Assembly (NCBI RefSeq): GCF_900169485.1
Contig: NZ_LT821227.1
Location: 186,001 to 250,000 of the forward strand
Source: Phoenicibacter congonensis
GTDB taxonomy: Bacteria; Actinomycetota; Coriobacteriia; Coriobacteriales; Eggerthellaceae
DNA: 64,000 nt
Reading direction: 5' to 3'
How positions within the stretch are numbered: the first letter of the stretch is position 1; each line of letters starts with the position of its first letter. The notes under the pieces are model-generated. The model had not been told where the DNA came from. It saw nothing but the letters and a program-made list of their open reading frames with translations, and made no database searches. The translations under genes were made by a program, and so were the position numbers. This document shows, one piece after another, positions 1 to 64,000 of the stretch.

Positions 1-23
1 TAATTCAGCAAGAAATGAACTTC

Positions 24-596
24 CTATTTTTTTACACCTGAAAATGCATAGATTCCAGGTGTGTCAACGAGTGCTTCAAGTTTGAATTTTGATTTCCAGA
101 TTCTACTTTCTTCTTCAACGGGAGCAAGTCCGCTGCTGACTCCTGCCGCAACTGCCTGATGATGGCTATTGATTAAATCTTTTCCACTCCCATGAGCAAC
201 AACAAAACGTCCATTTGGTTTCAGAAGGTTCCAGATTTTGTCAACTAAAGCATGTTTGTCCATGAAATGAGGATAGGCGTTATAAATCACGACGGCATCA
301 AACAGATTAGCCTCGTCTAACTCCAGTGCATCGCAAGCGATAAATTCTATGCAATCAACACTCGCAAACTTTTGCTTTGCAAACTCAATCATCTTAGGAG
401 AAATGTCCACGGCCGTTACATGAGAAACCTTTGCATCCAAGTAAAAAGGCACCATGATGCCCTGTCCACACCCAAGATCCAACACACTGTCACCCTCTTT
501 TATGTCAACAAAAGAAAGAACAGCTCCTTGCGCTCGATTCTCTGTTGAATCCCAATTTTCCGCACGTTCATCAAAATATTTAGCTACTTCATTCAT
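24..596 (-). CDS. Class I SAM-dependent methyltransferase
   Basis: A 190-residue protein with a Rossmann-type methyltransferase core. The SAM-binding motif I, VLDLGCGQG, sits near residues 38-46, an acidic motif II (AVDIS) near 63-67, and a post-motif segment with NAYPHF near 105-110. The ATG at 596 has a GGAG element about 6 bases upstream. It lies downstream of, and in the same direction as, a metallophore-type ABC importer, with a 177-base gap. Small methyltransferases of this kind are often found beside iron or corrinoid uptake genes, so it may modify or process the imported ligand. The substrate cannot be read from the sequence. Confidence 0.85.
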   Translation of the reverse strand: MNEVAKYFDERAENWDSTENRAQGAVLSFVDIKEGDSVLDLGCGQGIMVPFYLDAKVSHVTAVDISPKMIEFAKQKFASVDCIEFIACDALELDEANLFDAVVIYNAYPHFMDKHALVDKIWNLLKPNGRFVVAHGSGKDLINSHHQAVAAGVSSGLAPVEEESRIWKSKFKLEALVDTPGIYAFSGVKK

Positions 597-773
597 TTAA
601 AACTCCATTAAAAACTCGGTACCAAGTGCAAATTTTGAACATCAAATAATTACTGCTATTCTTCCACAAGCTTTCATAACTATTAACAAAACTGCTGATG
701 GGTTTAAGATTAAAACTCCACTTGCACTGTGCGTAAATTATCAAACCTCACACACAAGCTGAAAAAGAAACTA

Positions 774-1523
774 TTATGCAACCACAAACCGCCGTCCATT
801 GTGCTCGATGACCTCGCACTCTAGTCCATAAATAGAAGCCATTCTTTCGTGAGTTACGATGTCGGCATCTCCAAAAGACTCAACATTACCGTTTTTGAGA
901 AACAAAAACTTGTCACAATATTTGAGTGCAAGATTAACATCATGCATAACAGCCGCCGCTGCAATGCCTCGTTCATTCACTTCATTTGCAATCTCTTTCA
1001 TGACATCCTGCTGATTTGCAGGGTCAAGGTTATTCGTTGGCTCGTCAAATAAAAGCGTGTTAGCCTGCTGCACAAACGCGCGTGCGAGAACCATCTTTTG
1101 GTATTCTCCACCAGAAAGTTCGCTAGCATAACGAAGCGCATAGTCTGCAAGTCCAAGTCGGCAAATCACGCCTTCAACTACTTCATAATCATCATTTGTT
1201 GGTGCGCCTTCCATGTGCGGACGCCTCCCTAGCAAAATAGAATCGTAAACTGTGAGCCTGTTAGCGTGGCTATGCTGTGAAACGAAGGCAATTTGCTTCG
1301 CACGATCAAGGCGGCTGACATTTGACAATTCCACTCCATCAAGGAAAACCTGCCCCGAATTCGGTTTCCTAATTCCTGTTAAACATGACAGTAAAGTTGA
1401 CTTTCCGCACCCGTTAACTCCAAGAATTGCTAAAAATGATCCTGGTGTAATTTCAACAGAAACACCTTGCAAAACAGGCATGTTTGTTCGATATGAGAAG
1501 TGGATGTTGCGAGCTTCTAACAT
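774..1523 (-). CDS. ABC transporter ATP-binding protein, FecE/BtuD type
   Basis: A 249-residue ATPase that would power a metal-chelate (siderophore, haem or cobalamin) importer at the inner face of the membrane. It has Walker A GVNGCGKS (residues 35-42), a Q-loop FVSQ, the signature LSGGEYQ, Walker B with LLFDEPTNNLD, and the switch histidine in MHDVN. The length is usual for the FecE family. Its start shares one base with the stop of the upstream permease, so the two are translationally coupled. The transported ligand is not determined by this subunit. Confidence 0.93.
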   Translation of the reverse strand: MLEARNIHFSYRTNMPVLQGVSVEITPGSFLAILGVNGCGKSTLLSCLTGIRKPNSGQVFLDGVELSNVSRLDRAKQIAFVSQHSHANRLTVYDSILLGRRPHMEGAPTNDDYEVVEGVICRLGLADYALRYASELSGGEYQKMVLARAFVQQANTLLFDEPTNNLDPANQQDVMKEIANEVNERGIAAAAVMHDVNLALKYCDKFLFLKNGNVESFGDADIVTHERMASIYGLECEVIEHNGRRFVVA

Positions 1524-2617
1524 TATCGGCTAACTCCATTGAACAGGAGATATATGAAAACTGGTGCGCCAACGAGCGACGTAATTGCTGAAATTGGCAG
1601 AATTAAAGGGGAGACAATTGCATGGCACAAAATGTCGGACAGCAACAATAGCCCTGCTCCTGCAATTGCTGAGGCAGGAAGCAAAAAACGATAGTCGGCA
1701 CCAAGAAGCCGCCTCATAATGTGCGGCGCAACCAGGCCAACAAAATTAATAATTCCGCAAAATGCAATTACAGTAGATGCCGCAGCGCTTGCGACGAGCA
1801 TGTTTGACAAGCGAACTTTGTTAACAGAAACCCCAAGGCTGTGCGCCAGGCCTTCCCCGGTTTCAATTGCGTTTAGTGACCAGCGGTTTATGTAGAAGAA
1901 CACTGCTGACAATAGGGTTACAAAGCTCGTAATTGCGAGTTGCTCTTTACTAACTCGGCTAAGGTCGCCAAAAGTCCAAAAAACAACCGCGGCAACTTGC
2001 GTGTCTTCCGCAAAATATTGAACCATGGTAGTCCCAGCTGTGAAAACTGCAGAAAGTGCGACACCAAGCAACACGATGCTCTCAGGTGTCATCTCACGAA
2101 CACGAGAGAGCATGAGAATTACCACAGTAGATGCCATCGCCCCAATGAAAGCAAATAACACAGTGAGAATTGGATTTCCTGATGCCACTCCTTCGTAGGC
2201 TGAAGAAGCACCTGCACCAGCAAACACGATAATCGCAAGAGATGCTCCGAATGCTGCACCTTGAGAAATGCCCAAGGTGCTTGCAGATGCTAGAGGATTT
2301 CTCAAAACGCTTTGATAGGCGCAACCTGCAAGCGACAAAGCAATGCCTGCTATAACTGCTGTCGCAATTCGTGGCAAACGAATGTTTTGAACAGCAGCGA
2401 CAGCACGAGCATCTCCCTGCCCAAAGACGGCGCAAACAATTTCTTGCGGCGATAGACCAAGCGAGCCCATCCCAAGTGAAGCGAGCGCAATACCCGCGAC
2501 AACAACGAACATAACGGCAATCACGACTCTTTTGCGCTTTATGTATCCAACATAATGCTCTCTTGGTCCGCGCGTTTGTGCAGGCAAGCGCCCTCCACCG
2601 AGCATATCTTCTTTCAT
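1523..2617 (-). CDS. FecCD-family iron/metallophore ABC permease
   Basis: A 364-residue polytopic membrane protein of the FecCD/BtuC family. After a charged N-terminal tail of about 30 residues there are roughly 10 hydrophobic segments. The family motifs LRNPLASASTLGISQGAAFGA (near 105-125) and GLVAPHIMRRLLG are present. It is a single gene, so it would work as a homodimer with the ATPase at 774-1523. The binding protein is encoded just upstream at 2766-3893, giving a complete importer in the order binding protein, permease, ATPase. Confidence 0.93.
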   Translation of the reverse strand: MKEDMLGGGRLPAQTRGPREHYVGYIKRKRVVIAVMFVVVAGIALASLGMGSLGLSPQEIVCAVFGQGDARAVAAVQNIRLPRIATAVIAGIALSLAGCAYQSVLRNPLASASTLGISQGAAFGASLAIIVFAGAGASSAYEGVASGNPILTVLFAFIGAMASTVVILMLSRVREMTPESIVLLGVALSAVFTAGTTMVQYFAEDTQVAAVVFWTFGDLSRVSKEQLAITSFVTLLSAVFFYINRWSLNAIETGEGLAHSLGVSVNKVRLSNMLVASAAASTVIAFCGIINFVGLVAPHIMRRLLGADYRFLLPASAIAGAGLLLLSDILCHAIVSPLILPISAITSLVGAPVFIYLLFNGVSR

Positions 2618-2765
2618 CTAATTCGCCAAATCCCCAATAGCCAACTTGTAAAGAAACTTTATCTCACAAAGTCTTAGCTTCGCAATAACAAAAGTCAAAT
2701 GAAAAAAGCATTGAAACTTCTGATTTCTTTTTTATCCAAACCAAAATCATCGAATAGGGAACAAC

Positions 2766-3893
2766 CTAACTAAAAAAGATCGGTTTAAAGTCCATGCCCT
2801 TTGACTTCATTACTTCATAGAAGTCGCTGCCCAAAAGCGTGGTGTAAATCTCTGAATATTTTGCACTCAAATCAACATCGGCAAATTTGTCAGGGTAAAT
2901 CGTTGCGCCAATGAAATAGGTGTCACAAATTCCAGTATCAATGTTTGTTCCATTGAAATTAAAGAAAGGCTGCGTAAACAAGTTACCATTTTTGAAAGCT
3001 TTGAGACTGTCAAAGAAATCTTTATTCTTGCCGTAGTCATCCTTCATCAAATCCATGTTCCCAGCATTAAGGAACATATAGTCAGGATCCCAGTTTCCAA
3101 TTTGTTCCAAATCAACATCCACTGCAGCCGATTGACCTGTCTCATCGGCTACATTTTTCGCGTTTAGTTCCACAAGCGGCGCATAGTTGGCATATGTTCC
3201 TGTGAAACTCTTCGCACCTTTGTAATTAACAGCTCCAACATAAACACTAGGCTTGTCCCCCTCAGCAATGTCAGAAGTGCGTGACTTCAAATCGTTGTCC
3301 CAGCTTTTCAATTTATCTATTACCTGCTTTGCATGCTCCTCAGTTCCAAGCGCCTCTGCCACACACTCAATTGACTTGTAAACGCTGTCGGTAAACAGTT
3401 GATTTTGATAGCTAATTCCAATTACAGGAATTCCTGTGTTCTTCTGCAAAGCGTCGCACTCCTCGGCGCTGCGACTCGAAATGATAACGTCGGGTGCAAG
3501 TTCAATTAGCTGCTCTTCATTCACGTTCGTTTCAAGCAGGTGATTTCCGTTGCTTGTTGATGGCAGGTCAGCAAATTTGTCTTTATAAACAAAGGCATAT
3601 GGTCTGTTGAGTGCAGGATCTTTTTCCATCTCTGTAACTGCAATCAACTTGTCTTGAGCACCTGCATAGACAACAAACCTTGCTCCGCTTCCAACTGTAG
3701 CAGCTGTTTTTGCGTCGCGAGGAACTTCAACGCTTCTGTTGTAGGCATCAACCACAGTCTTAACTGAGGATTCCTGTGACTGATTATTAGTAGAGCTTGA
3801 AGATGAGCTAGAACAACCCATTAAAACTAAAGCAATTGACAAAACGAGGCAAGAAATCGCCACAAACAAACTTGTCTTAACCATCTTTACCAT
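2766..3893 (-). CDS. Metal-chelate ABC transporter substrate-binding lipoprotein
   Basis: A 375-residue periplasmic-binding-protein homologue (class III, iron-siderophore/cobalamin type). The ATG at 3893 is chosen because AGGAGGG lies 5 bases upstream and is followed directly by a lipoprotein signal: KTSLFVA, a hydrophobic stretch and the lipobox LMGC, then a Ser/Asn-rich linker. The frame stays open 165 bases further upstream, but that part encodes an unlikely hydrophobic tail and has no ribosome site. The mature part opens with the family's VVDAYNRSVEVP segment. It would capture the ligand for the permease and ATPase that follow. Ligand unknown. Confidence 0.92.
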   Translation of the reverse strand: MVKMVKTSLFVAISCLVLSIALVLMGCSSSSSSSTNNQSQESSVKTVVDAYNRSVEVPRDAKTAATVGSGARFVVYAGAQDKLIAVTEMEKDPALNRPYAFVYKDKFADLPSTSNGNHLLETNVNEEQLIELAPDVIISSRSAEECDALQKNTGIPVIGISYQNQLFTDSVYKSIECVAEALGTEEHAKQVIDKLKSWDNDLKSRTSDIAEGDKPSVYVGAVNYKGAKSFTGTYANYAPLVELNAKNVADETGQSAAVDVDLEQIGNWDPDYMFLNAGNMDLMKDDYGKNKDFFDSLKAFKNGNLFTQPFFNFNGTNIDTGICDTYFIGATIYPDKFADVDLSAKYSEIYTTLLGSDFYEVMKSKGMDFKPIFFS

Positions 3894-4043
3894 AAAAACC
3901 CTCCTGAACAGAATCAATAAGATCCAAGATAGAACTAACAACCATGCGAGCTCGTCAACGCTAAAAATAAACACAAAAGCGTCAAAAGATCTCAAAAGAA
4001 AAATGCATCCAAAAAACCCAAAATCACATTTATCTTGGATAAC

Positions 4044-4078
4044 AAATGATGGTAACACAAATTATCATTTTGTAACAC
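4044..4078. promoter_or_regulatory. Candidate metal-regulator operator in divergent promoter region
   Basis: The 312-base gap 3894-4205 separates the ABC importer from a plus-strand operon and has no coding potential. It holds an inverted repeat AAATGAT-N13-ATCATTT (4044-4050 and 4064-4070) interleaved with two direct copies of GTAACAC (4052-4058, 4072-4078), 20 bases apart. The dyad is AT-rich like Fur, Zur or DtxR-type boxes but matches none exactly. Position suggests control of the importer; the regulator is unknown. Confidence 0.4.
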
Positions 4079-4162
4079 CAAAGCATAGTCTAGCTTTTCG
4101 TTCGACATCACACGCTTCCTACTTCAAATGGTTGAAAATAGCTTCTGTTTTGGCGAATGCAA

Positions 4163-4168
4163 TATAAT
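4163..4168 (+). promoter_or_regulatory. -10 box (TATAAT) for the 4206-8272 run
   Basis: A perfect TATAAT, 38 bases before the ATG at 4206. Upstream, TAGCTT at 18-base spacing is only a weak -35. It is the only good promoter I see before the plus-strand run that includes phosphofructokinase, tRNA-Pro, hisS and a response regulator. Confidence 0.5.
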
Positions 4169-4205
4169 CAAGGGTGCACGAAAAATGAAGAATACTGGAG
4201 CATAA

Positions 4206-4919
4206 ATGACTCAAAGAAACCCAATGAACGAACGATATCAAGACGAAGACCGCAAGGGTCACTCACGAAAAAGCGCAGCATCCGCAAAGCCAAAAACAAG
4301 TGCCGCAGGAACTATTACTATTCAAAGCACTGAGAAAACCGCAAAGCAAAAGAAACAAGAGCGCAAGCAACGTGAGCGTGAACAGGCTGCAAAAGACCGC
4401 GAACTTGCGATGAAATATTCAACACCCGACTCACCAGAATACAAAAAATGGAAAAAAGCTTGGGCCATTGGGCTTTTCTCTGCGATTCTTCTGGTAATCG
4501 CTTCGTGGTTCCTTCGCGAAGTCCAGCCAGAGTGGATTTCCATTGTTGTGCTTGCATTAGCATACATTGCAATCATATTTGCTTTCTGGGTTGACCTTTC
4601 TAAAATTAAAAAAGTCACACGCAAATGGCAAGAAGAGCAAATAGAAAAAGAAAAGAAAGCCAACAAAGGTAAATCAAAGAAACAAATTGCCGAGGAACGC
4701 GCACAGTATGAAGAAGCCCTGAGAAAAGCAAAAGAAGAACGCGAAGCAAATTCCTTAACAGGAAAACTCAAAAAGAAGCGTGCCGAAAAAAAGGCGGCAA
4801 AAGAGCAAGAGAAAGCTGAAAGCGCATCGAACAGTTTAGAGCAATCAACCAAAGAAGAAAAAGAAGCTAAGAGCGACAAAAAAGACAGTTCAGACAATAA
4901 AATAGAGGAGACAAAATAA
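4206..4919 (+). CDS. Lysine/glutamate-rich two-TM membrane protein of unknown function
   Basis: A 237-residue protein with no recognised domain. The first 80 residues are charged and low-complexity. Two hydrophobic segments follow (about 86-102 and 108-128), separated by a short REVQPEW turn. The last 100 residues are K/E/A-rich, predicted helical coiled coil (repeats of KKQIAEERAQ and KEEREAN type). This predicts a hairpin membrane anchor with both charged ends on one side. The ATG at 4206 follows TGGAG. Its stop overlaps the start of the phosphofructokinase gene (TAATG), so the two are translated together; whether this tethers the enzyme to the membrane is speculation. Confidence 0.8.
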   Translation: MTQRNPMNERYQDEDRKGHSRKSAASAKPKTSAAGTITIQSTEKTAKQKKQERKQREREQAAKDRELAMKYSTPDSPEYKKWKKAWAIGLFSAILLVIASWFLREVQPEWISIVVLALAYIAIIFAFWVDLSKIKKVTRKWQEEQIEKEKKANKGKSKKQIAEERAQYEEALRKAKEEREANSLTGKLKKKRAEKKAAKEQEKAESASNSLEQSTKEEKEAKSDKKDSSDNKIEETK

Positions 4920-6130
4920 TGGGAAATTGCCTCATTGCTCAAAGCGGTGGACCAACTGCTGTTATAAACGGAAGCCTTGCTGGCGTAATTCGTGCGAACC
5001 AGCTCAACCACAAATTTGGCAAGGTTTTGGGCGGAATCCACGGAATCGAAGGCGTCCTTAAAAACAAGCTCTTCGATTTAACAGATCTGCCAGCAGATGA
5101 GGTTTCACTTCTTCGACAGACACCTTCGAGCGCACTTGGAACTTGTCGCTACAAGCTCAAGCGTGATCAAGCGGAAGATTTCGAGACGCTAAACCAAGTT
5201 CTTAAAGAAAATGACGTGGACGTCATGTTTTATGTCGGCGGAAATGATTCGATGGACACAGTGGACGCTCTGAGTGAATGGGCAGCAAAACATGGTTCAA
5301 ACACTCGTTTCGTGGGCATCCCAAAAACGGTAGACAACGACTTGGTCCCTCCAGATCATTGCCCTGGTTTCCCAAGCGCGTCAAAATTTGCAAACCTTGT
5401 TACAAAGGCAACAGCATTTGACTACGATGCCTACACTCGCCCAGAAGTTTTTGTTCTTGAAACAATGGGCCGTGACGCAGGATGGCTCGCAGCAAGTTGT
5501 TGCATGTCAGGCGTCGTTGATCTTCTCGTTCTCCCCGAAATTCCTTTCGAAAAAGATGCTTTTCTTGCACAAGTGCAGAAGTACATGGATGAGAAAAACA
5601 GTTGCTACATCGTCATTTCTGAGGGAGCTCGCGATGCGGAAGGTAACTATGTTTCCGCAGGTGAGAGCGCAAATGACGGTTTCTCCCATGCCGTTTTAGG
5701 AGGAGCTGGAATAGCTCTTAGACAAATGATCGTTGACGCTGGCATTGCACCTCGCGGAGTTGTGCAGGACTTATCACGTGCAGCCCGTTCAAGCAATTTT
5801 GCAATGAGCAAGGTAGATTATGATGAGGCCTATGAACTAGGACTTTCTGCACACATGCACGCATGCGACAACGATTTCACAGCAAAGGTTGTTGGAATAA
5901 AACGCGGTGCGAACGCAAGCGGCGAATATGCTGGAGAAGTGTTTGTCGACGACGCAAGCAAATTCGCAAATTTTGTAAAACAATTCCCAACACAGTGGGC
6001 AAAGGCAAACTATGGCGGCATCACAGAAGAGGCAAAAGACTATTTCGCCCCACTAATTAAAGGGCAGCCTCAACTGAATTGGAGCAACGACGGGTTAATT
6101 CAGATGGTCAAGCCGTTTAACCTGCGATAA
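4919..6130 (+). CDS. pfp: Diphosphate-dependent 6-phosphofructokinase
   Basis: A 403-residue phosphofructokinase that interconverts fructose 6-phosphate and fructose 1,6-bisphosphate. The N-terminal loop NCLIAQSGGPTAVIN, the catalytic PKTVDNDL (lysine before TVDND marks PPi-dependent enzymes) and the substrate-binding MGRDAGW are visible. The phosphoryl-donor loop reads GGNDS, rather than the GGDGS of ATP enzymes or the common GGDDS of PPi enzymes. The length fits the long bacterial PPi-PFK clade. GAGGAG precedes the ATG, which overlaps the stop of the membrane-protein gene by one base. PPi specificity is inferred from these motifs. Confidence 0.88.
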   Translation: MGNCLIAQSGGPTAVINGSLAGVIRANQLNHKFGKVLGGIHGIEGVLKNKLFDLTDLPADEVSLLRQTPSSALGTCRYKLKRDQAEDFETLNQVLKENDVDVMFYVGGNDSMDTVDALSEWAAKHGSNTRFVGIPKTVDNDLVPPDHCPGFPSASKFANLVTKATAFDYDAYTRPEVFVLETMGRDAGWLAASCCMSGVVDLLVLPEIPFEKDAFLAQVQKYMDEKNSCYIVISEGARDAEGNYVSAGESANDGFSHAVLGGAGIALRQMIVDAGIAPRGVVQDLSRAARSSNFAMSKVDYDEAYELGLSAHMHACDNDFTAKVVGIKRGANASGEYAGEVFVDDASKFANFVKQFPTQWAKANYGGITEEAKDYFAPLIKGQPQLNWSNDGLIQMVKPFNLR

Positions 6131-6157
6131 TAGTTACAGCCAAACAATAGTAAAAAG

Positions 6158-6234
6158 CGGGATGTAGCTCAGCTTGGTAGAGCGCTGCGTTCGGGACGCA
6201 GAAGCCGCAGGTTCAAATCCTGTCATCCCGACCA
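6158..6234 (+). tRNA. tRNA-Pro (anticodon CGG)
   Basis: A 77-base cloverleaf with acceptor stem CGGGATG/CATCCCG, anticodon arm CTGCG-TTCGGGA-CGCAG giving anticodon CGG, T arm with GGTTCAAATCC, and an encoded CCA end (6232-6234). It lies 27 bases after the phosphofructokinase stop and 17 bases before the hisS start. I see no promoter or terminator on either side, so it is probably cut from a mixed mRNA/tRNA transcript. Confidence 0.96.
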
Positions 6235-6251
6235 TTAGAAAGAAGACTGCA

Positions 6252-7598
6252 GTGGCAATTAAAAGACCAGAAGGAACATTCGATCTTTTCGGGCAAGAGA
6301 TGCAAGAGTGGGAGCTCTTCAAAAAATGCGCAAACGAAACATTTGGAGCTGCTGCATATGAATTAATACAAACTCCTACGTTTGAAAAAACTGAGCTTTT
6401 TGTTCGCGGAATCGGCGACACAACAGATGTTGTGAACAAAGAAATGTATTCGGCACTATCAGGCGGAAACATTGAGAAACTCAAATCAGGAGAAGAGATT
6501 TCTTCGAAAGCTCAGCTGACGTTGCGACCAGAAGGAACAGCAGGTGCTGTTAGGGCGGCTGTCGAAAATGGCTGGATAGACCAAGCATCGCAACCTGTTC
6601 GGATTTGGTATGCAGGTCCAATGTTTCGCGCCGAACGACCACAAAAGGGGCGCCAACGCCAGTTCCACCAAATTGGAATTGAATGCCTTGGCAGCAATGA
6701 CGCTTCGCTAGATGCACAAGCAATTGTATTGATGATGCAGCTCTTTAAAGAGTTCGGCATCGATGTGGATAAGTGCACTCTCCACCTAAACTCACTCGGC
6801 TGTGAAAAATGCCGTCCAGCCTACCGCGAAGCAGTCAAAAAATTCATTCACACTAACACCGACTGCATGTGTGAAACATGCATGGAGCGAGCTGAAAAGA
6901 ATCCTCTTCGTTCATTTGATTGCAAAAATCCAGAATGCAAATCGGCTATGCAAAACGCACCTCTAATTGATCAATATTTATGCGATGATTGCAAAGCTCA
7001 CTTTGCAAAAGTTAAACAATTCCTTGATCTCGCAAATTGCAAATATGAGATAGACGCCACACTTGTTCGTGGTCTTGACTATTACACAAAAACAGTTTTC
7101 GAATGTACTTTCAATGACGGTCTCGGTGCGCAAAATGCTATCGGGGGTGGCGGAAGATATGATAAATTGGCGGCAGAAATTGGCGGTCCTGACATCCCCG
7201 GCCTTGGATTTGCAGTCGGCTTTGAGCGCTGTCTTCTAGCAAAGAAGGCTTCTGCGAGCAAATCGTTTGCAACAAAACGCAAGGGATTGTTCATCATTCC
7301 GCTCGATGAAAATGCGAAGAGTTTTGCAGAAAAAATGTTTGTTTTAAACAGCTTTAACCCAGAAATAAAGCTTGATATGGACCTTCGCCCAGAAGAAACA
7401 GGTCAAACTTGCGTTAGGAGTTTAAAATCTCAGTTAAAGTTAGCTAACAAAAGCAATGCAGAAACTGCTCTCATCCTTGGGAGCGACGAGATGGAGAATA
7501 AATGCTTCACCGTGCGCAACCTCGAAACGCATGAAGATTCAAAGGTCAGTTTTGACGACGCCAAGAAAGCATTGCACACCTCAATTCCGCAGGAGTAG
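6252..7598 (+). CDS. hisS: Histidine-tRNA ligase
   Basis: A class II aminoacyl-tRNA synthetase of 448 residues that charges tRNA-His. Motif 2 (TLRPEGTAGAVRA), the histidine-binding GLDYYTKTVFE and motif 3 region GLGFAVGFER are all present, followed by a C-terminal anticodon-binding domain. The GTG at 6252 is chosen because the family's conserved start RPEGTFDLFG follows 4 residues later; the frame's longer extension runs back through tRNA-Pro and is not protein. The ribosome site AGAAAG is weak. The response regulator gene starts 3 bases after its stop. Confidence 0.95.
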   Translation: MAIKRPEGTFDLFGQEMQEWELFKKCANETFGAAAYELIQTPTFEKTELFVRGIGDTTDVVNKEMYSALSGGNIEKLKSGEEISSKAQLTLRPEGTAGAVRAAVENGWIDQASQPVRIWYAGPMFRAERPQKGRQRQFHQIGIECLGSNDASLDAQAIVLMMQLFKEFGIDVDKCTLHLNSLGCEKCRPAYREAVKKFIHTNTDCMCETCMERAEKNPLRSFDCKNPECKSAMQNAPLIDQYLCDDCKAHFAKVKQFLDLANCKYEIDATLVRGLDYYTKTVFECTFNDGLGAQNAIGGGGRYDKLAAEIGGPDIPGLGFAVGFERCLLAKKASASKSFATKRKGLFIIPLDENAKSFAEKMFVLNSFNPEIKLDMDLRPEETGQTCVRSLKSQLKLANKSNAETALILGSDEMENKCFTVRNLETHEDSKVSFDDAKKALHTSIPQE

Positions 7599-7600
7599 AA

Positions 7601-8272
7601 ATGACTGAAAACAAAAAATACACTGTCGTGATAGTCGATGATCAGCCACTTGTCCGCAGCGGCTACAAAGCCATCCTTTCAGTTTATGACGACATTGAAG
7701 TTGTTGGGGAAGCCACAAACGGCATTGAAGCAATTGAGCAAGTCCAAAAATTGCATCCAAACATTGCGCTCATGGACATTCGCATGACGAAAATGAACGG
7801 AATTGAAGCAACAAAGCGAATCGTCAGCGACCCACAATGCAAAGGCACTCGTGTCCTCGTGATGACGACCTTTGACCTCGATGAATATGTTTTCGAAGCT
7901 CTCAAAGCAGGAGCAGGCGGGTTCTTGTTAAAAGATGCAGAACCAGAAGATATTGCAAATGCAATCAGAACAGTAGCCGATGGAAACGCTTTGATTCAAC
8001 CCAGCGTCATGCGCCGATTAGTAAACAAGTTTGTCAAATCTGACCCCAAAGAAGACAAACCAGCACCGATTAAAAAAGGCCAAGAACTTGATGACCCTCT
8101 GACTGACCGTGAACAGGAAATTCTCGAGCTTGTTGCCCAAGGTCTATCAAACAAAGAAATTGGCGAGAAGCTGTTTATTTCACCTGCAACCGCAAAAACT
8201 CACCTCTCTCGCATTATGCAAAAAACAAATTGCCATTCGCGGGCTCAACTAGTAGTCTATTACAATTCATAG
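7601..8272 (+). CDS. NarL/FixJ-family response regulator (orphan)
   Basis: A 223-residue DNA-binding response regulator. The receiver domain (about 1-125) has the acidic pair in VIVDDQP, the phospho-acceptor aspartate in ALMDIRM, the switch threonine in VMTTFD and the lysine in LLKDA. The C-terminal LuxR-type HTH (about 158-220) contains LTDREQEILELVAQGLSNKEI and TAKTHLSRIM. AGGAG precedes the ATG. It follows hisS by 2 bases and has no histidine kinase beside it, so its partner and targets are unknown. Confidence 0.93.
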   Translation: MTENKKYTVVIVDDQPLVRSGYKAILSVYDDIEVVGEATNGIEAIEQVQKLHPNIALMDIRMTKMNGIEATKRIVSDPQCKGTRVLVMTTFDLDEYVFEALKAGAGGFLLKDAEPEDIANAIRTVADGNALIQPSVMRRLVNKFVKSDPKEDKPAPIKKGQELDDPLTDREQEILELVAQGLSNKEIGEKLFISPATAKTHLSRIMQKTNCHSRAQLVVYYNS

Positions 8273-8462
8273 ACTCACTATTTTGCCGTACTCTTGCTTG
8301 CAAACTAAACGCCTACCTTGCTGAGCGCTCTCCATTTTATGCGTGCTCCTATTTTTAGTGGTTCTCCATTGCAATGTTGTCTAAATAATAAGAAAGCAGA
8401 GCCAGCTTCCTCCGCCTCTAAAAAAACACACTCGTGAAAACAAGAGATAAATGAGGATTGAT

Positions 8463-9461
8463 TTATGCAAAGTGCTTTCTGGTCGCTTTATAGTTTTGAA
8501 GATGGGTGGAAAACTCAGCGGAAGTGTCGCTATTGCCTGTTCGCCATGTTTTATGATCGATTATCTCGGATTGAAACCCATAAAAGGCATCAATATAGGT
8601 GATTAAATTGTCGAGAGCTTCGAGCTGTGCCGAAGGATAATCGCCACTGCCACCAACGTGAACCATCTCAATTCCAATTGAATAGGAATTCATTCCATAA
8701 TCGGCAAAGTTTCCTCCAATTGGAACTGTGCCCGCTTTGTCGTCGCGGCTCTCGTCCTCGACTCCAAAATCAATGTTGTGGCCTGTGTCTCCAAATCCTG
8801 CATGATGCGCTATTTTGTCCATTGGAACACATTGGACAATCGAGCCATCCGTGTTGACAATAAAATGCGCCGCAACAAGGTTACCACTTGCCTCCCAACC
8901 GTTTACAACAGAGGATGCATCGTTTGACCCCTCCGTGTCATGAAGAACAATATACTTCTGAAAGTCAGCACCCTTTTCACCATGGATGAAGTCATCTCTG
9001 TAGTCTTCTGTGAGTTGCAGCTTTGCCTTTGCTTCCTCAATTAGAGCTTTACGATTTTCAACATCAATCTGCTGGTTCTGTGCCTGAACATCTTCTTCAG
9101 AGACTGTTTTATCGCTCAATTGAACATCATCAAAATCATTAGCTGAAGAGTCATGTTGAGTTCCCGAACAACCAATAAGAAAGAAGGAAGAAACTAGGGC
9201 AGATAAGAAAAAAATTCCTAAATTTCGCGAAAGTGTTCGTAAAGACAGGACAGCAGTCTGCCTTTGGAAACTTAGTGTAAAGCTATTGCTAACAGCTCCG
9301 TAATCATGACACGTCAAATCGTCATGATGGCGACCAAAGAGGTCATTTCTACGATTAGTAACCTCTCTATAATAATGCCCCGAGGCATCATGTGGTCGCA
9401 TTTCGCAGTTTAACGAGCAATTACTATCTCTTTGAAAGCACCACGCCATATTACTAATCAA
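8463..9461 (-). CDS. Lipoprotein N-acetylmuramoyl-L-alanine amidase (Amidase_2/PGRP fold)
   Basis: The C-terminal 190 residues form a type 2 amidase domain that would cut the stem peptide from peptidoglycan. Visible motifs are YIVLHDTEG (first zinc histidine), HFIVNTDGSIVQ, IAHHAG and SIGIEMV, with a late DHKTWRTGN. Before it lie a lipoprotein signal (NLGIFFLSALVSSFFLIGC) and an acidic linker, so the enzyme is probably membrane-anchored outside. The start is unresolved: the given limit is a TTG, an ATG lies at 9449, and a TTG lies in a hairpin loop near 9318, but none sits well before the signal peptide. The first 55 codons overlap a strongly folded leader and look non-coding. Confidence 0.8.
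   Translation of the reverse strand: MISNMAWCFQRDSNCSLNCEMRPHDASGHYYREVTNRRNDLFGRHHDDLTCHDYGAVSNSFTLSFQRQTAVLSLRTLSRNLGIFFLSALVSSFFLIGCSGTQHDSSANDFDDVQLSDKTVSEEDVQAQNQQIDVENRKALIEEAKAKLQLTEDYRDDFIHGEKGADFQKYIVLHDTEGSNDASSVVNGWEASGNLVAAHFIVNTDGSIVQCVPMDKIAHHAGFGDTGHNIDFGVEDESRDDKAGTVPIGGNFADYGMNSYSIGIEMVHVGGSGDYPSAQLEALDNLITYIDAFYGFQSEIIDHKTWRTGNSDTSAEFSTHLQNYKATRKHFA
9303..9399 (-). ncRNA. Structured leader of the amidase gene (three-way junction plus hairpin)
   Basis: Read on the minus strand, four perfect stems nest together: P1 GCGACCA/TGGTCGC (9393-9399 with 9330-9336), enclosing P2 ATGCC/GGCAT (9384-9388 with 9375-9379) and P3 AGAGGT/ACCTCT (9361-9366 with 9338-9343), followed one base later by P4 ATCATGAC/GTCATGAT (9321-9328 with 9303-9310). 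A GGAG lies just after P4. The layout resembles a riboswitch aptamer or ribozyme fold, but I do not match it to a known class. Confidence 0.5.
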
Positions 9462-9475
9462 CTCACACCGTAACC

Positions 9476-10402
9476 TTAGTTCGGATGCACCGAATTAACA
9501 TCATAGCCACGCTCAGAAAGAACAGAAACCATCAAAGAAGCATTTTCATTCTCAATATCGGTTGGTCTATATTGATTTAAAAAATCATCAGGTGCAATTG
9601 TTCCTCGATACCAAGACTTAGAATTAAAGTAGTTCTGAAGCCAATCATTTTTAAACATGCGACCGTGACGTGCCCATATTTCATTTTGAGCAAGACATAT
9701 CTCATCGCCCGACATGCTAAACAAATCAGAGCGAGATAGATATCTTATATCACTGTCATTAATGACATAGGTATTATTAAAGCCAGTTTTTGTTCCACTT
9801 GCTTTTCCAAGATTTTGTCTGATGTCAGAATATTCATTGCTATCTGAAGAAGACTGTTGATTGCTGTCGCTAGTTGATGCTTTATCATCGCTCTTCTTTT
9901 CGGAGTCTTTTGATTGCGTTGCCTCATTAGCCTGTTTTGCAGCATTAATTGAAGCCTCGTTCGATGACTTTGAAGTGAAATAAATTGCACAAGCTGCAAT
10001 CAATGCGACAATCACGACACCCACAACAATTGTTATTGTTATTGGGAGTGCTTTGCTTGAAGATGCACTTCTGTTCGGAGAATCTGCTGAACTTTGCTGA
10101 TATACCTGTGCGCACTCATCAGTTTCCTCCGCTGAAACAGCGGGCATTACAGCTGTTTTGTCCGGTTCGAATGTAGGATATGCATAAACTTCAACTCCAG
10201 TGCAATCAACAGCATCAATGCTGTATTCCTTACTCTGATCTGCTTTTACTGTCTCAAGCAATTCAGTCTTCTGTTCAGAAATGTCTTCACCTGCCTCTTT
10301 GTTTTCAGAAGATTCTGGTTTCTGTTTCTCAACTTCGAAACCACATTTAGTGCAGAATACATCTCCATCATGCAACTCTGAGCCGCAATTTGAACAAAAC
10401 AT
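9476..10402 (-). CDS. Zinc-ribbon, single-TM protein with C-terminal YARHG domain
   Basis: A 308-residue protein. An N-terminal zinc ribbon (MFCSNCGSEL and FCTKCGFEV, two CxxC pairs) is followed by an acidic linker, one TM segment (about residues 131-153) and a Ser/Lys-rich spacer. The C-terminal YARHG domain (about 225-290) has NEIWARHGRMFK and WYRG. The ATG at 10402 is chosen because GGGAGAG lies directly upstream; an upstream TTG is unlikely. YARHG domains are extracellular in Gram-positive bacteria and often occur in cell-envelope proteins. It is in line with the amidase and the broken sortase, suggesting an envelope role. Exact function unknown. Confidence 0.85.
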   Translation of the reverse strand: MFCSNCGSELHDGDVFCTKCGFEVEKQKPESSENKEAGEDISEQKTELLETVKADQSKEYSIDAVDCTGVEVYAYPTFEPDKTAVMPAVSAEETDECAQVYQQSSADSPNRSASSSKALPITITIVVGVVIVALIAACAIYFTSKSSNEASINAAKQANEATQSKDSEKKSDDKASTSDSNQQSSSDSNEYSDIRQNLGKASGTKTGFNNTYVINDSDIRYLSRSDLFSMSGDEICLAQNEIWARHGRMFKNDWLQNYFNSKSWYRGTIAPDDFLNQYRPTDIENENASLMVSVLSERGYDVNSVHPN

Positions 10403-10570
10403 TATCTCTCCCAACAAGAATTGGCCTTTCTATTTATTTTAAAGAATAGACTTTCGGCAAAGCGGATTAAAAACAATGCACTGTGCAACATTTAGACTTC
10501 GCTAAGATCTACTTCCCGTTTGCAAAGGACACTTAATTGCCACTAATCCAATTGCAAAATTGGCGTCCAG

Positions 10571-11395
10571 TTAATGCTTGTTTAAATTATTTCTTCTTGG
10601 GAGCAAAATGACAATCACAAGAATGACTAGCAAAGGGAGTGCTATTGCAAGAGCGACAAGAATTGGATTAATCCTCATTGCATCAGCTGCAACCGAGGCC
10701 ATTGTGCCATCTGCGTTCTCAGTTCGATGGCCACGAACTAAAAGCCTGTGAGTGTTGACACCATATGGCGTGCACGTAACAAGCGTGCAATAGTCTTTTC
10801 CTTCAACGATTTGCAATGCCTCAGTGTCGTTTGGATCAACAATCAAAATTTGATCAACTTCATATGTGAGAACCTCATTTAAGACACGCAAAACAAAGGT
10901 GTCGCTTTCCTTTAAGCTATCAAGATTAGTAAAAAGCATTGCATTCGGAAGTCCTCTGTGTCCCGTCAAAACACAATGCGAAGAGGCTCCTCCAACTGGC
11001 AAACTCGTCCACTCCAAATGACTTATTGCAGTGTTTAAAACTTCATCTCCAGTTCCGTGATAAATCGGAAGAGAAACTTTGATTGAAGGAATTTCGATGT
11101 AGCCCATCATGCCAGTCTCATCGATTCTCAAAAGCTGCTCATATCTCACCTTTTCAGCTTCTGACAAGTCATATTTCTGAGGTTTTTGAGCAAGTTCCGC
11201 GTTGTATTGTTTCGCATCATTCAAGATTTTTTCATAATCAGCAGAATCAAGATCTTTCACGCTTTCATTGTAGGAAGCAATAGCTCATGACTGATGTAGT
11301 GAATTAACATAATCACTGAAGGTTGGATATAGCAAAAGGCAGAAACCTAAAACTAGCATTAGAACAAGTATTACAGTGCTTAAATGCTTTTTCAT
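10571..11395 (-). pseudogene. Class C-type sortase interrupted by an in-frame TGA
   Basis: From an ATG at 11395 (with GAGG upstream) the frame encodes a signal-anchor, MKKHLSTVILVLMLVLGF, and continues to residue 36 (SLHQS). A TGA at 11285-11287 follows, then the same frame resumes as AIASYNES and runs through a complete sortase domain. The catalytic residues are all there: His in LTGHRG, Cys in LVTCTPYG and Arg in LLVRGHR, with a C-terminal TM segment typical of class C (pilin-polymerising) sortases. In homologues I would expect an arginine at the stop, so one C-to-T change from CGA explains it. Genes here do use TGA as a stop. A GTG at 11260 could restart a form without its N-terminal anchor. 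No pilin or LPXTG substrate gene is nearby. Confidence 0.8.
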
Positions 11396-11462
11396 GAGAT
11401 ATGCCTCGAGTCACCTCTAGATATATATCAGTTGCCTAAATAGTTAGCGCAAGTTTATTTCG

Positions 11463-13280
11463 CTAGCAAGCCACTTTCTTTGTTTCTTTTCCGAAAATTG
11501 TCTTGACTCCTTTGTAGGCGAGAACAAGCGCAAGAGCGAAAAGAAGAATTGCAAGGACAAGCTGCGCCACGACGCCGGCCACTCCACCAGCCTGAGCTGC
11601 CAACACAGTCGCTGGACCCGTGAGCAATGTAATCTTTGCCATGCCTGTTTGGAAAAGCGAAGTGAGAGTGACTACCAACATAAATGCCATTGGAATATAG
11701 AGCATTTGATTTTTCTTCCCAGCATTTTTGAGCCAGGCACAAACTGCAAGAAGAGCAAGTGCCGCAAGCAGTTGGTTCGCTGCACCAAACAATGGCCAAA
11801 TGATTGTATATCCTGTCAATCCCAAACCAATTCCTGCAAATACGGTAATGACGGTAGCAACATATTTATTTGAGAGGAATTTTCTTGCTGGCGATTTTAC
11901 CGACTCATGAGTTTCGTCTGACTTTAGCCATAACTCCTGGAACATGTAGCGCGCTAAACGAGTCGCAGTGTCAAGAGAGGTCAGGCAAAAAGCAGAGACC
12001 GCAAGAATGAGCAGCGTGTAGGCGATGCTCTCATAATTTTTAAGGCCAGGAATGCAAGCGAGCATCTGTGACAGACCTGAAGCAAACACAGCAGTTGGTG
12101 ATGCATAGCCACCCTTGCAATATTCTGCCCAAACGAAACCAACTGCTACCAAAGAAATGATTGCAAGCAAGCATTCAATGAGCATGCCGCCATATGCAAT
12201 TGGAAGTGCTTGCCCTTCGTTGTCGATTTGCTTTGAAGTTGTTCCAGAAGCGACAAGAGAGTGGAACCCAGAAATTGCGCCACAAGCAATCGTGACAAAA
12301 AGCGCAGGGAACAATGAGCCGCTAACAGCCGCTTTGTTAGTGATTGTTTTGCCTGCTTGATCTAAAACTGCTTGACCTGTTGAAGGGTCAAAAGCCGCAT
12401 TGCTGGCGAAAAAGCCAGTAAAAGCAGGAATTTGCAAATCTGTAGCTGCACCAGTGATTGTCGCACCAACAATGCCAACAATTGCGAGAACAATCATTCC
12501 GTAAAGTAGGTAACTGCTCAAATAGTCGCGAGGTTGCAACAAAATCCAAACAGGAGCAATCGATGCAATCATTATGTAAACTCCCAGAAGAAGCATCCAG
12601 GTTTCATAATCGAGGCTTACGATTGGGAAGTTGTAGCCAAGAGCAACAACAATAATAATCATGACTATTGCAGAAACAATGTTTGCAACATCGGGAATCT
12701 GGCGACCCTTTGTGACGAGGCCCCAGGCAATTGCAATAACAATAAACAAAATAGAAATCATCGCAGTTTGCTCATTCGCACGCGCGGCAGCGTCACTCTG
12801 ATTAGCAAGACCGACCGCAAATGTGTTAGCAACAATCGATGCAAATGCTGCAACAACAAGAATCAATGTGAGGTATGCAAAAATGCAGAAGAGCTTCTTT
12901 GCAGTCTCGTCCATGTTCTCTGCAATTACCGATGCGAGCGTGTGGCCCTTGTGACGAATTGAGGCAAACAGCGAGCCAAAATCGTGAACAGCACCAAAGA
13001 AAATGCCACCGATTAAAACCCACAACATTACAGGCACCCATCCAAAAACCGACGCCTGGATTGGTCCATTAATTGGACCCGCTCCCGCAATTGAAGAAAA
13101 ATGATGTCCCAAGACAACATATGGCTTGGAAGGCACGAAATCGACTCCGTCTTCCAACTCATGTGCAGGTGTTGGTCTTGATGGATCCAGCCCCCAAGTC
13201 TTTGCTAGCCAACGACCATAGGTCAAATAACCAGCAACAATAATGGCTGCTCCAATCCCAAAAATAACTAAAGCATTCAT
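11463..13280 (-). CDS. cstA: Carbon starvation protein A family transporter
   Basis: A 605-residue polytopic protein with about 16 hydrophobic segments. The N-terminal CstA region is clear (YGRWLAKTWGLDPSRPTPA, then GHHFSSIAGAGPINGPIQA). In enterobacteria CstA-family proteins import peptides or pyruvate during carbon limitation. AAGGAG precedes the ATG. The 5' leader has a 7-bp hairpin next to the ribosome site (13298-13304 with 13314-13320) and a TATAAT on the minus strand at 13328-13333. It is monocistronic here. Confidence 0.94.
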   Translation of the reverse strand: MNALVIFGIGAAIIVAGYLTYGRWLAKTWGLDPSRPTPAHELEDGVDFVPSKPYVVLGHHFSSIAGAGPINGPIQASVFGWVPVMLWVLIGGIFFGAVHDFGSLFASIRHKGHTLASVIAENMDETAKKLFCIFAYLTLILVVAAFASIVANTFAVGLANQSDAAARANEQTAMISILFIVIAIAWGLVTKGRQIPDVANIVSAIVMIIIVVALGYNFPIVSLDYETWMLLLGVYIMIASIAPVWILLQPRDYLSSYLLYGMIVLAIVGIVGATITGAATDLQIPAFTGFFASNAAFDPSTGQAVLDQAGKTITNKAAVSGSLFPALFVTIACGAISGFHSLVASGTTSKQIDNEGQALPIAYGGMLIECLLAIISLVAVGFVWAEYCKGGYASPTAVFASGLSQMLACIPGLKNYESIAYTLLILAVSAFCLTSLDTATRLARYMFQELWLKSDETHESVKSPARKFLSNKYVATVITVFAGIGLGLTGYTIIWPLFGAANQLLAALALLAVCAWLKNAGKKNQMLYIPMAFMLVVTLTSLFQTGMAKITLLTGPATVLAAQAGGVAGVVAQLVLAILLFALALVLAYKGVKTIFGKETKKVAC

Positions 13281-13297
13281 CCAAATCTCCTTACCCA

Positions 13298-13333
13298 GCT
13301 GCTAAACCACCTCTAGCAGCGCAAGCAATTATA
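13298..13333 (-). promoter_or_regulatory. cstA promoter and leader hairpin
   Basis: On the minus strand a TATAAT (13328-13333) with TTAATC 16 bases further upstream is followed by a hairpin GCTGCTA/TAGCAGC with a 9-base loop, ending close to the AAGGAG ribosome site. The hairpin lies in the likely 5' UTR and could affect translation initiation. Confidence 0.45.
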
Positions 13334-13381
13334 AAACGGCATGGAACTCGATTAATAAATTTTTGGAATTTTTCGCTAAAC

Positions 13382-13891
13382 CTAAAGAATTGTTAAATTT
13401 TGTTTAACAACAGGCAAAAGATGTTTTGCAAATGCATTAGTTGCGACCTCATTTTTGCTCAAATCAACAACAACTAAACGCAAGTCAGCCCAACCCCAAA
13501 AGGAGAATTTATAATTTTTGCGGCGCTTGACATGTTTTGCCATCTTAAAAGCTGTTGAAGCGACAGTGTTGCAGACACAAACCAAAGTAATAGCAGAGCT
13601 CATGTGGTCGGGTCGCGGATTGACCTTCTCAAACCCGCATGTTTTCATGAAGTCGACAAGATGTTGAAGTTCGCAACCATCTAAAGCATCAATCGCTTTT
13701 AGAAACATGTATTCATCTGCCTCGACCGACCACAGTTTCGCCTTTTTTGAAAGAACATATTTCGAACCCAGCTCATGAAATTCCGCATAGCCCTCGAATT
13801 TTTCACCGCAATAGGAATAGTCTTCATAAACATCAAAAGAATTCGAGATGCTTTTTAAAAGTGCTTTTATTAATTTTTGCGATTTATCCAT
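13382..13891 (-). CDS. Hypothetical cytoplasmic protein
   Basis: A 169-residue soluble protein that I do not recognise. It has an N-terminal helical segment, a central region with DALDGCELQHLVDFMK, and a Trp/aromatic stretch NYKFSFWGWADLR followed by LVVVDLSKNEVATNAFAKHLLP, which looks like a beta strand and helix. No catalytic motif is evident. There are no signal peptide and no membrane segments. It stands alone between cstA and rplT. Open frame, normal composition and a plausible start support a real gene. Confidence 0.7.
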   Translation of the reverse strand: MDKSQKLIKALLKSISNSFDVYEDYSYCGEKFEGYAEFHELGSKYVLSKKAKLWSVEADEYMFLKAIDALDGCELQHLVDFMKTCGFEKVNPRPDHMSSAITLVCVCNTVASTAFKMAKHVKRRKNYKFSFWGWADLRLVVVDLSKNEVATNAFAKHLLPVVKQNLTIL

Positions 13892-13981
13892 GTTCCCAAC
13901 AGTGTAGCAAGTTATTTAATGAAATTCACACATACAATAAATTCTCGTGTCTAAAGAATTCTATCGCCTCGGAAATAAAAA

Positions 13982-14002
13982 GGGCGAGCAAACCGCCCGC
14001 CC
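13982..14002 (-). terminator. Intrinsic terminator after rplT
   Basis: On the minus strand GGGCGGGC and GCTCGCCC pair around a 5-base loop, followed by TTTTTATTT. It lies 26 bases past the rplT stop and ends the infC-rpmI-rplT operon. Confidence 0.9.
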
Positions 14003-14027
14003 AAAAAATAGTCGTGTTTAACGCCAA

Positions 14028-14381
14028 CTATGCAGCTTGCTTTGCAACCTTTACGAGTTCTGCAAATGCATCTTTGTCATTAACTGCAATGTCTGCAAGA
14101 GACTTGCGATCAAGCAAAACTCCAGCTTTCTTAAGACCATTCATGAATGTTGAATAGCTCATGCCGTTAAGTCTTGCTGCTGCATTAATGCGAGTAATCC
14201 AAAGGCGACGGAAGTTGCGTTTCTTGACGCGACGATCGCGATATTGGTACTGCATTGAGCGGCGCACCTGCTGTTTCGCGTTTTTGTAGGAACGTGATTT
14301 TGCACCATAATATCCACGGGCAGCCTTTAGAGTGCCACGACGCTTTTTACGAGCTGAAACTGATCTTTTAATGCGTGCCAT
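14028..14381 (-). CDS. rplT: 50S ribosomal protein L20
   Basis: A 117-residue basic protein of the usual length, starting [15 protein letters not shown] and containing the conserved [11 protein letters not shown] and [18 protein letters not shown] segments. L20 binds 23S rRNA early in 50S assembly and, in E. coli and B. subtilis, also represses its own operon. It is the last gene of infC-rpmI-rplT, 14 bases after rpmI, and is followed by a strong terminator. Confidence 0.98.
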
Positions 14382-14395
14382 TTAGTCGCACCCTC

Positions 14396-14593
14396 CTATC
14401 TTCTTCCAAGGTTGCGCTGTACTACCTTGTAATCAGCGGTTGCCATCTCTGTTTCTTTACGGAAATTTCTCTTCCGTTTTTGTGATTTTTTAGTCAAGAT
14501 GTGGCTCTTAAATGCTTTTGCACGCATTACTTTTCCGCTGCCAGTGACGCGGAAACGCTTTGCAGAACCGCGATGTGTCTTCATCTTTGGCAT
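14396..14593 (-). CDS. rpmI: 50S ribosomal protein L35
   Basis: A 65-residue basic protein beginning [21 protein letters not shown], the family signature, with a later [16 protein letters not shown]. It is a structural component of the large ribosomal subunit. It lies between infC and rplT with 11- and 14-base gaps, the standard order for this operon. Confidence 0.98.
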
Positions 14594-14604
14594 GCTAGTT
14601 TCTC

Positions 14605-15207
14605 CTATTCTTCCTCTTGCTTCTTGGCAGCCTCGCGTTGTTTAGCTGCTCTTTGCGCTTTTCTCGATTGTGTTGCCTGTTTTTTATTTCCCGATTTTCC
14701 CGAAGGAGCAATGGTCATATGCATGTTTCTGCCTTCCAGAATTGGTTTGCTTTCAACCACTGCAACATCTGACAAATCATCGGCCAGACGCTCAAGAATT
14801 GAAATCCCTTGTTCTGGATGAGCCATTTCACGTCCGCGGAACATGATGGTAATCTTCACCTTGTTTCCGTCACCAAGAAAACGAAGGACGTGCTTTTTCT
14901 TGGTCTCATAATCACCAACATCGATCTTTGGACGGAACTTCATTTCCTTAACCTCAATCTTTGTCTGGTTTTTCTTAGCTTGCTTTGCTTTTACAGCCTG
15001 CTCATATTTGTATTTGCCATAGTTCATGACTCTGCAAACTGGAGGCTTGGCATCTGGTGCTATCTCAACGAGATCATATCCTGCAGCAGCAGCTATGTCG
15101 AGAGCCTGCGAGAGCGTGAAAACTCCCATTTGGTTTCCGTCGTAATCAATCAAGCGGCATTGCGCGCAATTGATTTCTTCGTTCAGCCTTGGTTCTGGCT
15201 TGGCTAT
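14605..15207 (-). CDS. infC: Translation initiation factor IF-3 (ATA start)
   Basis: A 200-residue IF-3, which checks the initiator tRNA in the P site and keeps the 30S subunit free. The N-terminal domain has [11 protein letters not shown], the centre [18 protein letters not shown] and the C-terminal domain [10 protein letters not shown]. The conserved RLNEEIN segment lies upstream of any ATG, GTG or TTG, so I place the start at the ATA at 15205-15207, five bases after an AGGTGG ribosome site (plus-strand 15213-15218). Rare start codons (AUU, AUC, AUA) are typical of infC and allow IF-3 to repress its own translation. Confidence 0.93.
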
Positions 15208-15229
15208 TTAAACCACCTGCTTTCTAAAA

Positions 15230-15260
15230 TAAAAAAGGCTTGCACAATCGTGAGCAAGCC
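15230..15260 (-). terminator. Leader attenuator of the infC operon
   Basis: On the minus strand GGCTTGC and GCAAGCC pair with a 10-base loop (15237-15260), followed at once by TTTTTT. It lies before the infC ribosome site, within the leader, so it is an attenuator and not an end-of-gene terminator. Its 5' arm is also complementary to an upstream leader segment at 15318-15329. Confidence 0.75.
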
Positions 15261-15317
15261 ATATAAATACAAATTTTAAGTTGTAAACCCGACTGCTAAA
15301 CGCAACCAAGGTGGAGC

Positions 15318-15329
15318 GGCTTTGCTCAC
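15318..15329 (-). promoter_or_regulatory. Candidate antiterminator arm in the infC leader
   Basis: The minus-strand RNA here reads GTGAGCAAAGCC. It can pair with GGCTTGCTCAC, the 5' arm and loop of the attenuator (15250-15260), with a single bulged base. That pairing would break the terminator hairpin, so the two structures are mutually exclusive. Confidence 0.5.
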
Positions 15330-15341
15330 TTCGCGCATAAC

Positions 15342-15347
15342 ATTATA
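15342..15347 (-). promoter_or_regulatory. -10 box of the infC operon promoter
   Basis: A perfect TATAAT on the minus strand. With a start about 7 bases downstream it gives a leader of roughly 130 bases that contains the antiterminator arm, the attenuator and the IF-3 ribosome site. The -35 is weak. Confidence 0.55.
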
Positions 15348-15386
15348 CATAATTTCTTCTCGAGGTATGGAAATTGCAAGCACAAA

Positions 15387-16565
15387 TTATTCGTAAAGAG
15401 CCTTTAGTTTTTCAAATGCTGGCTTTGAGTTGATGATAGTTTCTTTGGCAATGCAATAGGAAAGACGAATCCATCCTTCAGCCCCAAAACTCTCACTTGG
15501 AACAATTAGCAGGTCGAGCTCCCGCGCTTTGTCAGAAAATGATTGAGCACTTGGTTCGAGTGCCTTCATCCACAAATAGAAAGCACCTTGTGGCTCTGCA
15601 TATTCATAGCCAAGATCGTCAAGCATTTCAGTTAACAATGCTCGATTTTCAGCATATGGAGTAACATCGGTTGGAACATCAATGCAGTCGGCCAAGATGT
15701 GCTGGAACATCACTGGTGCGCAAATGTGGCCCAGAGCGCGTGCAGCTCCAGTGATTGCAACATAGACGTCACGTGCGTTTTCCATGGTGTCGCTAACATA
15801 GGCATATCCAATGCGCTCGCCCGGCAAGCTCAGAGTTTTGCTCAAAGAATTGCACACAATTGTGCGCGAATAAATGGACGGAACCCATGGCACTTCTGCA
15901 CCATATGTAATCTCGCGATAGGGTTCATCGCAAATTAGATAAATCTTAGTTCCAAATTGCTTTTCTTTAGACTCAAGAATGTCAGCAAGCTTCTCAAGGT
16001 CTTCACGAGGATAAACTGCACCTGTTGGATTGTTTGGGCTGTTGAGCACAAATGCTGAAGTTTTTTCGTTAATTGCTTTTTCAATCTCATTAAAGTCAAG
16101 CTGGAATGACTTCCTATCACAAGCAACAGGCACGAGAGTTGATCCTGCAGTGTCAATCCACGTTTTGTATTCAGGGAAATAGGGGGCAGGGACAATGACC
16201 TCTTCACCAGGAAGCGTGACCGCACAAAAAGAAGCTGCCAAAGCTCCAGATGCACCATGGGTTAAAAAGACGTTGCTTCCGCCGGCCCTGAAATCATATG
16301 TTCTTGTGATGAAGTCGGCAAGAGTATTACGAACTTGCTCAATGCCAGCAGCAGTTGAATAGGAATGCAGTGCAACTGGATCATCGTTCATGTGTTTTAA
16401 AATGCAAGCTTTTACTTGTTCTGGGGCAGGAACGCTTGGATTTCCAATCGAGAAATCATAGACCTTATCATCACCCACAACTTTCTTGCGTTGCAAACCC
16501 CACATAAACAACTCGCGGATAGCGCTAGGCTCGTCGCCTAATTTTGACATTCTTTCATTCAGCAC
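15387..16565 (-). CDS. PLP-dependent class I aminotransferase
   Basis: A 392-residue fold-type I aminotransferase. The PLP-binding lysine is in NSLSKTLSLPGERIGY (Lys243), with SPNNPTG (about 176-182), the aspartate in ICDEPYRE (about 213) and the late substrate arginine in WIRLSYC. Members of this group transaminate aspartate or aromatic amino acids with 2-oxoglutarate; the substrate is not resolved by sequence. A GTG start at 16565 is supported by AAAGGAG 6 bases upstream. It has its own transcription unit. Confidence 0.9.
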   Translation of the reverse strand: MLNERMSKLGDEPSAIRELFMWGLQRKKVVGDDKVYDFSIGNPSVPAPEQVKACILKHMNDDPVALHSYSTAAGIEQVRNTLADFITRTYDFRAGGSNVFLTHGASGALAASFCAVTLPGEEVIVPAPYFPEYKTWIDTAGSTLVPVACDRKSFQLDFNEIEKAINEKTSAFVLNSPNNPTGAVYPREDLEKLADILESKEKQFGTKIYLICDEPYREITYGAEVPWVPSIYSRTIVCNSLSKTLSLPGERIGYAYVSDTMENARDVYVAITGAARALGHICAPVMFQHILADCIDVPTDVTPYAENRALLTEMLDDLGYEYAEPQGAFYLWMKALEPSAQSFSDKARELDLLIVPSESFGAEGWIRLSYCIAKETIINSKPAFEKLKALYE

Positions 16566-16773
16566 TTTTATCTCCTTTCACGTGAACAATGATAGAACAA
16601 ATGAAGTTAAGGTTAGGAACAATGCTCTCATGGGCGGCGACTTTTACCAAGAAATAACAAACCATCATTTTCGCAATGATGCTTGCCGAATGAGCAGGTT
16701 TAAAGTTTCTAACGTTAATGTGACAAAAGACCAAATTAGTTTACAGAAACAAAATGAATCAATGAACATTATC

Positions 16774-16806
16774 GGTGGGTCCCACCCATGAAGTAAAATA
16801 AATACA
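16774..16806 (+). promoter_or_regulatory. Leaderless-type promoter with a G/C palindrome
   Basis: TAAAAT at 16794-16799 is placed so that a start 7 bases later falls on the ATG at 16806, and there is no ribosome site before that ATG. A perfect inverted repeat GGTGGG-T-CCCACC (16774-16786) lies just upstream, overlapping the -35/-10 spacer. It stands out in AT-rich DNA and looks like a regulator-binding site. Confidence 0.45.
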
Positions 16807-17954
16807 TGGATCGACACATTCACAGAGCACAATATTTAGCAAGAAGGCGCAGAGAAGCAAGAAGGCGCAGGATTATTGCCGCTAGCACTGTTGGGATTTT
16901 GGTTGTAGCTGTCGTTGGAGTGTTTGCTTTTATGAACGCAGGAAGAGGTTCTGAGGAGCAACCTGCAACAGATATCCTGCCAGTTGGAAACGAAGCAACC
17001 CAGCAGCAGAATTCTGAATCAAAAGCAAACGCTGAAAACATAGTTATGACTCTTTTTGGCGACAAAAACACACTTGTTCTTAAAGGTGAAGATTACATCG
17101 AGTCGGGTTGTCACGCAGTTGACACTACAAAAAACGAAAACATTTCAAACATCAAAGTTGAAGGAAGCGTTGACACTTCAAAGACTGGCGACTATCAAAT
17201 TAAATACACTGCGACCGACTCAACTGGGAAAAAAGCAACTTGTGAACGAAAGGTGAGCGTTGTTGATTCTTTTGATGGAGGAAACGCGCAAGCAGTGCCA
17301 GTTTGCATGTACCACTATGTTTATGACGAGACTAACAAGCCTGACGAAGTTGATAACAACTGGATTGAAGCAAGCCTTCTAGAACAAGAGATTTTATGGA
17401 CAAAGGAAAACAATTTTTATTACCCTTCCTATGAAGAGCTAGCAGCATTTGTCGACGGGAAAAAAACACTGCCAATGAAGAGCATCATATTTACGTTTGA
17501 TGACGGCAAGCCTGAATTCCTGCAAAGCGGAATTCCGTTGTTTAACAAATGTGAAGTTCCTGCAACTTCTTTTGTAATTTGCAGTGACGCTGATGCAAGT
17601 GAGAAGGTTTTTGGCAACCCAAGCAAATTTGTACAATATCAATCACATTCATATGCAATGCATGTTGCCGGCAGCAATGTTGGCAGAGGGGGAAGAATCC
17701 ATGCATGCTCCTATGATGAAATTTTGGATGACCAAAAACAAGCTGCCGCTTTAACAGGAAACTCGCAAGCATATGCATATCCTTTTGGAGACCACAATGA
17801 AACTGCCGAGAAAGCATTACAAGATGCAGGTGTAATTTGTGCTTTCACGATTGAAAACCGTGCTGTCAAACCAGGCGACGACAAAATGGCTTTGCCTCGA
17901 GTGCGCATCAGTGGAAATTATTCTTTTGAGCAGTTCTGCGCATTGGTTTCATAA
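16806..17954 (+). CDS. Membrane-anchored polysaccharide deacetylase (NodB-type) with Ig-like domain
   Basis: A 382-residue protein. A basic N-terminus (RRRREARRRR) precedes one TM segment (about 24-44). An Ig-like domain of the DUF5011 kind follows (about 78-155, with GDYQIKYTATDSTG). The C-terminal NodB domain (about 165-380) has YHYV, FTFDDGKPEF (catalytic and metal aspartates), QSHSYAMH (zinc histidines) and AYPFGDHNE. It would remove acetyl groups from peptidoglycan or another surface sugar outside the membrane. The next gene follows after 11 bases in the same direction. Confidence 0.87.
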   Translation: MDRHIHRAQYLARRRREARRRRIIAASTVGILVVAVVGVFAFMNAGRGSEEQPATDILPVGNEATQQQNSESKANAENIVMTLFGDKNTLVLKGEDYIESGCHAVDTTKNENISNIKVEGSVDTSKTGDYQIKYTATDSTGKKATCERKVSVVDSFDGGNAQAVPVCMYHYVYDETNKPDEVDNNWIEASLLEQEILWTKENNFYYPSYEELAAFVDGKKTLPMKSIIFTFDDGKPEFLQSGIPLFNKCEVPATSFVICSDADASEKVFGNPSKFVQYQSHSYAMHVAGSNVGRGGRIHACSYDEILDDQKQAAALTGNSQAYAYPFGDHNETAEKALQDAGVICAFTIENRAVKPGDDKMALPRVRISGNYSFEQFCALVS

Positions 17955-17965
17955 AGACTAAAAAC

Positions 17966-19099
17966 ATGCCTAAACACAACCCTTTTAAAAGCGCTCATCT
18001 GATAGAAAAAACTATTGGATCTTCTAACGAGATTTCCTTCAACGTTCTTGAAAGCAAAAAACTAAAGAACGGAAGTGATTCAGCTCCTGCACCTTGGGAA
18101 ATTTCGCCTGAAGCAGTTGCGAAGAAGAAAAAAGCAAGGGTTCGAGGAAGGCTTCTCACAATTCTTTCAATCGTGGCCGTCGTTTTAATTGGCATTGTTT
18201 TTGCAATTTGGGGCTTCGCTGGTTTGTTTCAAAACTATGCAGGCTCAATGGACAAATTGCACAGCCAGATAAATGACGTGGTTAAGACCTCCGACGACCT
18301 TGGCGAAATGAGAAGCACCCTGCAACTGTTGCTTAACAATGACCCGAATGACTTCGGCACAAATGTTAATGCCGACAACCTAACAAATCTAAAAGACAAA
18401 GCAGAGAAATCAAAGTCGGCTTTAGCAAGTGAAAAATCAAATCTTGAAACTACTCTTTCTGAAATTGCAACTCCAGCCGACCGCGACGGAGCAAACAACG
18501 CAATCACATTAGCTGATAAAGAGTCAAGGCTAATTGACCTTTATGAAACCACTTTTTCTTTTGCATACCCTTTCATACTTTCAAAAGAAAATGCAAATAA
18601 CGCAATGAAAGACCTGATTGATGCCGACGCAAAAGACCGTGAGGCATCGCAGTTGTTGGGCAATGCGAACACCGATGACGCTAAAAAGGCAATTGATGCC
18701 GCGAACGAATCAAAACAACTCGCAATTAACGCTAAGGGTCTTTTCCAAAACGTTGTTGACGCAAATTTCCAAAACGAAGAATTAGGACTCGATAGTGCCC
18801 TTCTGCAGAGCTATGTCGACTATTGTGACTACATTATTTCTTCACAGGATGCAACAGTAGCGGTGGCTAACGCCTACATTGACCGCAACAAAGAAGAACT
18901 CCAAGCTCAAAACGATAAATATAACGAGCTAAAAACGGAAGCTACCGACATTTCTAAAAATTGGAATCAGCAATTGCCCGATTTAATCAATGACCAGTTC
19001 AAGGAAAAACGGCAGGGCAACACCGATGCACTCGCTCAGGATTTAAAAGACCGGGATGCAATTTACAAACAGGTTAAAAGCTACATTAATGGTAAATAA
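17966..19099 (+). CDS. Single-TM coiled-coil protein, function unknown
   Basis: A 377-residue protein not assigned to a family. A basic cytoplasmic N-terminus of about 50 residues (AVAKKKKARVRGR) leads into one TM segment (about 55-78). The rest, outside the membrane, is Asp/Asn/Ala-rich and predicted as several long helices and coiled coils, with no cysteine. It lies 11 bases after the polysaccharide deacetylase gene and is probably co-transcribed, suggesting a cell-envelope role. No catalytic motif is seen. Confidence 0.75.
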   Translation: MPKHNPFKSAHLIEKTIGSSNEISFNVLESKKLKNGSDSAPAPWEISPEAVAKKKKARVRGRLLTILSIVAVVLIGIVFAIWGFAGLFQNYAGSMDKLHSQINDVVKTSDDLGEMRSTLQLLLNNDPNDFGTNVNADNLTNLKDKAEKSKSALASEKSNLETTLSEIATPADRDGANNAITLADKESRLIDLYETTFSFAYPFILSKENANNAMKDLIDADAKDREASQLLGNANTDDAKKAIDAANESKQLAINAKGLFQNVVDANFQNEELGLDSALLQSYVDYCDYIISSQDATVAVANAYIDRNKEELQAQNDKYNELKTEATDISKNWNQQLPDLINDQFKEKRQGNTDALAQDLKDRDAIYKQVKSYINGK

Positions 19100-19144
19100 C
19101 TTTATTAAAATTAGATTGTCATAAAACAAACAAGGAGATTAGAC

Positions 19145-20449
19145 ATGTCATCAACAGTTATTGTCGGAACTCAATGGGGCGACGAAGGAAAAGGCAAAAT
19201 TACAGACCTTATTTCTGGGGACTATGACTTCGTAGTTCGATGCTCAGGAGGAAACAACGCAGGTCACACCGTTATCGTTGGTGACACAAAACTCTCGCTT
19301 CACCTCATGCCGTCAGGCGTTATGTATGAAAACTGCACTCCAGTTATTGGAAACGGATGTGTCGTCGACCCTGGAGTTCTTGTTAAGGAAATGGCGATGC
19401 TCAACGCAGAAGGCATCAGCTGTGAACGCCTTAAAATCTCATGCGATGCGCACGTTATCATGCCATATCACAAGATCCTCGATGGTGCCGATGAAAAGCG
19501 CCTCGGTAAAAACAAAATTGGCACAACAAAACGAGGAATTGGTCCATGCTATCAAGACAAAGTTGCACGCCGCGGTATTCGCATGCAAGACTTGCTTGAT
19601 GAAAAAATCTTCAAACTAAAACTTGAGACTGTTCTAGAAAGAACAAATGCTATTTTGAGCAAGGTTTATGGGCTACAAACATTTACAATGGAAGAAATTC
19701 TCGAAGAATACCTAGATTACGCACGCATTCTCAAAAAACACGTCGCAGAAACGGCACAGCTTTTAAACGACGCACTTCGCGATGGTAAAAACATTTTGTT
19801 TGAAGGCGCACAAGGAACAATGCTTGATGTTGACCATGGCACCTATCCTTTCGTGACATCATCAAGTTGTTGTGCAGGCGGCGCTTGCACAGGAGCAGGC
19901 GTTGGACCCACTCGCATTGATAATGTTCTTGGAATTATGAAAGCCTACACGACTCGCGTCGGTGAAGGACCATTCCCAACAGAACTTCACTTCAAAGAAA
20001 ACGGTGGAACTGGCCAAGATGCAATTGACGGCGAGCTGCTCTGCCAAGAGGGCCACGAGTTTGGCACCACCACTGGAAGAAAACGTCGCTGCGGCTGGTT
20101 CGATGCAGTGGTTGGCAGATATGCTGCTGACATTCATGGACTCACCCAGATTGCGCTCACAAAACTTGACGTTCTTTCAGCGTTCGAAACTTTGAAAGTT
20201 TGCGTTGCATATGAATGCAATGGTCAAAAATATGACTACTTCCCAATGCAGCAATCAGTTCTTTTTCATGCAAAACCAGTCTATGTTGAATTGCCAGGCT
20301 GGAAAGGGCACGATCTCACAAGTGCAAAAACATTTGATGAACTTCCTGAAAACGCGAAGAAATACATTAACTTCCTGGAAGAGTCTGTGGGAGTGAAAAT
20401 GAACTTCATTTCCACTGGCCCAGACAGAAATCAAACAATCATTCGCTAG
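19145..20449 (+). CDS. purA: Adenylosuccinate synthetase
   Basis: A 434-residue enzyme that joins IMP and aspartate using GTP, the first step from IMP to AMP. The P-loop WGDEGKGK is at residues 11-18, with the catalytic NNAGHTV, the IMP-binding GTTKRGIGPCYQDKVARRG, GAQGTMLDVDHGTYPFVTSS and TTTGRKRRCGWFD. AAGGAG precedes the ATG. It has no purine genes beside it; guaB, the other branch from IMP, is at 57015. Confidence 0.97.
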   Translation: MSSTVIVGTQWGDEGKGKITDLISGDYDFVVRCSGGNNAGHTVIVGDTKLSLHLMPSGVMYENCTPVIGNGCVVDPGVLVKEMAMLNAEGISCERLKISCDAHVIMPYHKILDGADEKRLGKNKIGTTKRGIGPCYQDKVARRGIRMQDLLDEKIFKLKLETVLERTNAILSKVYGLQTFTMEEILEEYLDYARILKKHVAETAQLLNDALRDGKNILFEGAQGTMLDVDHGTYPFVTSSSCCAGGACTGAGVGPTRIDNVLGIMKAYTTRVGEGPFPTELHFKENGGTGQDAIDGELLCQEGHEFGTTTGRKRRCGWFDAVVGRYAADIHGLTQIALTKLDVLSAFETLKVCVAYECNGQKYDYFPMQQSVLFHAKPVYVELPGWKGHDLTSAKTFDELPENAKKYINFLEESVGVKMNFISTGPDRNQTIIR

Positions 20450-20560
20450 AAAAACGGAGATCCAACGAACACCTGAATGCGTTTTAACTAGATGTTAAAC
20501 ACTGATTTAAGTAAATAACTTTAAAAGTCGCTCCAATTTATTGAAGTTTTAGCAGTAAAA

Positions 20561-21046
20561 ATGTTTATGACAGCAGAACAAGCAGCAATGATAATTTCAC
20601 TGCTGCTTGTTTTTTTAGCTGCAATCCAAGACAGAAAAAATCGTGAAGTTTCAAACTGGTTCCCAATTTTTTTAATCATTGTGTTTTTGATAGCACGAAT
20701 TGCATTAGTGTGTTTTGGAAAAGACAACCCCATTGACTCAATATTGATTCCTCTTGCTTTCTCTATTGCAACGCTGATTGTGCTGCTAGCACTGACTGTT
20801 ACGCTAGAACGAATAAAAGGAAAGGAGATGTTTGGTGGCGGTGACATCAAAATCATCGCATCGACAACTCCAATTTTAGGAATAGAAGGACTGTTGTTCG
20901 CTTTATTGGTAGCTTTTAGCGCAGTTCTGCTCTGTCTGTTTATTAAGAAAAACAGATTCGCAAGCTTTGACAAAGACACCACATTTCCATTTGTTCCATT
21001 CTTTGCAGTGGGATTTGCAGCATGCACAATAATTTCATTCTTGTAA
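20561..21046 (+). CDS. A24-family prepilin peptidase-like membrane protein
   Basis: A 161-residue polytopic protein of the type IV leader peptidase domain, with about five hydrophobic segments. The two catalytic aspartates fit: one in AAIQDRKNREVSNW near residue 22 and one in FGGGDIKI near 105. It lacks the N-terminal methyltransferase domain of full PilD proteins. Such enzymes cut pseudopilin or Flp/Tad leader peptides at the inner membrane. No pilin, secretion ATPase or tad gene is in the window. The start could be the ATG at 20561 or 20567; neither has a clear ribosome site. Confidence 0.85.
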   Translation: MFMTAEQAAMIISLLLVFLAAIQDRKNREVSNWFPIFLIIVFLIARIALVCFGKDNPIDSILIPLAFSIATLIVLLALTVTLERIKGKEMFGGGDIKIIASTTPILGIEGLLFALLVAFSAVLLCLFIKKNRFASFDKDTTFPFVPFFAVGFAACTIISFL

Positions 21047-21104
21047 CAAATCCATGCTGCAGTGCTAAATCTATTAGTGAAAGAAATAGCTAACTCACAA
21101 ATTC

Positions 21105-22934
21105 CTATTCTTCAAACTGGCTGTTATAAAGAGTGGCGTAAAAACCACCTTTGGCAAGGAGTTCCTCGTGATTTCCTTGCTCAACAATTTCTCCATGATT
21201 CAAGACGAGAATCTTGTCGGCGTTTTTGATTGTCGAAAGCCTGTGGGCAATCACAAATGAGGTTCTTCCCACCATCAATGTGTCCATTGACTGCTGAATC
21301 AATTGCTCGGTTCGCGTGTCAACACTACTTGTTGCTTCATCGAGAATTAGCATCGGGGCATTCTTGATCATTGCGCGCGCAATCGTGACAAGTTGACGCT
21401 GTCCCGCCGACAAAGCAGAGCTGTCATTGAGCACTGTTTCATAGCCTTTAGGGAGCGTTTGAATGAAGTGATGCAGGCCAACTGCCTTGCATGCGTTTAT
21501 GACCTCTTCGTCGGTCACTCCCTCTTTTGAATAAACGATGTTCTCGCGAATTGTCCCTTCAAAAATCCATGCATCTTGCAAAACCATGCAGAATTGATCA
21601 TGTATTGCTTGACGAGAGAGCTTCGTGGTCTCAATTCCATCAATGTAGATTTTTCCACCTTGCAACTCATAGAAACGCATGAGCAAATTGATTAAAGTTG
21701 TCTTTCCTGCACCTGTTGGCCCAACGATTGCAACCTTCTGACCAGGCTTAACATCAGCAGAGAAGTCTTGGATGATGATATCTTCAGGGTCATAACCAAA
21801 GCGAACATGCTCAAACCTAACTGCGCCAGCAACGTTATCTAAACATTGAATATTGTCCTTCTCAGTTTCCATTTCATCTTCATTTAGGATTTCAAAAATC
21901 CTCTCTGACGCAGCTGCAGCACTTTGCAGCGAATTTGCAGCTTGAGCAAATTGACTGAGAGGCTGCGTGAATTGACGAACATAAACCATAAAAGCCACAA
22001 TCACGCCAAAAGAAATGATGCCGTTAATGGTGAGAACTGCACCGACAACACAAACAACAACATATCCCAAGTTGCCAACAAAACCCATGAGAGGCTGCAT
22101 CAGCCCACTTAAAAACTGGCTCTTCCACGCGCAATTATAAAGTTCATTGTTGATGCGTCTAAATTCTTTCTTCACAGAGTCTTCTGCTGTGTAGGCTTTA
22201 ACCACCGCGTGGCCAGAATAGGTTTCCTCAATGTGCCCATTAAGAGAACCGAGCGATTGTTGTTGCTGGTTGAAATATTTCTGTGATTTTTTGATGATCA
22301 CAAGCATGATTGAGAAACCAAGAATTGATGCTCCCACGCCCGAAAGCGCCAAAATCCAGTTTGTGGTGAACATACAGAATAGCGAGCCAAAAAACATCAC
22401 GAATGCAGTAATTAATGCACCTAGACTTTGATTGAGCGTTTGTCCAATCATGTCAACATCGTTTGAGATGCGTGACATAACATTACCAACTGAAGTTCCA
22501 TCAAAATACTTCAAAGGCAATTTGTCAATTTTCAACGAAATGTCGGTGCGCAACTTTTTCGAGAGCCTTTGCGTGACTGTTGCCATAACAAAGTTCTGCA
22601 AAAAGTTGCACAGCCATGCAACTGAATAGATGATAGTGAGGATAATCGCTATTTTGACGACTGCAGCTACATCGATGCTTGACGCGATGCCTTGAGCAAT
22701 GAGGTCTGTGATTTCCGAAAGTTTTCCTGGGCCTGCTAGATTTAGCGCACATCCACAAACCGCAAGCAATGATGCAACAATAATTCCTGGAAGCCAATTT
22801 TTTGCATAAAGCATCAGGCTTTTAATCGCGCTTCCAAAGTTATTCGCCTTTTCCCCTCCGACAAACTTTGAGCCAGGTCCCATGTTGCGCCGAGGTCGTT
22901 TAGGTAGTTTTATCTCCTCGTTATCTTGAGGCAT
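21105..22934 (-). CDS. ABC exporter, fused permease/ATPase (subunit B)
   Basis: A 609-residue half-transporter. Six TM helices (about 45-340) are followed by an ATPase domain with Walker A GPTGAGKTT, signature LSAGQRQL, Walker B MLILDEATSSVD and the H-switch in IAHRLSTI. It pairs with the protein encoded just upstream; such heterodimers export drugs, lipids or peptides. Its start lies 14 bases inside the end of the upstream gene with GAGGAGGAA as ribosome site, so translation is coupled. The signature LSAGQ departs slightly from LSGGQ, as is common in one half of heterodimeric exporters. Confidence 0.93.
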   Translation of the reverse strand: MPQDNEEIKLPKRPRRNMGPGSKFVGGEKANNFGSAIKSLMLYAKNWLPGIIVASLLAVCGCALNLAGPGKLSEITDLIAQGIASSIDVAAVVKIAIILTIIYSVAWLCNFLQNFVMATVTQRLSKKLRTDISLKIDKLPLKYFDGTSVGNVMSRISNDVDMIGQTLNQSLGALITAFVMFFGSLFCMFTTNWILALSGVGASILGFSIMLVIIKKSQKYFNQQQQSLGSLNGHIEETYSGHAVVKAYTAEDSVKKEFRRINNELYNCAWKSQFLSGLMQPLMGFVGNLGYVVVCVVGAVLTINGIISFGVIVAFMVYVRQFTQPLSQFAQAANSLQSAAAASERIFEILNEDEMETEKDNIQCLDNVAGAVRFEHVRFGYDPEDIIIQDFSADVKPGQKVAIVGPTGAGKTTLINLLMRFYELQGGKIYIDGIETTKLSRQAIHDQFCMVLQDAWIFEGTIRENIVYSKEGVTDEEVINACKAVGLHHFIQTLPKGYETVLNDSSALSAGQRQLVTIARAMIKNAPMLILDEATSSVDTRTEQLIQQSMDTLMVGRTSFVIAHRLSTIKNADKILVLNHGEIVEQGNHEELLAKGGFYATLYNSQFEE

Positions 22935-24684
22935 TCTTCAATTCCTCCTCTGACAACTGCGATTCTGCAATTTCCCTGTAGACCTCACAAGTTTTTAATA
23001 AATCAGCATGTCGACCGTGACCAACAACTCTGCCCGAATCCATTACAAAAATTTGATCAGCATCAATGATTGTTCCAATTCTTTGCGCAACGATTAGCTT
23101 AGTAGCATTGCTCGTTTTTTCTTCCAAAGCATGACGCAACAATTTGTCGGTCTTGTAGTCAAGTGCTGAAAAAGAATCATCAAAAACATAAATTTCAGGA
23201 TTTTTATAAATCGCTCTAGCTATCGAAAGACGCTGCTTTTGACCACCTGAAAAATTTGTGCCGCCTTGCGACACTTCTGCCTTTATGCCATCTTCTTCTT
23301 TGTCGACAAATTCTGTCGCCATCGCAATGTCGAGAGCTTCACGCACGCGCGATTCACTCACTTCTCCTTCGCTGCCATAGGCAACATTGCTCTCGATTGT
23401 CCCCATAAACATAATTGGCTTTTGTGTAACAAAACCAACTTTTTTTCTGAGAGAGTCTAGCGTAACGTCACGAACGTTCTTGCCATCGACGATAACCTCG
23501 CCATCACTGCAGTCATAGAATCGAGGAATGAGTTGAATGAGGGTGCTCTTTCCGCTGCCCGTCGACCCAATAAAAGCAACAGTTTCGCCTTTATGAATCT
23601 TGATATTAATGTCATGAAGAACAGGTTCTTCAGCATCAGGATATTGAAAACTGACATTCTTAAACTCAATTGCGCCAGTCTGTTTGTCGTCAGAAAAAAT
23701 TTCATTTCCATCACGAACTGTCACGTCGGTTGAAATTACCTCATTAATTCGTTTTGCCGCAACAATAGCGCGAGGGGCAATAACAAACACCATAACTATC
23801 ATCATGAACGACATGACAATTTGAATTGCATATGAAGAGAAAACGACCATGTCACTAAAGAGGGCAAGTCTTGCTGGAAGATTGGCTCCATTGATGATGT
23901 AGACACCAGACCAGTAAATCGCAAGCGTGAGCCCTGACATAATGAGTTGAATTGTTGGGAACATCAGCGACATTCTGCGTGAAGTAAACAATTGAGTTCG
24001 GGTTAGAGCGTTGTTAGCCGCTTCGAACTTTTCCTGCTGATAGCCTTCAGCGTTATAAGCTCTAACAACTCTCAAACCTGTTAAGTCTTCACGTGATACT
24101 CGATTCAAGTTGTCGGTTAGCTGTTGCATCATTCGAAACTTTGGCATGACCACCGATGTGACAACGCCCATCACAACTACAAGAATCACAACTGCCCCGC
24201 CAGTTATTGCTGCCCACTGCCAGCTTTTTCCCATGATTTTTACAGCTGCCCAAACAGCCATAATTGGCGCTCGCGCAACAGCTTGCGCTCCAATTGCAAT
24301 GCAAAGTTGAATTTGCTGAACATCATTTGTAGTTCTTGTAATTAAACTAGCAACAGAAAATTCCGACATCTCACTGCGCGAAAAATCAATTGTTTTAAAA
24401 AAGACTTTTTCTCGAAGAACACGAGCAAGACCAGCCGCAACTTTTGCGACAAAGAAGCCTACGACAAATGTAGTTCCCAGGCCAGCAAATGCACAAAGCA
24501 ACATTTTGCCCCCAGCAATGAGGACTTCAGACAAAGCACTTCCCTGCGTTTGAACGAGTGTAGTGATTTCACGCATGTAATCTGGCAATTTAAGGTCAAG
24601 ACCAACCCCTGCCACGAGAAAAATGAGCGCTACAAAAAGTCGCGCCCAATCAGCTTTAGATAAATATTTAAACAACTTTAACAT
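22921..24684 (-). CDS. ABC exporter, fused permease/ATPase (subunit A)
   Basis: A 587-residue half-transporter with six TM helices (about 15-310) and an ATPase domain: Walker A GSTGSGKST, signature FSGGQKQR, Walker B IYVFDDSFSALD. The Walker B ends in D rather than the catalytic E, and the switch position reads VAQRIGT with Q in place of the usual H. This marks the degenerate ATP site of a BmrC/BmrD or TM287/288-type heterodimer, whose partner (21105-22934) has the intact residues. No regulator lies directly upstream; the ArsR gene at 24926 is 241 bases away. Confidence 0.93.
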   Translation of the reverse strand: MLKLFKYLSKADWARLFVALIFLVAGVGLDLKLPDYMREITTLVQTQGSALSEVLIAGGKMLLCAFAGLGTTFVVGFFVAKVAAGLARVLREKVFFKTIDFSRSEMSEFSVASLITRTTNDVQQIQLCIAIGAQAVARAPIMAVWAAVKIMGKSWQWAAITGGAVVILVVVMGVVTSVVMPKFRMMQQLTDNLNRVSREDLTGLRVVRAYNAEGYQQEKFEAANNALTRTQLFTSRRMSLMFPTIQLIMSGLTLAIYWSGVYIINGANLPARLALFSDMVVFSSYAIQIVMSFMMIVMVFVIAPRAIVAAKRINEVISTDVTVRDGNEIFSDDKQTGAIEFKNVSFQYPDAEEPVLHDINIKIHKGETVAFIGSTGSGKSTLIQLIPRFYDCSDGEVIVDGKNVRDVTLDSLRKKVGFVTQKPIMFMGTIESNVAYGSEGEVSESRVREALDIAMATEFVDKEEDGIKAEVSQGGTNFSGGQKQRLSIARAIYKNPEIYVFDDSFSALDYKTDKLLRHALEEKTSNATKLIVAQRIGTIIDADQIFVMDSGRVVGHGRHADLLKTCEVYREIAESQLSEEELKNASR

Positions 24685-24925
24685 CTTTGATTATCACGGC
24701 TTGCAATTATGCAACAAATTTAATGCCGTTCGGCTGAACAACAAAAAATGAAACATTAGGTGTATAAAACCTGGTTCAATATAGCCAATTTTTCCATTCT
24801 AGATGAGGAGTTCATCAAATACATCTATCCAAAAAACTTTTAAGCCAATTCGGTTAGAAGACACAATCAAATGATCTTAGAGATAAAAGCAATGTGACAA
24901 ACGATAAAATGAGTTTTGCTAAACC

Positions 24926-25300
24926 TTATAAATTGTTCACAGGACAAGAAATAGCTAGCATTTTTTCGATTGCATCATGAAGTGTTCTTGCTGGAAGCGT
25001 GTTTACTGCATGATATCGCACCTCTTTGCCAACCCTTCTGCCTTCAATTAAATTAGCTTCGCGCAAAAGCTTTAAATGATGGGCCACAGCAGGTGAACTC
25101 ATATCGAGCATTTGCGCAATGCAAGCCGTGCAAAGTTCTGCATGGGTCAACATCCAAAAGATGCGAACACGATTAACGTCGCCAAGATGTTTAAAAGAAT
25201 CGGCAAGGCGATTGAATTGGTCGATGTGGTCGACGAATTTCTTCATCGCTTCAAGCTCTTTTTCGTTTCCATGAGAGTGCTGAATGTAGTCTTTAGTCAT
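24926..25300 (-). CDS. ArsR/SmtB-family metal-responsive repressor
   Basis: A 124-residue winged-helix regulator. The HTH core reads SPAVAHHLKLLREANLIEGRRVGKEVRYHAV. The alpha-3 region carries ELCTACIAQML, cysteines in the place used by CadC-type sensors, and there is a His-containing N-terminus (IQHSHGNEKE). It is divergent from a heavy-metal P-type ATPase with an 86-104 base spacer that contains three operator-like repeats. It most likely represses the ATPase until Cd, Pb, Zn or a similar ion binds. Confidence 0.9.
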   Translation of the reverse strand: MTKDYIQHSHGNEKELEAMKKFVDHIDQFNRLADSFKHLGDVNRVRIFWMLTHAELCTACIAQMLDMSSPAVAHHLKLLREANLIEGRRVGKEVRYHAVNTLPARTLHDAIEKMLAISCPVNNL

Positions 25301-25329
25301 TTCGATTCTCCTTTTTAAAAATTATAACA

Positions 25330-25395
25330 ATTAAGCGTTTATTTAATCTATTAGTGTTATGATTAAGCAATCGTTTAATTAAAAGATTGTTTAAG
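25330..25395. promoter_or_regulatory. Three 18-bp operator-like repeats between arsR-type gene and ATPase
   Basis: The motif ATTAA-N8-TTTAA(T/G) occurs at 25330-25347, 25362-25379 and 25378-25395. The first two share ATTAAGC and TTTAAT. The third overlaps the second by two bases and reaches the ATPase ribosome site. The layout is what a divergent ArsR/SmtB promoter would be expected to have. Confidence 0.6.
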
Positions 25396-25404
25396 GGATT
25401 TTGT

Positions 25405-27786
25405 ATGACCACCGAGAATAATGAAAATTGCACTTGTGGCGCCGAAAAAAACACACATAATACTGACCATTGTGGATGCGGGCGTGAGAACCATGCTCAG
25501 GAACAATCCACCGAAAGTGCACATCAACACAATCACACTTGTGGCTGCGGCTGCAAGGAGCATGAGCACAGTAAAGCCGACCAAGATCACTGTAGCTGTG
25601 GGGGCGAAAAACATGAGCACAACCAAGACCATTGTGAATGCGGGTGTGAGGAACATAAGCATGAGCACCATCACGACAGCTGTGGTTGTGGATGTTGCGA
25701 TGATGATTGTTGCGACGATGACGAATGCTGTTGTTGCTGTTGCGGTGACAGCACTTTCGACGTCACAAAAGTGCCAGAAAAAGGGCTCACAGAGAAGCAA
25801 AAGAAAAAACTGACAAGAGTTATTGTTGCATTCATTGCGCTCGTCATTATCAAACTGCTTGAACCAATTATCCCGAGTTTCTGGGCCAACGTTGTTGGGC
25901 TAAACGAGGATGCCGCAGCAACGGCATCCTATTTCACAAACATCTTTCTTTATGGAGCTGACTACATTTACATTGGCAACAAAGTCCTAAAAATCGCATT
26001 TAGAAACATTCTCAAAGGCCGAGTTTTTGACGAAAACTTCCTCATGGTTGTCGCCACTTTAGGTGCTGTGTTCATGGGAATCATGGGTGACGGGGAATTC
26101 ACAGAAGCAGTTGCTGTAATCGTCTTTTTCCAACTTGGAGCTTGGTTTGAAGATTATGCTATCGGCAGGAGTCGCAAAAACATTACCGACCTCATGGACA
26201 TCCGTCCCGATTATGCTAATGTCGAGAAGAGTGGACAACTTGAAAAAGTTGACCCTGAAAGCCTAGAAATCGGATCAATTATTATCGTTTTCCCGGGCGA
26301 AAAAATTCCTCTAGACGGCATTGTTGTTGAGGGATCATCTTCGATTGACACTTCCGCATTAACGGGAGAAAGTGTTCCTCGCACCGCAAACGTTGGGGAT
26401 GAGATAATCAGTGGGTGCATTTGTTCATCAGGTGTTTTAAAAATCAAAACTACAAAGCATTTCAGCGAATCAACAGTTTCAAAAATCTTAAAGCTTGTTG
26501 AAACCTCAAGCGAGCGCAAATCACATTCCGAAGCGTTCATCTCAAGATTTGCAAAAGTCTACACTCCAGCGGTCTGCATTGCAGCACTCTGCCTGGCCCT
26601 CATTCCTTCAATCGTAATCACCGCTGTGGGCGAAAGTGCCAACTGGCTCGATTGGATTTATCGTGCTTTAACCTTCCTTGTAATCAGTTGCCCTTGTGCA
26701 CTCGTTATCAGCATTCCGCTTTCATTCTTTGCAGGAATCGGGTGTGCAAGCAAAAACGGAGTTCTTGTCAAAGGTTCAAACTACCTTGAGGCACTTTCGA
26801 AACTTGACACAGTTGTGTTCGATAAAACAGGCACATTAACACAAGGTGTCTTTAAGGTCGTCGATGTAACGATTGCAGACGATAAAGCGCTAGAAGGCAT
26901 TAAGATTGACGAAAAGCTGTCACCTCAGCTCGAATTTGATGAAGAACAGAGAAAACTTTTGGTGCTTGCTGCTTATGCCGAAAGCGCATCTTCTCACCCA
27001 ATCGCAAAAAGCATCGTTGCAACTCTTTCATCACCACTTGACCGCAGCAGACTTGAAAACCAGTCAGAAACTAGTGCTCAAGGCGTTCAAGCAGACGTGC
27101 TGAAGCACACGGTTAGGGTTGGCAAACCTGGATTTACAAATGCTAATGCAGAAGCTGTAAAGACAGCCTCCACACAAGGCAGCACTGTATATGTGTCAGT
27201 TGATGACACCTTCGCTGGAACAATCACAATTGCAGATGTCGTAAAAGAAACTAGTGCGCGTGCAATTTCAGAATTGAAACGCGAAGGTGTTCGCAAGTCG
27301 GTCATGCTCACAGGCGACAACCAAGGAGCAGCAGAATTTGTTGCTTCTCAGATCGGCATTGATGAGGTGCATGCCAGCTTGCTTCCAGAAAACAAAGTTG
27401 AAGAAGTCGAGAGGATGCAGGAAACCAAGTCTGACGCAAAATCAAACATTGCATTTGTCGGTGACGGAATCAACGATGCTCCTGTTCTCATGCGTGCCGA
27501 TGTTGGAATTGCGATGGGAGCAATGGGGTCAGACGCTGCCATTGAAGCTGCCGACGTGGTTCTCATGGATGACAACCCTCTGTCAATTTCAAAGGCTGTC
27601 ATTATTTCAAAAAAGGCAATGCGCATAGTGCGTGAAAACATTGTGTTTGCGCTTGGAATTAAAGCTGCATGTCTGATTCTCGGCGCAGTTGGCATTGCCA
27701 CAATGTATCTCGCCATCTTCGCTGATGTTGGGGTTATGGTTCTTGCAGTGCTAAACGCAATGAGAGCACTTCGAATAAAAGCGTAA
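25405..27786 (+). CDS. Heavy-metal P1B-type ATPase with His/Cys-rich N-terminus
   Basis: A 793-residue metal-exporting ATPase, probably for Zn/Cd/Pb. The membrane motif SCPCALV identifies the P1B-2 type, with TGES, DKTGTLT (phosphorylated Asp), HP in SSHPIA and GDGINDAP. The first 116 residues are unusual: about 24 Cys and 17 His in degenerate repeats such as HCGCG, HTCGCGCKEHEH and HCECGCEEHKH, ending in DECCCCCCGDS, with no ferredoxin-like HMA fold. This would be a metal-chelating tail. The ATG at 25405 is chosen over an upstream TTG because AAGGG lies 8 bases before it. Confidence 0.94.
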   Translation: MTTENNENCTCGAEKNTHNTDHCGCGRENHAQEQSTESAHQHNHTCGCGCKEHEHSKADQDHCSCGGEKHEHNQDHCECGCEEHKHEHHHDSCGCGCCDDDCCDDDECCCCCCGDSTFDVTKVPEKGLTEKQKKKLTRVIVAFIALVIIKLLEPIIPSFWANVVGLNEDAAATASYFTNIFLYGADYIYIGNKVLKIAFRNILKGRVFDENFLMVVATLGAVFMGIMGDGEFTEAVAVIVFFQLGAWFEDYAIGRSRKNITDLMDIRPDYANVEKSGQLEKVDPESLEIGSIIIVFPGEKIPLDGIVVEGSSSIDTSALTGESVPRTANVGDEIISGCICSSGVLKIKTTKHFSESTVSKILKLVETSSERKSHSEAFISRFAKVYTPAVCIAALCLALIPSIVITAVGESANWLDWIYRALTFLVISCPCALVISIPLSFFAGIGCASKNGVLVKGSNYLEALSKLDTVVFDKTGTLTQGVFKVVDVTIADDKALEGIKIDEKLSPQLEFDEEQRKLLVLAAYAESASSHPIAKSIVATLSSPLDRSRLENQSETSAQGVQADVLKHTVRVGKPGFTNANAEAVKTASTQGSTVYVSVDDTFAGTITIADVVKETSARAISELKREGVRKSVMLTGDNQGAAEFVASQIGIDEVHASLLPENKVEEVERMQETKSDAKSNIAFVGDGINDAPVLMRADVGIAMGAMGSDAAIEAADVVLMDDNPLSISKAVIISKKAMRIVRENIVFALGIKAACLILGAVGIATMYLAIFADVGVMVLAVLNAMRALRIKA

Positions 27787-27968
27787 ACACACCAAATGAG
27801 GTAAATGAAGTTAGCTGTTGCGTTAATTATAAAAACTAAAAAGATTGCTGAATCTAGTGATTTTCAAGAGAAATAGACATCAGTGCATTTTTAAAATCGC
27901 TCGTGTCACTAGTTTGCGTGGTGCAAAAAAAAGACCGTGCACGATGACTAGCCAATTTGAGGATCAAT

Positions 27969-27992
27969 AAAAAAGATGTTCATTAAGAACAT
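27969..27992 (-). terminator. Second intrinsic terminator downstream of aspS
   Basis: On the minus strand GATGTTC and GAACATC pair around TTAAT and are followed by TTTTTT. It lies about 30 bases beyond the first aspS terminator, giving a tandem pair. Confidence 0.75.
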
Positions 27993-28019
27993 CTCGAAAA
28001 GCACACGACAATTGCTAAC

Positions 28020-28057
28020 AAAAAAGTTGTGGGGAAATCCATGAATCTCCCCACAAC
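28020..28057 (-). terminator. Intrinsic terminator of aspS
   Basis: On the minus strand a 10-bp stem GTTGTGGGGA/TCCCCACAAC is followed by TTTTTT. It begins 13 bases after the aspS stop. Confidence 0.9.
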
Positions 28058-28070
28058 GATGAAAGCTAAA

Positions 28071-29849
28071 TTATGCAAGTTTTAGCGAAACTTCCTTAAG
28101 CTGTCGTGATGAAACCTCATTAGGTGCCCCTGTCATTGGGTCAGAAGCGCTTGAAGTCTTAGGGAATGCGATGACATCACGAATTGAGTCAGTTCCCGAA
28201 AGAAGCATAATCAAACGGTCAAGACCGAGAGCAATGCCACCATGAGGTGGACAGCCGTGCTCAAGAGCGCGAAGCATGTGTCCAAAGCGTTCGTCAATTT
28301 CTTCATCGGTCAAGCCAAACAAGCGAAGGACGCGACGCTGCTCTTCTGAATTGTGAATACGAATGGAACCTCCACCGAGCTCAAATCCATCCATAACAAT
28401 GTCATATGCATATGATTTGCAAGAAAGAGGATCGCTTTCGATTTTATCCAAGTCTTGTTCTGCAACATGAGTGAATGGGTGGTGCTCAGCAGCATATTTT
28501 CCTGTTTCTTCATCTTGCTTAAACGCTGGGAAGTCAACAACCCACAAGAATTTGTGCTCACCTTTGTCGATTCCAAGGCGGTCGGCCATGTGCAAGCGAA
28601 GCGCGCTCAAAACCGCATTTGCAACAGCAGGTTTGTCGGCTGCAAACAGAAGAAGATCACCAGGTTCAACCTCCATTTCCCTCTTCAAAGAAGCAAACTC
28701 TTCATCGTTAAAGAACTTAATGATTGGGCTTTTTTCTTCGCCAGAAGTTGTAAACGCAATCCATGCCATTCCTTTTGCGCCATTGTCGGCAGCAATGTCG
28801 GCAAGTTTTTCAACGTCGCCGCGGCTCCAGTCGCCAGCACCCTTGCAATTGATTGCTTTTACGATTCCGCCACTTTTAGCAACAGAAGCAAACACCTTGA
28901 AGTTTGAATCTTTAACAATGTCGGTAATGTCGTGCAATTCCATGCCAAAGCGCACATCAGGACGATCGCATCCAAAACGTGCCATAGCCTCGTCATAAGG
29001 CATGCGAGGAAGAGGTGTTTCGAGCTCGATTCCTGCGACTGAAAGAGCTTCTTTCAGAACATCTTCAGCCATTGTCATTACGTCATTTTGGTCAACAAAA
29101 CTCATCTCAACGTCAAGCTGAGTAAACTCAGGCTGACGATCGGCGCGAAGGTCTTCATCTCTAAAGCACTTTGCTATCTGATAATAGCGTTCAATTCCAC
29201 CAGCCATGAGCATTTGCTTGAACTGCTGAGGAGACTGTGGAAGCGCATAAAAAGTGCCGGGGTTTGGACGGGAAGGAACGATGTAGTCACGCGCACCCTC
29301 TGGCGTTGAGTTTGCAAGGATAGGAGTTTCAACCTCGATGAACGCACGCTTGTTCAAAGCTCCTCTCAAAGCTGTCACTACTTCGTGGCGGAGTTTAAGA
29401 TGCTTGAACATTTCAGGACGACGAATGTCTAAATAGCGCCATTTCATCCTTGTAGTTTCATCAGTTTCAATTCCGTCTTCAATTGAGAAAGGAGGTGTTT
29501 GAGATTTATTCAAAACTTTAAGCTCAGAAGCCAGAACTTCTATTTCACCTGTTTCCATGTCAGGGTTTACTGCATCTTCACCACGAAGACGAACCTTGCC
29601 TTTAACAGTGATTACATCTTCACGACTGAGGTGTTCAGCTGCAGAAAAATCTTCTGCAGAAACACAATCGGGATCCACAACAATTTGTGTGTAGCCAAAG
29701 CGGTCACGCAAGTCAACAAAAATGAGGCCGCCATGGTCACGTGTGTGCCAAGCCCAACCACAAAGTGTCACTGAAACGCCATTGTCGCTCGCGCGAAGTT
29801 CGCCACAGGTGTGAGTGTGCATGCAATATTCATTCTTAAAATCAGACAT
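28071..29849 (-). CDS. aspS: Aspartate-tRNA ligase
   Basis: A class IIb synthetase of 592 residues with the bacterial-type insertion domain. It has the N-terminal OB fold (VTLCGWAWHTRDHGG), motif 2 (FRDEDLRADRQPEFTQLD), the GAD-like insert (about 290-410) and motif 3 (GIALGLDRLIML). The ATG at 29849 follows GGAG at 5 bases; the preceding TTG is unlikely. GatCAB is encoded nearby, so this enzyme may be non-discriminating (also forming Asp-tRNA-Asn). That depends on whether the genome has an AsnRS, which cannot be seen here. Confidence 0.96.
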   Translation of the reverse strand: MSDFKNEYCMHTHTCGELRASDNGVSVTLCGWAWHTRDHGGLIFVDLRDRFGYTQIVVDPDCVSAEDFSAAEHLSREDVITVKGKVRLRGEDAVNPDMETGEIEVLASELKVLNKSQTPPFSIEDGIETDETTRMKWRYLDIRRPEMFKHLKLRHEVVTALRGALNKRAFIEVETPILANSTPEGARDYIVPSRPNPGTFYALPQSPQQFKQMLMAGGIERYYQIAKCFRDEDLRADRQPEFTQLDVEMSFVDQNDVMTMAEDVLKEALSVAGIELETPLPRMPYDEAMARFGCDRPDVRFGMELHDITDIVKDSNFKVFASVAKSGGIVKAINCKGAGDWSRGDVEKLADIAADNGAKGMAWIAFTTSGEEKSPIIKFFNDEEFASLKREMEVEPGDLLLFAADKPAVANAVLSALRLHMADRLGIDKGEHKFLWVVDFPAFKQDEETGKYAAEHHPFTHVAEQDLDKIESDPLSCKSYAYDIVMDGFELGGGSIRIHNSEEQRRVLRLFGLTDEEIDERFGHMLRALEHGCPPHGGIALGLDRLIMLLSGTDSIRDVIAFPKTSSASDPMTGAPNEVSSRQLKEVSLKLA

Positions 29850-29904
29850 CAAAACTCCTGCTATCTCTTTGTTTTTAACCCAAATATTCTATCACAGAGG
29901 CATG

Positions 29905-29910
29905 TATAAT
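29905..29910 (+). promoter_or_regulatory. -10 box (TATAAT) of ppk1
   Basis: A perfect TATAAT 32 bases before the ppk1 ATG, in the 92-base spacer divergent from aspS. No convincing -35 is seen. Confidence 0.5.
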
Positions 29911-29941
29911 CTAGTTAACGCATGATTCAGGTGAGGTAGTT

Positions 29942-32605
29942 ATGTCTAAAGAAAACAATCAACCATTCTACACGCAAGAAGAAAAATACAAAGCACCACC
30001 CTATTTTCAAAACCGTGAACTTTCTTGGCTTGAATTCAACAAGCGTGTTTTGGAGCAAGCGAGCGACACAGACGTCCCACTGCTAGAGCGAATGAACTTC
30101 TGCTCTATTTTTTGGAGCAATCTACAAGAGTTTTTCATGGTTCGTGTTGGATCTCTGTCCGACTTGGCACTTGTGAAAGACCCTCTTATTGACAAAAAAT
30201 CAGGATGGACACCAGCCCAACAGCTAGAGAAAATCTATGCAAGATGCAATGAGCTCTATCCTCAATATGAACAAACCTACAAACAGGTTCGAGATGAACT
30301 AAAAGAAGTGGGCATTAATCATGTTGACATGAACGATTTGACTAACGATCAAAAGCGTTATCTAAAAGACTGGTACCGCGCCTATGTAAAGCCATTTCTT
30401 TCACCTCAAATTGTCAATTCACGACACCCTTTCCCACATCTCTCAAACGGGGAAATATACATCGTTGTTCGCCTAAACGACAAAGCTCAAAGTGACGAAA
30501 CAAAAACTGGCGAAGATAAAAAAACAAAAGCCGACAAAAAAGTGAAGGCAAGCGGCGCAAAAAATGTGACGCTCGGCATCATCCCACTTCCACCACAGGT
30601 GCAACGCATAATTGAACTTCCAACATCAAGTGATGACCCAGGATTTAAATTCATTCTGCTTGAAAATTTGATTGATAAATATGCTGAAGAAATTTTTAGC
30701 ATGTATAAAGTCAAGCACACAAACATTATTTGTGTCACTCGCAATGCCGACCTCGATGTTGTTGAAGGCGAAGAGGAGCAAGGTGTCGATTATCGCGAAC
30801 ACATGAAGCGAATCTTAAAGAAGCGTTCTCGTTTGCACCCTGTGCGTCTAGAGAGTGCTCGTCCTCTCTCAGAAGTAGTTCGCAAAACGCTGAGTGAACG
30901 TCTTGAACTTGAAGACAATCAGATGTATGTGACGGAAGTGCCTCTTGACATGTCCTACACCTATTCCCTCAAAAGTCACATCAAAAACAACAGCCTTGCT
31001 GAGCGTCTTTCAAACACACCATTCACACCGCAATGGCCAATCGCAATCAACAAAAACAGAAGCATCATAAACCAGCTTCAAAGCAACGAGTTCCTTGTTT
31101 CTTATCCATATGAATCGATGGATTCACTCGTGATGTTATTGAAAGAGGCAGCTGTTGATCCAGCAGTCATATCAATTAAAATCACACTTTATCGCTTGGC
31201 ATCGCACTCAAAACTTGCAGAAGCTCTGATTTCTGCCGCAGAAAACGGCAAAGAAGTGACTGCACTCTTTGAACTTCGTGCACGCTTTGATGAATCAAAC
31301 AACATCGAATGGTCACAGCGGTTCGAGGAAGCTGGCTGCAACGTTATTTATGGTTTTAGAGATTTTAAAGTTCATTCAAAAATCTGCCTAATTACTCGCA
31401 AAACCCCCACAAGTTTGCAATACATTACACAGTTGGGCACTGGCAACTACAACGAAAAAACGGCAAAACTCTACACTGACCTTTGCTTCATCACTGCCGA
31501 CCCAAGCATCGGTCGCGACGCTGTTTCGTTCTTCCAAAACATGCAGATGGAAACGCTTTCAGATGAATACAAAGATTTGTGGGTAGCTCCACTCCAAATC
31601 AAGAAAAACATCATTAAAGGAATTGACGAGCAAATTAAGCTACAAAAAGAAGGCAAGCCAGCAGGGCTCTTCTTTAAAACGAACTCTATCACCGACGAGA
31701 GCGTAATTAAAAAACTCGTTGAAGCTTCACAAGCAGGCGTCGAAACTACACTTCTTGTGCGAGGCATCAGCTGCATTTTGCCTGGCATAAAAGGCTACAC
31801 CGACAACATTTGCGTGGTTAGCATTGTTGGTCGCCTGTTGGAACACTCACGAATTTACATTTTTGGACCAATGAACGGCGACGTTAAAATCTATTTGTCG
31901 TCAGCCGATCTCATGACCCGAAACCTAAACAAGCGTGTTGAGGTTGCTTGGGAAATGAGAAACGAAAAACTCAAAGACAAGATTCTGGAATATTGTGGAG
32001 TTTGTCTTTCCGACACAGAAAAACTGCGAGCACTAAAATCTGACGGTACCTACACGCCACTTCGTTTTTTCCGCAGAGAAGGCGAACCAGAGATTGACTC
32101 ACAACAGAAGCTGATTAGTGAAACTGCTCGTAGGGCAGGCAGCATTTGGCCAGGAAACAATGAAAACTTCCACAATGCATTGACTGAACTAATCCTTTCC
32201 GAAATTGAAGAGGAAGTTTCTGAAGCAACCAACAATCCTCGAATTGAGAAAGAAGAAAAAGAAAAGAATCAGGGAAAAACGCACAAGAAAAAGAAAGCAA
32301 GCTCAACTGCAAAGACAGAACAAATTGATGTTCGAAAAGTTTCAGAAATGAACAAAGCTGCAAAAAAAGCAACGTTTGAGTCAATAAAAAAAGTAAGTGC
32401 AAAAGCAGCTAAAACAAACAAAATTGAATTGCCAGAACAAGTCGCAAAGAAGCACGGCCTTCGAAACGAGGACATGAAAAACCCATCAAACACCATGAAC
32501 GAATTCCTGAAATTGTTCCCAGAAGAGAACACCTTCAAAATGCCTTCAAGAAGCGACATGAATCCTATTGAAAAACTCAGGCAGTTAAGGAAAAAGGAAA
32601 AATAA
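29942..32605 (+). CDS. ppk1: Polyphosphate kinase 1 with lysine-rich insert and tail
   Basis: An 887-residue enzyme that makes polyphosphate from ATP. It has the PPK1 N-terminal region (YFQNRELSWLEFNKRVLEQ), the middle domain with SYPYESMDS, and the catalytic domain with the phospho-accepting histidine in FKVHSKICLI and a second histidine in LEHSRIYIF. Usual length is near 700. The extra length is a Lys-rich insert in the N-terminal half (about 182-200, DKKTKADKKVKASG) and a Lys/Glu-rich C-terminal tail of about 130 residues. GAGG precedes the ATG. Its last 29 bases overlap the convergent kinase gene. Confidence 0.94.
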   Translation: MSKENNQPFYTQEEKYKAPPYFQNRELSWLEFNKRVLEQASDTDVPLLERMNFCSIFWSNLQEFFMVRVGSLSDLALVKDPLIDKKSGWTPAQQLEKIYARCNELYPQYEQTYKQVRDELKEVGINHVDMNDLTNDQKRYLKDWYRAYVKPFLSPQIVNSRHPFPHLSNGEIYIVVRLNDKAQSDETKTGEDKKTKADKKVKASGAKNVTLGIIPLPPQVQRIIELPTSSDDPGFKFILLENLIDKYAEEIFSMYKVKHTNIICVTRNADLDVVEGEEEQGVDYREHMKRILKKRSRLHPVRLESARPLSEVVRKTLSERLELEDNQMYVTEVPLDMSYTYSLKSHIKNNSLAERLSNTPFTPQWPIAINKNRSIINQLQSNEFLVSYPYESMDSLVMLLKEAAVDPAVISIKITLYRLASHSKLAEALISAAENGKEVTALFELRARFDESNNIEWSQRFEEAGCNVIYGFRDFKVHSKICLITRKTPTSLQYITQLGTGNYNEKTAKLYTDLCFITADPSIGRDAVSFFQNMQMETLSDEYKDLWVAPLQIKKNIIKGIDEQIKLQKEGKPAGLFFKTNSITDESVIKKLVEASQAGVETTLLVRGISCILPGIKGYTDNICVVSIVGRLLEHSRIYIFGPMNGDVKIYLSSADLMTRNLNKRVEVAWEMRNEKLKDKILEYCGVCLSDTEKLRALKSDGTYTPLRFFRREGEPEIDSQQKLISETARRAGSIWPGNNENFHNALTELILSEIEEEVSEATNNPRIEKEEKEKNQGKTHKKKKASSTAKTEQIDVRKVSEMNKAAKKATFESIKKVSAKAAKTNKIELPEQVAKKHGLRNEDMKNPSNTMNEFLKLFPEENTFKMPSRSDMNPIEKLRQLRKKEK

Positions 32606-33743
32606 AAGTGGTTGTTGTGCCTTTGCCAACTTCGCTTTTAACTTTTATGTTTCCGCGTCGTCCGAAATAACCAACAACGCGGCTGTTTACATTTTTTAAC
32701 GCCATCCCAAGACCGGCTGATTGCCGGTCTTTTTCTGTTGAATGAAACAACTTGTCAGCAAGTTCTTGTGGCATTCCCTTTCCATCATCGGAAATGCAAA
32801 TCAGCAGGTTTTTATCTTTCTTTTCAGCGACAATTCTAATCGTCATTGGACCCTGCATCGGCATTGCATGAAGAATTGAATTTTCAACTATTGGCTGAAA
32901 CAAAAAAGGCGGAAGATAAAAGCGAGTAAAAAGCTCTTCATCGACATCTTCTTTATAAATGAGACGATCTTCACCAAAACGCATTTGTTGCAATCCAACA
33001 TAGCGACGCGTGTTTTCAAGCTCTTTCCCAAGCGAAATAGTTTCTGCATCTTGCTCAAGCGCAGCTCGGTAAAAACCAGCAAAATCTCTCAGCATCTCTC
33101 GAGCTTTTTCTGGATTGGTGCGAGTGAGCGATGTGATGGTGTTAATGGTATTAAAAAGAAAATGTGGATTGATTTGACTTTGCAAAACCTTCAATTCCAT
33201 CAGGGTGTTCAACTCTCGTTGATGCTCAGTTTCATGCGCTGCAATTTGAGTTGAAATTAAACGAGAAAATCCTTTTGCAATCATTCTTTGTGATTTATTA
33301 ACCTGCGTAGCGCTTTTAAAATAGAATTTCAAAACCCCAATCGCATTGCGACTAACAATCAAAGGTTCAACAATGGCAGCGTTAATTTTGTGTCTTGCGG
33401 CAGGAAAACCAATTTCATCCTCATTAAGAACAGTTCGGCTCATGCCATCTTTTAAAACTTGGTGTGTTACTTTCGTTCGAATTTGGCACCCTTGCGGATA
33501 GTCTTCCTGCAAAAAACCAACATAGGCCAAAACATTTTCTTTATCGGTAATCGAGATTGCATCAGCGTTAGTGTAGGGCAACAGCATACTGCAGATGAGT
33601 TCCGCTGAATTTTCGTCATATCCAAAACGGAGTGCTTCAACCATTGCAGAAGACAACGACAACATTTCTTCAATTAAAGCCGCGCGTTCATCTTCCTCTT
33701 TATTGAGCTTTTGGGTATCAATTTGTCTACTATAGTTAGCCAA
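32577..33743 (-). CDS. LytS-like sensor histidine kinase (cytoplasmic, GAF-type sensor)
   Basis: A 388-residue kinase with no TM segment. The N-terminal half (about 20-175) looks like a GAF-type sensor. The kinase core (His_kinase/PF06580 type) has the phospho-accepting histidine in LQSQINPHFLFNTINTI and an ATPase domain with PILVEN-like QPIVENSILHA and SDDGKGM, GLGMALKN. The start is a TTG that overlaps the end of the glycosyltransferase gene by 8 bases, with no clear ribosome site; a later ATG (residue 27) is possible. Its 3' end overlaps ppk1 on the other strand. No LytTR regulator is adjacent. Confidence 0.87.
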   Translation of the reverse strand: MANYSRQIDTQKLNKEEDERAALIEEMLSLSSAMVEALRFGYDENSAELICSMLLPYTNADAISITDKENVLAYVGFLQEDYPQGCQIRTKVTHQVLKDGMSRTVLNEDEIGFPAARHKINAAIVEPLIVSRNAIGVLKFYFKSATQVNKSQRMIAKGFSRLISTQIAAHETEHQRELNTLMELKVLQSQINPHFLFNTINTITSLTRTNPEKAREMLRDFAGFYRAALEQDAETISLGKELENTRRYVGLQQMRFGEDRLIYKEDVDEELFTRFYLPPFLFQPIVENSILHAMPMQGPMTIRIVAEKKDKNLLICISDDGKGMPQELADKLFHSTEKDRQSAGLGMALKNVNSRVVGYFGRRGNIKVKSEVGKGTTTTFIFPFSLTA

Positions 33744-34989
33744 TGTTTAATTGAATTTCACAAGTTTCACCAGGGTCAATTTCGCGTCGCGGAATTTCAG
33801 TTGTCATTGACAGAATTTGAGATGACACAACTCTGTCACTATCAATTGCTTTCATCATCTTAGGCCACAGCCTTGCATGGTCAAAATATTTTGTGCAATT
33901 TCTTTCCGCATAATCAACTGCATCACGCTTAGCAGCGCGCGCGGCAGCTGCATACTCTTTGCGGTCTGGCCTTCCGAAAGATCTCAATCGAGCTGTGAGG
34001 CCAATGCGCCCTTTGAGTCCTTTTCCAAGCATGGCACCTGGATAAGGCATCAATGATGCAGCTGTCACCTTCTGCAAATCGATGTTAGCCCAGCTAAATT
34101 CAATCTTTGCTTGCTCATAAAGCCATCGATAAATGTCTTGACGAAAACGCCTGCCCTCACTTTTGGTTGCTGGAGGCATGTGTCGAAGCCACCACTTGTT
34201 ATCAAACCAAACATCGGAACCATGCATTCTCAAGTTCAAGAGATAGTCAAGGTCTTCTCCTCGCGCAATGTATGGATCAAAGCTCATGCGAGAAAACGCT
34301 TCTTTGTGGATTGCAAAGCAGCCGCCACAAACATGGTTTGAACGAGTTAACCTAGCTCCACCCATGGCACCCGCAATCCATTCATTGAAAGCATGCCCTT
34401 GCTGCCAAAACTTGTTATACCAGGCATCCTCCCATGTAGAAAAATGAGTGCCTTGCTGATTAATGTAATAACCACTTTTTACAAGAATCGGTATTCCCGT
34501 CGGTGTGAGCTTTCCAAGCCCATAAACTGCCTTTTTGAAAAAGTCAGGATCTTCAATTATTTCATCATCGTCGATGAATATAACAGCATCAAAACCAAAC
34601 GCTTGTGCCAAAATGAGTCCGACATTTCGCACGTTTCCATAACCAACCAGCTTTATTTTGCGCGCAATTTCAACCTCTCCAATTTGCTCGAGGCGACGCT
34701 TTAACAAGTCAACCTGAGGTGTGCCAACGACCATGGTAGGGACATCGGGGTTATTAGCAGCAGTGCGTTTGATTTTTTCGAGCGCTACTTCTTCAATTCC
34801 CGCTTGCGCAACAACAAGAATGATTACAAGACCTGAGTTGTCAACTTTCGCAATCGACTTTAAACAGCGATCAAGTTCACCCTCTTCATTTAAAGGCGTC
34901 ATGTGATCATATTGAGTCAAGATTTTCTGATCCCCATCTTGACGCCTTGGGTTGGAAACATAGGTGGGAATGATTGTAACTGGATTCAT
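33736..34989 (-). CDS. Family 2-like glycosyltransferase
   Basis: A 417-residue cytoplasmic GT-A fold protein. It starts with a strand and loop PVTIIPTYVSNP, has conserved NVRNVGLILAQAFGFDAVIFIDDDEI (near 125-150, the acidic DxD-like metal site), and VCGGCFAIHKEAF and GEDLDYLLNL (acceptor/catalytic region). Acceptor and sugar donor are unknown. GGAG precedes the ATG. It starts 16 bases after the tRNA-Thr 3' end and overlaps the following kinase gene, so all three may share one transcript. Confidence 0.85.
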   Translation of the reverse strand: MNPVTIIPTYVSNPRRQDGDQKILTQYDHMTPLNEEGELDRCLKSIAKVDNSGLVIILVVAQAGIEEVALEKIKRTAANNPDVPTMVVGTPQVDLLKRRLEQIGEVEIARKIKLVGYGNVRNVGLILAQAFGFDAVIFIDDDEIIEDPDFFKKAVYGLGKLTPTGIPILVKSGYYINQQGTHFSTWEDAWYNKFWQQGHAFNEWIAGAMGGARLTRSNHVCGGCFAIHKEAFSRMSFDPYIARGEDLDYLLNLRMHGSDVWFDNKWWLRHMPPATKSEGRRFRQDIYRWLYEQAKIEFSWANIDLQKVTAASLMPYPGAMLGKGLKGRIGLTARLRSFGRPDRKEYAAAARAAKRDAVDYAERNCTKYFDHARLWPKMMKAIDSDRVVSSQILSMTTEIPRREIDPGETCEIQLNIG

Positions 34990-35005
34990 TATTTCTCCAA
35001 AAAAA

Positions 35006-35081
35006 TGGAGCCAACGACCGGACTTGAACCGGTGACCTGCTCATTACGAGTGAGCTGCTCTACCAACTGAGCCACGTTGGC
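35006..35081 (-). tRNA. tRNA-Thr (anticodon CGT)
   Basis: A 76-base cloverleaf on the minus strand: acceptor GCCAACG/CGTTGGC, anticodon arm GCTCA-CTCGTAA-TGAGC giving anticodon CGT, T arm GGTTCAAGTCC and encoded CCA. A TATAAT on the minus strand at 35119-35124 is its likely promoter. The glycosyltransferase start is 16 bases downstream with no terminator between. Confidence 0.96.
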
Positions 35082-35118
35082 TTGATTGCCTATGCATACG
35101 TGCTTTTAGAGTTAGACC

Positions 35119-35124
35119 ATTATA
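35119..35124 (-). promoter_or_regulatory. -10 box for tRNA-Thr
   Basis: A perfect TATAAT on the minus strand in the 54-base gap between the gatB stop and tRNA-Thr, about 38 bases before the tRNA 5' end. Confidence 0.55.
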
Positions 35125-35135
35125 ACAGACAGCGC

Positions 35136-36710
35136 CTAGGCTAGCTTTTCTGCAAGAGTTTTATTAATGAGCTTAGGGTCGCCTTTACCTTGCATTTCCT
35201 TCATGCACTGTCCAACAAAAAACCCGATGAGACCTGTTTTCCCGCCTCTATATTGTTCCACTTTATCAGGATTAGCAGCCAGTACTTTATCAACGACAGC
35301 CTCAATAGCCCCAGTGTCGGAGACTTGCTCCAATCCTTTCTCGGAAACGATAACTGCAGGATCTTTGTCCTCTTCAAGAATCGCCGCAAACACTGTTTTC
35401 TGCTGAGCTTTTGAAATTCTGCCAGAAGTGGAAAGGTAAACAAGATCAGCAATTCGCTTTGCAGTAAATGGCGAAGTCGAGAGGTCATTTGATTCATCGG
35501 CGTTTAACCAACCAGAAATGTCATTGATGATTATGTTAGCGAGACCCTTTGCAAATTCGTCGTTTGCATCTTTGGCAACAGCAATTGCGTCTTCAAACAA
35601 TTTGCATGTTTCACGATGTTCAATCAAATGACGTGCGTCATATTCAGAAAGCCCAAAATTCTCCTCAAAGCGTTTTGCTTTTTGATCAGGCAATTCCGGA
35701 AGCTTCTTTCTCACATTTTCAATGTATTCGTCACTCAAATCAAAAGGCGCCAAGTCTGGTTCAGGGAAAAGGCGATAGTCATCGGCTGTTTCTTTGACGC
35801 GCATCACAATCGTTCGCTTAGCGCTTGGGTCCCAATGTCTAGTTTCCTGCCGAATTGCTTCTCCATCTTCAAGAGCCTGCGCTTGACGAAGAATTTCATA
35901 ATAAAGACCGTCGTGCAAACTTTTGAATGAATTGATGTTTTTGAGTTCTGTTTTTGTTCCAAACTCCGTTGTTCCGCGCTTGCGCAATGATATGTTCCCG
36001 TCACATCTGAGCGAGCCTTTCTCCATAGAGCAATCGCTAATTCCAATAGCCAAATAAATTTGTCGCAATTTCTGCATGAATAGTCGCGCTTCTTCAGGGG
36101 TGCGAAGATCAGGCTCTGTAACCAACTCAATTAGAGGTGTGCCCGCGCGATTGTAGTCAACCAAAGAATTGGTGGCGCCAGCAATGCGGCCCTCGCCTCC
36201 ACCGATGTGAATCATTTTGCCAGCGTCTTCTTCCATGTGAATTCGGGTGATGCCAACATGTGCACGATAGCCGTTGTCGGTTTTAACAATGTTTTCGCAA
36301 ACATCGCCCTTGCTCATTTTGTCAACGCCATAGCGCTCCCCAGAATTTTTTGCATCGACATCAAGTTCAAGATGACCTCTCATGCAGAAGGCAACTGGCC
36401 CTTGCGTTGTTTGAAAGTTTTTAGACATGTCGGGATAAACATAGTTTTTGCGATAAAACATTGAGTGCTTTTCAATGTCGCAATTAGTTGCCAATCCAGC
36501 GAGAACAATAGATTCAATCGCAGCTTTGTTTGGCACAGGCAACGCTCCAGGCATGCCCAGGCAAACTGGACAAGTGTGAGTGTTTGGTTCATCGCCAAAC
36601 GAAAGCTCACACCCGCAAAACATCTTTGTTTTCAAAGTGGTGAGTTCTGCATGAACCTCAAGACCAATGACTGGCTCCCACTTTTCTAAAACTTCTTCCA
36701 ACGTCTTCAT
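35136..36710 (-). CDS. gatB: Aspartyl/glutamyl-tRNA(Asn/Gln) amidotransferase subunit B
   Basis: A 524-residue subunit that binds the misacylated tRNA and activates the carboxyl with ATP. It starts with the family signature VIGLEVHAEL, then SFGDEPNTHTCPVCLGMPG with zinc cysteines, YPDMSKNFQ, IHMEEDAGK and the C-terminal YqeY-like domain ending near VGQCMKEMQGKGDP. AGAGGA precedes the ATG. It is the third gene of gatC-gatA-gatB, separated from gatA by 111 bases in which I see no terminator. Confidence 0.97.
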   Translation of the reverse strand: MKTLEEVLEKWEPVIGLEVHAELTTLKTKMFCGCELSFGDEPNTHTCPVCLGMPGALPVPNKAAIESIVLAGLATNCDIEKHSMFYRKNYVYPDMSKNFQTTQGPVAFCMRGHLELDVDAKNSGERYGVDKMSKGDVCENIVKTDNGYRAHVGITRIHMEEDAGKMIHIGGGEGRIAGATNSLVDYNRAGTPLIELVTEPDLRTPEEARLFMQKLRQIYLAIGISDCSMEKGSLRCDGNISLRKRGTTEFGTKTELKNINSFKSLHDGLYYEILRQAQALEDGEAIRQETRHWDPSAKRTIVMRVKETADDYRLFPEPDLAPFDLSDEYIENVRKKLPELPDQKAKRFEENFGLSEYDARHLIEHRETCKLFEDAIAVAKDANDEFAKGLANIIINDISGWLNADESNDLSTSPFTAKRIADLVYLSTSGRISKAQQKTVFAAILEEDKDPAVIVSEKGLEQVSDTGAIEAVVDKVLAANPDKVEQYRGGKTGLIGFFVGQCMKEMQGKGDPKLINKTLAEKLA

Positions 36711-36821
36711 ATCGAAATCCTCTTTTTAAAATCTCATTTCAAGCGAACATAAATTAAAAAACTCACGCGATAACCCTTTTGTCAACTTAAAACGCCTTAA
36801 TTGCAAAAGACGTTAAAAAAG

Positions 36822-38297
36822 CTATTTGACCTCGGCAATTTCGGCAGGACCATAATGCTTTTCTAATGCAGAAGCCACACGCAACATGTTCTCATCTTTA
36901 AACGCAGGTGCTATGAGTTGCGCACCAATTGGAAGATTCGTGTCCTCCCCAAATCCAACTGGGAAACTCATTCCACCATTGCCCGCAATGTTGATAGAAA
37001 TCGTGAACATATCGCTCAAATACATTTGAGCTGGATCTGATATTTCTCCAAACTTAAAAGCAGTGCGCGGAGAAGCTGGTGCCAAAATGCAGTCGACCTT
37101 TTCGAAAGCTTGCTTGTAATCATTTGTTATTAATGTACGGACCTGCTGCGCTGGATAGTAATATTGCTCATAAACTCCTGCGCTCAAAAGATAGGACCCT
37201 AAGAAGATCCTTCGACGCGCTTCCTTACCAAAGCCTGCTTTGCGGCTGGCTTCATATTGCGAAGCAAGATCAGCATGACCTTCATCGCAGTAGCCATATC
37301 TAACTGAATCGAAACGCGCAAGGTTTGAAAATGCCTCGCAAGGCCCTAAAACATAGTATGCAGAAATTGCAGCTTTTGCGTTTGGAAGCTCAATTTCTAT
37401 AATTTGTGCTCCAGCCTCTTCCAAAACTTTTGCCGTTTCCTCAATTTTGTGTTTTACCTCAGAAGTGAGGCCTTCAGCATCTAGGAATGATTTAACAATT
37501 CCAATTTTCATCCCTTTAACGTTGCCGTCAATGACAGTCGTGAAGTCGGTTTTGCTTCCTTGAGAAGTGCAATCCTTTGGGTCTTTTTTACACAGCGAAT
37601 TCATTGCAAGAGCAGCATCTGCCATCGTTCTTGCAAAAGGACCAACCTGATCAAGAGAACTTCCAAAAGCCACCACTCCATAGCGAGAAACAAGTCCATA
37701 TGTCGGTTTGATTCCAATAATGCCACAAAGAGAAGCAGGTTGACGAATTGAACCTCCAGTGTCAGAGCCAAGTGCGATTGGAACATATCCCGCAGCTACA
37801 GCCGCAGCGCTTCCTCCAGAAGATCCGCCTGGAACACGGCTTGTGTCATGAGGGTTTTTGCTCGGCCCAAACACAGAAGTCTCAGTGGAAGAGCCAAAGG
37901 CGAACTCATCCATGTTAAGTTTGCCAATTGGCAAAGCACCTTCCTCAAGCAAGTCTTCAACGCATGTTGCGGTGTAGGTCGATTTGTAGTTCTTTAACAT
38001 TTGTGAAGAGCAGGTAGTAAATGTGCCCAGCATGTTCATGTTGTCTTTAAAAGCGACAGGCACGCCATCAAGAGTTTTCCCTTCACCAAAAGTGTGGTCC
38101 TTAACGCGATCATCAGTTGCTTTAGCGGCATTTAAAGCTGCTTCTTTTGTTATTTCTGTGAAACAATTTAACTTCTGTTCGAGCTCCTCAATCACATTGA
38201 AAGTGTTTTCCACAATGTCAGTTGCGCGAAAAGCTCGCTCCTTTAAATGAATCATGTAATCAACAGCAGTAAATGTTTTTGTGTTGAATTGATACAT
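36822..38297 (-). CDS. gatA: Aspartyl/glutamyl-tRNA(Asn/Gln) amidotransferase subunit A
   Basis: A 491-residue amidase-signature protein that frees ammonia from glutamine for transamidation. The catalytic triad fits: lysine in PVAFKDNM (about 82), serine in VPGGSSGGSAAAVAAG and the nucleophile region GSDTGGSIRQPA. The ATG overlaps the gatC stop (TAATG), with GGGAGGAG as ribosome site. GatCAB makes Asn-tRNA-Asn and/or Gln-tRNA-Gln. Confidence 0.97.
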   Translation of the reverse strand: MYQFNTKTFTAVDYMIHLKERAFRATDIVENTFNVIEELEQKLNCFTEITKEAALNAAKATDDRVKDHTFGEGKTLDGVPVAFKDNMNMLGTFTTCSSQMLKNYKSTYTATCVEDLLEEGALPIGKLNMDEFAFGSSTETSVFGPSKNPHDTSRVPGGSSGGSAAAVAAGYVPIALGSDTGGSIRQPASLCGIIGIKPTYGLVSRYGVVAFGSSLDQVGPFARTMADAALAMNSLCKKDPKDCTSQGSKTDFTTVIDGNVKGMKIGIVKSFLDAEGLTSEVKHKIEETAKVLEEAGAQIIEIELPNAKAAISAYYVLGPCEAFSNLARFDSVRYGYCDEGHADLASQYEASRKAGFGKEARRRIFLGSYLLSAGVYEQYYYPAQQVRTLITNDYKQAFEKVDCILAPASPRTAFKFGEISDPAQMYLSDMFTISINIAGNGGMSFPVGFGEDTNLPIGAQLIAPAFKDENMLRVASALEKHYGPAEIAEVK

Positions 38298-38608
38298 TAA
38301 CGATCTCCTCCCTCACCAAGAATAGAAGGAATTAAAAATGAACCGTCTCTTGTTTTTGGCGCGTTCTCAAGAGCCTCAACTTGTGAAAACCCTTCAACAG
38401 GAACGTCTTCGCGATCAACATTGGAGAGCCCACCAATCGGGTGAAATGTTGGCTCGACACCTTCTAGGTCATACTGGCGAATTGGCTCAAGCTCATCGAT
38501 AATCGAATTGAGCTCGAAAGTTAGCTTCTCTAACTCACTATCGTCAACTCCAATGCGCGTGTACTCTGCAATTTCACGCATATCATTTTGTGTCAAATGT
38601 TCAGTCAT
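38297..38608 (-). CDS. gatC: Aspartyl/glutamyl-tRNA(Asn/Gln) amidotransferase subunit C
   Basis: A 103-residue subunit that holds GatA and GatB together. It has the usual pattern MREIAEYTRIGVDDSELEKL near the N-terminus and ending VEALENAPKTRDGSFLIPSI. GAGGG precedes the ATG. It begins 23 bases after the upstream flippase-like gene and overlaps gatA by one base. Confidence 0.95.
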   Translation of the reverse strand: MTEHLTQNDMREIAEYTRIGVDDSELEKLTFELNSIIDELEPIRQYDLEGVEPTFHPIGGLSNVDREDVPVEGFSQVEALENAPKTRDGSFLIPSILGEGGDR

Positions 38609-38631
38609 AATTAACCCTCACAAACAACTAT

Positions 38632-40131
38632 TTAATTGTCGTTATTAACTTTATCATCACTGGCAGAATGGTCGCCCTGCTTAATGTATCTATTGCGCAA
38701 CTCTTCGCCATGTCGAGCTTTAGCTTCCCATTCATACTCATTGCCTGCTTTAACCTGGATTGAATCGAAAGGTCTATCAAAAACTTCTCTTTGCCAAAAC
38801 AAAAGGCCTGCAAGAAACAGTGATGCAAAGCCAACTTGCCAAGTTCCAGAGAAAAGAAATAGCCAGCCTCCAACTGTCATGAGCACAGAAATTGTGACAG
38901 CCCAAGCAGTTCGAATTCGCATGACAAGACCAACAGCACAAAGCACGAGCAAAAGGGAAACTAAAACAAGTGGAACACCAACGAACAAAACGCTTAAATC
39001 AATCCACGACGTCAACGAAGTAAATGGTGTAAACAAACTTGGGAAGAACGTGAGGAAAATGTTTACGGCACCAACAATGAACACCAACGTTCCCATAACC
39101 CATGCAATATCGCGCGCTTTCTGTTCTTCGGTTTCTGACTTTTCTGATTTGAAAAAGCCCGATTGGGAAAGAAGAACAGCGCCAATCGCAAAAGGAATCC
39201 AAAACATGATTCCTCGATAAACCAAAGCAATTGCAGTTGATGCACCAATTGGACATCCATAAATGGAAAGGATTGCAATGATGGCTGCTTCAACGACGCC
39301 AACTCCTTGAGGCGTAGGACTCAAAAGAACTGAAATTGCTGCAACCGCAAATGCCGCAATTAGCCCTTCTACGTGTTCAAAGCCAAACGCATAGCCAATT
39401 GCAACAAGACAAGCCATGTTGAGAACTGCTGAGAGAGATGCATAGGCAATCGTAATTGCTGCGCCCTTTGGATTTTTCGCCAAAAGATTGCTTGTGTTGC
39501 GCATTGAGTGACCAATGTGACGACCCCATGCAGGTTTTAGTGATTTTTTGAAAACCCCAAGAATTTTGTTAATAATAATTTCCAAATTCATGAAAATTTT
39601 GTAAACAATGCGGGGCTTGAAGTGCCCAAAAAAGAAAAGGCTCGACAAACAAACAAGCACTAATGCGAGCAGCACGCCACCTGCAACAAATAAAGTGTTT
39701 GTGTGCCCACTAACAAACATAGTTATGAATCCAGTAACAGAAATCACAAAAACGGCTGCGAAATAGCCTATTTGAGACAAGAGCGCGCCGCCGGTCGCCT
39801 GACCAGCATCAAGGCCCTCCCTGTGAGCATCGTCGATGATAAATGCAACGCCAGTCGCCCCGCTAAAAAGGCAAAAAGTGTTGATGAACACAAGGGAGAA
39901 AATTAACACGATGTTGTGCCAAATCCCAGTCGCCTTGCCGACGGCTTCAAAGGCTGCGTCATAGGACAATGCCTGCACAAAATGACGCGCGAGCATTAAT
40001 ATGACAGAAACTACGAGGGGAACAAAAGAACCCGTTTTCATTGTGTCTAGAAAATTAGAAAAAAAATCGACATTTGCAAGCAAAGCGCAAACAGCCACAA
40101 TTCCAACAACAATGAGAAGGGCCTTTTTCAT
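38632..40131 (-). CDS. UPF0104/LPG-synthase-TM-type membrane protein
   Basis: A 499-residue polytopic protein related to the transmembrane flippase domain of lysyl-phosphatidylglycerol synthases (also AglD-like). About 8 hydrophobic segments (residues 1-320) carry the family's FSGATGVAFIIDDAHREG and LSPTPQGVGVVEAAIIAIL. A second block of five segments follows (about 345-470). There is no aminoacyl-transferase domain. It may move a lipid-linked substrate. The ATG at 40131 follows AAAGGA; an upstream GTG at 40164 is less likely. gatCAB follows directly, so they probably share a transcript. Confidence 0.85.
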   Translation of the reverse strand: MKKALLIVVGIVAVCALLANVDFFSNFLDTMKTGSFVPLVVSVILMLARHFVQALSYDAAFEAVGKATGIWHNIVLIFSLVFINTFCLFSGATGVAFIIDDAHREGLDAGQATGGALLSQIGYFAAVFVISVTGFITMFVSGHTNTLFVAGGVLLALVLVCLSSLFFFGHFKPRIVYKIFMNLEIIINKILGVFKKSLKPAWGRHIGHSMRNTSNLLAKNPKGAAITIAYASLSAVLNMACLVAIGYAFGFEHVEGLIAAFAVAAISVLLSPTPQGVGVVEAAIIAILSIYGCPIGASTAIALVYRGIMFWIPFAIGAVLLSQSGFFKSEKSETEEQKARDIAWVMGTLVFIVGAVNIFLTFFPSLFTPFTSLTSWIDLSVLFVGVPLVLVSLLLVLCAVGLVMRIRTAWAVTISVLMTVGGWLFLFSGTWQVGFASLFLAGLLFWQREVFDRPFDSIQVKAGNEYEWEAKARHGEELRNRYIKQGDHSASDDKVNNDN

Positions 40132-40234
40132 CTTTTCCTTTTTTGAATTGGCGCTTGACCGCACTATACTCGAATTAACCTATCTATATATGATAGACTA
40201 AACGCGCATTTGATTTCAATCTAAGGAGAGTTTG

Positions 40235-40840
40235 ATGAAACTTGTTTGTCTAGACATGGAAAATGTAATTTGGCCAGAAATTTGGCCCGAAGTTGCAAAA
40301 GCAACCAACGTTCCTGAGCTCTCGAAAACAACACGTGATTATCAAGACACAAATGAGCTTTATGCGATGCGAAGCAAATTCATGAAGGAAAACAAAATCA
40401 CTCTTTCTACAATTCGTAAAGTCATTGAACAAATGGATCCAATGGAAGGAGCTGTCGATTTCCTAAACGAACTAAAATCATTTGCACAGTTCTGCATTTT
40501 GAGTGACACTTTCACACAATTCATCGAGCCAATTCGCAAGAGACTCGACTACCCAACAATCATTTGTAACCAACTTGTCGTTGATGAAAATGACATGGTT
40601 ATCGGGTGGAACATGCGCTGCGATGAAACTAAACTCTCAACAGTCAAAGCATTTCAAAGCGTCGGCATTGACACTATTTGCTCTGGCGATTCCTACAACG
40701 ACCTCGGCATGATTCAAGCATCAAAACATGGCTTCCTTTTCAACACAACCGATGAGATTAAGGAAAAATATCCTCAGATACAAACAGCCGACACCTACGA
40801 TGAACTGCTTGCTCTCATAAAAGAGGCCTGGTTCGCTTAA
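40235..40840 (+). CDS. thrH: Phosphoserine phosphatase / homoserine phosphotransferase, ThrH type
   Basis: A 201-residue HAD-superfamily enzyme. Motif I reads CLDMENVIWPEIW, where most ThrH proteins have LDLEG; the nucleophile Asp is kept. Motif II is the serine in CILSDTF, and motif III/IV the CSGDSYNDLGMI segment. ThrH of Pseudomonas removes phosphate from phosphoserine and can pass it to homoserine. The ATG at 40235 follows AAGGAG closely. It is monocistronic and divergent from the flippase-like gene. Confidence 0.9.
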   Translation: MKLVCLDMENVIWPEIWPEVAKATNVPELSKTTRDYQDTNELYAMRSKFMKENKITLSTIRKVIEQMDPMEGAVDFLNELKSFAQFCILSDTFTQFIEPIRKRLDYPTIICNQLVVDENDMVIGWNMRCDETKLSTVKAFQSVGIDTICSGDSYNDLGMIQASKHGFLFNTTDEIKEKYPQIQTADTYDELLALIKEAWFA

Positions 40841-40855
40841 AAGTTTAAAATACGT

Positions 40856-40904
40856 GAGCCACCATCGAAAAACGCAGACGTTCACTTCTGCGTAGTGGTG
40901 GCTC
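40856..40904. other. Nested hairpin in the thrH-recJ gap
   Basis: The 301-base gap 40841-41141 has no gene that I can support. It holds an outer stem GAGCCACCA/TGGTGGCTC (40856-40864 with 40896-40904) enclosing an inner stem ACGCAGA/TCTGCGT (40872-40878 with 40887-40893). On the minus strand the inner hairpin is followed by TTTTT, so it would terminate a minus-strand transcript. Further on, 41027-41071 has more short stems and a run of nine A. Confidence 0.5.
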
Positions 40905-41097
40905 TCGCCAACCTCATTTACATTACAAACTAATTAAAACAAAGCCAGAATTCGTGCGCCAAGTGCAATCAAGATAAGCTTCTTTAACACGTGTAATTCG
41001 TCTGCAGCTCAACGCACTTCAGTCCAGCACGTGCAAAGGTGAACACAAGACGAGCACCTCTAGCTCGCGTGCAAAAAAAAACGAAACATCACAAAGT

Positions 41098-41103
41098 TAT
41101 AAT
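41098..41103 (+). promoter_or_regulatory. -10 box (TATAAT) before the recJ-recQ fusion
   Basis: A perfect TATAAT 39 bases before the ATG at 41142; no strong -35 is seen. It probably serves the run recJ-recQ, relA/spoT and the MBL hydrolase. Confidence 0.45.
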
Positions 41104-41141
41104 TAAAAACAGAAGAAAACAAGAGAATAGGTACAGCAGTT

Positions 41142-44100
41142 ATGTCGCAGCAATTCGAGATGAAGCCTTGCGATAACAGAATTGTTCGGAAGTGCATGGC
41201 AGAGCTGAATTTGCCACACTTTATTGTTTCGACGTGCGTTGCGCGAGGCTATGATTCAGCTGAAAAAATAAATAAATATTTAAACCCAAGCATTGAAAGA
41301 GACTGGGGGAATCCCCTTGACATTCCAGGAATGGAAGAAGTCGCAAGCAGCTTGCAAAACGCAATTTTAAACAAAAAAAGAATAGTCGTGTTTGGCGATT
41401 TCGACCTAGACGGAATTTCGGCAACGACAGTCCTCACACGAGGCCTGCGTGCGCTTGGTGCAAATGTATCACCTTTTATTCCTGACAGATTCAAACATGG
41501 TTATGGCTTGTCATTAGAAGCATTCGAAGAATTGAAGCCTTTTAACCCCGACATAATTGTTACCGTTGACTGCGGTATTGCAAACAAAAAAGAAGTTGCA
41601 GAAATTGTTGCTAAAGGTGTCGAAGTTATTGTGACCGACCACCACGAATCGGGAGACCTTGTCCCCGAAGGCGTTGTGATTTGTGATCCCAAACACAAGG
41701 GAAGCGAAGAAGACTCAACTTTAGCTGGCGTGGGTGTTGCCCTCAAAGTCATTCAGGCAGTGGGTTCTCGCTTTGGATTTCCGCATCTTTGGAGAAGTTA
41801 CACCGACTTTGCAACGCTTGGGACAATTGCCGACATGATGCCGTTACGCTCGCAAAATCGAGCACTCATAAACGACGGCGTAGAGAAAATCAAAACTCAA
41901 TGCAGACCATGCCTTAGAGCATTGTTCGAAAGCTCGGGGGTAAACCCGTCAGAAACTAACGCGCATTCTGTTAGTTTTTCATGTGTGCCAAGGCTAAACG
42001 CTTCAGGGCGCTTAGGGAAAGCTAATGTTTCTCTCAACTTGCTGTTAAGCGACACCATTGAAGAATCGCTTGAACATGCAAAAGAACTGGACACGCTAAA
42101 CACTAAGCGTCGAAACATAGAAACAGAACTCTCAAAACTTGCTCTTGAAAAAGCATCTTCAAAATGGGAAGGTCAACGTTGTCTTTGTCTCTCAGGAGAA
42201 AATTGGCATGAAGGTGTAAAAGGAATAGTCGCAGCTAGGGTGGTGGATAAATATCAAGTCCCATCCATCATTTTCACGATAGATGGAGATGAGGCCCGCG
42301 GAAGTGGAAGAAGTGTTGGAGACATCAATCTGTTCTCGGTCGTAAATGAACAAAGCGACCTTTTAACACGCTATGGAGGACACAAAGGGGCCGTCGGAAT
42401 AACTCTTCCATCAAAAAATCTCGAAGCATTTGAACAAAGAATGAATGAGTCTCTCAATCAATTTGACGAGGCTAAATTTAAGAAAACAATAAAAATTGAC
42501 ACAGTTGTTTCTCTTGACGAGCTGACTTTAGAAAATGTAAAGATGCTTGAGAAATGCGGTCCATTTGGACAAGAAAACGAAAAGCCTCTGCTCCTAGCAA
42601 AAAACGTGACTGAATTTGACGGCCGTCCCGTTGGTGTTTCCGGAAGTCATTATTTATGCAAACTCTCAAACGGGCAATCAAAAATATCTTGCATTGAATT
42701 TAACTGTAAAAACATAAAGGAATTGCAAGACTCCAATGCCGTTGTTAATGCAATCTTTTCTGTGGAAACCGAAACTTGGCATGGAACAACAAGCGTGAAA
42801 GCAAAAGCTGAGTCTCTTCTTCCACTCACAGAATGCCCTGCTCTTTCATCACTTTGCAGCGATGCTTCTGTTGAATTTATCGAAGGTCTTTTCCAAAACA
42901 AGGAAAGCAACAGCAGTAACCAAACAGAGATCTCAAACGATGTGGAAGATGAAAAGTCAACTCGAGATTACTATGAGAATCTTGCCAGGACTAATCCAAC
43001 TAAAGCATTCGCAGAGATTGTCAAAGAGTTAATTGGCGAACACGATTTACACTCGGCGCAGACGGAATTAATTAATCACCTAAAAGAAGGCGAATCGACG
43101 CTTGGAATTATGGCGACTGGTCGAGGTAAATCGCTAGTGTTTCAAACACATGCCGCAATGATTGCTTTATTGAAAAACAAACAAAGCATTTTTGTCTATC
43201 CACTTCGCGCTTTAATCGGTGATCAGGAAAACAACATCGAATCGAAACTTAACAAATTTGGCATTAACATCTCCACTCTAAATGGAGAAACTCCTCTAAA
43301 CAAACGCAATGAAATCTACAAAAGGGTTAAAAGCAAAGACATTGACATCATTTTAACGACACCTGAATATTTGGAGCTACATGTAAACGAGTTAAAATCT
43401 GCAGGTGATTTCGGCTTTTTGGTAATTGATGAAGCACATCACGCGGCCGAAATTCCACAATCGCGCGATTCCTACGCAAGCATTCACAAAACAAAAGAAC
43501 TTTTGGGAAACCCGACCACAATAGCTCTCACTGCGACAGCGCCAAAAGAAATCCAAGAAAGGCTAATGCAGGCGCTGACTCTTAAACACAAAGTTATTGA
43601 TGATGCAAGCAGAGCTAATTTGAGAATCAACGATCAACGAAACATAGCACACAGAGACGACTACCTTGCGCATTTGCTCGCCCAGGGAAAAAAGACTGTC
43701 GTCTATGTCGGAACACGAGAGCAGTCAATTGCCGTCGCAAGACGCCAACGCGCAAGAGTTCCACAGCTTGCACCCTACATCGGGTTTTATAACGCAGGAC
43801 TTTCACGCATTGAAAGAAAAAGAATCGGGGCACTTTTCAGAAACGACGACATTCAAGTGTTAGTGGCAACTTCTGCTTTTGGAGAAGGAATAGACATTCC
43901 AAACATACGAAATGTCGTGTTGTATCACATGCCAACGAACGAAGTAGAGTTCAATCAAATGGCAGGTCGCGCCGGTCGAGATGGAGAAGAATCGTGGATT
44001 CATTTGATGTATGGAAAAAGGGACGCAAGCATCAACGAATCGATATTAAACGAACTAGCGCCCGATAGAAATTTCATGGCTGTGATCTACAAGCGCATAT

Positions 44101-44459
44101 TACAAGCCATCAAGGCATCTAAAAGTGGAACTTTTGAACTTGAAAGCGAGCAATTTTCCAAAACAATATCATCTGTTTCTATACAAGGGAAAATTTACAA
44201 CTCAACTCCAAACATAATTGAAAATGCACTTAAAGTTTTTTGCGAACTCGATTTTTTTGATGACGAAATAAAGTTTTATGGCACTAGAAAAATTCATTTC
44301 GTAAAAAGTGGCGACTTAAACAAGAAGTCTGAGCTCACCGACTCGGTAAAATATTGTGAAGGACTATCAGCCCAAGCGGACTTCGCATCATATAGAGACG
44401 AAGCGCTTTTTGCTTCAGTTGCTGATTTAACAAACCGCATAACACACCCCATTTTCTGA
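41142..44459 (+). CDS. RecJ-like exonuclease fused to a RecQ-like helicase
   Basis: A 1105-residue two-enzyme protein. The N-terminal half is a DHH/DHHA1 phosphoesterase of the RecJ type: FGDFDLDG (about 84-91), DCGIANK, TDHHES (about 166-170), and in DHHA1 GSGRSVGD and RYGGHKGAVG. The C-terminal half is a superfamily 2 helicase: MATGRGKS (about 655-662), DEAHH (about 763-767), ALTATAP, then VATSAFGEGIDIPNIR and motif VI QMAGRAGRDG (about 938-947), as in RecQ. RecQ unwinding and RecJ digestion cooperate in RecF-pathway recombination; here they are on one chain. The RQC/HRDC domains of classic RecQ are not obvious. Confidence 0.92.
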   Translation: MSQQFEMKPCDNRIVRKCMAELNLPHFIVSTCVARGYDSAEKINKYLNPSIERDWGNPLDIPGMEEVASSLQNAILNKKRIVVFGDFDLDGISATTVLTRGLRALGANVSPFIPDRFKHGYGLSLEAFEELKPFNPDIIVTVDCGIANKKEVAEIVAKGVEVIVTDHHESGDLVPEGVVICDPKHKGSEEDSTLAGVGVALKVIQAVGSRFGFPHLWRSYTDFATLGTIADMMPLRSQNRALINDGVEKIKTQCRPCLRALFESSGVNPSETNAHSVSFSCVPRLNASGRLGKANVSLNLLLSDTIEESLEHAKELDTLNTKRRNIETELSKLALEKASSKWEGQRCLCLSGENWHEGVKGIVAARVVDKYQVPSIIFTIDGDEARGSGRSVGDINLFSVVNEQSDLLTRYGGHKGAVGITLPSKNLEAFEQRMNESLNQFDEAKFKKTIKIDTVVSLDELTLENVKMLEKCGPFGQENEKPLLLAKNVTEFDGRPVGVSGSHYLCKLSNGQSKISCIEFNCKNIKELQDSNAVVNAIFSVETETWHGTTSVKAKAESLLPLTECPALSSLCSDASVEFIEGLFQNKESNSSNQTEISNDVEDEKSTRDYYENLARTNPTKAFAEIVKELIGEHDLHSAQTELINHLKEGESTLGIMATGRGKSLVFQTHAAMIALLKNKQSIFVYPLRALIGDQENNIESKLNKFGINISTLNGETPLNKRNEIYKRVKSKDIDIILTTPEYLELHVNELKSAGDFGFLVIDEAHHAAEIPQSRDSYASIHKTKELLGNPTTIALTATAPKEIQERLMQALTLKHKVIDDASRANLRINDQRNIAHRDDYLAHLLAQGKKTVVYVGTREQSIAVARRQRARVPQLAPYIGFYNAGLSRIERKRIGALFRNDDIQVLVATSAFGEGIDIPNIRNVVLYHMPTNEVEFNQMAGRAGRDGEESWIHLMYGKRDASINESILNELAPDRNFMAVIYKRILQAIKASKSGTFELESEQFSKTISSVSIQGKIYNSTPNIIENALKVFCELDFFDDEIKFYGTRKIHFVKSGDLNKKSELTDSVKYCEGLSAQADFASYRDEALFASVADLTNRITHPIF

Positions 44460-44480
44460 GAAAATGAGAGGAGATTTAAA

Positions 44481-46775
44481 ATGCAAACTGAATCTATAAC
44501 AAATCGACCCATCGTTGAAGATCCTGACGTTTTGTTTGAGGAGCTAAAGGCTCTCTGTGCAGAATATATGGAAAGCACCGACCTCGACACCCTGACTGAG
44601 GCCTACCACTTTGCAACAAAAATGCATGGAGACCAAAAAAGAAAAAGTGGAGAGCCCTATATAACACATCCTCTCTCAGTAGCAAAAATTCTTGCTGAAC
44701 TCAGAATGGACATCGAAACTGTGGTTGCAGGAATTCTGCACGACACGGTAGAGGACACGCGTGCATCAAAAGAAGATGTCGCCAAACAGTTCGGTCAAGA
44801 TGTCGCAAACCTTGTTGACGGAGTGACAAAAATCACCCAAATCGAAGTGAAAAATCTCACTGACGAGCAAGCTGCAACTATCAGAAAAATGCTTGTTGCA
44901 ATGGGCGAAGACATCCGCGTTATCGTCATCAAACTTGCTGACCGTTTGCACAACATGCGCACAATCAAATCGCTACCTGAAGACCGACGTTTATTCAAAG
45001 CACGTGAAACACTAGAAATTTATGCACCAATCGCCCATCGTTTAGGAATCTCCTCAGTCAAATGGGAGTTAGAAGATTTAGCTTTTTATTGGCTTGAACC
45101 ATCAAAATATAAACAAGTAGAGCGCCTTGTTGCCGATTCTCGAGAAGACCGCGAGGCCTATCTTGAAAACGTTGAAACGCAAATCAAAAACGAACTAGAA
45201 AAAGTTCACATCGACGCACGCATTATGGGTCGTCCAAAGCACTTCTATTCTATTTATCAAAAAATGATGAAGAAGGGTAAAGGATTTTCTGAAATATATG
45301 ACCTCATTGCAGTGCGTTTGATTGTAAATGACATTAAGGACTGCTATGCAGCCCTTGGTGCGATTCACTCATTGTGGTCACCAATTCCAGGTCGATTTAA
45401 AGACTACATCGCAATCCCAAAACACAACATGTATCGCTCCCTTCACACGACAGTTATGGGACCAGCAGGACGCCCGCTCGAAGTGCAAATTCGAACAGAG
45501 GAAATGCATCGTGCGAGCGAATATGGAGTGGCTGCTCATTGGCGCTACAAAGAAGGCGGCGGAAAAGTTTCACCGAGAGATATCGACGCTCAGCTTTCAT
45601 GGTTGCGAGAAATGATTGACTGGTCCGACGAATCAGATGATTCACGTGAATTTTTAAAAGACCTAAAAATCGATTTAGAAGAATCTGACATTTATGTGTT
45701 CACGCCTGATGGTGACGTTAAAACACTTCGTGCAGGGGCAACTCCAGTTGACTTTGCATATGCTGTTCACACCGAAGTTGGCAACAGATGCATAGGTGCA
45801 AAAGTAAATGGAAAAATTGTTCCGCTTTCGCACAAACTTTCAACCGGTGACCGAGTCGAAATTATGACTTCAAAAGTTGCCAACCCGTCTATGGATTGGT
45901 TATCCTTTGTTAAAACTCCTTCTGCAAGAAATAAAATTAGGCAACATTTCTCTAAAATTTCTCGAGATAACGACACAATTCAAGGTCGTGAAAAACTTCT
46001 TTCAGAAATGCGCAAAAACGGCTATGGCTTGAGCAATGCACGCACTGTAAAAGCGCTTCGTCTCGTCGCAGATGACATGGGCTATCCAACGCCAGAAGCA
46101 ATGTTTGTGCAAATTGCAAAGGGAAAAGAAAACTCAGAAACTATAGCTGGCAGACTTCTGCAGATTCTTGTTGAGCGTGCAAAAAAAGAAGAGGAAAAGA
46201 AAGAAACTCCGACAGCAGTTAGCGGTGCATCGATTGATAGACTTGACATGGTCACGAGCGTGAAGCGCCCAAAAAAACACGAGGCACACTCTTCAAACGG
46301 AATAGTCGTTAAGGGAATAGACGATGTTTTAGTGAGACTCTCGCATTGCTGCAATCCTGTTCCAGGAGATGAAATCATTGGATTTGTTACGCGGGGGCGC
46401 GGCGTTTCGGTCCACAGGAAAGACTGTCCAAATGCTACTGATCTAATGAGATCGCCAGAACGAATTATTCCTGTTGAATGGGAGAAAACACGCCCTGATG
46501 CAATTTATAAAGTTGAAGTGTCAATTAACGCTATCGACAGGGTTGGTTTGCTTCTCGATGTGTCTACAGTGTTTGGTGAAATGGGAATCAATGTCACTTC
46601 ATGCACGACTAGCACCAAGCAAGCAAGCATATATAACATGATGCTGGGCTTTGAGGTGACAGAACCCAAAATGATAGACTATGTAATTGACAACTTAAGC
46701 AAGATTGAGGGTGTTTTCGAGGTCACTCGCGCGCTACCTTCAAACAAGTCAAAAAGAAAGAAAAGGAAGCAATAA
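44481..46775 (+). CDS. relA: Bifunctional (p)ppGpp synthetase/hydrolase
   Basis: A 764-residue RelA/SpoT homologue. The hydrolase HD domain is intact (HPLSVAKILAELRMD and GILHDTVEDT), and the synthetase domain has IYDLIAVRLIV, GRFKDYIAIPK, YRSLHTTV and EVQIRTEEMH. TGS (about 395-455, VFTPDGDVKTLRAGATPVDFAYAVH), the zinc-finger region with RLSHCCNPVPGD and a C-terminal ACT domain follow. It makes and destroys the stringent-response alarmone. GAGGAG precedes the ATG, 21 bases after the recJ-recQ gene. Confidence 0.97.
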   Translation: MQTESITNRPIVEDPDVLFEELKALCAEYMESTDLDTLTEAYHFATKMHGDQKRKSGEPYITHPLSVAKILAELRMDIETVVAGILHDTVEDTRASKEDVAKQFGQDVANLVDGVTKITQIEVKNLTDEQAATIRKMLVAMGEDIRVIVIKLADRLHNMRTIKSLPEDRRLFKARETLEIYAPIAHRLGISSVKWELEDLAFYWLEPSKYKQVERLVADSREDREAYLENVETQIKNELEKVHIDARIMGRPKHFYSIYQKMMKKGKGFSEIYDLIAVRLIVNDIKDCYAALGAIHSLWSPIPGRFKDYIAIPKHNMYRSLHTTVMGPAGRPLEVQIRTEEMHRASEYGVAAHWRYKEGGGKVSPRDIDAQLSWLREMIDWSDESDDSREFLKDLKIDLEESDIYVFTPDGDVKTLRAGATPVDFAYAVHTEVGNRCIGAKVNGKIVPLSHKLSTGDRVEIMTSKVANPSMDWLSFVKTPSARNKIRQHFSKISRDNDTIQGREKLLSEMRKNGYGLSNARTVKALRLVADDMGYPTPEAMFVQIAKGKENSETIAGRLLQILVERAKKEEEKKETPTAVSGASIDRLDMVTSVKRPKKHEAHSSNGIVVKGIDDVLVRLSHCCNPVPGDEIIGFVTRGRGVSVHRKDCPNATDLMRSPERIIPVEWEKTRPDAIYKVEVSINAIDRVGLLLDVSTVFGEMGINVTSCTTSTKQASIYNMMLGFEVTEPKMIDYVIDNLSKIEGVFEVTRALPSNKSKRKKRKQ

Positions 46776-47474
46776 ATGTTCGATTTAGGAAGAGTTAATG
46801 TCGTCGAAGGACTATGCGTCGATGTAGAGTGCCTGGTGCTTGGCATTCTCATGAACAACGTTTACATAATTAGCGACGGAAAGGCAACTTTTGTGGTCGA
46901 TCCTTCTTGCGACGCCGACAAAATCATGGATGCATTAAATGGAAGAAAATGCGACGCAATTATCATCACCCACGGTCACTGGGATCACATCGGTGGTGCC
47001 GCTGATTTGAAAGAAATGACCGGCGCAGAAACTATCTGCTATGAAGACGATAAAGAATGGTGCGAAGAAGGCAATGCAACTGGAACTTCTCGCAAGTCAA
47101 AGAGTGTAGAAATCGATCGAACTGTAAAGCACGGAGACGTTATTGAACTCGGTGGCATGAAGTGGAAAGTCATTCACACACCTGGACACACAAAAGGTTC
47201 CATGTGCCTGTTCGACATTCCTCAGCATGGGAACCATCCAGACGGGCTTCCTGTTTTAATTGCTGGTGACACACTTTTCCTTGGAAGCACAGGCAGAACT
47301 GACTTTGAAGGCGGAAGTGATGATGACATGCGTGCTTCAATTAAAAAGCTCGCAGCTCTTCCAGATGACACAGTTGTTCTTCCAGGTCACCGTTCTATAA
47401 CAAACATAAAAACTGAACGCAGAGCAACTTTCTGGCGATGGGGAGCTGAACCAAAGCCAGACTTTGTGAAATAA
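46776..47474 (+). CDS. Metallo-beta-lactamase-fold hydrolase (glyoxalase II-like)
   Basis: A 232-residue protein with the zinc-binding THGHWDHIGG (about 68-77), HTPGHTKGSMCLF, AGDTLFLGSTGRTDFEGG and VLPGHRS. This is the YcbL/GloB-type arrangement. Substrates of this group vary (S-lactoylglutathione and other thioesters). The ATG follows the relA stop with no gap, with GGAAGC as ribosome site, a RelA-adjacent position common in Gram-positive bacteria (where D-Tyr-tRNA deacylase may lie between). Confidence 0.9.
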   Translation: MFDLGRVNVVEGLCVDVECLVLGILMNNVYIISDGKATFVVDPSCDADKIMDALNGRKCDAIIITHGHWDHIGGAADLKEMTGAETICYEDDKEWCEEGNATGTSRKSKSVEIDRTVKHGDVIELGGMKWKVIHTPGHTKGSMCLFDIPQHGNHPDGLPVLIAGDTLFLGSTGRTDFEGGSDDDMRASIKKLAALPDDTVVLPGHRSITNIKTERRATFWRWGAEPKPDFVK

Positions 47475-47502
47475 AAACTGCTTCATTAATTTAGAAAATC
47501 AT

Positions 47503-47538
47503 CCTTTGTGTTCCCATCTATGGCTGGGAACACAAAGG
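47503..47538. repeat. 14-bp perfect hairpin upstream of galE
   Basis: CCTTTGTGTTCCCA (47503-47516) and its exact complement (47525-47538) flank an 8-base loop. It lies in the 96-base gap before galE. No T-run follows on either strand, so it is not a typical intrinsic terminator; it could be one that lacks a U-tract or a leader hairpin. Confidence 0.7.
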
Positions 47539-47570
47539 CGCGGTTACAGTCGAAGAAATAGGAACGAATT

Positions 47571-48662
47571 ATGAACAAATCACTTGCTAAAGAAAACTCA
47601 GAACTCACAATTCTTGTAACTGGCGGAGCAGGGTTTATTGGATCGCACACCTGCGTTGAACTGTTAGAACAAAATTTTAAAGTGGTGATTGTTGATGATC
47701 TGAGCAACGCAAGCAAAATTGCTGTTGACCGAATCAGACAAATTGTTGGCATTGCAAAAGATTCTCCACGTCTTAAGTTTTATCAAGAGTCAGTTCTTGA
47801 TGCGCGTGCGTTAGAGAAGATATTCGAAGAAAATGAAATTGACGCAATCATTCATTTTGCGGCATTTAAAGCCGTGGGAGAGTCAGTAGAGAAGCCTCTC
47901 GAATATTATCAAAACAATTTGGGTGGTGCATTAACAGTGCTTCTAACTGCAAAAAAACATGGAGTTAAGAACTTCGTGTTCAGTTCTAGTGCGACAGTAT
48001 ATGGTGAACCTGACAGCGTTCCGCTGTTTGAAACTTCTCCAAAACACGACGCAACAAATCCATATGGTTGGACAAAAACCATGAACGAGCAAATCCTCAT
48101 GGACACTGCGAAAAGTGATGAAGAATGGAACATTGTTCTGCTTCGTTATTTCAACCCCATTGGAGCCCATGAGAGCGGTCTCATTGGAGAAGACCCACAA
48201 GGTATTCCGAACAACCTTGTCCCCTATGTCGCAAAAGTTGCTGTTGGAGCACTTGACAGCGTTGGTATTTTTGGTGATGACTATCCAACACCTGACGGAA
48301 CGGGCGTGCGCGACTACATACACGTCGTTGACCTCGCAAAAGGCCATGTTAGCGTGCTAGCCTGGATGGGTGGGAAATGCGGAACAGACGCTGGGCACGA
48401 TCGACGTGGTTGTGAAGTTTTCAACTTGGGAACAGGCAAAGGATCAAGCGTTCTTGAAGTCATCCATGCTTTTGAAAAGGCTTGCGGCCACGAAATTAAA
48501 TATGAAATCAAACCTAGGCGCGCTGGTGACATCGCAATAAATTATGCAAATGCCGACAAAGCCAAAAAAGAGTTTGGCTGGGTTGCAGAAAAAAACCTAA
48601 ATGACATGTGCATAGACTCATGGAATTGGCAATCCAAAAATCCTAACGGTTATTGTGAATAA
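47571..48662 (+). CDS. galE: UDP-glucose 4-epimerase
   Basis: A 363-residue short-chain dehydrogenase/reductase-type epimerase that interconverts UDP-glucose and UDP-galactose. The NAD-binding TGGAGFIGSH is near residue 16, with the catalytic YxxxK as NPYGWTKTMNE, the serine in FVFSSSATVYG, and substrate-binding GVRDYIHVVDLA. An 18-residue N-terminal extension precedes the usual start. AGGAAC precedes the ATG. A terminator follows at 48676. Confidence 0.94.
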   Translation: MNKSLAKENSELTILVTGGAGFIGSHTCVELLEQNFKVVIVDDLSNASKIAVDRIRQIVGIAKDSPRLKFYQESVLDARALEKIFEENEIDAIIHFAAFKAVGESVEKPLEYYQNNLGGALTVLLTAKKHGVKNFVFSSSATVYGEPDSVPLFETSPKHDATNPYGWTKTMNEQILMDTAKSDEEWNIVLLRYFNPIGAHESGLIGEDPQGIPNNLVPYVAKVAVGALDSVGIFGDDYPTPDGTGVRDYIHVVDLAKGHVSVLAWMGGKCGTDAGHDRRGCEVFNLGTGKGSSVLEVIHAFEKACGHEIKYEIKPRRAGDIAINYANADKAKKEFGWVAEKNLNDMCIDSWNWQSKNPNGYCE

Positions 48663-48675
48663 ACAAAAGCAAGAA

Positions 48676-48702
48676 AGGCTTCGCTAAGAAGCCTTCTTTT
48701 TG
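48676..48702 (+). terminator. Intrinsic terminator of galE
   Basis: AAGGCTTC and GAAGCCTT pair around GCTAA, followed by CTTTTT. It begins 14 bases after the galE stop. Confidence 0.92.
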
Positions 48703-48722
48703 CTACAAACAGCAATTCACGC

Positions 48723-48728
48723 TATAAT
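48723..48728 (+). promoter_or_regulatory. -10 box (TATAAT) of tRNA-Gly
   Basis: A perfect TATAAT 24 bases before the tRNA 5' end, right after the galE terminator. Confidence 0.55.
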
Positions 48729-48752
48729 GATTTAGTCTTAAAGACATTCTTC

Positions 48753-48826
48753 GCGGGTGTAGTTCAATGGTAGAACACGAGCTTCCCAAGCTTGCGACGC
48801 GGGTTCGATTCCCGTCACCCGCTCCA
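48753..48826 (+). tRNA. tRNA-Gly (anticodon CCC)
   Basis: A 74-base cloverleaf: acceptor GCGGGTG/CACCCGC, anticodon arm CGAGC-TTCCCAA-GCTTG giving anticodon CCC, T arm GGTTCGATTCC and encoded CCA. It stands alone, followed by 143 bases without a recognisable feature before the convergent response regulator. Confidence 0.95.
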
Positions 48827-48969
48827 TTCTATAAGGAATAAATCCACGCTATATTTTGTCTCAAAAAGTCTGCGAATGACGAGTGCAGTTGATTCTATTC
48901 TCTCATTTATCGCTGGTTTCAGCTTTCAAGGGAGAAGCTGGAAAGCAAAGAAAAACAGTGAGTTTTCTC

Positions 48970-49614
48970 TCATTTGCTGTCCTCGTTGCTAAGCTCTTGA
49001 GTCCTTCGTGGAATAATTAGACCTTGCGAAACAGCATGAACCGCCAAACGCAAAATGCTGTCATATCCTGTCTTAGCAAGTATCTCTGAAATGTAGCGCT
49101 TTACCGTGCTTTCACTCATGTAAAGCGCAGCTGCAACTTCCTTTCGAGATTTAGCTTCGCAAACGAGTCTCAATATGTTTATTTCTGTTGGAGTCAACAA
49201 CGCTGCGCTAGAAAGAATGTTCTTTTTTTCGTTTGGAAATGTTGAATAGCCGTTCATAGTTGAGCGTATCACGCCAATTAGCTCTTCTGTCCCAACATTT
49301 TTATAAACAAAACTATGTGCCCCAGCTGCTTTAGCCCCTTCTATAAACGTTATCTCCGGCATTCCCGTCATAATTACGACCTTAACATCAGGATAGTCTT
49401 CTCGAATTCGCTTAGCGCATTCAATTCCAATTTCTCCATCCTCAGAACATACATCAAGCAAGGCAAGGTTCGCATCTGTGCTATCCAGCACTCTAAGCCC
49501 AGCGGATGCGTCTGGCACAGCAGCAACGACCTCCATATCCTCCTGTAAATTTAGTGTACAAGCAAGCGTTTCTCTCAAAATAACTTGATCTTCTGCCAGA
49601 AGAATCTTAATCAT
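48970..49614 (-). CDS. NarL/LuxR-family response regulator
   Basis: A 214-residue regulator. The receiver domain (about 1-120) has LLAEDQ, the phospho-acceptor region ALLDVCSEDGEIG and VIMTGMP. The LuxR HTH (about 135-200) contains LTPTEINILRLVCEAKSRKEVAAAL and STVKRYISEI. GAGGTGG precedes the ATG. It lies 23 bases after the histidine kinase gene in the same direction and is its natural partner. Confidence 0.93.
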   Translation of the reverse strand: MIKILLAEDQVILRETLACTLNLQEDMEVVAAVPDASAGLRVLDSTDANLALLDVCSEDGEIGIECAKRIREDYPDVKVVIMTGMPEITFIEGAKAAGAHSFVYKNVGTEELIGVIRSTMNGYSTFPNEKKNILSSAALLTPTEINILRLVCEAKSRKEVAAALYMSESTVKRYISEILAKTGYDSILRLAVHAVSQGLIIPRRTQELSNEDSK

Positions 49615-49637
49615 TCGACCACCTCGTTTGCTAGAAG

Positions 49638-51065
49638 TTAAACTACTACTGTAAATGGACTAAGAGAAGAAATTTCGAAACTCCCTCCAACAGATTTGAC
49701 AATCGATCTCATTTGTTGAATCCCTGTGCCTTCGAAGACTGCCTCCCCAGAAAAATTCCCATCACTATAAATTGATACCGAAATAAAATTTTCTTCTTTC
49801 ATTATTTCAACATAAACGTTTTTTGCATTAGCATGTTTGAGTGCATTAAGAGATGATTCTCTAACTATTGCCACAAATACAGGAAATGAAGGATTCTCCC
49901 TAGGAAAATTGCCTGACAGGTGAATTGAAACATTCACCAAAGAAAAGGCATCTATGAGCAATGACAAAGCATCTCCATGTTGATCCTCATGCTCGCTAAA
50001 CGAAGATTTGATGCTTGTAACTAATTGCGATATTCTTTCCACAGCTTGAGGATTGTCGATACCCGATTCTAAATAACGATGCAAAATGCTCATCCGATGC
50101 CCAATCTCTTCATGAACTCGTAGTTTTAGTTCATTTTCAGCATCTCTTTGAGCCGTCAATTCAATTTCTTGAAGAGCTTCTTTCAATTGAACATTAGAGG
50201 CTTCAAGCTCTAGGTTTGCATGACGGATAGATTCATTTAGTTCTTCTTGTTCAGTTACATCAACAGCCACGATTTGGACCGCTTTAACCCCGTGTAGCGT
50301 AACTTCTCTTCTCATAAACTGACGAATTTCCCCAGGAGCAACACGCATAGTCAACGATTGAGAATCCCTATTAAGCCTGATTCCATATTCATTTAGAGCG
50401 CAATTTATCATATCGTCCCAAACGTTAGTCTCAACAAAGAGATGACCTTTGATGCCAAGATTTATGAGAGTTCTCCTCATGGTGTCGTTCATGAGCAAAG
50501 TTCCTTTTCTCTTCGAGGAATAAAGAACCCCTTCAGGCAGTTTTTTAATCGCTTCTCCTGGAGACAGGCGAGATAAATGAAGCGATTGCCTCTTGAACCC
50601 CAGAGCAAGCGACGATGAAATGCGAAAAATAAAAAATGAACAATCCATAAATAGTAAAACCCAGCTATATGAATAACAAAGAGCAATAACGGGGGGCGTG
50701 CACATTAACACCATAACAAGCTCTAAACTCATAATTGGTTTCTTGTGTTTAATTGCAAGGAAAGCACCGAAAGAGAAAATGACCAAATTTAACCAGAGAA
50801 GAGGTTCGATTGGAACCGAAAACAACTTGATTCGGTAAAGAATTTCTCCATAGTTAAAATGAGCAGAATTTGCTACAGCACAAGCTAACACCAAATGAAA
50901 CGCTAATAGAAATTCATATAAGACAACCCCCGATAAGCGGTCATCAGTTTCACAAAAAGCAGTCTGAAGTGCATAATACGTTTGCCCAAAAGCGGCGATA
51001 TAGAAAAAAATGGTCAGAAGAATGAGAGTTGTCTCATTTAAGGAAAACAAAAATTCCAAAATCAC
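49638..51065 (-). CDS. Membrane sensor histidine kinase (NarX/DegS-like)
   Basis: A 475-residue kinase. About five to six TM segments (residues 10-160) form the sensor, followed by a PAS-like region (about 170-270) and a coiled coil. The dimerisation helix has the H-box LRVHEEIGHRMSILHRYL, and the ATPase domain has the N-box VRESSLNALKHANAKN, a modified G1 (SDGNFSG) and G2 GTGIQQMRSIV. GTG start at 51065 with GAGGGG upstream. It sits between the response regulator gene and a large membrane protein gene, all in one direction. Confidence 0.88.
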   Translation of the reverse strand: MILEFLFSLNETTLILLTIFFYIAAFGQTYYALQTAFCETDDRLSGVVLYEFLLAFHLVLACAVANSAHFNYGEILYRIKLFSVPIEPLLWLNLVIFSFGAFLAIKHKKPIMSLELVMVLMCTPPVIALCYSYSWVLLFMDCSFFIFRISSSLALGFKRQSLHLSRLSPGEAIKKLPEGVLYSSKRKGTLLMNDTMRRTLINLGIKGHLFVETNVWDDMINCALNEYGIRLNRDSQSLTMRVAPGEIRQFMRREVTLHGVKAVQIVAVDVTEQEELNESIRHANLELEASNVQLKEALQEIELTAQRDAENELKLRVHEEIGHRMSILHRYLESGIDNPQAVERISQLVTSIKSSFSEHEDQHGDALSLLIDAFSLVNVSIHLSGNFPRENPSFPVFVAIVRESSLNALKHANAKNVYVEIMKEENFISVSIYSDGNFSGEAVFEGTGIQQMRSIVKSVGGSFEISSLSPFTVVV

Positions 51066-51191
51066 TCACCCCTCATTTTTTTATCAGCACTACAAAAAGT
51101 AGAATCATTTATTTTGCCATCGCAACAAGTAACATCTTTTCCTCCTGATTCCACATGTCCAGCAACCGTCACAATCTGTGAAATATCAATG

Positions 51192-52964
51192 TCATTTAGA
51201 AGAGATGAAGGCATTTTTGAGAATGACGATAACTTCATGTTCTTCTTCCGTCACCTCTATAAAAACATGAGCGGCTTTGAGCTGAACCGTCAATAATTGG
51301 AAACTCCTCGCTAAGTTATTTGAGCAAGCACTAGAGAAAGTCTCAAACGCAAGTCTGAGTTCTATATCATTTGCCTGTCGCTGTTTAATAAAAATCATTA
51401 AAGCAGAAACTTTTGCATCGAAAGCAAGACGCGAAAAACCATAAATGAAATCGTATATAAAAGTGACTTTTTCTACTGGTAGCGACTCATTAATTTCTAC
51501 AAAAGCAGCACTGTCTATTCCAAGAGAACTGAAATCAGATGTTATTTCATGAAGAAGAAGTTGCATTTGGCCAAGATTAAAAACATGATCTTTATGTGCG
51601 GAAATTACGAGATTTCCTTTACGCTTGCAATATGCTGTCAAGAACTTCACCTGCTCAAGAACTTCTCTTCTTCTCTGTATATCGTCGGGACTATCACTTG
51701 CGGGCAAGTTCTTGACCAATTCCTCAATCTTTAAAAAAATGTCATGTAACGAACGCTCTATAGCAGAAACTAATGACTGTTTGCAGTCATTCAAGGCAAG
51801 CAACTTTCTTGTCGCTTGTGCACGTTCTAGAACTTCCTTGTGCAAATAAAGCTGGTTTTGTTTGGCCTTTAATTCTTGACGCCGCTTGTTTATAGCCCCA
51901 ACATCAATAGTTGATACAGCAGTTCCGCCAGCAATAGGAAATGATCTAATCATAATGTTCGAATTATTGTTGTCTAAACAGGAAGTGATTGAATCTGAAG
52001 AAGCCAGCGCGGAAACAACATTTTCTGAAACAACGGGTGAGACATCTGCTTCTTTAGTTGAGAACTGCATTTTTTTATCTTTCGAAAATAGCTTTACATT
52101 AAAAGGAAGTGCATAAAAAGCTTCGTCATAATGCAAATAGGAAGGAAAAATTCCGAAATCAAGAGATAGCTCGATGGCTACTAAAACTAGAACAGAATAA
52201 ACAAGCGCAATGTTGGTTTTAAAAAGAAAGTATTGTCTGAAAACATAAAGAAAACAATAGGAAACAGCAACAATGGCAATTATTGTTATCGGAATAAAAG
52301 CAGGTCGAAGTCGATTTTTTGACGCTGGTACAATCAATACAAAAAACGACCCATATAAACCTAATATCCAAAACAAGACTAACCAATAACCCCAGTTATA
52401 GGAATAATTCCCCGACCATCCAACATCAGCGAAATTAAAGTCAAAAACCTGTTGATGAAAATTGTTGGTTAGAATAAAAAATACCAATGCAATGCTAATG
52501 AAAAGAACAACTTTTCGTGAAACCAACCCTGCCACAGTGTTTTCAACACACACAGCGCGAAGCGAGCTTGAAAAGCAAAGCGCTGGAACAAAAATCATTG
52601 GTACGTAATAGAGATACCAGCAAATTGATGAAAACAGGTCGTTTCGGCTTGGATATTTTATTAACACAAGCAGCATCCACATCGCAAGAAGTCCAGCTAT
52701 AGCAACGAAACGTCGCCGTATATAGGCATCAGGACAACGAGCTGCAATAGAAAAAGCCCAAAAAGAAAAGAGTGGTCCCATTAAGAGCATCAATCCTGAA
52801 GTGCTTGAAGAGCCAGTCCCCATAACAGTAAATTCAGGATTATCAAAAGGCAATAGAATTTGAAAGCTCACGAGCGAGATAAAAATGAGCAGGCCTACGC
52901 ACCCCGCAACGGTTAGTACTTTTCTCTTAAAACCAGCAAGTCGGTGTGCAAAAAACTCGCCCAT
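51192..52964 (-). CDS. Polytopic membrane protein with degenerate kinase-like C-terminus
   Basis: A 590-residue protein. Residues 1-280 carry about eight TM segments, like a membrane sensor. The cytoplasmic half (about 330-590) has a linker and helix KRRQELKAKQNQLYLHKEVLE, a dimerisation-like helix with IERSLHDIFLKIEEL, and a C-terminal region of kinase size with no recognisable N-box or G-boxes. It looks like a sensor kinase that has lost ATP binding. GGAGGG precedes the ATG. It is the first gene of a three-gene run with a real kinase and a response regulator, so it may act as their co-sensor. Confidence 0.75.
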   Translation of the reverse strand: MGEFFAHRLAGFKRKVLTVAGCVGLLIFISLVSFQILLPFDNPEFTVMGTGSSSTSGLMLLMGPLFSFWAFSIAARCPDAYIRRRFVAIAGLLAMWMLLVLIKYPSRNDLFSSICWYLYYVPMIFVPALCFSSSLRAVCVENTVAGLVSRKVVLFISIALVFFILTNNFHQQVFDFNFADVGWSGNYSYNWGYWLVLFWILGLYGSFFVLIVPASKNRLRPAFIPITIIAIVAVSYCFLYVFRQYFLFKTNIALVYSVLVLVAIELSLDFGIFPSYLHYDEAFYALPFNVKLFSKDKKMQFSTKEADVSPVVSENVVSALASSDSITSCLDNNNSNIMIRSFPIAGGTAVSTIDVGAINKRRQELKAKQNQLYLHKEVLERAQATRKLLALNDCKQSLVSAIERSLHDIFLKIEELVKNLPASDSPDDIQRRREVLEQVKFLTAYCKRKGNLVISAHKDHVFNLGQMQLLLHEITSDFSSLGIDSAAFVEINESLPVEKVTFIYDFIYGFSRLAFDAKVSALMIFIKQRQANDIELRLAFETFSSACSNNLARSFQLLTVQLKAAHVFIEVTEEEHEVIVILKNAFISSK

Positions 52965-52996
52965 AACCCTCCATAACCTTAATAATTAAATATTGA

Positions 52997-53632
52997 CTAA
53001 TTGGTTAGAAAGTCCTCTGTAACAAAGTAGTCAAGTTTTAAATCATTTTTATCTATTGGGACGTCGTTAACTTTTTGGACCTCAAAAGCAACTCCAATTT
53101 TTGGAATATAAGAGGGAAGTCTGCGCAGATAGCGGTCATAGAAACCTCCTCCATAGCCCAAACGATTAAGCATGTTATCGAATGCTACTACTGGGCAAAT
53201 AATCAAATCTATTGCTTCAGGTGCAACGACTTCAAAATCGTCAATTGAAAACTTGTCAAGTTGACTAAACTGCGTGTCATAACTTGTAAATTCCATGTGG
53301 CCCTTCTCGTCATTAACAATAAAAGGCTTGCAAACATTTATGTCAAATACTTTAGCAGAGTTTACAAATTCTGATAGATCAACCTCTCCTTCCATCGCGT
53401 CATAAACCGCAATAGTTAGATGGCTAAATCCCCCGGAATTTAAGTCTGACTTCATTTGTAAATCAAGACAACTTGCATCTAGTTTGGGGTTAGTTAGAAA
53501 CTGACTTGAAAGCGACTCGCATATTTTTGAACTAAAAGAAGCAACTTGCTCCCTCGTAAGCGCATTTCTGCGCTTGAGAACAAGTTGCCTTAACTCCGTT
53601 TTTCTATTTTTAATAGCCTCGTTATTTTGCAA
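52997..53632 (-). CDS. 5-formyltetrahydrofolate cyclo-ligase
   Basis: A 211-residue enzyme of the 5-FCL/YgfA family, converting 5-formyl-THF to methenyl-THF with ATP. The N-terminal [16 protein letters not shown] and the family signature [16 protein letters not shown] (about 160-175) are present. The TTG start at 53632 lies inside the 3' end of leuS (11-base overlap) and has no good ribosome site, so coupled translation from leuS is likely. No nearer ATG fits. Confidence 0.9.
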
Positions 53633-56186
53633 CGACGTTTACCAATCGCCCAGGGACGAAAATTTCTTTCACGACTGTTTTACCTTCGAGATCTTGCGAA
53701 ATTGCCTCTTTTGCTCTCGCTATTGCTGTCTCTTTCTCACAGTCAGCAGGAATCATGATTCTGGCTTTGACCTTGCCAAGAAGTTGGACTGCAATTTCGA
53801 CTTCATCTGCAACACAAAGAGCCTCATCAAATGATGGCCAAGTTGCCTCGGTTGCTCTGCCCCCAGTTTTAATTAAATCGCGATAGAGCTGATCGCAGAA
53901 ATGAGGTGTCATCGGGAACAAAAGTTCGACAATAGTTTCTGCAACATCATCGCAAAGGTCTTTCAATTGTTTGTCATTTTCACGCAAATTTTTAGAATTC
54001 GAACGTAGGAAAGCACCAATTGCATTCGATAGTTCCATGATTGAAGCAATCGCAGTGTTGAAATTGTTTCGCTTAAAGTCTTCCGTAACTTTTTTCACAG
54101 TTGCATGGCGAACTCGAATGAGATCTTTTGCAGTAACTTCAGCTTTTCCTGCCTGGGTCTCTTCAAAGAAAGTCTCTTCTCCAGCATTTCCTTTGAGATC
54201 GTAGACTTGACGCCAAACTCGTTTCAAGAATTTAAGCATCCCAGCAAGGCCATCTTCGTTCCAGAGTTTCTCTTTGTCTGGAGGCCCCATAAAAAGAACA
54301 GCAGCTCGCACAGCATCAGCGCCATATTTCTTAATCATTTCCTCGGGAGAAACGACATTTCCCTTCGACTTGCTCATTACCTCACCGTTAGAATCAAGAA
54401 CCATTCCTTGACAAAGAAGATTCTCAAACGGTTCATCAAAGTCGACCATACCCAAATCGCGACAGACTTTCGTGAAGAAGCGCGAATAGAGAAGATGCAA
54501 AATAGCATGCTCAATGCCACCGATATATTGATCTACTGGCAACCATTTGTTCGCAAGCTCAGGCGAAAATGGTTCCTTGTCATTGTGTGGGTCAGCATAA
54601 CGCAAATAGTACCAGCTAGAGCAAGTAAATGTGTCCATTGTGTCGGTCTCGCGATGTGCAGGCGCACCACAAACTGGACATGTGCATTCTGCAAAAGACT
54701 TGTGTGTGGCAAGAGTTTCACCATTAGACAAGTCGATGTCTTCAGGCAGAAGAACTGGCAAATCTTTTTCTGGAACAGGAACAACACCACACTTTTCACA
54801 ATGGATTGCAGGAATAGGGTTGCCCCAATAACGCTGGCGTGAAATGAGCCAATCGCGCAAACGATATTCCGTCGTCCTGTGGCCCGCCTTTTTCTCCTCC
54901 AGGAAATCGACGATTTTTTTCTCACCTTCAGAATGCTTGCCGCCAACAAGGCCAGTAAAATCACCAGATTGAACTAGCACGCCTTCAGCTTCCATTGCCT
55001 GTTCCCAGTCAACAGAAGTAACTACTCGATTTTTTTCTCCATGTAACTGTTCAAACAGAGGGTCATCTTCCTTCAAAATAATAGGAATTATTGGAAGGTC
55101 ATATTTTTTTGCAAATTCAAAGTCACGTTGGTCACCACAAGGAACTGCCATAACAGCACCAGTACCATAATCAGCAACAACATAATCAGCAACCCACACA
55201 GGAACAAGCTCCCCGTTGACTGGATTTTTAACATAACGTCCAGTGAAAACACCATGTTTTTCATGGTCTCCTTGAGCACGTTCAACCGCCGAAACTTTTG
55301 CAGCTTTCTCTGCAAACTCAATCACTTCGGATTCTTTATCAGTGCCATGAACAAGATCATGCAACCCTGCATATTCTGGAGCCAAGACAAAGAAAGAACA
55401 TCCAAACAATGTGTCGGCGCGGGTAGTGAATACCGTGATTGTCTCACCGTCAGCAGGAGTAGTAACCCCATCTAATGGCTCAACAACAAAGTCAACATTA
55501 GCGCCTTCGCTCTTGCCAATCCAGTTTGCTTGCTGCTGCTTTACGTTTGCAGGCCAACCAGGAAGTTTTTCGAGATCGTCAAGCAATTCTTCTGCATAAT
55601 CGGTGATTTTGAAATACCACTGAGTTAAATTTCGCTTTTCAACAACGCTTGAGCAACGCCAACAAACGCCCTCTGTAACCTGCTCGTTAGCAAGGACAGT
55701 CTTGCATTTTGGGCACCAATTGACTGGAGATTCACGCCTTTCTACGAGGCCTTTCTTCCAAAATTCTAAGAAGAGCTTTTGTCCCCATTTGTAATACTCT
55801 GGGTCGCAAGTGCGAACTATGCGATCCCAATCATAGGAAAAACCCATTCGTTTAAAACTTGCAAGCTGGGTGTCTATGTTGGAATAGGTCCATTTTGATG
55901 GATGAGTGTTGTGCTTAATAGCGGCGTTTTCGGCAGGCAAACCAAAAGCGTCCCAACCAATTGGATGCAAAACCTCAAAACCACACATTCTCCAATAGCG
56001 AGCAAGACAGTCTCCATAGGTGTAGTTTGAAACGTGCCCCATGTGGATGTCTCCCGATGGATATGGAAACATCTCGAGGATGTATTTTTTTGGCTTGGTG
56101 GAGTTCTCGTCTACATGGTTAGCACCTTCCGCTTCCCACGCAGCTTGGATTGATTCCTCAACAACTGACGGATTGTATTCTTTCAT
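53622..56186 (-). CDS. leuS: Leucine-tRNA ligase
   Basis: An 854-residue class I synthetase. The HIGH motif reads [16 protein letters not shown] (about 40-55) and the KMSKS motif VMSKSKGN (about 615). The CP1 editing domain (about 220-420) includes TTRADTLFG and the zinc region [13 protein letters not shown] with CWRC. GGGAAG precedes the ATG. It is followed with overlap by the 5-formyl-THF cyclo-ligase gene. Confidence 0.97.
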
Positions 56187-56225
56187 ATTCTTCCCTTATA
56201 ACTTGAATTTTCAAGAGTTATTCTA

Positions 56226-56807
56226 TCATGCACAGCGCACTTCGATTAATTTGCGCAACTCATCAATTCCCGTTTTTTTCTCTGCAGAAGTAACAATCAC
56301 AGGCACATCTCTTCCAAGTTCAAGCAATCGCATAATGCGTTGCTTATTCGCATTGGACTTCTGTTTACTGAGCTTGTCGGCTTTCGTCAAAACCACTGCA
56401 AAAGGCGCATCAACATCTTTTAAAAATTGAATCATCGTAAAATCTAGATCGCTTGGGTCATGACGAATGTCAATCAAACAAACTGCCAGCACTAAATTAC
56501 GTTCCTGATTAAAATATTCTTCGATTAAATCAGCCCAGCGATCGAGCTCAGACTGCGAAACTTTCGCAAATCCATATCCAGGTAAATCAACAAAATCGAC
56601 ACCATCAACATCAAAGAAATTGATAGTAGCAGTTTTTCCAGGCTTCGAAGAAACTTTTGCAAGGTTTTTTCTGTTCAAAAGCGAGTTTAAAAGCGATGAT
56701 TTGCCAACATTTGACCTTCCTGCAAATGCTACTTCGCAAGTTTTGCTTACTGGCAACTGAGAGGAAACGCCATAGCTTGCCGTATATTTTGCTTTATTGA
56801 AATTCAA
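56226..56807 (-). CDS. engB: Ribosome-assembly GTPase EngB/YsxC
   Basis: A 193-residue GTPase needed for 50S subunit maturation. G1 is GRSNVGKSS, G2/G3 include DLPGYGFAKV, G4 is LTKADK and G5 TSAEK. I take the TTG at 56807 because it follows GGAG at 9 bases and gives MNFNKAKY and the usual length near 195; the ATG at 56867 would add a Cys/Phe-rich tail not seen in the family. It ends 40 bases upstream of leuS in the same direction on the minus strand. Confidence 0.93.
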   Translation of the reverse strand: MNFNKAKYTASYGVSSQLPVSKTCEVAFAGRSNVGKSSLLNSLLNRKNLAKVSSKPGKTATINFFDVDGVDFVDLPGYGFAKVSQSELDRWADLIEEYFNQERNLVLAVCLIDIRHDPSDLDFTMIQFLKDVDAPFAVVLTKADKLSKQKSNANKQRIMRLLELGRDVPVIVTSAEKKTGIDELRKLIEVRCA

Positions 56808-57014
56808 AATTAGCAACTCCAAACATCGCGAGAAAAAACATGTCCCAAAGAAACATCCAACAAACATCTAACCATAATCAAAGCAAAGTTCGCCTGATTA
56901 GCGCATTACCACCAAAAACCTTAAAAGAGCATCTCAGTCCTCAAAGTTTTATATAACTAAGGGGCCCAAATTCAAAAGAGCCCCTCACAAAAGCAAATTT
57001 ATTTTACCAGCCCC

Positions 57015-58541
57015 CTAGTGAAGCTGTGCGTTTGATGCATATGTGTTTGAATCGCGAATTGTAACGTCGTGAGCACCGCCTTCAACAATTGACGTGCTTG
57101 AAACGAGAGTGAGTTTCGCTTTCTTCTGAAATTCAGGGATTGATAGCGCCCCGCAGTTGCACATAGTTGACTTAATTTTCAGCAAGGTAACTGCCATGTT
57201 GTCATGCAAAGAGCCAGCATAAGGAACATAGGAATCAACGCCCTCCACAAAAGAAAGACCTTTTTTCTCGCCACCAAGGTCATAGCGCTGCCAGTTGCGA
57301 GCACGGGCAGAACCTTCGCCCCAATACTCCTTCATGTAATTTCCGTTAACCATAACTTTGTTTGAAGGAGACTCATCGAAACGGGCAAAGTAACGACCAA
57401 GCATCACAAAGTCGCTTCCCATCGCAAGCGCAAGCGAAATGTGGTGGTCATACACAATTCCACCATCTGAGCAAATTGGAATGTATTCACCTGTTTCTTC
57501 GAACCACTCGTCACGTGCTTTTGCAACTTCAATCACGGAAGTAGCCTGGCCACGCCCAATTCCCTTTGTTTCACGAGTGATGCAAATTGAACCGCCGCCA
57601 ATGCCAATCTTTATGAAGTCTGCTCCATTTTCAGCAAGGAAACGGAAACCTTCCCTGTCGACAACGTTTCCAGCTCCTACTTTGACATCGTTTCCATAAT
57701 GCTCACGAATCCATTGCAAAGTATATTTTTGCCAATCAGAAAAACCTTCCGAAGAATCAATGCACAACACGTCTACTCCTGCATCGACGAGCGCAGGGAC
57801 GCGATCGGCATAATCGCGAGTGTTGATTCCTGCACCAACCATAAATCGTTTGTCAGCGTCCAACAACTCATTAGGATTTGATTTGTGAGAGTCGTAATCT
57901 TTGCGAAAAACAAGTGATGACAAGCAACCATTTTTATCAACAATTGGAAGAGTGTTTAGCTTATGATCCCAAATAATGTCATTTGCTTCTTTTAAAGTGG
58001 TGTCGGTGTTGCCCATGATGAGCTTTTCAACAGGGGTCATGAACGTTTCAACTTTTTCTGTTCCATCCATTCGGCTTGGACGATAGTCGCGCGAAGCCAC
58101 CAGTCCCAAAAGCTTCCCATGAGAAGTCCCATCACTAGTGACTGGCATTGTTGAGTGGCCAAAACGCTCCTTCAAAGCAAGCACATCGCTGAGTGTCATG
58201 TCAGGCTTTAGATTTACGTCCGACTCAACAAAACCAGCCTTGTGATCTTTAACGCGTCTGACCATTGCAGCCTCATCCTCAATTGTTTGAGATCCATAGA
58301 TAAATGACATTCCGCCCTCTTTCGCGAGAGCAACAGCCATTTTGTCATCTGAAACAGACTGCATGATTGCAGAAATCATAGGAGAAGCCAAACAAATTGG
58401 GCAATCCTCCTTTCCTTTTTTATATTTAACAAGAGGTGTTTTTAAAGAAACAGCAGCAGGAATGCACTCTGAAGAGGAATAGCCCGGAACCAAAAGATAC
58501 TCATTAAATGTGCGTGATTGCTCTTCAAAATATTCAGCCAT
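57015..58541 (-). CDS. guaB: IMP dehydrogenase (Tritrichomonas foetus-type)
   Basis: A 508-residue enzyme that oxidises IMP to XMP, the first step to GMP. The catalytic loop is [11 protein letters not shown] with the nucleophile Cys, rather than GPGSICTTR of common bacterial forms. [28 protein letters not shown] and the flap residues in [11 protein letters not shown] follow. A CBS pair is inserted (about 95-215). From memory these segments match the T. foetus enzyme closely. The ATG at 58541 follows AAGGAGAG. Confidence 0.95.
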
Positions 58542-58597
58542 ACTACTCTCCTTTTCCCGTCGAAACTTTTTTGTAATTATAAAACAAGGCAACAAAA

Positions 58598-58621
58598 AAA
58601 GACGGCCCTAAAGCCGTCTTT
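58598..58621. terminator. Bidirectional terminator between guaB and rubrerythrin genes
   Basis: AAAGACGGC and GCCGTCTTT form a 9-bp stem with a 6-base loop, flanked by A- and T-runs on both sides. On the minus strand it ends the rubrerythrin gene with TTTTTTT. Confidence 0.9.
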
Positions 58622-58643
58622 TGTAGCCATTTGCTGGTCAAAT

Positions 58644-59261
58644 TTAAAATTTCTGATGTATTTGTTTTGGAGCGAAGCAAATAGGGCACTTCTCAAAATC
58701 GTCGCCTTTGTGAATATATCCACAAATTGGGCAAAGATAATAGGAATCATCGTCAGGATTGTCGATGTTGTTGTAGGCATCGAGATAGAGTTCTGCATGA
58801 ACCGCCTCAGCAAGTTTTGCACGAGTAAAGACGAGCTCAGCCGCTTTGTCGCCCTCTTCCTGAGCAACTTTAATGAAAGTTGGATACATGTCAGAAGTCT
58901 CATAAATCTCGCCGTTTGCTCCAGAAATGAGATTTACATCTGTTTCGTGTGTTTCAATGCCGGTTGGAGGCTCAGGTGCCACATAGCCTGGTTCCTTCTT
59001 TTTGATTTCATTTGTTTCAAGTTTGATGTGGATTTGCTCAGCTGCGCTTGTTGCTTTGAAAAGACGCGCAAGCTGTGAATAGCCCTGTTGCTCAGCTGCT
59101 GCAGAAAATGCTGCATATTTTGCGCTTGCTCCAGTTTCGCCGCAAACAGCTGCTTTCAAATTGTCGAGGGTAGTCCCAGCCTCAGTCTTAGTGTCAGCAA
59201 CTACATTAAAGTTTGTTGCATTTGCTGCAGATGGCATTTCTGCTCTTGCTTTCATAACCAT
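58644..59261 (-). CDS. Rubrerythrin-family protein
   Basis: A 205-residue peroxide-detoxifying di-iron protein. The four-helix bundle (about 20-160) has iron-ligand glutamates in CGETGASAKYAAFS and SAAEQIHIK and in AEAVHAELY. The C-terminal rubredoxin-like site is CPICG...CPIC (about 180-198). It probably reduces hydrogen peroxide in the cytoplasm of an anaerobe. The ATG at 59261 follows GGGGAG; the longer frame is unlikely. Confidence 0.94.
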   Translation of the reverse strand: MVMKARAEMPSAANATNFNVVADTKTEAGTTLDNLKAAVCGETGASAKYAAFSAAAEQQGYSQLARLFKATSAAEQIHIKLETNEIKKKEPGYVAPEPPTGIETHETDVNLISGANGEIYETSDMYPTFIKVAQEEGDKAAELVFTRAKLAEAVHAELYLDAYNNIDNPDDDSYYLCPICGYIHKGDDFEKCPICFAPKQIHQKF

Positions 59262-59363
59262 AATATACTCCCCTTTACTATTTGGTCTGACTCTTACATA
59301 TTGTGGCAAGTTGTTCCTTAGTATACCATTTATTGAGTTTTAAAAACGCAAAAGAGAAATTTT

Positions 59364-59398
59364 TTGCATAATAACCGCACTATGCTATAATTTATAAT
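59364..59398 (+). promoter_or_regulatory. Promoter of the initiator tRNA
   Basis: TTGCAT (59364-59369) and TATAAT (59386-59391) at 16-base spacing, with a second TATAAT at 59393-59398. It is the best promoter in the window and lies about 30 bases before tRNA-fMet. Confidence 0.65.
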
Positions 59399-59419
59399 CC
59401 CAATAGGGACTAAATATAT

Positions 59420-59497
59420 TGCGGGGTGGAGCAGTCTGGTCAGCTCGCCGGGCTCATAACCCGGAGGTCGTTGGTTCAAATCCAGCCCCCGCGACCA
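59420..59497 (+). tRNA. Initiator tRNA-Met (anticodon CAT)
   Basis: A 78-base cloverleaf with anticodon arm CCGGG-CTCATAA-CCCGG. The three G-C pairs of GGG/CCC flanking the CAT loop mark an initiator tRNA. Position 1 is T and position 72 is G, so the first pair is weak, as expected. T arm GGTTCAAATCC and encoded CCA are present. A terminator follows 8 bases later. Confidence 0.95.
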
Positions 59498-59866
59498 AAA
59501 ACACCAAGGTCTTTGCAACATGCAAGGCCTTTTTTCTTTTGGGCTGGATTTGAACAATTTAAAAGTTTGTACCATGCTTCTTTTCGGCCTTCGCCTCAAA
59601 GAAGCCTTCTCGCTAAAAACGTGCCACAGGCACGTTTTTTTAACGCTCAAAGCCCGCGACCAAAAACACCAAGGTCTTTGCAACATGCAAGGCCTTTTTT
59701 CTTTTGGGCTGGATTTGAACAATTTAAAAGTTTGTACCATGCTTCTTTTCGGCCTTCGCCTCAAAGAAGCCTTCTCGCTAAAAACGTGCCACAGGCACGT
59801 TTTTTAACGCTCAAAGCCCGCGACCAAAAACACCTTGGTCTTTGCAACATGCAAGGCCTTTTTTCT
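59488..59866 (+). repeat. Tandem repeats (165 and 164 bp, plus a partial third) downstream of tRNA-fMet
   Basis: Units start with CCCGCGACCA, the last bases of the tRNA, at 59488, 59653 and 59817. Units 1 and 2 are near identical, differing by one T in a run; the third copy keeps about 50 bases. Each full unit holds a terminator, an exact 15-base reverse complement of the tRNA T-arm (59541-59555, 59706-59720), a stem GCTTCTTT/AAAGAAGC, and a second terminator AACGTGCC/GGCACGTT. Reading frames here are shadows. Confidence 0.92.
59506..59535 (+). terminator. Intrinsic terminator of the initiator tRNA (repeated)
   Basis: An 11-bp stem from AAGGTCTTTGCA and TGCAAGGCCTT with one bulge, loop ACA, and a TTTTT tail. 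The same element recurs at about 59671 and, shortened, at 59837. With the AACGTGCC hairpins at 59615 and 59780 there are five terminators in about 350 bases. Confidence 0.9.
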
Positions 59867-59975
59867 TGTACCTCAAACGGCGGCACTTCATTTGCTAAAC
59901 AATCTTAAAATATTACCAATATTGGGACTGCAAAAAGAAAACATGCTGGCATTCTTTCTTTAAAAAGGAGAAGCC

Positions 59976-61652
59976 GTGGCAAACCAGCCTAATCAAAAAC
60001 TCAAAATCCTTTACGTTCTAAAGGCGCTTTTAGACAAAACGGACGACGCCAACGGAATCACAACACAAGAGCTCATTGAAGAGCTAGCATTTCAAGAAAT
60101 TGATGCTGAACGCAAATCAATCAATCGTGACATTCAAACTCTGCGCGATTTCGGCTTCGACATCAGACAACGAAGCCACAGATATTGGTATCTAGCAAAA
60201 CGACCACTTGACATACAAGAAATAACAATGCTTGTGGATGCGGTGCAATCAGCTCCTTTCATAACAGACAAAATCACAGATGAACTCATCGAAAACATAA
60301 AGCAATTCGCAAGCGTTGAACAAAGAAAGGCGTTGCAACGTCGCATAGAAGTGCCTGGCAGAGTAAAGATGCAAAATGAAGGAGTTTTTAAAAATCTAGA
60401 TATTATTCAGCGGGCATTGAGAGAAAAACGCAAATTTGAATTCCAATATTTTGCCTACGATATAAAGAAGCAACGCGTGCCAAGAAAGAATGGGTGTTTA
60501 TACATTACGACGCCTGTTCGATTGCTTTATGCCGACGAATTTTATTATCTAATCACATTTAATGATTTTTGGGCAAAGCAAAATAAAGATGTTTTCACGC
60601 CATATCGCGTAGATCGGATGCTAGATGTTAAAGTTAGCGAAGAGCCTGCAACAAAAGACAATCGAATTTCTAATTACAAAAAAGAAGATCACATCTCTCC
60701 ATCGTTTGGAGTTTATGCTGCTCCAAAAGTGCCAGTTGTATTAGAGTTCGACCAAAGCGTAATGAATCCAATCATCGATAAATTTGGAATTGAAGCGCCT
60801 GTTTTTATGACGAAAGGCGACAGAGCGCAGGCAAGCGTTAAGGCCCCGCTCTCACCACAATTTTTCGGATGGCTACTGCAGCTTGGACCAAAAGTGAAAA
60901 TAGTGCACCCTTCTTATGCTGCAGAGGAATTCTCAAAATTACTCGAGCGCACTCAGAAAATGTATAGAAAGACCTATCGCATATGTTCTAAAACTGCAAG
61001 TAGGATAATTAGCCAAGACAAATTCCTAGAATTAACAGAATTCCTTGAACATGGATTAGAAGTGTTTATAAAAGAAAACCTGGAAGGCACAGGATTTACT
61101 AGCGAAAATGAATTTGATGAACAAGCCTGGCGTTTGATAGGTGAATGGACCGAAAAACAAAACATAAGCGATGGAATGAACTATGGAACGCTCGCAGCAG
61201 AAATGCAAAATGAAAACATTAGAGAAACTTCTGAACTGCTCGATAGCGAAAACTATTTAGCTTACGGCCAACTTGTTGGCGAGGCAATCGCGGCTGTTGA
61301 ACCTATTCAATTTGCCGCACCTGGCATGGAAGAAAATTTCGTTGACACGGCCAACATTTATGACTCTGAAAAAGGTGCCAATTTCTGTTTCCGCGAGCCA
61401 CACCAGCTGATGAACTGGAAACGTACATGCTCAGACATCAAGCGATGGTCAATTTGTGACGGAGTTTGGTTTGAAATAAGATATGAAAATCCTGACATTG
61501 AAGCAAGCGGTCATTGCTTCTTCAACGCGCCAAATTATGGTTATTGCGAGGTCAATGTAAAAAAATGGATGGGAGTCCCAAAAGATGCCGACGCGTGGAA
61601 AGCAGCCGCAAAACTTTGGCAGATGATTTCATACAGATTTATGCAGATCTGA
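59976..61652 (+). CDS. WYL-domain transcriptional regulator with unknown C-terminal extension
   Basis: A 558-residue protein. The N-terminus is a DeoR-type winged helix (about 1-70, NRDIQTLRDFGFDI), followed by the WYL-type region (about 140-340) with YYLITFNDFWAKQ and YRVDRMLDVKV. WYL regulators sense ligands, often nucleic acids, and control defence or DNA-repair genes. The last 220 residues (from about 340), Trp-rich at the end (LMNWKRTCSDIKRW, WMGVPKDADAWKAAAKLW), match no domain that I know. GTG start with AAAGGAG. No defence gene lies beside it. Confidence 0.85.
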   Translation: MANQPNQKLKILYVLKALLDKTDDANGITTQELIEELAFQEIDAERKSINRDIQTLRDFGFDIRQRSHRYWYLAKRPLDIQEITMLVDAVQSAPFITDKITDELIENIKQFASVEQRKALQRRIEVPGRVKMQNEGVFKNLDIIQRALREKRKFEFQYFAYDIKKQRVPRKNGCLYITTPVRLLYADEFYYLITFNDFWAKQNKDVFTPYRVDRMLDVKVSEEPATKDNRISNYKKEDHISPSFGVYAAPKVPVVLEFDQSVMNPIIDKFGIEAPVFMTKGDRAQASVKAPLSPQFFGWLLQLGPKVKIVHPSYAAEEFSKLLERTQKMYRKTYRICSKTASRIISQDKFLELTEFLEHGLEVFIKENLEGTGFTSENEFDEQAWRLIGEWTEKQNISDGMNYGTLAAEMQNENIRETSELLDSENYLAYGQLVGEAIAAVEPIQFAAPGMEENFVDTANIYDSEKGANFCFREPHQLMNWKRTCSDIKRWSICDGVWFEIRYENPDIEASGHCFFNAPNYGYCEVNVKKWMGVPKDADAWKAAAKLWQMISYRFMQI

Positions 61653-61862
61653 ACAGAGAACTAAAGTAACGAAGAACGATTAGACCTAGGGTTCAATTAA
61701 ATATCTATTTTAAATTTAGTTTTATAAAAGTAAACTGTTTACAACAATCGTTTTACTATTAACTTACCGTTAGATATAAACGCGAGTTCCAGGTTTGTGA
61801 AATGAATGACAAGAATTTAACTATTAACCAAAAGCCTATGGTAAATGGCAAACATATGCTGA

Positions 61863-62330
61863 CTAAAGTCTTTTGTCCTTGCTAATAAAGTAATCAAAAA
61901 GTTCATTTTGCACTTCGTAAAAGTGGCTAAACAATTCATCCCCCTTGTAGCCATCTTTGACAAGAGCACAAAGGATGCGAATTGCTAAATCTGAATCTTT
62001 TGCATTAATGGAATCGGTGTTGACCTCATTTCCTTCAATTTCTAGCAATTCAAAAGTTGGCTCATCGCCGCGTAAAGGATGCTCAAGTTCATTGTTTTTA
62101 TTTTTAGTTGAAGATAGATTGGGTTTTTCGAAAAAGAGAGAGCTAGTGCTCACTCCCATAGCGATAGCTATTTGTTCAACATTATCGATAGAAACGTTTA
62201 CTCTCTCTTGTTCGATTGCACCAATGTAGGTTCTGTGCATGCCGCATAATTCTGCAAGTTTTTCTTGCGAAATTCCAAGCTCTTTGCGGCGCGCTCGAAT
62301 GTTCTTAGCGAGTGTGTCCCTAACGCCCAT
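61863..62330 (-). CDS. XRE-family transcriptional regulator
   Basis: A 155-residue protein with an N-terminal HTH_3 domain (about 5-65): NIRARRKELGISQEKLAELCGMHRTYIGAIEQ, then VEQIAIAMGVSTSSLF. The rest (about 70-155) is acidic with no recognised fold. AAGGAG precedes the ATG. A palindrome 74-87 bases upstream (62404-62417) could be its operator. It is convergent with the WYL regulator, 210 bases apart. Confidence 0.87.
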   Translation of the reverse strand: MGVRDTLAKNIRARRKELGISQEKLAELCGMHRTYIGAIEQERVNVSIDNVEQIAIAMGVSTSSLFFEKPNLSSTKNKNNELEHPLRGDEPTFELLEIEGNEVNTDSINAKDSDLAIRILCALVKDGYKGDELFSHFYEVQNELFDYFISKDKRL

Positions 62331-62403
62331 TTATCGACTCCTTACAATCGAAGGCTTCAATAAATTAAACCGAACAAGCTACAAACATACGACAGTACAT
62401 ATA

Positions 62404-62417
62404 TAGCGAATTCGCTA
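62404..62417. promoter_or_regulatory. 14-bp palindrome TAGCGAATTCGCTA
   Basis: A perfect 14-bp palindrome with AT-rich flanks, in the 387-base AT-rich gap (62331-62717) between the XRE gene and the M20 peptidase gene. It is a candidate autoregulatory site for the XRE protein, near a weak TATATAT on the minus strand. The rest of the gap has no coding frame, tRNA or clear terminator. Confidence 0.45.
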
Positions 62418-62717
62418 GATATAAATAGCATTTGGGTATAAACAACCGCTTTAAAACAATTATTGAAAAGCTAATTTCTTTTCGATTAAATCAACTCTGG
62501 CTAAATTACTAAAACTGTTACTAATAGATGCCAAATAGGAAAAACACTATCATTAACAACGAATCAAAAGTTAACTCGCACATAATAGGCAAAACTAACT
62601 TGAAACTAAAATAGCGTTAAAGCTAAGAATGATAAATAGAAGAAGAGACAACCTATAAAGCAGAAAACTACCTAACAATCATAAAAAGTAAATGCCATGA
62701 AGCTTCCCTCTGTCTAT

Positions 62718-64000
62718 TTAGAGTTCAATTTCATTGAGACGCAACAAAGCAAGAATATAAATTTTTAGCGATTTTTTCATAAGTTCAATGTTTGCAACCT
62801 CGTTTGGACCGTGCATAGGACCGCCCCACACTGGCAATTCCATTCCTGGTTCCTCTGGCCCAAAACTCACAGCTCGCCTGAATTGACGCGCATATGTTCC
62901 TCCACCCATTGAAAATGGTTTTGCATTTTTGCCCATTACTTCGTTGTAGGTGTCGATCAAAACTTGAACAGCCGCATCGTCAGCAGAAACCGAGAAAGGT
63001 GCTTTTGCACCTGTGCTTTCAAAAATCACGCCATACTTCGCAGAAAGAGTTGTCAACGAAGAAACTAGTTCATCAGAGGTTATGCTGTCTGGGAAACGAA
63101 TGTCGATAGTTTGCTCAATCACACCGTCAACAATGGAAATCGTTCCTGCATTTAACGTTAGAGGCCCAAATGCTTCATTTGATGTTGCGATTCCAATTTC
63201 CGAACCATCTGTTGAAGATAACAAGACTTCAAGAAAATAGAGAAATTGACGCTCTTGATCATAAAAACAAACACTGCTGGAATTGTCATAATAGTTCGAC
63301 ACTTGCTGGAGGTAGGATACTAACACCTTAATTGCGTTAAGGCTACCCTTCGGCATTGATGCATGTCCACCAATTCCATGAGCAGTAATCTTTACTTGTC
63401 CAGTTTTTACCCTTTGCACCTCTAAACGGCCGGAAAAGACACTTGGCACGGGTAAATCTTTCTCATCGACATTTAAAATGCACACAGCTTGCGATGGAAT
63501 AGCATTAGTAGCTTCAGCGCCGCTCAAAAACTCAATGCAGCCGTTCTTCACTTTTTCACTTCTAAAAATTCCCCCAAGCTGCCCTTTTTCCGCATTGCAA
63601 ACTGGAAACTCAGCATCAGGAGTAAAAAGAAAATCAGGTTCTTTGTTATTTTTTAAATAGTGATGAACATCTGACATTCCAATTTCTTCATCGCAACCTA
63701 AAATTGCACGGAATGAATACTCAGGTGTAATGTCCTTCTTTAGAAAAAAAGCACCAGCATAAAGAGACAATATCGCAGGGCCTTTATCATCAACCACGCC
63801 GCGACCAATCAACCAACCATCTTTTTGTTCTACGTGAAACGGATCCCACGACCAGCCAGGTCCTGCAGGCACCACATCGACATGACAAATCGTTGCCACC
63901 TGTTCTTCCCCTTTTCCAGGAATGTCAGCAAACCCAACATATCCTTCATCTGTTCCTGTCTCGTAGCCAAGTTTTTCGGCAATTTCAAGCGCACAGTCAA
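62718..64000 (-). CDS. M20-family metallopeptidase, dipeptidase-like (5' end beyond window)
   Basis: At least 427 residues are in the window and the frame is open to base 64000, so the N-terminus is missing; the GTG at 63899 is internal (ICHVDVVPAG is the catalytic core). Zinc ligands and catalytic residues fit the PepV/DapE type: HVDVVPAG, DDKGP, the Glu pair CDEEIG, the Asp in FTPDAEF and the late His in GPMHGPNE. It probably cuts dipeptides or removes an acyl group. The substrate cannot be assigned. Confidence 0.9.
   Translation of the reverse strand, partial: DCALEIAEKLGYETGTDEGYVGFADIPGKGEEQVATICHVDVVPAGPGWSWDPFHVEQKDGWLIGRGVVDDKGPAILSLYAGAFFLKKDITPEYSFRAILGCDEEIGMSDVHHYLKNNKEPDFLFTPDAEFPVCNAEKGQLGGIFRSEKVKNGCIEFLSGAEATNAIPSQAVCILNVDEKDLPVPSVFSGRLEVQRVKTGQVKITAHGIGGHASMPKGSLNAIKVLVSYLQQVSNYYDNSSSVCFYDQERQFLYFLEVLLSSTDGSEIGIATSNEAFGPLTLNAGTISIVDGVIEQTIDIRFPDSITSDELVSSLTTLSAKYGVIFESTGAKAPFSVSADDAAVQVLIDTYNEVMGKNAKPFSMGGGTYARQFRRAVSFGPEEPGMELPVWGGPMHGPNEVANIELMKKSLKIYILALLRLNEIEL

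Follow-up and report, generated by a model that had tools for sequence, protein, structure and literature searches.

The genes for a YARHG-domain protein and a cell-wall lipoprotein amidase of Phoenicibacter congonensis (Eggerthellaceae), a small-genome actinobacterium, are separated by a single-copy, apparently untranslated segment whose predicted sense-strand fold consists of a three-way junction and three hairpins, the last of which may bury the start region of the amidase. The DNA analysed (the window) is a whole stretch of 64,000 nt (NZ_LT821227.1, positions 186,001-250,000). Both the amidase gene and the folded leader lie on its minus strand, which the initial annotation had left out, and the leader is therefore read on that strand. 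The features referred to below are as follows.

8463-9461, minus strand: mechanical open reading frame containing the amidase.
8463-9248, minus strand: Amidase_2 lipoprotein of the N-acetylmuramoyl-L-alanine amidase family (Pfam PF01510, E 2.5e-21; also from its relatives), counted from the candidate start.
9246-9248, minus strand: CTG, best candidate amidase start, 26 residues before the lipobox Cys, Shine-Dalgarno (SD) energy -4.9.
9241-9265, minus strand: hairpin P6, AAAGGCAG/CTGTCTTT, containing a weak SD-like AAAGG and the CTG start candidate.
9263-9475, minus strand: structured, apparently non-coding spacer from the YARHG stop (9476) to the lipoprotein signal region of the amidase, recognised by codon score, fold z and single copy.
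9281-9297, minus strand: hairpin P5, AGCTGTT-AGC-AATAGCT.
9328-9321 with 9310-9303, minus strand: hairpin P4, perfect 8-bp arms ATCATGAC/GTCATGAT.
9330-9399, minus strand: three-way junction, P1 enclosing P2 and P3, in the minimum free energy (MFE) and centroid structures.
9399-9393 with 9336-9330, minus strand: P1, 7 bp, GCGACCA/TGGTCGC.
9372-9391, minus strand: hairpin P2, 5 bp, ATGCC/GGCAT, loop TCGG (UCGG in RNA).
9366-9361 with 9343-9338, minus strand: hairpin P3, 6 bp, AGAGGT/ACCTCT, its loop containing most of TTACTAATC.
9451-9459, minus strand: GATTAGTAA, complementary to TTACTAATC (9361-9353) in the P3 loop, a possible pseudoknot or alternative helix.
9476-10417, minus strand: zinc-ribbon and YARHG-domain protein (Pfam), the gene upstream of the spacer.

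Going upstream from the amidase on the minus strand, the order is spacer, YARHG gene (ending at 9476) and sortase gene. The minus strand between 8200 and 9700 yielded no sigma-70-like promoter, so that the segment may be an intercistronic spacer and not a 5′ leader; the missing promoter also fits co-transcription of the YARHG and amidase genes, which is probable. The sortase gene (class C-type, 10571-11395, minus strand) has an in-frame TGA between the presumed membrane anchor and the catalytic domain, at a position where the relative in PDB entry 4d7w_A has Arg; this may reflect breakage of the gene or a sequencing variant.

The four perfect stems of 7, 5, 6 and 8 bp on which the initial annotation based its folded RNA are all present on the minus strand at these lengths, and its architecture is borne out as well, with stems 1-3 forming the junction in both the MFE and the centroid structure and stem 4 adjacent to it. 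P2 grows to 8 bp (9391-9384 with 9379-9372) when one G-U pair and A-U pairs are counted, and P5 and P6 are additions to the earlier description. Six of the seven P1 pairs have probabilities of 0.89-0.92 in a 261-nt ensemble; those of P6 range from 0.49 to 0.97, six of eight being at least 0.92. As a DNA operator, P4 was considered and rejected: its exact sequence occurs once in the genome, and the other places carry three mismatches. The interval originally proposed, 9303-9461, has near-equal z scores of -2.75 (minus) and -2.76 (plus) and is thus not strand-specific. For 9263-9421 the values are -3.5 on the minus vs. -2.07 on the plus strand, and another minus-strand run gave -3.56, none of its 200 shuffles being as stable; 9235-9410 gives -3.97 vs. 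-1.69 and 9280-9402 gives -5.36 vs. -2.74. The minus-strand z reaches -4.85 for 9280-9409, and the junction by itself (9328-9401) has -4.58, with the caveat that the tighter intervals, these two among them, were picked after the fold had been seen. A stable, strand-biased fold in apparently untranslated sequence, one of the marks of a cis-regulatory structured leader, is what we find here.

The same bases form an open frame, as reported initially, of 66 codons (9264-9461, minus strand). Its score is -0.156 bits per codon, lower than that of any of 415 in-frame gene windows (which average 0.22, with a minimum of -0.114), and its codon usage resembles off-frame reading. No phage protein family matches the frame, and phage genomes give one weak place only (E 0.8), which is not convincing. 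Homologues with conserved protein N-termini over the leader would have spoken for translation; across 138 genomes of the family, no amidase DNA match reaches the stretch. Codon statistics thus indicate that the spacer is apparently untranslated, on a test that can miss genes of foreign composition and did miss an acquired tet gene in this genome. That gene (L100:13589-15508) is intact, belongs to the TetM/TetW/TetO/TetS family of tetracycline resistance ribosomal protection proteins (NCBIfam NF033148, 1281.6 bits) and has strong hairpins upstream; its foreign codon usage is the reason why the codon mask missed it.

Over the 48 residues that precede the lipobox Cys, the reading frame of the amidase offers neither ATG nor GTG nor TTG as a start. 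Such codons occur only 49, 77, 93 and 97 residues before it, the nearest being a TTG inside P4, and their SD pairing is weak or absent except for the TTG at 9461 (-5.0 kcal/mol, 97 residues away). Amidase loci of relatives were surveyed for comparison. Among 50 loci, 29 rows had a usable start (L026 and L071 being one gene), 17 were skipped because the lipobox pattern or the upstream sequence was missing, and four had no start near the lipobox, two of which are the window's own gene and two of which (L038, L040) are cases where the pattern matched too early. The start lies at most 42 residues from the lipobox in 29 of 29 rows and is ATG in 24 and GTG or TTG in five. We infer that the window's amidase may be translated from the CTG at 9248, whose SD energy compares with a mean of -6.0 over 23 genes. 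CTG starts are rare.

The likeliest working role for the segment, which we put forward tentatively, is that of an orphan structured intercistronic RNA that would act as a brake, passive or conditional, on translation of the amidase. Sequence and codon statistics show that it separates two cistrons, probably on one transcript; in the computed fold, P6 would cover both AAAGG and the CTG and so hold amidase translation at a low or conditional level, and the junction may serve in protecting the mRNA or in its processing. This reading is supported by the sense-strand fold scores, the non-coding codons, the presence of P6 in both of the folds compared below, the lack of a nearby canonical start and the lack of a minus-strand promoter; it is weakened by the lack of homologues, equal folds elsewhere in the genome, the mostly unremarkable folding of upstream regions in relatives, the rarity of CTG starts and a codon test that can overlook genes of foreign composition. 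Of the initial proposal of an untranslated regulatory RNA, the first part stands, on the codon score, the sense-strand fold and the distant starts, and the regulatory part is not supported, with no homologue, covariation or start-coupled switch found. The segment can also be an orphan single-copy spacer without function. Leader hairpins that occlude an SD site are a general class of translation repressors, which P6 resembles in burying AAAGG and a candidate start and from which it differs in that neither a conserved motif nor a protein partner nor a response to temperature is known for it. A second point of comparison is the c-di-AMP riboswitch (ydaO/kimA type, RF00379), which is reported upstream of nlpC in Corynebacterium glutamicum, where it likely acts on translation (PMC9960051). 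The two cases share a structured untranslated leader, a cell-wall enzyme gene and an actinobacterial host; they differ in that the leader described here has no RF00379 match, as is true of its whole genome and 20 relatives, and is a candidate leader with no ligand assigned to it.

Homologues of the leader were sought widely. A DNA search of 60 relatives gave none, the best match covering 22 nt at E 0.005. When the whole gene served as query, 39 of 138 family genomes match, the own genome included, and the leader is covered by its own copy only; the one other member of the genus among the genomes searched has no amidase match. Searching 396 genomes of the phylum by DNA returned, apart from the leader, a single match of 24 nt (E 3.6e-4 for one genome) that was taken as chance, and no leader homologue was found in plasmids and phages by DNA search or, using a single exact pattern of 26 bases, in viral contigs. 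A covariance model, consisting of this one sequence entered twice, found itself and weak chance-level matches only in 138 family and 395 order genomes; the best of these (L078, E 0.0043 for one genome) was rejected, as it is antisense to an apparent histidine kinase gene and has 67% GC. With no homologue in any set searched, there is no covariation comparison and no evolutionary support for the fold. In the literature, we found no paper on YARHG together with the amidase.

The gap between the two genes is filled differently elsewhere, which bears on the origin of the spacer. YARHG directly precedes the amidase at three other loci among the 50 (L025 and L055 being the window's own). The amidase ATG overlaps the YARHG stop at one of these (L044), and at another (L072) the coding regions abut or overlap, the amidase start being approximate. 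At the third (L034, genome G048) a palindromic repeat (L034:2237-2406, about 165 nt) takes up the gap of about 150 nt; it has 52 matches in G048, both strands counted, and four in G039, and represents a MITE-like family with an insertion where the amidase starts. With gaps that are overlapping, abutting or repeat-filled in relatives, the window's spacer is lineage-specific. The upstream regions of amidase relatives have a mean z of -0.93 over the 29 rows, one repeat at -12 included, and being mostly not unusually folded they suggest that structure is not a conserved trait of the amidase gene. These observations raise the possibility, a serious rival though the less likely one, that the spacer is the remnant of a small palindromic mobile element that brought its own hairpins, displaced the amidase start and has no regulatory function. 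In its favour are the overlapping or abutting genes, the G048 repeat, which shares with the spacer the gap, the two genes and strong folding, and the long palindromes of the own genome (L088 about 18350, L093 about 8341). However, the G048 repeat is multi-copy and one long palindrome, whereas the window's spacer is a branched junction with no clear terminal inverted repeats by eye; and instead of the several genomic copies expected of such an element, a single one was found both by DNA search (next best match 19 nt, E 0.17) and by the covariance model.

As to the palindromes of the own genome themselves, they are long and imperfect, lie near tRNA genes (L088 about 18320-18510, L093 about 8310-8500), have similar centres and probably make up a small repeat family. 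Non-coding sequence elsewhere (L089 about 18624-18814) carries two hairpins that resemble each other (AAGTCTGACATAAATTT ... GTCAGACTT) side by side, and a SECIS_4 selenocysteine insertion element of the own genome (L090:13884-13921) suggests that a selenoprotein is probably made.

Chance folding of an ordinary non-coding spacer is another serious rival, although we hold it to be unlikely. When 159-nt windows were slid over both strands of the 64 kb (1066 in total, 12 shuffles each), 9263-9421 on the minus strand ranked second, and the interval originally proposed ranked 41st (minus) and 49th (plus). Among non-coding windows from the 64 kb and 20 sampled stretches of the same genome (1441 of 2468 scored, 24 shuffles), the leader ranked 16th (9300-9429) and 23rd (9280-9409), a rough ranking since the mask was built on codon scores and admitted at least one gene that is real but foreign in composition (L100:13589-15508). 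For scale, an FMN riboswitch in the own genome has a z of -1.17, and four tRNAs range from -1.39 to -2.87. Other non-coding stretches fold as well, and the fold is thus strong and not unique. That rank of about 16, the lack of homologue and covariation, and the ease with which 9-nt inverted repeats arise (6% of shuffles) favour chance; against it stand the 0 of 200 shuffles as stable as 9263-9421 and the nature of the higher-ranked places looked at, most of which are no branched folds and belong to terminator-like hairpins, long palindromic repeats or tRNA regions.

A new riboswitch-like element, in which a ligand would switch between P1/P3 and a 5′ helix made of GATTAGTAA/TTACTAATC plus GTGGTGC/GCGACCAC, is improbable. 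Forcing the GATTAGTAA/TTACTAATC helix gives a mutually exclusive fold only 0.9 kcal/mol away (-73.2 vs. -74.1 kcal/mol), which is what speaks for it. However, the outer helix of this alternative has an ensemble probability of 0.01, its 9-nt inverted repeat is of the kind just seen in shuffles, and the 5′ domain alone is unremarkable (z -1.99 for 9353-9461, -0.73 for 9353-9475). P6, which covers the candidate start, forms in the best structure of both folds and is the same in either state; a switch hiding and freeing the SD site was rejected, as a fold in which the released strand is made to pair with the AAAGG region comes out about 8 kcal/mol less stable. No terminator with a terminal T run was found, only a weak 5-pair site at 9262-9249. 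Rfam 15 at gathering score, the search that had been suggested initially, found no family for the leader and only four tRNAs in the 64-kb window; permissive scans gave leader matches all far under the gathering scores (E 0.68 or worse). RF00379 was found in none of 21 genomes (the own and 20 relatives) and in two of 14 control genomes, in agreement with the earlier view that the leader is not of the c-di-AMP class. There is likewise a slim chance that the segment is a new regulatory RNA confined to its lineage, a three-way-junction element that would be bistable and gate translation of the cell-wall amidase from the CTG start.

Least of all do we expect the segment to encode an N-terminal extension of the amidase. 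The frame open over 66 codons would argue for it; against it are a codon score under all 415 gene windows, starts of relatives that in none of the 29 rows lie more than 42 residues from the lipobox, and the lack of a phage protein family or convincing phage genome match.

Returning to the tentative reading as a brake on amidase translation, what the segment means depends on whether it is regulatory. If it is not, it would be an ordinary structured spacer. The YARHG-amidase gap itself has come to hold structured sequence in two lineages, and the kind differs between them. If the segment is regulatory, the Coriobacteriales, where the c-di-AMP switch was found in 0 of 21 genomes, would gain a structured leader, an orphan one, for the gene of a cell-wall lipoprotein amidase.

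Follow-up and report, generated by a model that had tools for sequence, protein, structure and literature searches.

Directly behind the initiator tRNA gene of Phoenicibacter congonensis lies a tandem array that is probably a variant of the tRNA-linked repeat (TLR) kind: a short, non-coding, hairpin-rich, REP-like element which lodged behind the tRNA, with locally copied arms, and was then duplicated in tandem. Behind this reading stand the architecture of the repeat units, the conservation of their core hairpin (hairpin C) across phyla together with its covariation and dispersal, the match between the antisense arm (A′) and its host gene, and the variation of unit number between sister species. 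The window, that is, the whole stretch of 64,000 nucleotides that was analysed, belongs to a complete genome of 1.448 Mb with 45 tRNA genes.

The gene for initiator tRNA-Met(CAU), here tRNA-fMet, was located by ARAGORN at 59420-59497 on the forward strand, which also carries all parts of the array, and is the sole match to this tRNA in its own genome. A promoter-like site, TTTGCA-17-TATAAT, was found 5′ of it at 59363-59391 (+) by consensus scan only. The array (59488-59867) starts inside the 3′ end of the tRNA gene and, according to TRF, has a period of 165, 2.3 copies, and 98% matches. Each unit opens with the last 10 nt of tRNA-fMet, CCCGCGACCA. Unit 1 has 165 bp (59488-59652; TRF and sequence comparison) and unit 2 has 164 bp (59653-59816), so that the first-pass annotation was right about both the unit lengths and their opening with the last bases of the tRNA. 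The two units are 100% identical across their first 153 nt (59488-59640 against 59653-59805), and the start-to-start distances are 165 and then 164. A partial third unit of 51 bp (59817-59867) contains the tRNA 3′-end copy and a terminator in which AAGG has become TTGG.

The order of parts is the same in each full unit: the last 10 nt of the tRNA, a terminator, the sequence GGGCTGGATTTGAAC, and two hairpins, the second of which is symmetrical and carries a T-run; a degenerate tRNA 3′ end then closes one unit and at the same time opens the next. The terminator is present at 59506-59535 (fold z -2.3), 59671-59700, and 59835-59864, and a terminator scan detects all three copies. Symmetrical hairpins lie around 59615-59641 and 59780-59805; counted together with the three U-run terminators, they justify the five terminators reported earlier. 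The hairpin GCTTCTTT...AAAGAAGC occupies 59576-59605 (fold z -3.9) and, as a second copy, 59741-59770. Hairpin C, with CTAAAAACGTGCCACAGGCACGTTTTTTTAACG at its centre, extends over 59597-59661 (60.2 bits, E 1.2e-13) and, one T shorter, over 59762-59825 (54.3 bits, E 4.8e-12) in the covariance model R1, which was built from 63 distinct sequences including the window copy, so the window's own score is partly built in. The degenerate 3′-end copy CTCAAAGCCCGCGACCA closes unit 1 at 59646-59662, and a like copy at 59810-59826 closes unit 2; the exact part of these copies is the last 10 nt only (59653-59662 and 59817-59826).

The sequence GGGCTGGATTTGAAC was found at 59541-59555 and, by sequence comparison, at 59706-59720. 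As had been claimed at first reading, it is in both full units a perfect reverse complement, 15 nt long, of the tRNA-fMet T-arm plus the start of the acceptor strand (59474-59488). None of 5000 dinucleotide shuffles of one unit gave such a match (maximum 12), and the best antisense match to tRNA-fMet elsewhere in the window is 11. Downstream of the other 44 tRNA genes of the same genome (300 nt each) the longest antisense match is 10, and none of these genes has a 3′-end copy or the hairpin. The antisense T-arm match exceeds chance and is unique among the 45 tRNA genes of this genome.

The unit was found nowhere else in its own genome, and the only other genome of the genus, a draft that is 84% complete, gave neither a match to tRNA-fMet nor the unit. 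For the WYL-type regulator downstream of the array, a search of the genome contigs returned no relatives. Two smaller observations concern other tRNA genes of the same genome. Behind tRNA-Glu(ttc) (L155, C1 around 145629-145700, minus strand), the sequence AACGGGAATC at +26, past the terminator, matches the 3′ region of this tRNA in antisense over 10 nt and is possibly a decayed unit of the window kind. A ACGCTGCAAATC-like motif lies 3′ of the terminators of tRNA-Arg(tct), tRNA-Cys, tRNA-Glu(ttc), tRNA-Ala(cgc), and tRNA-Gln(ctg) (L136, L143, L155, L165, and L171, respectively) and is perhaps another shared 3′-end element.

Several simple accounts of the array were rejected. Long open reading frames cover it on both strands, at 59330-59764 (-) and 59426-59908 (+), as the repeats are open in several frames; these frames arise as by-products of the repetition and do not merit annotation as genes. 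An origin as a site-specific integrative element, or from its attachment site, was dismissed, given units of 165 bp with neither integrase nor cargo between the copies of the tRNA end. A phage origin is unsupported: the matches listed from the phage and plasmid collections do not extend beyond the tRNA, and the exact pattern of hairpin C is absent from viral contigs. Above the gathering score, Rfam recognizes only tRNAs in the window, and only tRNAs and one TPP riboswitch in the related loci; at a loose threshold it gave chance matches only, around the palindrome of one related locus.

Relatives of the unit were found through its 3′ hairpin. When the unit was compared by BLAST with 138 genomes of the family, almost only this hairpin, CTAAAAACGTGCCACNGGCACGTTTTYTTAACG, was matched. 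Most of the matches adjoin tRNA genes and lie in units where the 3′ end of the neighbouring tRNA recurs and its T-arm is copied in antisense. The model R1 detected hairpin C in 66 of the 138 family genomes and in 28 of the 48 genera, with as many as 19 copies in one genome. Of 296 genomes drawn from across the phylum, only 5 gave a hit. The rarity in the wider sample shows that hairpin C is a specific dispersed element and not a generic terminator. An exact pattern scan of the collections, which understates diversity, gave 77 stretches from Collinsella, Eggerthellaceae, Oscillospiraceae, Lachnospiraceae, Christensenella, Neglectibacter, and Thalassospira. Hairpin C thus spans at least three bacterial phyla, including Coriobacteriia, several families of Clostridia, and Thalassospira. 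Many of the comparison loci come from metagenome-assembled genomes; the isolates with hairpin C belong to Collinsella, Neglectibacter, Pseudoflavonifractor, and Thalassospira.

Hairpin C often lies 50-105 nt 3′ of a tRNA or tmRNA gene, and the plan of the related units is the 3′ end of the gene, a terminator, an antisense arm matched to this gene, hairpins, and the 3′ end of the gene again. At the fMet site of another genus (L017), the parts follow the same order as in the window and R1 scores 34.5 bits; this match, like the BLAST search, is independent of the inclusion of the window copy in R1. Neglectibacter timonensis has three tandem units 3′ of tRNA-Lys. Similar units beside other tRNA genes, for which a search had been proposed in the first-pass annotation, are therefore many in related genomes, and none stands beside the other 44 genes of the genome itself.

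Hosts other than tRNA genes were seen as well. In L224 and L220 the hosts are tmRNA genes, with arms matched to the tmRNA T-arm. In four Lachnospiraceae metagenome-assembled genomes (L088, L114, L118, and L125), units with hairpin C contain a second copy of a protein gene's end, ...CAGTTCTCAAAGAGATAA or close to it; by eye the gene reads like rpsI. L125 also has the inverted arm, 3′ of the last terminator. In two Oscillibacter metagenome-assembled genomes (L061 and L106), the units are placed at palindromes that resemble parS, TGTTTCACGTGAAACA, of which they repeat one half. One further copy of hairpin C (L226, G052:C1:1136300-1138800) has an arm like that of the tRNA-Asp unit of the same genome (L225) and lies at a site without a tRNA; this copy away from any tRNA hints at movement.

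The structure of hairpin C was evaluated in the 63 aligned sequences. Its inner stem of 10 bp is almost invariant and its internal loop is conserved, with TA opposite CTTNAC, while the outer stem varies with compensation. The innermost variable pair of the outer stem, 16-50, is intact in all 63 sequences (GC in 38, CG in 20, AU in 3, GU or UG in 2). The covariation score is 0.265, against 0.083 for shuffles and at most 0.106 for slid controls, that is, three times the shuffles and 2.5 times the best slid control. In the subgroup that includes the window (CTCGC...ACGCTC), the outer pairs beyond 16-50 are not complementary. This pattern of substitutions indicates that the structure of hairpin C is kept, as RNA or as single-stranded DNA.

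Does the antisense arm follow the host? In the collected loci, hairpin C lies no more than 130 nt 3′ of 49 tRNA genes, which represent 42 distinct sequences and 21 types of anticodon; an antisense arm of at least 12 nt was present with 29 of the 42 distinct tRNA sequences. With its own tRNA, a site has a longest antisense match of 12.9 nt on average, against 8.3 nt when tRNAs and sites were paired by permutation (maximum 9.4; none of 300 as high). Even unusual T-arms are matched exactly: over 18 nt in a tRNA-Leu (L054), 19 nt in a tRNA-Arg (L044), and 25-27 nt in tRNA-Ser of Collinsella. To judge by these matches, the antisense arm is a local copy fitted to each host tRNA. The direct copies of the 3′ end cluster at 20-21 nt, with the cut in the T-loop between TTC and GAA, or at 16 nt, at the edge of the T-stem; most relatives with the hairpin C core have 3′-end copies of 16-21 nt, against 10 nt exact in the window.

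At an orthologous tRNA-Arg(acg) gene, two sister species have unequal numbers of units. One species (G135) has a single unit, made up of the tRNA, a terminator, the antisense arm, and a shortened hairpin; the other (G136) has the same parts and one full extra unit. Two other species of this genus have a terminator only, with differing downstream sequence. A clean empty site was not recovered in these comparisons, the best one being the sister with one truncated unit. Since the single unit of G135 has an arm and lacks a second tRNA end, it is tandem duplication that brings in the direct copy. As to the repeated integration or slippage at the tRNA 3′ end put forward in the first-pass annotation, repeated gain finds support in the kindred units behind many tRNAs and in the unequal unit number of G135 and G136. 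Plain slippage accounts for the tandem copying only and not for the unit, because the unit contains a dispersed hairpin element conserved across phyla.

The source of the movement was sought among Y1 (IS200/RAYT-type) transposases. They are present in 39 of the 66 genomes that carry hairpin C, and the association over the 138 genomes is not significant (Fisher p 0.09), so a Y1 transposase is unsupported as the mover. The own genome has eight Y1_Tnp (IS200/RAYT-like) matches, for example at C1:1351138-1351419 and C1:1399403-1399684. A′ might have arisen by simple snap-back copying at the terminator, but this is insufficient alone, since the spacers that flank the terminator are not complementary in L044 or L046.

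The unit can be written as A-T-A′-core, in which A is the tRNA 3′ end, T the terminator, A′ an inverted copy of the host T-arm, and the core the hairpins including hairpin C. Under the preferred reading, the element would spread as DNA to the 3′ ends of genes or to palindromes and would take up a copy of the local target in inverted orientation. The second unit of the window would be a recent tandem duplication, with which the identity across 153 nt agrees. The tRNA-fMet gene would remain whole, since its 3′ end and terminator are restored with each copy added. Most transcription should end at the first terminator and leave a normal tRNA, and the array would be mainly a set of stacked terminators and a passive passenger. 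Read-through transcripts may be cut at the repeated tRNA ends into a structured RNA of about 120-165 nt (compare RrB in E. coli), which is predicted to be closed by A′ and the 3′-end copy of its own unit; in a transcript that still holds the tRNA, the arm may pair with the T-arm instead (15 bp). Against this reading stand the negative search for a transposase or other mover, the single site in the own genome, the failure to recover a clean empty site, and the orientation of hairpin C, which is in the sense of the tRNA in the window but antisense in nearly all other tRNA-linked cases. We put forward more tentatively, and hold somewhat less probable than its opposite, the wider proposal that one family of tiny hairpin elements, spread over three phyla or more, moves to gene 3′ ends, those of structural-RNA genes among them, and writes inverted and direct copies of the target end beside a conserved hairpin by an undescribed mechanism, the E. 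coli TLRs being its enterobacterial relatives.

The units could also be small-RNA genes of the RrA/RrB/RrF type: tRNA transcription would run past the first terminator, and cleavage at the repeats of the tRNA 3′ end would yield a structured RNA able to bind a protein or further RNAs. Such a case is known from E. coli, where polymerase passing T1 transcribes the TLRs of rrnA, rrnB, and rrnD; processing leaves RNA ends close to the end of 5S and to its repeat, and the products associate with Hfq and CsrA (PMC8144298). The window has a like layout of terminators and repeated 3′ end. The unit RNA is predicted to close through A′ and its own 3′-end copy (GGGCU/AGCCC and UUUGA/UCAAA) with a free GCGACCA tail; this fold beats shuffles (z -3.3), and hairpin C covaries. 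However, hairpin C is in the sense of the tRNA only in the window and L040 and is antisense in the other 40 of 42 tRNA-linked cases, so no single transcript is conserved. The hosts vary as well (tRNAs, tmRNA, ends of protein genes), the exact 3′-end copy of the window is only 10 nt, and no function of TLRs was known before the work on the rRNA-linked ones (PMC8144298). We consider this explanation rather unlikely.

An RNA that pairs with the tRNA precursor, as suggested in the first-pass annotation, may form according to the folding predictions. Control in cis by such pairing, in which the arm of a read-through transcript would seize the T-arm of the tRNA-fMet precursor and misfold it, so that aberrant precursors are eliminated or held back, is not favoured and appears very improbable to us. 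The predicted fold of tRNA-fMet plus a unit does contain the full 15-bp helix of A′ with the T-arm (-95 kcal/mol, z -5.9), and the arms fit the host tRNA across loci. But a terminator lies between tRNA and arm, A′ pairs with the end of its own unit too, and insertion or template switching would leave behind an inverted copy of the same appearance. Moreover, in several loci the arm has decayed while the direct 3′-end copy can remain exact, for example in L039, where the longest antisense match is 6.

Plain local duplication, that is, slippage at the terminator palindrome which gives first an inverted and then a direct copy without any mobile element, is equally hard to credit: the two nearly identical units are those expected of a recent tandem duplication, and the long palindrome around the terminator is a natural site for strand switching, but the core hairpin common to several phyla with up to 19 copies per genome, and the like order of parts at more than 20 tRNA types, would be left unexplained.

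The TLR architecture is now seen beside tRNA genes of many gut Coriobacteriia and Clostridia, with a covarying hairpin and a host-matched arm. Hairpin C provides a model for searches, a large number of natural replicates, and a clear way to test mobility against a function as RNA, and the array shows that repeats can grow on an essential single-copy initiator tRNA gene without breaking the tRNA. The TLR kind itself is already known and unexplained; the combination of a cross-phylum core with a locally matched arm was not found in accessible papers or Rfam.

Among known systems, REP elements resemble hairpin C as dispersed intergenic hairpins with many copies per genome. Hairpin C differs from REP/RAYT systems in its tie to gene 3′ ends with local arms and in the lack of a significant link with Y1 transposases; the GTAG-type tetranucleotide foot is absent at hairpin C, whose alignment is flanked by CTA...CTTNACG. 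The RrA, RrB, and RrF sRNAs share with the window a sequence between two terminators, bounded by the repeated 3′ end of the upstream RNA gene. Their host is 5S rRNA, and expression has been shown for the E. coli RNAs. The rtT RNA and the 178-bp repeats of tyrT (RF00391) are likewise tandem units of ~170 bp with a tRNA 3′ end and an antisense arm; their core differs from that of the window, the RF00391 model has no match in the own genome, and R1 has none in the E. coli tyrT locus.

The closest comparison is with the TLRs of E. coli. To our knowledge, these have been known for more than 40 years (since 1978), with no agreed origin or function. There are 22 units at 10 loci (PMC8144298, citing Egan & Landy 1978 and Rudd 1999), each repeating the last 18-19 bp of the tRNA or rRNA gene that precedes it (PMC8144298). 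The classic TLRs (lysV, argVYZQ, and tyrTV) carry an antisense T-arm; the accessible papers mention neither such an arm nor members outside enterobacteria, a weak absence. In E. coli K-12, lysV (L243) is followed by a terminator, then by an antisense arm of 13 nt at +50 and a direct copy of 18 nt at +138. In the tyrT/tyrV locus (L135), the arm of tyrV lies at +59, with 10 nt exact and an imperfect match across some 22 nt, and its 3′-end copy of 19 nt lies at +159; argV (L240, argVYZQ) has an 8-nt arm, GGGAGGAT, recognized by eye, and a 19-nt copy at +115. Downstream of rrfB the antisense match never exceeds 6 nt. Like the window array, TLRs lie directly 3′ of a tRNA or rRNA gene and have 3′-end repeats, GC-rich hairpins, and tandem copies. 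They differ in the exact 3′-end copy (18-19 against 10 nt), in core sequence, and in the host, which in the window is a single initiator tRNA gene. Because of the shorter copy and the different core, we file the window array as a TLR variant and not as a strict member. The lysV TLR has its parts in the same order as the window unit, and by analogy the window array would work like a TLR.
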